Below, piece after piece: positions 1-20,601 of a stretch of DNA of 20,601 nt. The notes beneath the pieces are model-generated. The model was not told the origin of the DNA, ran no database searches, and saw nothing but the letters and a program-made list of their open reading frames with translations. Each line of letters begins with the position of its first letter. Position 1 is the first letter of the stretch. The DNA is from a virus: IMG/VR virus record IMGVR_UViG_3300010885_012106, positions 1-20,601 of that record. The stretch is one strand, 5' to 3'. The position numbers and the translations under genes were made by a program.

Positions 1-6
1 GAGAAC

Positions 7-951
7 ATGACTACTGAACAAACTAATCGTTTGGCAGTCTTACAAACACAATTAAGTAATGATTTAACTAAAGCAAAAGCAAAAGATCGTTTAAGTATAT
101 ACAACGATACAGCCAAAGCGTTTGTTGCTGAAGGTTTACCACCACCAACAATGCAACAAATGGGATTAAATAGCGATGGTACATTAACTAGTGAACGAGC
201 AGCTCCTCCTCAAGCTGCAGCTACACAAACAGCTGCTCCTGCTGCAGCCGCTACTCCTACTGGTAATGTAGCAGCTCCAGTTGCTCCAGAAGGTGGTGGT
301 GTTGCTGCTCCTGTATCTCCTGAAGCTGCAGCTCGTCCTCCAACGCTAAATGAAATCAATAAGCGTAAAGAAGAAGAGAAATCAGTAAGAGAAACTCAAC
401 AAGCCGCAGCTAAGAAGATTGCTACAGAAGCTGCTGAAGCTGTTGCAGCATCTCCACAGACAATAGTTAATATGAATAAGATTGACAAAGCTGTTAAACA
501 CTTAGATAAAGGTACTACAAACTTTGGTGCTGCTGGTGGTGGATTACGCAAAGGTGAATTAAGTGGAAGTGCAGCTCAGAAAGTTGGACGATTCTTTGAT
601 ACTGAAGATGCTCGTAATACACAAGATGTAATGGAAGCTATTAATGGTGTTGTACTAGAAAGAGCAAATCTAGGTAAGATGACAGATAAAGATTTGGAAT
701 TCTATACAGCAGGTAAACCTACAATTGATGATAGTCCAGAGCGTGTAAGAGAATGGTTAGATACTGCAAAGACTGACTTAAACAATAAACTAAAATTCAA
801 TAAAGAACAAGCTGCTAGTGGTGGTCGTAAAGGACCGATGGAACAGACTCCTGCTCCTGTCGCTCCTCCTCCATCTATTCCAGGTGGCACTAGTAAGATT
901 ATTGGTGGTGTGACTTATGTCTATGATGGTAAAGGATGGAAAAAGAAATGA
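7..951 (+). CDS. Ala/Pro-rich putative virion protein (N-terminus may extend upstream)
   Basis: I do not recognise a family. The 314-residue product has a helical N-terminal part (about 1-50), a low-complexity Ala/Pro/Thr linker (about 65-115), a charged helical stretch (about 115-145), and a more ordered domain (about 150-270). The last ~20 residues contain GGVTYVYDGKGWKKK, a G/Y/W-rich tail of a kind often seen at the ends of phage virion proteins. The reading frame is open to the window edge, so the ATG at 7, which has only GAGAAC before it, may not be the true start. The stop overlaps the next start as ATGA (948-951), so the two genes are probably translationally coupled. Position and composition suggest a minor structural or ejected protein; that is inference. 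Confidence 0.6.
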   Translation: MTTEQTNRLAVLQTQLSNDLTKAKAKDRLSIYNDTAKAFVAEGLPPPTMQQMGLNSDGTLTSERAAPPQAAATQTAAPAAAATPTGNVAAPVAPEGGGVAAPVSPEAAARPPTLNEINKRKEEEKSVRETQQAAAKKIATEAAEAVAASPQTIVNMNKIDKAVKHLDKGTTNFGAAGGGLRKGELSGSAAQKVGRFFDTEDARNTQDVMEAINGVVLERANLGKMTDKDLEFYTAGKPTIDDSPERVREWLDTAKTDLNNKLKFNKEQAASGGRKGPMEQTPAPVAPPPSIPGGTSKIIGGVTYVYDGKGWKKK

Positions 952-2051
952 GCGACTATATAACCGATCCTGAATTGCTAGCACAGTTGAATGGTGCATC
1001 GCAAGAAAAGAAAAAAGAAGAGTATGTTGAAGATGAAGCAACATTAGCTGAACTCAACAAGGGTGATGGTTATATTGACGATCCTGAATTACTTAAACAA
1101 CTTAATGCATCTACCAAAGGACCAGTTAAACCAGATGAAGGTGCAGGTATGATAGGTGCTGTTGCTCCTTCTGTGACTGGCTATGGTGCTGGTCCAACAG
1201 GTATGAAAGAACTTGGTCAAGCTGTAAAAGCTGGTGCAGCTCCTTATCTTAATGTAGCAAAAGAAGGCCTAAGTAAAACTGCTGATATCTATAAAGCAAG
1301 ACCTATTATGGCACCACTAATTGATGCTGCAGGTGTTGCTACAATGGGATTTCCTCCTATTGCAGGTGGTCAACAAGTTATGGGTGCTTATGACAAGTTA
1401 AAAGCTGGTAAAGAAGGTGCTATGGGTGTTAGTCAAGAATTAAGTAAAGGCGAACAAACTAAAGATGCATATAATGCTATGAAGAGAGCGTTGTATAAGA
1501 ATGATCCAGCTGGACTTGGTAAAACATTAACTGAAGCTTATGGTCCTTTTGCAGGTGGTGAAAAAGCACCTGGTGCAGGTAATAACGCTGTTCGTAATAT
1601 GTTAAGTAGCGCTGAAGGTAAAGCTGCAATGGCTGCTAATCCAGAATTTGCACAAGCTGCACAAGCATACTTAAAGACTGTTCCTACATATGGACAACAA
1701 GCAATGAAAGTTGTAAGTCCTCTATTAAAAGGCGCAGCAAGAATAGCAGGTCCTGCAGGTATGGCAATGAGTGTATATGATGCTGGTCAGTTAGCAAGAG
1801 AAACAGATTTAGGTGGAAGACTAGCAAGTGGTGAAGGACAACGAGCAGAGCAAGCATTTAAAGGTATGCTTAATAGACCTACACCTCAACCGCTAACTCC
1901 ACAAGAAGCAAGTAATCTACTTCAAAGTGATGATGCTCGCACTATAAATATTTACGGTGGTAGAGCAAACTTAGAAGCTCTAGTAAAATCAGGCTTGCGA
2001 CAAAAAGCTGCAAGTAGGGTCTTAGGACCAGTAGCACCAGGACAACAATAA
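948..2051 (+). CDS. Putative internal or ejected virion protein with three N-terminal DPELLxQLN-type repeats
   Basis: The product is 367 residues from ATG 948. I prefer this start to the in-frame ATG at 936 because it forms an ATGA overlap with the upstream stop and has AAAGGA at 931-936 as a ribosome site. The N-terminus carries three copies of Y-[IV]-x-D-x-x-x-L-x-x-L-N at residues 4-15, 26-37 and 42-53, joined by charged linkers. The rest is rich in Gly, Ala and Lys with weakly amphipathic or hydrophobic helices (for example 85-130 and 240-280). There is no signal peptide and no enzyme motif. Short DPxLLxxLN repeats occur at the N-termini of other phage virion proteins as I recall, and the composition suits an internal or ejected protein. 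No function can be assigned with confidence. Confidence 0.6.
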   Translation: MSDYITDPELLAQLNGASQEKKKEEYVEDEATLAELNKGDGYIDDPELLKQLNASTKGPVKPDEGAGMIGAVAPSVTGYGAGPTGMKELGQAVKAGAAPYLNVAKEGLSKTADIYKARPIMAPLIDAAGVATMGFPPIAGGQQVMGAYDKLKAGKEGAMGVSQELSKGEQTKDAYNAMKRALYKNDPAGLGKTLTEAYGPFAGGEKAPGAGNNAVRNMLSSAEGKAAMAANPEFAQAAQAYLKTVPTYGQQAMKVVSPLLKGAARIAGPAGMAMSVYDAGQLARETDLGGRLASGEGQRAEQAFKGMLNRPTPQPLTPQEASNLLQSDDARTINIYGGRANLEALVKSGLRQKAASRVLGPVAPGQQ

Positions 2052-2052
2052 T

Positions 2053-2484
2053 ATGACAACAGTAGAAGCATTACAACAAATTTTTAGAGACAACTTCGTA
2101 GCATACTTTCGTAGTCATGCTGCACATGTAAACATCGTAGGTCGCAACTTTGCAAGCGATCATAAGCTACTACAAAAGACTTATGAAGACTTACAGAGTC
2201 AGATTGATACATTAGGTGAATTACTACGCACACTAGAAGAATTTATGCCTAACGACATTGGTGCAATCATTGATGAAAGCAATCTGGATACAGATGCTAT
2301 TGAAGGTACAGCAGACGAATTAATACAAGCAGGTATGGAAGACCTAGAGTATCTAGCAACAGAACACCGTGAATTAATTGGTATTGCTACAGAAGAAGGA
2401 CAAGATCAGATTGCAAATTATGCACAAGATCGTGTTCTAGCTCTAGAGAAACATATTTGGATGTATAGGTCAACATTAGAATAG
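2053..2484 (+). CDS. Dps-like ferritin-fold protein
   Basis: The 143-residue product fits the Dps (DNA-binding protein from starved cells) branch of the ferritin superfamily. The helix A/B signature HVNIVGRNFASDH occupies 25-37 with the same spacing as HWN(x9)H in E. coli Dps. Aligning to the E. coli ferroxidase ligands H51, H63, D67, D78 and E82 gives H25, H37, Q41, D52 and E56, so four of five ligands are kept and one Asp is Gln. The C-terminal helix ends in LEKHIWMYRSTLE, close to the (E/H)KxxWMLRxxL ending of Dps proteins. It lacks the Lys-rich N-terminal DNA-binding tail and is a little shorter than most Dps. Dps proteins form 12-mers that oxidise and store iron and shield DNA. It starts 1 base after the upstream stop, so it probably shares an operon with the virion genes. 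Whether it enters the virion or acts in the host cell is unknown. Confidence 0.85.
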   Translation: MTTVEALQQIFRDNFVAYFRSHAAHVNIVGRNFASDHKLLQKTYEDLQSQIDTLGELLRTLEEFMPNDIGAIIDESNLDTDAIEGTADELIQAGMEDLEYLATEHRELIGIATEEGQDQIANYAQDRVLALEKHIWMYRSTLE

Positions 2485-2985
2485 TTTAGTAGGTTTATAT
2501 AATAAGTTTGTTCGCTTATAAGCAACACTTCCTCTTATAATATAACCTGCTCTACTATGTAGTTTAAGGAATACTGCTTGTTCTTGTCGCAGTGTGTTGC
2601 TATGGATGATAGGTATATCATGAAGTTGTGCGAATCTTTCCCATAACTCAATCATCTCATCTAGCAGTAATATACGACGACGAACACTTAGGTTAGGGTC
2701 TACATGAGCCATTCGCACTGTAGCAACTTCTTCGTTGCTCCACATGCTGTGTTCTCCGGTCTTAACCCAAGTGTATGCTAACAAACGATTGTTTTCATCT
2801 CTTGCAGTTGCAATTAGGTCGCTTCTACCAGAGTAGAATTGATTTACGAGCGCAGAGACAATGTGGTGTGATAACACATTAGGGTTGAAGTTAAAGATAG
2901 TATCTACTTCATATTGAACCATCAGGTTCAGATTCATTATATCCTGGCTGTCAGCAGGAGTAGCGAGTTTCCAAGTGTATTGCAT
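2476..2985 (-). CDS. GNAT-type N-acetyltransferase-like protein
   Basis: The 169-residue product has a GNAT-like layout: an N-terminal strand-helix beginning YTWKLATPADSQDI, a central beta region (about 56-97) leading into VDP, then SVRRRILLLDEMIELWERFA (100-119), where the acetyl-CoA pyrophosphate loop and helix should be. This is followed by IPIIHSN, LRQEQAVFLKLHSRAGYIIRG and a final strand. The LH-R-x-G-Y ending is typical of GNATs. The classical glycines of the acetyl-CoA loop (R/QxxGxG/A) are missing, so activity is uncertain. The start has AGGAAA just upstream on the minus strand. This is the only minus-strand gene here; its 3' end overlaps the Dps-like gene by 9 bases tail to tail. GNAT proteins of unknown target are common in phages. 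Confidence 0.75.
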   Translation of the reverse strand: MQYTWKLATPADSQDIMNLNLMVQYEVDTIFNFNPNVLSHHIVSALVNQFYSGRSDLIATARDENNRLLAYTWVKTGEHSMWSNEEVATVRMAHVDPNLSVRRRILLLDEMIELWERFAQLHDIPIIHSNTLRQEQAVFLKLHSRAGYIIRGSVAYKRTNLLYKPTKLF

Positions 2986-3005
2986 TTCATTTCCTATTAA
3001 TAGAG

Positions 3006-3024
3006 TATTTATTTAATAAATAAA
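3006..3024. promoter_or_regulatory. Palindromic AT-rich element, candidate two-sided late promoter
   Basis: TTTATTTA (3008-3015), one central A, and TAAATAAA (3017-3024) form a perfect inverted repeat. It puts ATAAATA on the plus strand at 3016-3022 and on the minus strand at 3012-3006. The minus-strand copy sits about 20 bases before the GNAT start, leaving room for a start site near 3000 and the AGGAAA ribosome site. The plus-strand copy lies 4 bases before ATG 3027 and about 34 before ATG 3057. The similarity to the T4-type late promoter core TATAAATA is visible; promoter function is inferred. Confidence 0.45.
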
Positions 3025-3026
3025 GT

Positions 3027-3368
3027 ATGGAACAGAAAGAAAACAAAGTAAAGAAAATGGGTGGAGCCAGACCAGGTGCTGGTCGTAAACCTGGCGGTAA
3101 GAACCTTATTACAATTGAAGGATTGCTAAGCCAAGTTCACGCCCAATCAAAACAAGAATATGAGCAGTTATTAATACAGGACTTCTTAGAAGCAAGAGAT
3201 AGTCATGATAAACAACTACTACTAAAGTATCATAACCTTATACTAAATAAAGTAATGAATAGTTTAGCTAAAATTGAAGTCACTGATAGTGCTGACGCGG
3301 TTGAAGCTAAAAAGCTAGCATTTGCAGAAGCTCTTGCTAAACTTACTGGTGTAGAAACCGATAAATAA
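3027..3368 (+). CDS. Putative terminase small subunit (DNA-binding)
   Basis: The product is 113 residues from ATG 3027. It contains MGGARPGAGRKPGGKN at residues 11-26, a basic Gly/Arg/Pro stretch typical of the N-terminus of many phage small terminases and related DNA-binding proteins. The rest is helical. The motif normally lies at or near the start, so the in-frame ATG at 3057 (103 residues) is a good alternative. Neither start has a clear ribosome site. If the element at 3016-3022 is a promoter, its transcript would begin about at or after 3027, which favours 3057. TerS would recognise phage DNA and regulate TerL. It is separated from terL by about 3.1 kb and seven genes, which is less usual, so another DNA-binding role is possible. 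Confidence 0.5.
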   Translation: MEQKENKVKKMGGARPGAGRKPGGKNLITIEGLLSQVHAQSKQEYEQLLIQDFLEARDSHDKQLLLKYHNLILNKVMNSLAKIEVTDSADAVEAKKLAFAEALAKLTGVETDK

Positions 3369-3375
3369 CAATATG
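3361..3375 (+). promoter_or_regulatory. Candidate late promoter (ATAAATAACAATATG repeat, copy 1)
   Basis: ATAAATA at 3361-3367 overlaps the last codons of the TerS candidate. The full 15-base string ATAAATAACAATATG recurs exactly at 13508-13522. With T4-late-like spacing, transcription would start near 3373, giving a leader of about 30 bases that contains the ribosome site AAGGAAAA before ATG 3404. The sequence match is direct; the function is inferred. Confidence 0.45.
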
Positions 3376-3403
3376 CCAAAACGGCTAAAAAAGGAAAATC
3401 AAA

Positions 3404-3697
3404 ATGAAATTTGAAAAAGTAAACCCAGCCACTGGCGCCTCTGAACCAGGATTTAGTCGTGGCACAAATAAGTATAGTGGCAATCAACATACTAAAACAA
3501 ATTCTGATGCGCTAATCAATAAAGGTCGTGGACCTACTGGTGGCGGAACATCAATGCCAAGTTGCGGTAAAGAAATGTTTGCTGGTAAATCACAACAACG
3601 CCAAGCAGTAGGTGATGGTGCTACTACAGCAATGCCAAAAACTGGTAAAGAAACATTTAACTTTGGTCGTGGTCCTACTAAAGGAAATCAACTATAA
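3404..3697 (+). CDS. Short disordered protein with two RGPTxG motifs
   Basis: The 97-residue product is rich in Gly, Lys, Thr and Asn, lacks long hydrophobic segments, and is probably disordered. It has an internal repeat: GRGPTGG (41-47) and GRGPTKGN (88-95), plus TSMPSCGKEMF (49-59) and TAMPKTGKETF (75-85). The RGPTxGN motif returns in the 94-residue protein at 4917-5201. Ribosome site AAGGAAAA lies 6-13 bases upstream. Its stop overlaps the next start (TAATG at 3695-3699), so it is coupled to the beta-rich protein. Role unknown; a linker, decoration or head-associated peptide would fit the context but is inference. Confidence 0.65.
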   Translation: MKFEKVNPATGASEPGFSRGTNKYSGNQHTKTNSDALINKGRGPTGGGTSMPSCGKEMFAGKSQQRQAVGDGATTAMPKTGKETFNFGRGPTKGNQL

Positions 3698-4071
3698 TGC
3701 AAATCAGTAATGTCTTAGACAACTTAGCATTAGGTTGTTCTACAACTCAAGCAAACTTAACTTGGGATATTGTTCGTAATCCATTACCAAATGGCGCGCA
3801 ACCTCGTTATATTAAAATTGACAACATTAGCAACAGCACTGGCGTATTCGTCAAGGTTGCTACAGCCGCAGGAACAATTACAGTTCCTGGTTCTAGTACA
3901 ATAGGTAATTGCTTCTTTATTGCACCATTTAGTTCAGTAGTTGTAGAACTAATTGCACAAGGTGGTAATGTAGCAAGTTCAGCATTTAATGATGGCACCG
4001 GAAGTTGTGTTATCAGTGGTATCACTAATGATAGCACAGCAATAATCGTCATTACACCCATAGGAGAATAA
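3697..4071 (+). CDS. Small beta-rich putative virion protein
   Basis: I do not recognise a family. The 124-residue product is almost entirely predicted beta: alternating Val/Ile/Thr/Ser strands, for example around 36-60 and 68-90, and a closing strand TAIIVITPIGE. It has few charged residues. This composition suits a compact beta-sandwich exposed on a virion, such as a head decoration or fibre-base protein. It overlaps the upstream stop by one base and ends 2 bases before the next gene. It lies between two short RGPTxG proteins together with the larger beta protein, so the four genes look like one functional unit. Confidence 0.6.
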   Translation: MQISNVLDNLALGCSTTQANLTWDIVRNPLPNGAQPRYIKIDNISNSTGVFVKVATAAGTITVPGSSTIGNCFFIAPFSSVVVELIAQGGNVASSAFNDGTGSCVISGITNDSTAIIVITPIGE

Positions 4072-4073
4072 AC

Positions 4074-4904
4074 ATGACAGTCATCAGAACGGATATTATT
4101 CCAAATTTATACGCAAATCCAATTGCAAGTATTACAAAAGCAGATCCAGCAGTGGTCACAGTTCCAGTCACAGCAACTATTGTTAGTGCAACTGGTACAA
4201 TAGGTACAGTCACCGGTAGTGGTACAGCAAATGCACCATGGACAGCAGAAATCACAAACATGGCTTCAGTAGCTGGTTTAGTTTCAGGTAGTAATATTAC
4301 TTCTACAGCTGGTAGTGGTACTTTCGCAGCAGGTGGTGTAGTAAGAGTTGCTAGAGTTTCTGGTAATAAGAGTATTACAATTTACAAAGTTGGTGGAACA
4401 ATCCCAACAGCTGGTACTGTGACTAACATCTCATTACCTGCAGTCACTACAATGCCAATTACACTAGCTGACGAAGGTGTTATCTTATTCACTAATCCTG
4501 GCAATAAGTTTACATTCACAAGCAGCACTGCAGAATTCCAAGCTGGTGAAACATTCACACAAGCAACAAGTGCTGCAACTGGTCTTATTACAAATGTACT
4601 ACCAACAGCAATTGAATACACAGTAATTAGTGGTGTAGTAAGTACAAGTTATGTTGTCACTGGTAATACAACTGGTGCTACAACAACTCCAACAGCAGTC
4701 ACTGGTATGAACCAATTATTAACAGCTGGTGTTAATGGTACTAATGCATATTATGTTGATGTGTTAACAGCTAATACATTTGCTCTATATACAGACGAAG
4801 CATTAACTGAAACCGTTGATAGTTCTGCATTTACAACAGCAACTGCAAACGCAGGTCAATATACAACATTTGACGAAGTAGCAATTACTGAACCAACACC
4901 ATAA
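4074..4904 (+). CDS. Beta-domain protein sharing a domain with the head-tail adaptor
   Basis: The 276-residue product is Thr/Val/Ala/Gly-rich and all-beta. Residues about 36-123 form a domain with landmarks VSATGTIGTVTG, a PWT, IT, AG and a closing GGTIPTAGTVTNISL. The same order of landmarks (VSAVGTVSTVTG, PWT, IT, AG, GGTIPTVGNITDITL) occurs at residues about 241-322 of the adaptor at 14108-15319, so the two are homologous by eye. The C-terminal half (about 125-276) holds a second beta region ending NAYYVDVLTANTFALYTD, a pattern common in phage appendage proteins. There is no signal peptide or enzyme motif. It starts 2 bases after the upstream stop with GGAG upstream. It is probably a virion surface protein, perhaps a head decoration or fibre; the exact site is unknown. 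Confidence 0.65.
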   Translation: MTVIRTDIIPNLYANPIASITKADPAVVTVPVTATIVSATGTIGTVTGSGTANAPWTAEITNMASVAGLVSGSNITSTAGSGTFAAGGVVRVARVSGNKSITIYKVGGTIPTAGTVTNISLPAVTTMPITLADEGVILFTNPGNKFTFTSSTAEFQAGETFTQATSAATGLITNVLPTAIEYTVISGVVSTSYVVTGNTTGATTTPTAVTGMNQLLTAGVNGTNAYYVDVLTANTFALYTDEALTETVDSSAFTTATANAGQYTTFDEVAITEPTP

Positions 4905-4916
4905 AAGGAAAACAAA

Positions 4917-5201
4917 ATGAAATCAACTAATCCACAAGGTAATAAAGATATTAACCAGAAACGCGGACCTACAACAGGTAATGTTGCTACAGGTTCTAAG
5001 CGAGCAGACTTTGAAAAAGCAAAGTCTACATCTAGCGGTGAGAAATCATCGCTAGCTAAGATGGTCACAGACGCACTTGAAATGCGTGGTCGTGGTACAG
5101 CAAGTAAGAGTAATCCTGCTTTAGAAGGTATTAGTAGTAATACTAATACAGGTCCTAAAAAGAACCCTACTGTTGCTAACGGCAAACCACCTAAGAAGTA
5201 A
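4917..5201 (+). CDS. Short basic disordered protein with an RGPTxGN motif
   Basis: The 94-residue product is Lys/Ser/Gly/Asn-rich, basic and probably disordered. KRGPTTGN at residues 15-22 matches the RGPTxG(N) motif of the 97-residue protein at 3404-3697, and NTGPKKNPTVANGKPPKK at the end is a looser echo. A clear ribosome site, AAAAGGAAAA, precedes the start by about 5 bases. It is the last gene of the four-gene block that starts at 3404 and is followed by a hairpin. Function unknown. The shared motif suggests that both short proteins bind the same partner; this is inference. Confidence 0.6.
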   Translation: MKSTNPQGNKDINQKRGPTTGNVATGSKRADFEKAKSTSSGEKSSLAKMVTDALEMRGRGTASKSNPALEGISSNTNTGPKKNPTVANGKPPKK

Positions 5202-5203
5202 TG

Positions 5204-5232
5204 TGTAAATAAAGGGAGACATTAGTCTCCCT
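5204..5232 (+). promoter_or_regulatory. TGTAAATA element followed by a perfect 8-bp hairpin
   Basis: TGTAAATA (5204-5211), a variant of the ATAAATA element, is followed by an inverted repeat: AGGGAGAC (5213-5220), loop ATTA, GTCTCCCT (5225-5232). There is no T run after the hairpin, only TATAGTAT, so a standard intrinsic terminator is doubtful. It could be a weak terminator for the 3404-5201 block, an RNA processing site, or part of the leader of the gene at 5251. Confidence 0.5.
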
Positions 5233-5250
5233 ATAGTATAAGGAAATGAA

Positions 5251-6036
5251 ATGAGTAAGAAAAATTTAACGCCTCCTGTAGTAGCAGTAGAGGTAAATCC
5301 ATGGGACGATAAAGCTCCCGTAATTCCAGTTGACAAAGAACCTGTTCCTGCTGTAGTACCTAAATCGTTAGGCGCTGCAGACTTTGACATGGACGGTCTT
5401 ATGACTGACTTTCCCACGGCGAAAGAACTTGAGAGATTTGTATTTGATGAGACAGGGATTGTCTTAAACTTAAAAGGCCGTGCCAATAAGTTAAAATATC
5501 AAGTAGCTATGGATGTGCTTAATGGCCTTGAAGTAGATCTTAAATTCGTTGGTGGTGATAATCCCTATATTGACAGAACTGAATTAGTTCCTGTTGATGA
5601 CTTAAAACCAGTACCTGAGAAAGATAAAAATCTACCAGATATTGATCAAGTTCAAAACTACTTTGTGACTAACACTATTCCACATCCTGACTTTGAAGCA
5701 CGAATGCAAGATAAGAAAGTAAGTGTTATCTTCCGCAAATACAAGACAGGTGAAATCAGTTATGAGATCCTAGGACCTGTTGCACAACGTCCACATGGCA
5801 TGAAACTAGACAAGTATGGTCGTGAGCGTCCAGAGATTATTAAATGGGTTGATCCTCGTACTGGTGAACAAACTGTTATGCGTGAAGATGGAAGTTTAAC
5901 TCCACAAGGTCGTAAACTACGAGCCATGATGCAAACAATGAAGGTCAATAAGTCAAATCACTGGGATACATGGGTTGATCGTGAATTTGCAAGTTTGAAT
6001 AGCGCTGTTGCAAGTAATCCTTGGGACTTAGAATGA
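5251..6036 (+). CDS. Unknown protein with NPWD motifs at both ends
   Basis: I do not recognise a family. The 261-residue product starts with a Pro/Val-rich, probably disordered segment (1-40) that contains NPWDD at 16-20. A folded middle follows with a mixed helix/strand pattern (about 50-110 and 125-205), a charged helix RKLRAMMQTMKVNKSNHW (about 221-238), and an exact-end motif NPWDLE at 256-261. The ribosome site AAGGAA lies upstream of ATG 5251; the ATG at 5246 stops at once. It overlaps the next gene as ATGA (6033-6036). Its location just before the packaging genes suggests a virion or assembly protein, but nothing shows the function. Confidence 0.6.
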   Translation: MSKKNLTPPVVAVEVNPWDDKAPVIPVDKEPVPAVVPKSLGAADFDMDGLMTDFPTAKELERFVFDETGIVLNLKGRANKLKYQVAMDVLNGLEVDLKFVGGDNPYIDRTELVPVDDLKPVPEKDKNLPDIDQVQNYFVTNTIPHPDFEARMQDKKVSVIFRKYKTGEISYEILGPVAQRPHGMKLDKYGRERPEIIKWVDPRTGEQTVMREDGSLTPQGRKLRAMMQTMKVNKSNHWDTWVDREFASLNSAVASNPWDLE

Positions 6037-6356
6037 ACAACGAAGCTCGTGATGGTATGATCCATCAAGCACAGCAAGAGCGTATTGTAAGAGATACGCT
6101 TATCATGCAAAAAGTAAATGGTGCACATAGAGATGCGTTTTTAAAACGCTTTCCAGGTCAGATTGAACACTGCATGAGACTAACTGCAGAACGACTACAA
6201 GCTATTCTAACCAAGAAGCCAACTGACTTGTCTGATCCAACAACATGGAATTGTACTGCAGAAGAAATTCGTGATTTAACTGTAGCATTAGATAAACTTG
6301 CACACTTACATCACGCTTATCCTATGGAGACAGGTAATGAACTTAACAAAGCATGA
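6033..6356 (+). CDS. Small helical unknown protein
   Basis: The product is 107 residues from ATG 6033, chosen because it forms an ATGA overlap with the upstream stop; the TTG at 6021 would extend it by four residues with no gain. It is largely helical and charged, with helices at about 1-30, 34-60 and 76-95, three His in ALDKLAHLHHAYP near the end, and no membrane segment. It overlaps the next gene by 20 bases. Its place two genes before terL would allow a packaging accessory or small-terminase role, so it competes weakly with the 3027 gene for TerS. I see no DNA-binding motif, so I leave it unnamed. Confidence 0.6.
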   Translation: MNNEARDGMIHQAQQERIVRDTLIMQKVNGAHRDAFLKRFPGQIEHCMRLTAERLQAILTKKPTDLSDPTTWNCTAEEIRDLTVALDKLAHLHHAYPMETGNELNKA

Positions 6357-6516
6357 CACCACAAAAGTTGATATACTTGGTAAGTGGTATGGTGATAACC
6401 TATTCATTACTTTACTTCGCACAGAAGATGGTCGTGATGTAGGTAATTTTCATATTACTTTAGATGATATTGACCTAGAACACTTTATATCTACATTAAT
6501 AGAATTCCAGAGGTAA
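6337..6516 (+). CDS. Very small unknown protein before terL
   Basis: The product is 59 residues from ATG 6337, beginning MNLTKHDTTKVDILGKW. This start has GGAGACAG just upstream and is better than the TTG at 6298. The sequence suggests a small beta-alpha fold: strands around 10-25 and 30-40, then a helix around 43-58. There are no Cys and no recognised motif. It overlaps the upstream gene by 20 bases and ends 1 base before terL, so it should be translated with both. Function unknown. Confidence 0.5.
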   Translation: MNLTKHDTTKVDILGKWYGDNLFITLLRTEDGRDVGNFHITLDDIDLEHFISTLIEFQR

Positions 6517-6517
6517 T

Positions 6518-8134
6518 ATGATTGGAACAGAAACGCTTATGGCTCGTGCCTTGCGTTATGCTTTAGACTCAAACAATACTGAGATTGCGTCATATAAAAT
6601 GTGGCCAACCGACTTACAAAATCAACTACAAGATCTTGTAATTGAAGTGGCCGATGATATGAAGTATAATCAACTAAAGTACTTTAGGCCTTTTGCTCAC
6701 CAATTTGAATTCTTCAAGACTGGTGATAGCGAACGCCGTGGTATTCTTGCTGCTAACCGTATTGGTAAGACTGTTAGTACATGTTATGAAACTGCCTACC
6801 ACTTGACAGGATTGTATCCTGATTGGTGGGAAGGTTATCGCTTTAATAAACCTATTACTTGTATGGTTGCAGGTGAAGGATGGGCTCAAGTTGCATTGGT
6901 ATTACAAAATGAATTAATAGGAACACAAGATGTTAAGATTACAGAAAACTTGGGCACAGGTGCTATCCCTCGTGATTGTATTATTACTAATACTATGCGG
7001 AATGATGGAGCTAACTGTATTGGTCTTGAAATCAAGCATATATCGGGTTCAAACAGCTATCTTCTCTTTGCAAATTATACGCAAGAGGTACGCCAACTAC
7101 AAGGTTTCAAACTAAACCTAGCAGTATTTGATGAGCAACCACCAGATGATTTCTTTTCTGAGATTGTCACTCGTACTGCTACTACACAGGGTAAGGTACT
7201 ATGTTCATTTACACCACTTAAAGGTCTTAATGGATTAGTATCTAAATTCTGGAATAAAGAAGAAGGTTATGAATTTATTCGCGTAGCTTGGGATGATGTA
7301 CCTGAGTACGATCCATGGGGTGAACCATTCCTGTTAAAAGAAACTCGCCGTCAATTAGAGCGTGATTATTTGCCACATGAACGAGAAGCTCGTATTGCTG
7401 GTAAACCAGTTATGGGTAAGGGTGCTGTATTCCAACTTCGTCATTGGCCTACATATACTACTGGTCAAATTGACTTTGGCCGCATACCAAATATACAGCG
7501 AGTTATTGCGCTTGACTTGGGTCTAGTGAATGACCAGACAGTTATTACATTAATGTATTGGGAGCCGTATGAAAGAACAGCATATTTACATAAACAAATA
7601 TGTGTGAAAGGGATTGAAGAAGCGGTACCTAGTCAGTATATTAATCATCTATTAAGACCAGAAGTATTTGGTACACCTATTGTCTTACCTGCAGATGCTA
7701 ATACACAAGGTCGTTATACTATGAGTGCAAGCAGCATTAGAGAACTATTTGAATCGTATGAGCTTAATGTATATCATAAAGCAATCATGAATCCGCCTGA
7801 TGCAGAAGGACGAGTGACCAATCACAAGAGTTATGGTATTAATCAAATGCGTCAGATGTTAGAAGTTGGTAGTTTAATGGTTAATGAGAACTGTACCCAA
7901 TTCCTAAGCGATGCTCAAAACTACTATGTAGATGAGAAAGGTCGTTTCTCTGATCCAGATGATACAATTGATAGTGCTCGTTATGCCCTTCTAGCTTGCT
8001 TACAAGGTGTTGCAGAACCATGGGATAACCGTACTCCACAGCAACGTATGGCTGCGCAAAGAGATAAATATTATAAGCCAAGAGATGAGTCTAACTTACC
8101 AGCTTGGAAGAAAGCATATAACCCACAAGGATAA
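6518..8134 (+). CDS. terL: Terminase large subunit
   Basis: The 538-residue product is the ATPase-nuclease motor that packages DNA into the prohead through the portal. N-terminal ATPase: Walker A AANRIGKT at 78-85, Walker B LAVFDEQ at 201-207 with catalytic E206, and coupling motif SFTP at 230-233. C-terminal RNase H-like nuclease: first Asp in ALDLG (D333), second in PADANTQ (D393), and an acidic cluster SDPDDTID (478-485) before ARYAL. This order matches the Terminase_6 type, and the length is normal. AGAGG upstream of ATG 6518 is the ribosome site. The nuclease cuts concatemers at the start and end of packaging. The motifs are complete, so it should be active. Confidence 0.95.
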   Translation: MIGTETLMARALRYALDSNNTEIASYKMWPTDLQNQLQDLVIEVADDMKYNQLKYFRPFAHQFEFFKTGDSERRGILAANRIGKTVSTCYETAYHLTGLYPDWWEGYRFNKPITCMVAGEGWAQVALVLQNELIGTQDVKITENLGTGAIPRDCIITNTMRNDGANCIGLEIKHISGSNSYLLFANYTQEVRQLQGFKLNLAVFDEQPPDDFFSEIVTRTATTQGKVLCSFTPLKGLNGLVSKFWNKEEGYEFIRVAWDDVPEYDPWGEPFLLKETRRQLERDYLPHEREARIAGKPVMGKGAVFQLRHWPTYTTGQIDFGRIPNIQRVIALDLGLVNDQTVITLMYWEPYERTAYLHKQICVKGIEEAVPSQYINHLLRPEVFGTPIVLPADANTQGRYTMSASSIRELFESYELNVYHKAIMNPPDAEGRVTNHKSYGINQMRQMLEVGSLMVNENCTQFLSDAQNYYVDEKGRFSDPDDTIDSARYALLACLQGVAEPWDNRTPQQRMAAQRDKYYKPRDESNLPAWKKAYNPQG

Positions 8135-8137
8135 GAT

Positions 8138-8383
8138 ATGGAAAAGACAGGACGTTTTTTAACAACGGCTGGAGAACAACCTCCGCTGATTATGTGTGAA
8201 AGACATGCAAAGACATTTGAAATAACTATGATGGCAATTAAAGTGCCACATACAATATATGAGTTTGATGATGAAGATGAATCGCAATACTGCCAAGCTT
8301 GTGATCTACAAGTTGCTAGAGCTTATGCAAAAAAGGTATTAGACAGCCAACCTCGCATCATAATTCCAGGTGAATATTATTAA
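8138..8383 (+). CDS. Small Cys/His putative zinc-binding protein
   Basis: The 81-residue product carries C20-x2-H23 (MCERH) and C52-x2-C55 (YCQAC), a plausible four-ligand zinc site with a 28-residue spacer that includes an acidic turn EFDDEDES. The C-terminal part is a short helix (about 56-69) and a tail. AAGGA at 8127-8131 overlaps the terL stop and serves as ribosome site, so translation follows terL closely. Small Cys/His proteins between terminase and portal genes occur in other phages; their role is not known to me. It might help in packaging or bind nucleic acid. Confidence 0.6.
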   Translation: MEKTGRFLTTAGEQPPLIMCERHAKTFEITMMAIKVPHTIYEFDDEDESQYCQACDLQVARAYAKKVLDSQPRIIIPGEYY

Positions 8384-8386
8384 ATG

Positions 8387-8393
8387 CTAAATA
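8387..8393 (+). promoter_or_regulatory. CTAAATA, weak candidate late promoter before portal
   Basis: CTAAATA lies in the 37-base gap before the portal gene and differs from the recurring ATAAATA element only in the first base. A start site near 8399 would leave about 22 bases of leader, including AAAGGA at 8405-8410. This is a single AT-rich match and is less secure than the exact copies. Confidence 0.3.
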
Positions 8394-8420
8394 AGATATT
8401 AGTTAAAGGACTACATTACA

Positions 8421-10712
8421 ATGCTTGATATTAAAAATATCCCAGTGCAGGACATTAATCAGAATAAGAAGATTAATGCCAACTTTGTGCGAATGAAAAA
8501 TCTGATGGATGTTAAAATGGCATCCTACTTGCGTTATCTAGGTACAAAGAATGCAGTTAATCGCGCAAGTGACTATCACTATTTGTGTTTAGCTGTCACG
8601 GACAGCACCGCACCAGTTAATGGTATTGATTACATACATCCAACAGTTAAACCTGTTGTAGATTATGCTACAGCAGTTATTGCTAAAGGTTTAATGCCTA
8701 ATGGCGAAATTAACTTTGAGTTTGTACCAGACGGAGAATGGGATGAAGTAGCCGCAAGACAAGCTACTGAAATGGTCAGCAAGGTTGTCAACCAAATGAA
8801 TGACCCACACTTTATTTTAGAACGCTGGGTTATGGATTCTGCCATGCATAAGAATGGTATGATGATGATTAAACCTGTACGAGAATTTGTCACACGCTAT
8901 GTAGAGAGTGAAGGTACCAATGACCAACTAAAAGCATTTGAATTACAAGCTGCAGAATCTGGCTTGACAACTCTACGCCAAAGCAAGCGTCAAGTAAATG
9001 TTATGATGGACAAGGCAATGGCTGAAATCAAACAACTATTAGGTGGACAACAATCAGAATTAGCAAATGAATTAGTAGATAAGCATGTTGCATCTATGCG
9101 CAATATGGATGAAGATGGCAACTATGCTGAATTAGCTACTGGTCAAATGGAAGTGTTTGACAAGCAAGTCACAGGTCAAGAAGATATTATCAACGAAGCA
9201 ATTACTCGTAATACAATATATAAAGCAAAGTACAAAGTGACAGGTTATGCAATGAATATTAAGTTTCATCCTATTGCACAACACTATTGGATTTGCGATC
9301 CTACTGTTCCTGAAATGAAGGATCAACCATTCTGTGGTTTTTATGATCCTATGACGATTCAAGAAGCCTATGATTTATATCCAAGTATACATGGTGACTT
9401 AGATAACTTCCGTGAATTTGCAGAATACAATATGAATGGTGCCTATCAAGCAGGTAGTGTATTAAACAACTTGGCTATTCATGCTCGCGATTCTGTTCCT
9501 GTTATGGGTATTCCTGTTAATAGTGCTTCATCAGCAGATCCAGATTCTCGTCAAGTATCTATTGTCACCGTATGGAATAGATATGACATTGATGGTGATG
9601 GTGAATTAGAATTAGTAGAATTAATCTATAGTGGTAGTTATATCATTAGTGCAAGAGAAGTAGAGTTTATTCCTGTTGCTAGTATGTGTCCAAAACCACT
9701 ACCTGGAAACTTCTACGGAATGAGTATTGCAGAAAGTGTTATTCCTATGCAGGAATATGCTACATCAGCTGCTCGTGCTGAAATTCAATTAGGTCTACTA
9801 ACAGCTACTCCTCGTATTGGTGTTAATCCTGACCACTTAGACTTTGAAATGTTGCAAGATGGTGAAGCTGCTATCTTTATATTAACTAGTAAGTTTGATC
9901 CAGCCAAAGACATTTATCAAATTCCTCCTCCATCTGGTAATTTAAACTTCTTGGAAACAGGTATGAATCGTATTCAACAAGATACGATGGCCATGGTTGG
10001 TATGACTACACCTCAAGATGTATTCAATCCAGAAGTCATGGCACCTGGTAATAGTGGTGTTAAATTGCAAATGGCACTAAGTCCTAATCAAATCATACAG
10101 GATAATACAGTAAGAAATGCGGCAGAAGGTCTTAAAGAAGCGTTATACTTAGTATGGCGTACTCTAATACAATATGGTGATGATTTTGGTGTTAAGAAAT
10201 TAGCAGCACAATGCCGTCCTGATAAGAAACCTGAGTTTATGGATTATGTTGCATGGGATGAAATGTCATCTATGACAGATCGTAAACAACTAACTCTAGA
10301 ACTTGCGTTAGGTATGAATAGTGAAGAAAACAGTTTGAATAGATTACAACTAATCCAAAAATGTCAGACTGGTTTAATTGCTGCAACACAAGGTATGGTT
10401 CAACAAGGCATTATGACTCCTGAAATGTATAAGAAAGTTAAGAAGCCTTATGCTGATACTTTATATACATTAGGTGTTAAAGATTGTGATGCATACTTAC
10501 CAAGTGATGAAGAAATTGCACAAATGATTAAACAATCACAAGAAGCTCAGAAGAATAAACAACCTCCTGCACAAGACAAGAAGTATCTTGCAGATGCAGA
10601 ATTGGCACAAGCAAGAGCACAACAGATCGCAGCAGAAGTTGCAGGTGAAGATGCTGAAAGTCAGATGGACTTTATGGCATTGGCAATGGGTGACCCTAAA
10701 GTTTACTCTTAA
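8421..10712 (+). CDS. Portal protein (large, SU10/N4/P22-type)
   Basis: The 763-residue product has the length of the large podovirus portals (N4 and P22 are both above 700) rather than the ~530 of T7. Recognisable features: an N-terminal helical region with DYHYLCLAVTDSTAPVNGIDYIHPTVKP, a wing with long helices (about 160-240), and a conserved-looking DIDGDGELELVE loop at 389-400, which fits a 12-residue EF-hand calcium loop and recalls the DxDGDGxxEL seen in other podovirus portals. A crown/stem region follows with IPMQEYATSAARAEIQLGLL and NSGVKLQMALSPNQIIQDN. The C-terminal ~70 residues are a Gln/Ala/Lys-rich helical tail. The portal forms a dodecameric ring at one capsid vertex through which DNA passes. 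AAAGGA upstream of ATG 8421 is the ribosome site. It sits in the usual place after terL. Confidence 0.88.
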   Translation: MLDIKNIPVQDINQNKKINANFVRMKNLMDVKMASYLRYLGTKNAVNRASDYHYLCLAVTDSTAPVNGIDYIHPTVKPVVDYATAVIAKGLMPNGEINFEFVPDGEWDEVAARQATEMVSKVVNQMNDPHFILERWVMDSAMHKNGMMMIKPVREFVTRYVESEGTNDQLKAFELQAAESGLTTLRQSKRQVNVMMDKAMAEIKQLLGGQQSELANELVDKHVASMRNMDEDGNYAELATGQMEVFDKQVTGQEDIINEAITRNTIYKAKYKVTGYAMNIKFHPIAQHYWICDPTVPEMKDQPFCGFYDPMTIQEAYDLYPSIHGDLDNFREFAEYNMNGAYQAGSVLNNLAIHARDSVPVMGIPVNSASSADPDSRQVSIVTVWNRYDIDGDGELELVELIYSGSYIISAREVEFIPVASMCPKPLPGNFYGMSIAESVIPMQEYATSAARAEIQLGLLTATPRIGVNPDHLDFEMLQDGEAAIFILTSKFDPAKDIYQIPPPSGNLNFLETGMNRIQQDTMAMVGMTTPQDVFNPEVMAPGNSGVKLQMALSPNQIIQDNTVRNAAEGLKEALYLVWRTLIQYGDDFGVKKLAAQCRPDKKPEFMDYVAWDEMSSMTDRKQLTLELALGMNSEENSLNRLQLIQKCQTGLIAATQGMVQQGIMTPEMYKKVKKPYADTLYTLGVKDCDAYLPSDEEIAQMIKQSQEAQKNKQPPAQDKKYLADAELAQARAQQIAAEVAGEDAESQMDFMALAMGDPKVYS

Positions 10713-10718
10713 TAAATA
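10712..10718 (+). promoter_or_regulatory. Candidate late promoter (ATAAATA) after portal
   Basis: An exact ATAAATA overlaps the last base of the portal stop codon in the 25-base gap before ATG 10738. A start near 10724 would leave a leader of about 14 bases that would serve the 113-residue protein, the scaffold and the capsid gene. The gap is too short to test the match statistically by eye, and a double stop (TAATAA) accounts for part of it. Confidence 0.35.
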
Positions 10719-10737
10719 AAACTATACAGAATAGCAT

Positions 10738-11079
10738 ATGATTGAAATAGATACAGTAGATTTTTATAACAGCAGACTGACGGTTGATACAAGTCAACCT
10801 AATAAACTAACACCATCCCAGAAGGATCAAGTTAGACATTATGGTAGTCTTGCTGAAGCATTATTGAAGAACAAAGATTTAGCAATGTTTGTTCATCATT
10901 TTAAATTTAGTTTGGCAGATGAACTTGCGGCCATTCGCAGTCATTCGCCAGACGACAATGCTCGTAGAGTTGCATTAAGTAATGAACTCGCAGGTATTGA
11001 TAACTTTGTAAACAGTCTTAAAAGGTCTGTTTACTTAAAGAACCGTATTGGTAATACTAATGAAGTACCCAATACTTAA
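10738..11079 (+). CDS. Small unknown protein between portal and scaffold
   Basis: I do not recognise a family. The 113-residue product is mostly helical and polar, with helices around 25-57 and 60-102, and no cysteine or membrane segment. The start has no strong Shine-Dalgarno sequence, so it could depend on the transcript that may start just upstream. It lies 13 bases before the scaffold gene. Position between portal and scaffold suggests a head-assembly role, such as a minor head or portal-associated protein; this is inference from position only. Confidence 0.6.
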   Translation: MIEIDTVDFYNSRLTVDTSQPNKLTPSQKDQVRHYGSLAEALLKNKDLAMFVHHFKFSLADELAAIRSHSPDDNARRVALSNELAGIDNFVNSLKRSVYLKNRIGNTNEVPNT

Positions 11080-11092
11080 ACAAGGAAGATAA

Positions 11093-12241
11093 ATGGAAAC
11101 AACGATAAGTCCTAACACCGATAGTGGTGCGGTCACTAATCAAAGTGCAGTAAGTGATGCATCAATCGCAGCTAAGATGACCGCAATGCGTGAAAACACA
11201 CAGCGTAATCTGATTAGAAAGCAAGCAGAAACCACTGCAACAGGAGAAGATAATGCGGCAGCAGACTCAACCTCTGTGGCGCCAGACGGTGCCGAAGTTG
11301 GTGATACCGACAACGAAGATTATGGTAGCGACAATCAAGAAGCAGCAGCCCCTGAAGAGGTAAGCGCTGATAGTAATGATAGTACTAGCGACGAATTAAT
11401 TGACTTCTTAGAATTTGCTGATAGTAATCCTAAAGCAAAATTCAAGTTCATGAAGAATGGCAAAGAAGTTATTATTGACGCTAAGAAAGCCGCAGCAATT
11501 CTTGGTCAAGGATCAGCAATACACGAAGAAGCAAGACAGTTGAAGGTGGAACGAGCCGAATTTGACGAATATGTCAATGAAGCAAAAGCACGCCAAGATC
11601 AACTTACACTAGCAATGGAATTTACAGTTCAACCTAAGTTGAAAAAAGCATATGAAGAAATTGTTAAAACACAACAATATCAGAATACTTTTCAGCAGCA
11701 GTTGGCAAGAGCAACAGATCCTACGCAGATTGCGCGGATCCAAGCTAATATGGCACAGAATGAACAGTACATTAGACAACAGCAAAAGAGTATTAATCGT
11801 TTGCAACCTGCTATTGAACAGTTTAAACAAATTCGTAGTCAGCAAGTAGGTGAAGCTTTAACTACAGCTCGTAAGAATTTCCAAGATAAGGAATTACGAA
11901 ATGAGTATGTATACAATGAACTCCGTGAGAAGATTGAAAAAGCATACCCTGGAGCGAAACGACAAATAGTGCCGGGAATTCCAAACATTGATCTCATCGC
12001 AGGTGATGAGGCATTGTTAAGTTTAGTACGAGATGGATTACGCTATCGCGATAAGCCAAGTACTAAAACAGCTGGAGCAAGTATGGCTGCGTTGACTAAT
12101 AGAAAAGGTTCAACCAATTCCAACAAAGGTCAAGATAGTAATATTGAAAAACTTCGTGAACAAGCCAAAGCCGGCGATAAGAAAGCTGGCGATAACCTAC
12201 TAATGCAACGACTACAGAGTATTCGTGGCGGTAGGAGATAA
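11093..12241 (+). CDS. Putative head scaffolding protein
   Basis: The 382-residue product lacks a catalytic motif but has the usual build of a scaffold: an acidic, low-complexity N-terminus (about 50-105, rich in D, E, S, A), a short ordered segment (FKFMKNGKEVIIDAKKAAAILG, about 117-138), long coiled-coil helices (about 143-260), and a basic C-terminal tail ending RLQSIRGGRR. In P22 and other phages the basic C-terminus binds the coat protein. It stands directly before the capsid gene, the standard place. AAGGAAG upstream is a good ribosome site. It would direct procapsid assembly and then leave or be cleaved; I see no protease gene in the window. Confidence 0.8.
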   Translation: METTISPNTDSGAVTNQSAVSDASIAAKMTAMRENTQRNLIRKQAETTATGEDNAAADSTSVAPDGAEVGDTDNEDYGSDNQEAAAPEEVSADSNDSTSDELIDFLEFADSNPKAKFKFMKNGKEVIIDAKKAAAILGQGSAIHEEARQLKVERAEFDEYVNEAKARQDQLTLAMEFTVQPKLKKAYEEIVKTQQYQNTFQQQLARATDPTQIARIQANMAQNEQYIRQQQKSINRLQPAIEQFKQIRSQQVGEALTTARKNFQDKELRNEYVYNELREKIEKAYPGAKRQIVPGIPNIDLIAGDEALLSLVRDGLRYRDKPSTKTAGASMAALTNRKGSTNSNKGQDSNIEKLREQAKAGDKKAGDNLLMQRLQSIRGGRR

Positions 12242-12263
12242 TATATTTTAAGGAAATAATATC

Positions 12264-13436
12264 ATGGCAGAAATCACAACTTCGCAGATCGGTAATGGAA
12301 CAACAGCATACGGATCTGACATCGTAGTTAAAGACTTGGATCTAGATGTATCCAACAGAGTTAAGGACGACACACCAGTTTTAAACATGTGTATGTCAAA
12401 GAAGCGTAAAGTTAACAGCACACTACCATTGTGGACTGATGACATTTATCGCGCTCCTACAGTACAAGCTCAAGTTGAAGGCGCAGCTGTTAATACTTCT
12501 CAAGCAGAAAACAATCAGCGTTATAACTTAGGTAATTACACACAGATTTTCAGTACAGTTATTGCTGCTTCTGGAACTGCTCGCGCTGTAATGCAATCTG
12601 GTGGTGATCCACAAGCATATCAAGAAGTTAAGCAATTAATTGAATTAATGTTTGACGTTGAAATGCAATTGGTTCGTAATGACCAAATCGGTACTAAGTA
12701 TGCTGGTCAAGCCGGTACTGCAACAAGTGCTTATCCTGGTCAGACAGGCCGTCGTATGGGTTCATTAGCAGCTTTTGCTGGTACTCAATCTTACAACCCA
12801 ACAAGTGGTACATTGGCAAACATTACTACTAACACAAACAACGAGTCTACTGACTCTTCTACAGCAAGTGTTGGTGCATTTAATATTGCCGCTCAAGGTA
12901 GTCAGTTCTATACTGGTACATTCACACTACAGAAATTTAGTCCTGCGTTATATAAGCAATTGGTCACAGTTGCTGAACAACGCTACAACGCTAAGATTCG
13001 CACTGTAGTTGCTCCTACTTCTTTACGCACAAGTCTATCAGACAACATGCCACAAAGCAGAGGTATCAACCGTGTTGATTCAGCTCGTGGTGATACAATC
13101 CAGACTTATGAAGGTGACTTCAACTACACTTACGAAATCTTTGATTCTTGGATCATGGACCAAGTAAATGCAAATGCAATCTACTTCTTAAACGAAGACG
13201 TTGTTCAATGGGGTTCTCTACGAGATCTTGGTCCCAATAACGAGGTGTTTAGCAACGCCGATGCAAGCTTGGACCAATTTATTATGGAGGGCTGCTTGAT
13301 CGTCCGTAATCCAGCCGGTGTTGGTATTCTAAACAACATTGAAGCAGGAACAGATGCACAAGCTGCTTTACCAGGTGCTCGTCCAGCAGCATACGTTCAG
13401 CGTGTAAACCAAGGTGCAGGCGATGTCACACCTTAA
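12264..13436 (+). CDS. Major capsid protein (DUF5309/SU10-like)
   Basis: The 390-residue product resembles the DUF5309 (SU10-type) major head proteins, which are predicted to have the HK97 fold. Recognisable parts: N-arm with DVSNRVKDDTPVLNMCMSKKRKVNS (about 29-53), LPLWTDDIYRAP, the helical spine around QAYQEVKQLIELMFDVEMQLVRNDQIG (about 118-144), a T/S/N-rich loop (about 175-205), and FNYTYEIFDSWIMDQVNANAIYFLNEDVVQWGSLRDLGP (about 290-328). A strong AAGGAA site precedes the ATG. It follows the scaffold and is followed by a strong terminator, as expected for a very highly expressed gene. It would form the icosahedral shell. The family name is from memory; the role as coat protein is well supported by context. 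Confidence 0.87.
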   Translation: MAEITTSQIGNGTTAYGSDIVVKDLDLDVSNRVKDDTPVLNMCMSKKRKVNSTLPLWTDDIYRAPTVQAQVEGAAVNTSQAENNQRYNLGNYTQIFSTVIAASGTARAVMQSGGDPQAYQEVKQLIELMFDVEMQLVRNDQIGTKYAGQAGTATSAYPGQTGRRMGSLAAFAGTQSYNPTSGTLANITTNTNNESTDSSTASVGAFNIAAQGSQFYTGTFTLQKFSPALYKQLVTVAEQRYNAKIRTVVAPTSLRTSLSDNMPQSRGINRVDSARGDTIQTYEGDFNYTYEIFDSWIMDQVNANAIYFLNEDVVQWGSLRDLGPNNEVFSNADASLDQFIMEGCLIVRNPAGVGILNNIEAGTDAQAALPGARPAAYVQRVNQGAGDVTP

Positions 13437-13462
13437 TTCTTAACAGATTTAGGTGTACAATA

Positions 13463-13488
13463 GAAAAGGACCTGCGGGTCCTTTTCTT
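13463..13488 (+). terminator. Strong intrinsic terminator after the capsid gene
   Basis: The stem arms GAAAAGGACC (13463-13472) and GGTCCTTTTC (13477-13486) are perfectly complementary over 10 bp around the loop TGCG, and TTTTCTT lies on the 3' side. It sits 26 bases after the capsid stop and would end the scaffold-capsid transcript. It may work in both directions because the upstream arm supplies an A tract. Confidence 0.85.
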
Positions 13489-13507
13489 ATATGTAAGATT
13501 GAAAACA

Positions 13508-13522
13508 ATAAATAACAATATG
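13508..13522 (+). promoter_or_regulatory. Candidate late promoter (ATAAATAACAATATG repeat, copy 2)
   Basis: An exact copy of the 15-base string at 3361-3375, located 20 bases after the capsid terminator. A promoter is expected here, because the terminator cuts the downstream genes off from upstream transcription. With T4-late-like spacing the start site would fall on or next to ATG 13520, which has no Shine-Dalgarno sequence, so a leaderless start is possible. Confidence 0.5.
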
Positions 13523-14104
13523 AGTAATATAAACAAACCCGAATACTTAGACAACACAGACCCAGAAAAGAATTGGGATTACTATCGCCAAGATAGTGGT
13601 GGAATGATTACAAGTCATAATGGTATGGCAGACAAACTGCTACAGAATGATGACCTATATCATAGCATGAAAGGTGATTGGCAACGCACATCATCTAATC
13701 AAAGTGGTAATATAGCTATTACTACTGGGCGTGAAGATGGTAAGTTCTACATTAAACGCGAACAAAAGAATACAGAGACTATTAAAGCAGCTGTAAGACA
13801 ATATAGAAAAACTGCTGAAGCAGGTATGATAGATCCATTAGCACCTATCGGTGAAGATGGTAAACTAACATATAAATGGATGGATCTTCCTAGTGTTATT
13901 GCTATTCGTATTAGCGATCAATACTTTGATGGCATCCCGTGGAATGCATTAAAAAATGATAGAACACTTAAAGCACAGTTTTATCGTGTAGTAGAAACAG
14001 AATATCCAGAGTATGTCTGTTATCCTGGTGGCAAATTGCCTATTCCAGTTGCAGTACCATACCCAACGAAAAAGGGTGAAAAGAAATATTTTAAAGGACA
14101 TTAA
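13520..14104 (+). CDS. Unknown putative head-completion or virion protein
   Basis: I do not recognise a family. The product is 194 residues from ATG 13520, beginning MSNINKPEYLDNTDPEKNWDYY; the TTG at 13499 would add seven Asn/Lys-rich residues and overlap the candidate promoter. The N-terminal part (1-75) is polar with few hydrophobic segments. A helical stretch RQKNTETIKAAVRQYRK-like region (about 80-100) and a mixed domain follow, with a Pro/Gly-rich end GGKLPIPVAVPYPTKKG. It has no Shine-Dalgarno sequence. It ends 3 bases before the adaptor gene. Position between coat and adaptor suggests a head-closure or decoration role, which is inference. Confidence 0.6.
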   Translation: MSNINKPEYLDNTDPEKNWDYYRQDSGGMITSHNGMADKLLQNDDLYHSMKGDWQRTSSNQSGNIAITTGREDGKFYIKREQKNTETIKAAVRQYRKTAEAGMIDPLAPIGEDGKLTYKWMDLPSVIAIRISDQYFDGIPWNALKNDRTLKAQFYRVVETEYPEYVCYPGGKLPIPVAVPYPTKKGEKKYFKGH

Positions 14105-14107
14105 AAA

Positions 14108-15319
14108 ATGTTTGTAATTCCAACAGCAGATTCGCTTGTAGACTACATTAAAGATTTTACTGGTAGTACTAATACAGCAGAAATCAAACAGTGTATATTC
14201 TTAGGTGAATTAAGCATGCGTAATATTGAGCTACCCGCTTTACGCAGCGATCCATACGACCCGCAATATATTGGTGTGGTTGATGAAGAAGGTGGCATTC
14301 CTATTCCAGGTGATATGAATAAACCTATTCTGTTTTTTAAACAGGGTACACAATATATTACAAGTGCATTAGCAACTGGTACAAATGGACAATTAACAAT
14401 TGTAATTAATGCAGCTACAACACGACCACTGAGTGCTGGTATGTTAGTAAGCGGTACTGGTATTGCAACAGGTGCAACAATCGTAAGTGTTGGTGGAGCT
14501 GGTGGATTAACAATTACATTAAGCTTGGCAAATACTGGTACTGTAAGTGGTACCGTAGTATTTCAAACTCCTCCAGGTAATGGAGCAAGTAGTCAAACAG
14601 GTCCTTGGATTGTGTATGATCGTATTGGTGATAGAGATATTATTACACAAGGTATGATTGCTCAGTTGTATCTACAACCAGTAAATGTGCCAGCAGTTAT
14701 TCGTGGTAAGTTTTCTGAAGTAGCACAGAAGTATAAATTCTTACCTTACGCTGCATCAGGTGATTTGGTTAATATGTATTACTATAAAGCATGGCCGTTG
14801 TTGTTTGCTCCTGTAGCAGATATCTTAGTTAGTGCAGTTGGTACAGTTTCAACAGTGACTGGAGCAACTAGTCCTTGGACAGTAGTTATTACAGGACTTA
14901 CAGATACTGCAGGTGTAAATGTTGGTGACCGATTAACAGCTACTGATGGAACTGGTACTATTAGTAATGGTGGTATTATTGATGTAGTGTCAGTTGATAG
15001 TTCAACACAACTAACAGTCACCGTCACAGGTGGTACTATTCCTACAGTAGGTAATATTACAGACATTACACTTACAGATTTAGTCACACAAACAAATCCT
15101 GTATTACAAACATGGCCTGAAGGATACATTTATTCTACACTGCGTGAATACTATATTAAGCGACACAACGAAGCTGATGCAGCAACTTTTGAAGCAAAAT
15201 TCAGAAGTGCATGCGATACAGTTGAAGATCAAAACAGTTTAGGTAAGTGGAGTGGAGGTCATACAAGATTGACTTCAGTATGGCAACCTCGTCAGTATCG
15301 CCAATACAATATCAAATAA
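14108..15319 (+). CDS. Head-to-tail adaptor/connector-like protein with two inserted beta domains
   Basis: The 403-residue product has a helical base made of three separated parts: 1-80 (IPTADSLVDYIKDFTGS, IKQCIFLGELSMRNIELPAL), about 160-237 (QGMIAQLYLQPVNVPAVIRGKF, NMYYYKAWPLLFAP) and about 330-403 (LREYYIKRHNEADAATFEAKF). Joined, these give about 240 residues, in the range of gp4/gp11-type podovirus adaptors that bind the portal. Two Thr/Gly/Val-rich beta domains interrupt it: about 82-155 (with SAGMLVSGTGIATGATIVSV and TLSLANTGTVSGT) and about 241-325, which is homologous to residues 36-123 of the protein at 4074-4904. Both are probably surface loops projecting from the neck. The adaptor role is inferred from position and helix pattern. 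No Shine-Dalgarno better than AAAGGA at 14093-14098. Confidence 0.7.
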   Translation: MFVIPTADSLVDYIKDFTGSTNTAEIKQCIFLGELSMRNIELPALRSDPYDPQYIGVVDEEGGIPIPGDMNKPILFFKQGTQYITSALATGTNGQLTIVINAATTRPLSAGMLVSGTGIATGATIVSVGGAGGLTITLSLANTGTVSGTVVFQTPPGNGASSQTGPWIVYDRIGDRDIITQGMIAQLYLQPVNVPAVIRGKFSEVAQKYKFLPYAASGDLVNMYYYKAWPLLFAPVADILVSAVGTVSTVTGATSPWTVVITGLTDTAGVNVGDRLTATDGTGTISNGGIIDVVSVDSSTQLTVTVTGGTIPTVGNITDITLTDLVTQTNPVLQTWPEGYIYSTLREYYIKRHNEADAATFEAKFRSACDTVEDQNSLGKWSGGHTRLTSVWQPRQYRQYNIK

Positions 15320-15329
15320 GGATTAAAGC

Positions 15330-18300
15330 ATGCCAAGTTTATACGAATCAACTGCGAATACAGGTGAAGTAAGTTCAAGCAACTTTACAACGCTGTACAA
15401 CGCAAGCGGACTACTAGTTCCTAACGCAGGAGCTGGAACTATTACAGGTAATTTAAATGTAGGTGGTAATTTAACTGTTCAAGGAACAAGTTTATTAATT
15501 GGTGAAGTCACCCTACAGAGTACATTAAGTTTACCTAACTACACATTCCCACTACCAGATGGAACTACAGATCAAGTTCTTGTCACTGACGGTAATGGTA
15601 ATCTATATTGGACAGATGTAAGTGCGATTCCTGGTGCTGATTATAATATCAGTGCAACTACAGCAACTGGTGGTGCTAACTTAACTCTTGGAAATACTGC
15701 AGGTTTTACTGATAGTGTAAAGTTTGCAAATGGTACAAACATTACGGTCACACGAACTGATGCTAATACTATTACTATTAGTACTATTGCCGATGATATT
15801 CCAAACGGTACTGCTAGAGGTCAAGTGCTGTACTGGAATGGTAGTGCATGGACTGCCAACAATGTTATTTCAAGTGCAGCAGCTGGTGATCGTTTAACTG
15901 CTGTGTACGAAAATAGCAGCGCTGGTACAAATGCTGCGCTATTTGTGCGTAAAGATTTTGGTGCTTCAAATTATAGTAGCGCAACTAATGATGGTGTTGG
16001 TATCAACTTTAGTGTAGATAGTAATAGTCAAGCTCTTGCCAATTATGGTATTGTTAGTTTTGAATACAGCGCAACAGATCCACAATTTTTAGTCAACAGT
16101 TCCATTGACAACTTTGTAGCACCTAGCGCACCGTTGTTGTTGTTAGATAAAACCACAGCAAATTTATATGCGTCTAACATAACTTTAAATTCACAAGTAG
16201 CAGGTGTACCAAGTTTAAATGCTTCAATCACAGTAGAACGAGGTAGTAGTACAAATGCCACACTGACTTGGAATGAAGCAACAGATACATGGGACTTTAA
16301 TAATAGTGTAGTCACATCAGGAGATCTAGCAGTTAATGGTGGTGATATAACTACCACAGCAACAACATTCAATTTACTGAATACTACAGCTACAACTGTA
16401 AACGCATTTGGTGCGTCAACTACTACAAACATTGGTGCAGCTACAGGAACAACTACACTTGGCAATAACTTAGATGTTAATGGTGAACAAGTAAGAATTA
16501 ATGCCAATAACACAGCCGCTGACAGTTATCTATACATGAAGGGTAGTACTGAATATCTAAAGTGGGATAACACCAACAGCAGGTTTGAACTTAGTGATCA
16601 GATATACATTACACAAACTGATATTCCTGCAATATTAGAACGCAGAAATTTAAGCACAGACATAAGTCCAAGTGAGCAAAAGTCAAGCATTAGATTAATA
16701 AATCGTATCACTGATGTAGTCAGCAACGATACAGTTAATACTGGTCCAGGTATAACATTTGCTAGAACAAGCGGTGTTAGTGATCCTACTGAAAGATTAT
16801 TTGCCTCAATGGGTAGTAGTTGGAATGGCACAGACAAAACTGCTAGTTTGGCATTTGCTTGGAGCAATGACAATTTTGCTGAACCAACTCCAGGTAGTTT
16901 TCCTGGCTCATACACTTTATTAGATTTAAACAGTAATAATACTCAATTTGAAAATAACAGTCTGTTTGTTGATTACTCTGCTGCAGGCAACTTTAGCACA
17001 GCCACAAGTATTATTACTAGTAATACATTGGTGTTTGGTAGTGCTCATGGTTTTGCTGTTGGTGAGCGTATCAAATACATGTCAACCACACAAAACGGGT
17101 TGACACAATATACCTATTACTATGTGTTATCTGCAGGGTTTACAACTACACAATGTAGATTAAGTTTAACAACTACTGGCGCGGCAATTGCATTAACCAA
17201 TGGTACTGGATTAACTTTAAACTTTGCTGAACTTGTCAATCAAATTGGTGTTAATACAACCAATCCTGACGCTACATTAGATGTAAATGGTAATGTAAAT
17301 ATTAATACCGACTTAACAGTTGATGCTGGCACGCTGTTTGTTAATTCAACCACAAACAGAGTTGGTATTAATACTATTACACCAGGATACGCATTAGATG
17401 TTAATGGTACTACAAACAGTGTTGGTGAACTATCAGTTCAAGCAGATAATATTGCTATTAATGCTGTTAAAGCAGATGTAAACACCAGTTTAATCTTTGG
17501 TCGTGTTGCTCCTAGCGCAAATGCTACTATTAGATGGAATGCTACAAGCGATGATTTTGAATGGAGTAGTGGTGATGGTGTATGGCATGATTTTATTGAT
17601 GCTACATTAACAGCACCATTCTATAACGGACAACTATTAAGTTATCGTAATGGTGAGTGGGTCAATGATAATAGAGTTGATACTACAGATGCAAATGAGC
17701 GTAATGTATTCAATTACAGACCCTTAAGTCCACCTGCTGGTTTTAACACATCGTTGTATATACGTAAAGATTATAGCAATGCAGCAATTGGAACTCCAGG
17801 TGTAGGCACCTATGCCAACGGTGCAGGAACAGCATTATCATTCCAAGTTGTTAGTGATACACAAGCCCCTCCTGGTGGTTCAGCAGGAAGTGCAAATCAG
17901 TTTGCTACTATTGCTGGTATCTACAGCTCTACAAATCCTGCAATTGAATTACGAACAAGTATTAATAATGGAACAAGCAGTCCAGCAATTGCTACATTTG
18001 ATAGTACAATAATTGACCTGGCTGGCGCTACACTAACACTAAACTCTGAAAATGTAGGTGCCGCAACTAATGCGAGTATTGTGGCCAATCGTGGCAGCAG
18101 TGGTACTGATGCAACAATAAACTGGCTTGAAAGTATTAGCTTATGGAACATCAGCAACAGTTTATATGTGGATGATCAGGTAATTGGTGGTAATAGTTTG
18201 GCCACAAACGGCAACAACATTTACTTCAACAATGAAGAAAGTGCAGCTGCTGATTGTTTTATTACTGTTAAGAGACCAGGTGTTGGTGATCCAGTAATTA

Positions 18301-18731
18301 AATGGAATGAAGCCACAGATAGATGGCAAACAACTGTTGATGGTACTACATACCTAAACATACCAAATCAAAACTTAGATACAACTGATACTGTTAATTT
18401 TGGTATCGTTGTCATTGATGGCCGAGCAAGTTTAGATTCTGGAACATTAACAACAACAGCAACTGCTACAGTACCATTGACTACTACAGCAAGAAATATG
18501 ATGTCAGGTATGATTAATATTATTCAAGGTGCAAATGTGCATTGTATAAATTTTACAACATTAAGAGTAGATGCAACCACCGCATTATTAACAACATATG
18601 GTGAAATGTATAACACTTCATCATTAGCAAGTTTTACTGCTGATGTTAGCGGTGGTAATTTAAGATTGCTGATAACACCTGCAAGTGCTACCAGTACAGT
18701 ATTCAGTGTGGTAAGAACCTCACTAACATAA
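15330..18731 (+). CDS. Modular tail fibre protein 1
   Basis: The 1133-residue product is a long Thr/Asn/Ser/Gly-rich, all-beta chain typical of a trimeric fibre. N-terminal region (1-130): NLNVGGNLTVQGTSLL and PLPDGTTDQVLVTDGNGNLYW, patterns known in marine phage fibres. Repeated module of ~25 residues, R-G-S-S-x3-A-T-[IL]-x-W-N/L-E-x-x-x-x-W or a looser form, at about 298-322, 398-421, 719-746, 914-940 and 976-1000. A ~50-residue block starting GDLAVNGGDI (331) is shared with fibre 2. Two regions with [FY][VI]RKD[FY] (near 208 and 814) start longer duplicated segments. The C-terminus (about 1045-1133) differs: a GxIxxxQG...TTYGEMY...LRLLITPASATST domain, perhaps a terminal knob. Ribosome site AAGGA lies before ATG 15330. 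It would bind host surface receptors. Confidence 0.85.
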   Translation: MPSLYESTANTGEVSSSNFTTLYNASGLLVPNAGAGTITGNLNVGGNLTVQGTSLLIGEVTLQSTLSLPNYTFPLPDGTTDQVLVTDGNGNLYWTDVSAIPGADYNISATTATGGANLTLGNTAGFTDSVKFANGTNITVTRTDANTITISTIADDIPNGTARGQVLYWNGSAWTANNVISSAAAGDRLTAVYENSSAGTNAALFVRKDFGASNYSSATNDGVGINFSVDSNSQALANYGIVSFEYSATDPQFLVNSSIDNFVAPSAPLLLLDKTTANLYASNITLNSQVAGVPSLNASITVERGSSTNATLTWNEATDTWDFNNSVVTSGDLAVNGGDITTTATTFNLLNTTATTVNAFGASTTTNIGAATGTTTLGNNLDVNGEQVRINANNTAADSYLYMKGSTEYLKWDNTNSRFELSDQIYITQTDIPAILERRNLSTDISPSEQKSSIRLINRITDVVSNDTVNTGPGITFARTSGVSDPTERLFASMGSSWNGTDKTASLAFAWSNDNFAEPTPGSFPGSYTLLDLNSNNTQFENNSLFVDYSAAGNFSTATSIITSNTLVFGSAHGFAVGERIKYMSTTQNGLTQYTYYYVLSAGFTTTQCRLSLTTTGAAIALTNGTGLTLNFAELVNQIGVNTTNPDATLDVNGNVNINTDLTVDAGTLFVNSTTNRVGINTITPGYALDVNGTTNSVGELSVQADNIAINAVKADVNTSLIFGRVAPSANATIRWNATSDDFEWSSGDGVWHDFIDATLTAPFYNGQLLSYRNGEWVNDNRVDTTDANERNVFNYRPLSPPAGFNTSLYIRKDYSNAAIGTPGVGTYANGAGTALSFQVVSDTQAPPGGSAGSANQFATIAGIYSSTNPAIELRTSINNGTSSPAIATFDSTIIDLAGATLTLNSENVGAATNASIVANRGSSGTDATINWLESISLWNISNSLYVDDQVIGGNSLATNGNNIYFNNEESAAADCFITVKRPGVGDPVIKWNEATDRWQTTVDGTTYLNIPNQNLDTTDTVNFGIVVIDGRASLDSGTLTTTATATVPLTTTARNMMSGMINIIQGANVHCINFTTLRVDATTALLTTYGEMYNTSSLASFTADVSGGNLRLLITPASATSTVFSVVRTSLT
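16320..16467 (+). repeat. Fibre module shared with fibre 2 (copy 1)
   Basis: This stretch encodes residues about 331-379 of fibre 1, starting GDLAVNGGDITTT and ending IGAATGTTTLGN. It matches the module at 19322-19471 in fibre 2 position by position over most of its length (GDLxVxGGDI, NTTxTTVN, IGAxTGTTT). It is visible as protein similarity, with drift at the DNA level. Confidence 0.7.
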
Positions 18732-18745
18732 GGATTGTGTGAATT

Positions 18746-20601
18746 ATGTCAAACGAAAAATTTAAAGTAAAATTTGGTCTAGCAGTAGGTGATACTGCGG
18801 CCACAGTAGATGGCACCACAGGTGACATCAATACAAATGGTAGTATTGTTGCTAACCAAAACTTACAGATCAACGGATCATCTACTTTGGGTAATACAGT
18901 AGGTGATGTTGTTTATATTAATGGAACTGCTACAGTTTTTAATGGACTTACAATTGGTAGTAGCAGTGGTGATCAAGTCACGGTTAATAGTCAAGTCACT
19001 GGCAACATTGCATTCACTGATAACAGCACCACAACAAATCGTGGTATCAGTGGCACAGTTGGTAGTAATGATTACTGGAAGTATGGTGGCGGAGCAACTG
19101 GTGTAAACGCAGGCTACGCAGAAATTGCCACAGGCGATGACGGCAATGATCCAATTTATGTTCGTCAATACACTGGTGGTAGTATTACAAAGCAATTAAC
19201 ACTATTAGATGCAAGCGGTAATACTGTATTAGGTGGTGATTTAACATTGGGTGGTAATGGTTATATATACAGCCCTACAGGTCTTGCGCTTGACTTAACT
19301 GGTGCTGATGTTAGAACACCTGGTGATTTAACTGTTGACGGTGGAGACATTATTACTACCAGCGCCACAGCAAACATTGCCAATACAACTTCAACTACAG
19401 TCAACCTTGGTGGAGCAGCTACTACAGTAAGTATTGGTGCAAACACAGGTACTACTACCGTCAACAACAGTTTAGTTGCTGATGATATTAGTATTACTAC
19501 AGTAGATACTACAAACTTAGAAGTGACTAACATCAAAGCGAAAGATGGTACTGCTGCAATGATTATTGCCGACAGTACTGGTCTTATAAGTGTTAGTACA
19601 CAATTTATTGCTGACAGCGGTAGCATAAGTCGTTTTACAAGAACAGCGGCTGGCGCTGCTTCAAACTTAGTATTTGAACTAACTCGTAATCGTGCTGATT
19701 CAGTTCGTGTTGCTGATCAGGGTCCATGGATAGGATTTGGTTATGTTGGTACTGACAACACACAAATATCTGCTGGTCAAAATGCTATTCGTTCAATGTA
19801 TGAAACTGCTGGTAATCATAAGCTACAGTTCTTACAGATTCCAAGTGGCAACTACGCTGCACCAACCGTAATTGGACAAGTTCAGCGTGGTAGCACATTC
19901 TTTAATAACACAACAGGCACATCTGCCCTGGTGTTGACTGATACTTCTGCCAGAATTGGTGGTACTTCAACTACAATTACTAATAGCGGAAATACAGCAA
20001 CATACGCAACATTTGCTTCTACAAGTACCAGTCTTGCTAGTGCTGGTACAACATACGCTCAGTTTGGTACTACATTTGCCAACTTTGCCAATGGAGGTGT
20101 AAATTACGCCCAACTTGGTGCTGGTAGTGCTACATTCACAGTAAGTGGTTTTAATAATTTTATTAGACAAGGCACAGTGAATACAACGCAACCTGCCTTG
20201 TTGGTTCGTTATCAAAGAACAGATACAACTGGTAGTAATGATAATGATGGTGTTGACTTCCGTTTAAGTACTGGTGGTACAGTCACTACAGATAACATTG
20301 CCAGATTTGATGCCAGTTATAGAACCAGCGGATTCCACCAAGTTGGTATTAGCGTTTCTACTGATAACTTTGCCGCAGACACTGATAGTATCTATCGTGG
20401 TCAAGCAGACAAAACTGTTATTCGTGCCACACCAACTGGAACAACAGGCACAGCAAGTGATATCTTAACCATCGAATCTACCAAGGTCACATCAGCAGTT
20501 CCTATTAAGTTCCCAACATATACTGTGGCAGCAGCAGGTGCCATCACAGGTGCGGTAGGTTGGCAAATCAGTATTAGCGATAGTAGTAGTAGTCCAACAC
20601 A
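18746..20601 (+). CDS. Modular tail fibre protein 2, incomplete at the window edge
   Basis: An open frame starts at ATG 18746 (AAGGA upstream) and stays open to the window end: 618 codons and 2 bases, with no stop. The start MSNEKFKVKFGLAVGD is a fibre-type N-terminus. It is beta-rich throughout, with Thr, Ser, Gly and Asn dominant. Residues about 193-240 repeat the GDLxVxGGDI...TGTTT module of fibre 1. A later part has short strand repeats TYATFA, TTYAQFG, FANFA, NYAQLG (about 413-455). The last residues, KFPTYTVAAAGAITGAVGWQISISDS, resemble the beginning of a common fibre C-terminus, so the true end may be close. It starts 14 bases after fibre 1 and is probably co-transcribed and co-assembled, or an alternative receptor-binding fibre. 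Confidence 0.85.
   Translation, partial: MSNEKFKVKFGLAVGDTAATVDGTTGDINTNGSIVANQNLQINGSSTLGNTVGDVVYINGTATVFNGLTIGSSSGDQVTVNSQVTGNIAFTDNSTTTNRGISGTVGSNDYWKYGGGATGVNAGYAEIATGDDGNDPIYVRQYTGGSITKQLTLLDASGNTVLGGDLTLGGNGYIYSPTGLALDLTGADVRTPGDLTVDGGDIITTSATANIANTTSTTVNLGGAATTVSIGANTGTTTVNNSLVADDISITTVDTTNLEVTNIKAKDGTAAMIIADSTGLISVSTQFIADSGSISRFTRTAAGAASNLVFELTRNRADSVRVADQGPWIGFGYVGTDNTQISAGQNAIRSMYETAGNHKLQFLQIPSGNYAAPTVIGQVQRGSTFFNNTTGTSALVLTDTSARIGGTSTTITNSGNTATYATFASTSTSLASAGTTYAQFGTTFANFANGGVNYAQLGAGSATFTVSGFNNFIRQGTVNTTQPALLVRYQRTDTTGSNDNDGVDFRLSTGGTVTTDNIARFDASYRTSGFHQVGISVSTDNFAADTDSIYRGQADKTVIRATPTGTTGTASDILTIESTKVTSAVPIKFPTYTVAAAGAITGAVGWQISISDSSSSPT
19322..19471 (+). repeat. Fibre module shared with fibre 1 (copy 2)
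   Basis: Encodes GDLTVDGGDIITTS through IGANTGTTTVNN of fibre 2, homologous to 16320-16467. The two copies are in different proteins about 3 kb apart, so recombination between the fibre genes could swap modules. Confidence 0.7.

Follow-up and report, generated by a model that had tools for sequence, protein, structure and literature searches.

The 20,601-nt window analysed here, carried by a 20.6-kb virus record (IMG/VR record IMGVR_UViG_3300010885_012106), encodes at positions 2053-2484 a genuine Dps-type mini-ferritin. Its gene, dps, is a core gene of the phage clade to which the window belongs (found in all members tested) and sits at the end of an ejection-protein cassette anchored by a virion-type lytic transglycosylase gene. 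The clade is a large one of uncultivated members and appears, by the impression gained from relatives, to consist of phages from aquatic samples. Given the place of dps at the end of the DNA-injection block and the four strictly kept residues of its iron site, the protein probably disarms iron late in infection, and a late-made ferroxidase and iron store that detoxifies iron and peroxide is the reading that we favour with moderate confidence.

Dps proteins encoded by phages have precedents in gut phages (Gratiaviridae and Flandersviridae), in which a role in ROS defence was proposed (PMC8008677), in freshwater metagenomic phages, in which ferritin was listed among ROS-defence genes (PMC6802176), in Lactobacillus phages (PMC6669764), and in Privateer and Kuravirus. 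Papers on YerA41 and 7-7-1 were dropped as precedents because their subject is not phage Dps. As far as our searches reach, the universality of dps within a clade, its fixed position behind an ejection cassette, the drift of the fifth iron ligand together with the loss of a Trp, and the link to DUF5856 are new. Phage Dps had so far been described as auxiliary and present in some phages only; for the gut and freshwater phages it was presented as an auxiliary enzyme, with no report of a core role within an ejection cassette. Here the gene is core in all clade members tested. With dps locked to the DNA-injection block, iron and oxidative chemistry would be a constant part of this clade's infection cycle, a point relevant to the debates on ROS defence by phages and on iron transported in their particles (Ferrojan Horse). 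The DUF5856 link predicts a minimal ferritin-like site in many more phages than are annotated with one.

Family and fold of the Dps protein

The dps product matched the Pfam Ferritin family (PF00210) over residues 5-143 with 58.6 bits against a cutoff of 24.5 (E 8.3e-16), and the phrog_3636 profile over residues 4-142 (7.2e-24). CAIP of Helicobacter cinaedi (2e-13) and HP-NAP of H. pylori (1e-12) were the top solved Dps chains in a phmmer search of the PDB, and a profile search again returned structures of the CAIP / HP-NAP type as the closest. Both have the same length as the window Dps and align to it without a gap before about residue 79, but they are cellular, carry Trp26 and share about 26-31% identity with it. 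The AlphaFold2 model, built with 22 homologues (pLDDT 96, pTM 0.90), shows a bundle of four long helices, with a short additional one between B and C (predicted helices at residues 3-27, 33-60, 69-74, 87-114 and 118-142), and its top Foldseek matches are all Dps-family structures (TM 0.91-0.95). A preliminary description of the locus had proposed a Dps-like ferritin fold and named any structure other than a four-helix bundle as evidence to the contrary; the predicted bundle, together with the Pfam, PHROG and PDB matches, bears the proposal out.

The protein scored below the cutoffs of the E. coli-type Dps equivalog (NCBIfam PRK09448; 25.9 bits versus 114) and of DUF5856 (PF19174; 15.5 bits versus 34.6), and none of the window-clade records scanned against DUF5856 rose above that family's cutoff. 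The protein has no counterpart of the Lys-rich N-terminal tail with which E. coli Dps binds DNA: only two residues precede helix A, which starts at residue 3. The pI is 4.38, within a clade range of 4.2-4.7, and there are no basic tails.

Table 1. Features of the window, with the codons of the iron-site positions of Dps.
Feature	Position	Strand	Basis or remark
g1, 3' part (window cuts gene)	7..951	+	family with SLT transglycosylase / internal virion protein domain
g2, variable last gene of ejection-type cassette, 371 aa	936..2051	+	ORF, contexts
dps (mini-ferritin, Dps)	2053..2484	+	143 aa, ATG start
His25 codon (= E. coli Dps H51)	2125..2127	+	alignment; invariant
Val26 codon (= E. coli W52, Trp in typical Dps)	2128..2130	+	alignment; never Trp in 76 relatives
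His37 codon (= E. coli H63)	2161..2163	+	alignment
Gln41 codon (= E. coli D67), variable fifth ligand position	2173..2175	+	alignment, relatives
Asp52 codon (= E. coli D78)	2206..2208	+	alignment
Glu56 codon (= E. coli E82)	2218..2220	+	alignment
GNAT-like acetyltransferase ORF (weak match), convergent	2476..2985	-	overlaps dps end by 9 nt
Large terminase (census anchor)	6518..8134	+	Pfam, used for unbiased census
SU10-type portal protein	8421..10712	+	Pfam
SU10-type major capsid protein	12264..13436	+	Pfam

Conservation of the iron site

Residues were assigned by alignment with an E. coli Dps sequence that was checked against PDB 1f30/1dps. The computed alignment gave exactly the map of the preliminary description, that is, H25, H37, D52 and E56 as ligands and Gln41 in place of D67, so that the Asp/Glu fifth ligand is absent; the earlier reading had overlooked V26 in place of W52, the Trp of the HWN motif. 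HP-NAP has the four ligands under the same numbers, and CAIP shares the Gln at position 41.

All 76 distinct full-length relatives keep H25, H37, D52 and E56, an invariance far beyond chance. Position 41 varies among them (44 have Q, 19 G, 7 E, 4 K, and one each N and A), and position 26 is occupied by V, A, I or L, the HWN-motif Trp having been lost. Because this set was gathered in part with patterns that contain H37, the ligand count was redone on the contigs found through the terminase alone: H25 and H37 were present in 36/36, and D52 and E56 in 37/37, of the relatives covering the respective positions, with Q, G, K or E at position 41. Residues 22-60, the ligand-bearing stretch, belong to the best-conserved part of the protein, with a mean entropy of 0.64 bits; the BC connection (loop) and helix C average 1.4-1.5 bits. 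The gene is under purifying selection, with a median dN/dS of about 0.09.

Gln at position 41 also occurs in cellular Dps, namely that of Pacificitalea and the CAIP of H. cinaedi, the latter with 12 iron sites reported in putative ferroxidase centres (PMC5225449). Gln41 is therefore no special adaptation, and the fifth ligand was not used to define Dps, since its position is variable in the clade and occupied by residues other than Asp or Glu in some cellular proteins. The pattern of conservation suggests that selection maintains the iron site, and neither the fifth ligand nor DNA binding.

This bears on the idea, raised in the preliminary description, that the Gln substitution favours a structural or DNA-related role. 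A catalytically dead Dps acting as a structural or DNA-compacting protein would be in keeping with the change from Asp to Gln and with the lost Trp; yet the four other ligands are invariant while position 41 drifts, Gln is found there in cellular Dps, and the protein is acidic and devoid of basic tails. We regard such a role as very unlikely. The structural interpretation of Gln41 was rejected because the residue is not fixed among phage homologues (Q/G/E/K/N/A), and the acidity of the protein speaks against the DNA-related one. The interpretation given in the preliminary description is thus partly supported as a whole.

A single-copy core gene in a fixed place

To take a census, IMG/VR was scanned by the terminase alone and contigs with at least 7 kb of upstream sequence were kept. 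Among the best 80 terminase matches, all of them at least 82% identical, dps was present in 31/31 such contigs, on the strand of the terminase and 3.0-6.3 kb before it; the units of this census are contigs, some near-identical, and the distinct terminase-linked Dps sequences number 28. Viewed in reverse, from 80 Dps loci, the terminase lay downstream in 68, the contig was too short in 10, and in the remaining 2 the terminase was located elsewhere on the contig, outside the stretch analysed. A single copy of dps was found in 12/12 longer records. Distances between Dps proteins correlate with those between terminases (Mantel r 0.41, with 0/2000 permutations as high), as expected of a gene largely inherited with the genome.

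These results weigh on the possibility that dps is a passenger, an auxiliary gene recently gained from a host that would help the infected cell against ROS in general. Precedents exist in freshwater (PMC6802176) and gut (PMC8008677) phages, and the nearest cellular relatives in a plasmid collection are for the most part Dps proteins of Alphaproteobacteria, with about 30% identity. The gene is nevertheless present in every clade member tested and fixed in its synteny, and no close cellular relative was found in GTDB genomes or the plasmid collection, all of which argues against a sporadic recent gain and makes a passenger gene highly improbable, although the protein could share that biochemical task all the same. 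A search for hosts, in which GTDB genomes were scanned with both Dps and terminase, returned nothing.

The ejection-type cassette upstream of dps

In 67 distinct contexts, dps always follows the ejection-type cassette, with g1 placed two ORFs (62 contexts) or three ORFs (5 contexts) before it and typically preceded by a gene of about 250 aa. The slot between g1 and dps holds a gene of about 200 to over 1000 aa across these contexts, g1 and dps being constant, and this suggests module exchange within the ejection set. A single nucleotide separates the g2 stop codon from the start of dps, and at every locus with an assignable upstream ORF the gap from its stop to dps was between -4 and +18 nt on the same strand, a tight coupling that agrees with the probable operon proposed earlier. 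A scan for promoters and terminators near dps yielded no more than chance, and since no such signal stands out, late co-transcription is deduced from gene order. The convergent GNAT-like ORF (2476-2985, minus strand) is syntenic in most relatives and missing in L012-L014.

The window contains the 3' part of g1, whose full product, in the near-identical contig L001, has 841 aa, and its domain-bearing N-terminal part falls outside the window. In the g1 family, 11 of 40 members carry an SLT transglycosylase domain (best 1.7e-16), the matching PHROGs are annotated as internal virion protein with endolysin domain, virion structural protein and released from the phage upon host infection, and Slt70 is matched weakly. 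The SLT assignment rests on these domain, PHROG and Slt70 profile matches and not on the fold model, which was poor (pLDDT 66); a fold search gave no match at E <= 0.001, a phage lysin ranking first. Comparison of the cassette genes with SU10 and Privateer ejection proteins by hhalign was weak, except for a 1577-aa protein against SU10 gp17 (81%). For comparison, the SU10 ejection protein gp20 has transglycosylase activity (PMC9509320). Both genes upstream of dps had been called virion-type; the SLT and internal virion protein matches support this label for g1, while g2 carried no such support.

The location raises a second reading, in which Dps is itself a member of the ejection set, packaged in the head, perhaps with iron, so that iron and/or peroxide protection would arrive together with the genome as infection begins, the Dps being either ejected into the next host or kept in the capsid. 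Besides the constant position behind the cassette and the nature of g1, a distant SU10-type relative argues for it: in published mass spectrometry (PMC7881722), the purified virions of the Proteus podophage Privateer were accompanied by its Dps-family protein (QIN94861), also a member of phrog_3636, and packaging is accordingly possible in the window's clade. QIN94861 shares 21% identity with the window Dps but retains Asp41 and Trp26, and its gene, unlike that of the window's clade, lies in a nucleotide-metabolism / DNA-metabolism cluster, so that co-purification of an abundant soluble protein is a possible explanation. In the BFVD collection, the Dps fold also occurs as one segment of larger phage proteins, some of them named prohead protease (A0A6J7XDU5, A0A6J7WPK9 and A0A6J7WIS1), which may connect Dps with the assembly of the head. 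On the other side, a 9-nm Dps cage would have to come apart before it could move through the tail channel of a podovirus. The ejection proteins listed in the SU10 virion study are gp20-24, its text making no mention of Dps (PMC9509320). Overall, we consider carriage in the virion a tentative, less probable alternative to late detoxification.

The placement itself is special to the window's clade among those examined, since SU10, Privateer and Cronobacter A24 have their Dps genes in clusters for DNA metabolism, and the sister clade described below has its relative elsewhere again. Escherichia phage SU10, whose portal and capsid are related to those of the window, encodes a DNA-binding protein (SU10_67) that shares phrog_3636 and the Dps fold with the window Dps, but has 187 aa with an N-terminal extension and is located in an early-type cluster.

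A probable shortened relative in the sister clade

The nearest named phage is MW202484, whose clade has terminases about 50% identical to that of the window. Ferritin-family matches were found in 0/19 members of this sister clade, yet the notion that it lacks any ferritin was overturned by a broader, mixed Dps profile, which detected a DUF5856 protein of 116-124 aa in 52/55 contigs with enough sequence. Its gene lies on the terminase strand, 4-8 kb before the terminase, and follows small early-type ORFs; homologues of g1 and of the gene preceding it are not beside it. All 25 aligned sister proteins matched Pfam DUF5856 and phrog_858, and 12 matched phrog_3636 as well. Residues H22, H31, D46 and E50 are invariant and align with H25, H37, D52 and E56 of the window Dps, whereas the MW202484-type protein (118 aa) is 2-3 residues shorter between the His ligands and has no Ferritin-family match. 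One example of a DUF5856 / phrog_858 protein with the H/H/D/E set is encoded at 38492-38845 of L029.

The direct profile comparison of sister protein and Dps by hhalign reached a probability of only 50% (E 1.6e-4). When the sister profile was run over 14,091 ORFs, however, it retrieved 62 window-clade Dps ORFs and otherwise only a sister protein, and the DUF5856 matches in four window-clade relatives (G001, G003, G004 and G011) fall inside the Dps gene. This specificity, the location of those matches and the alignable H/H/D/E set indicate that DUF5856 is probably a shortened, minimal Dps relative.

Proposed role in infection

By analogy with solved Dps, the acidic, tail-less protein would form a 12-mer with intersubunit sites, each composed of H25 and H37 from one chain and D52 and E56 from the dimer partner. 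Such a site would bind and oxidise Fe2+, probably with H2O2, and the iron would be stored inside. Judging from gene order, Dps is probably made late, together with virion proteins, and it may then remove Fe2+ and peroxide in the dying host while DNA is being packaged; protection of the new phage DNA and virions from Fenton damage would be its most likely task. Ferroxidase activity is preferred over DNA binding because the clade's proteins are acidic and lack DNA-binding tails. Ligand invariance, dN/dS, the census, the coupling, acidity and the H/H/D/E set of the sister clade all count in favour of late detoxification; the loss of the fifth ligand and of the Trp could lower activity and counts against it.

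Other features of the window and its relatives

The proteins encoded at 4074-4904 and 14108-15319 of the window share a module of ~110 aa (40% identity, E 7e-18), which is probably a mobile virion-surface or adhesion domain. In relative G001, a gene for a 2OG-Fe(II) oxygenase with DUF6817 (L181, 9768-10769) is located within the late cassette and represents another iron-dependent protein near dps. The same relative has small ORFs beside the terminase and portal genes (L182, 3962-4387 and 4662-5141) that, judged by eye, resemble insertions of the homing-endonuclease type.
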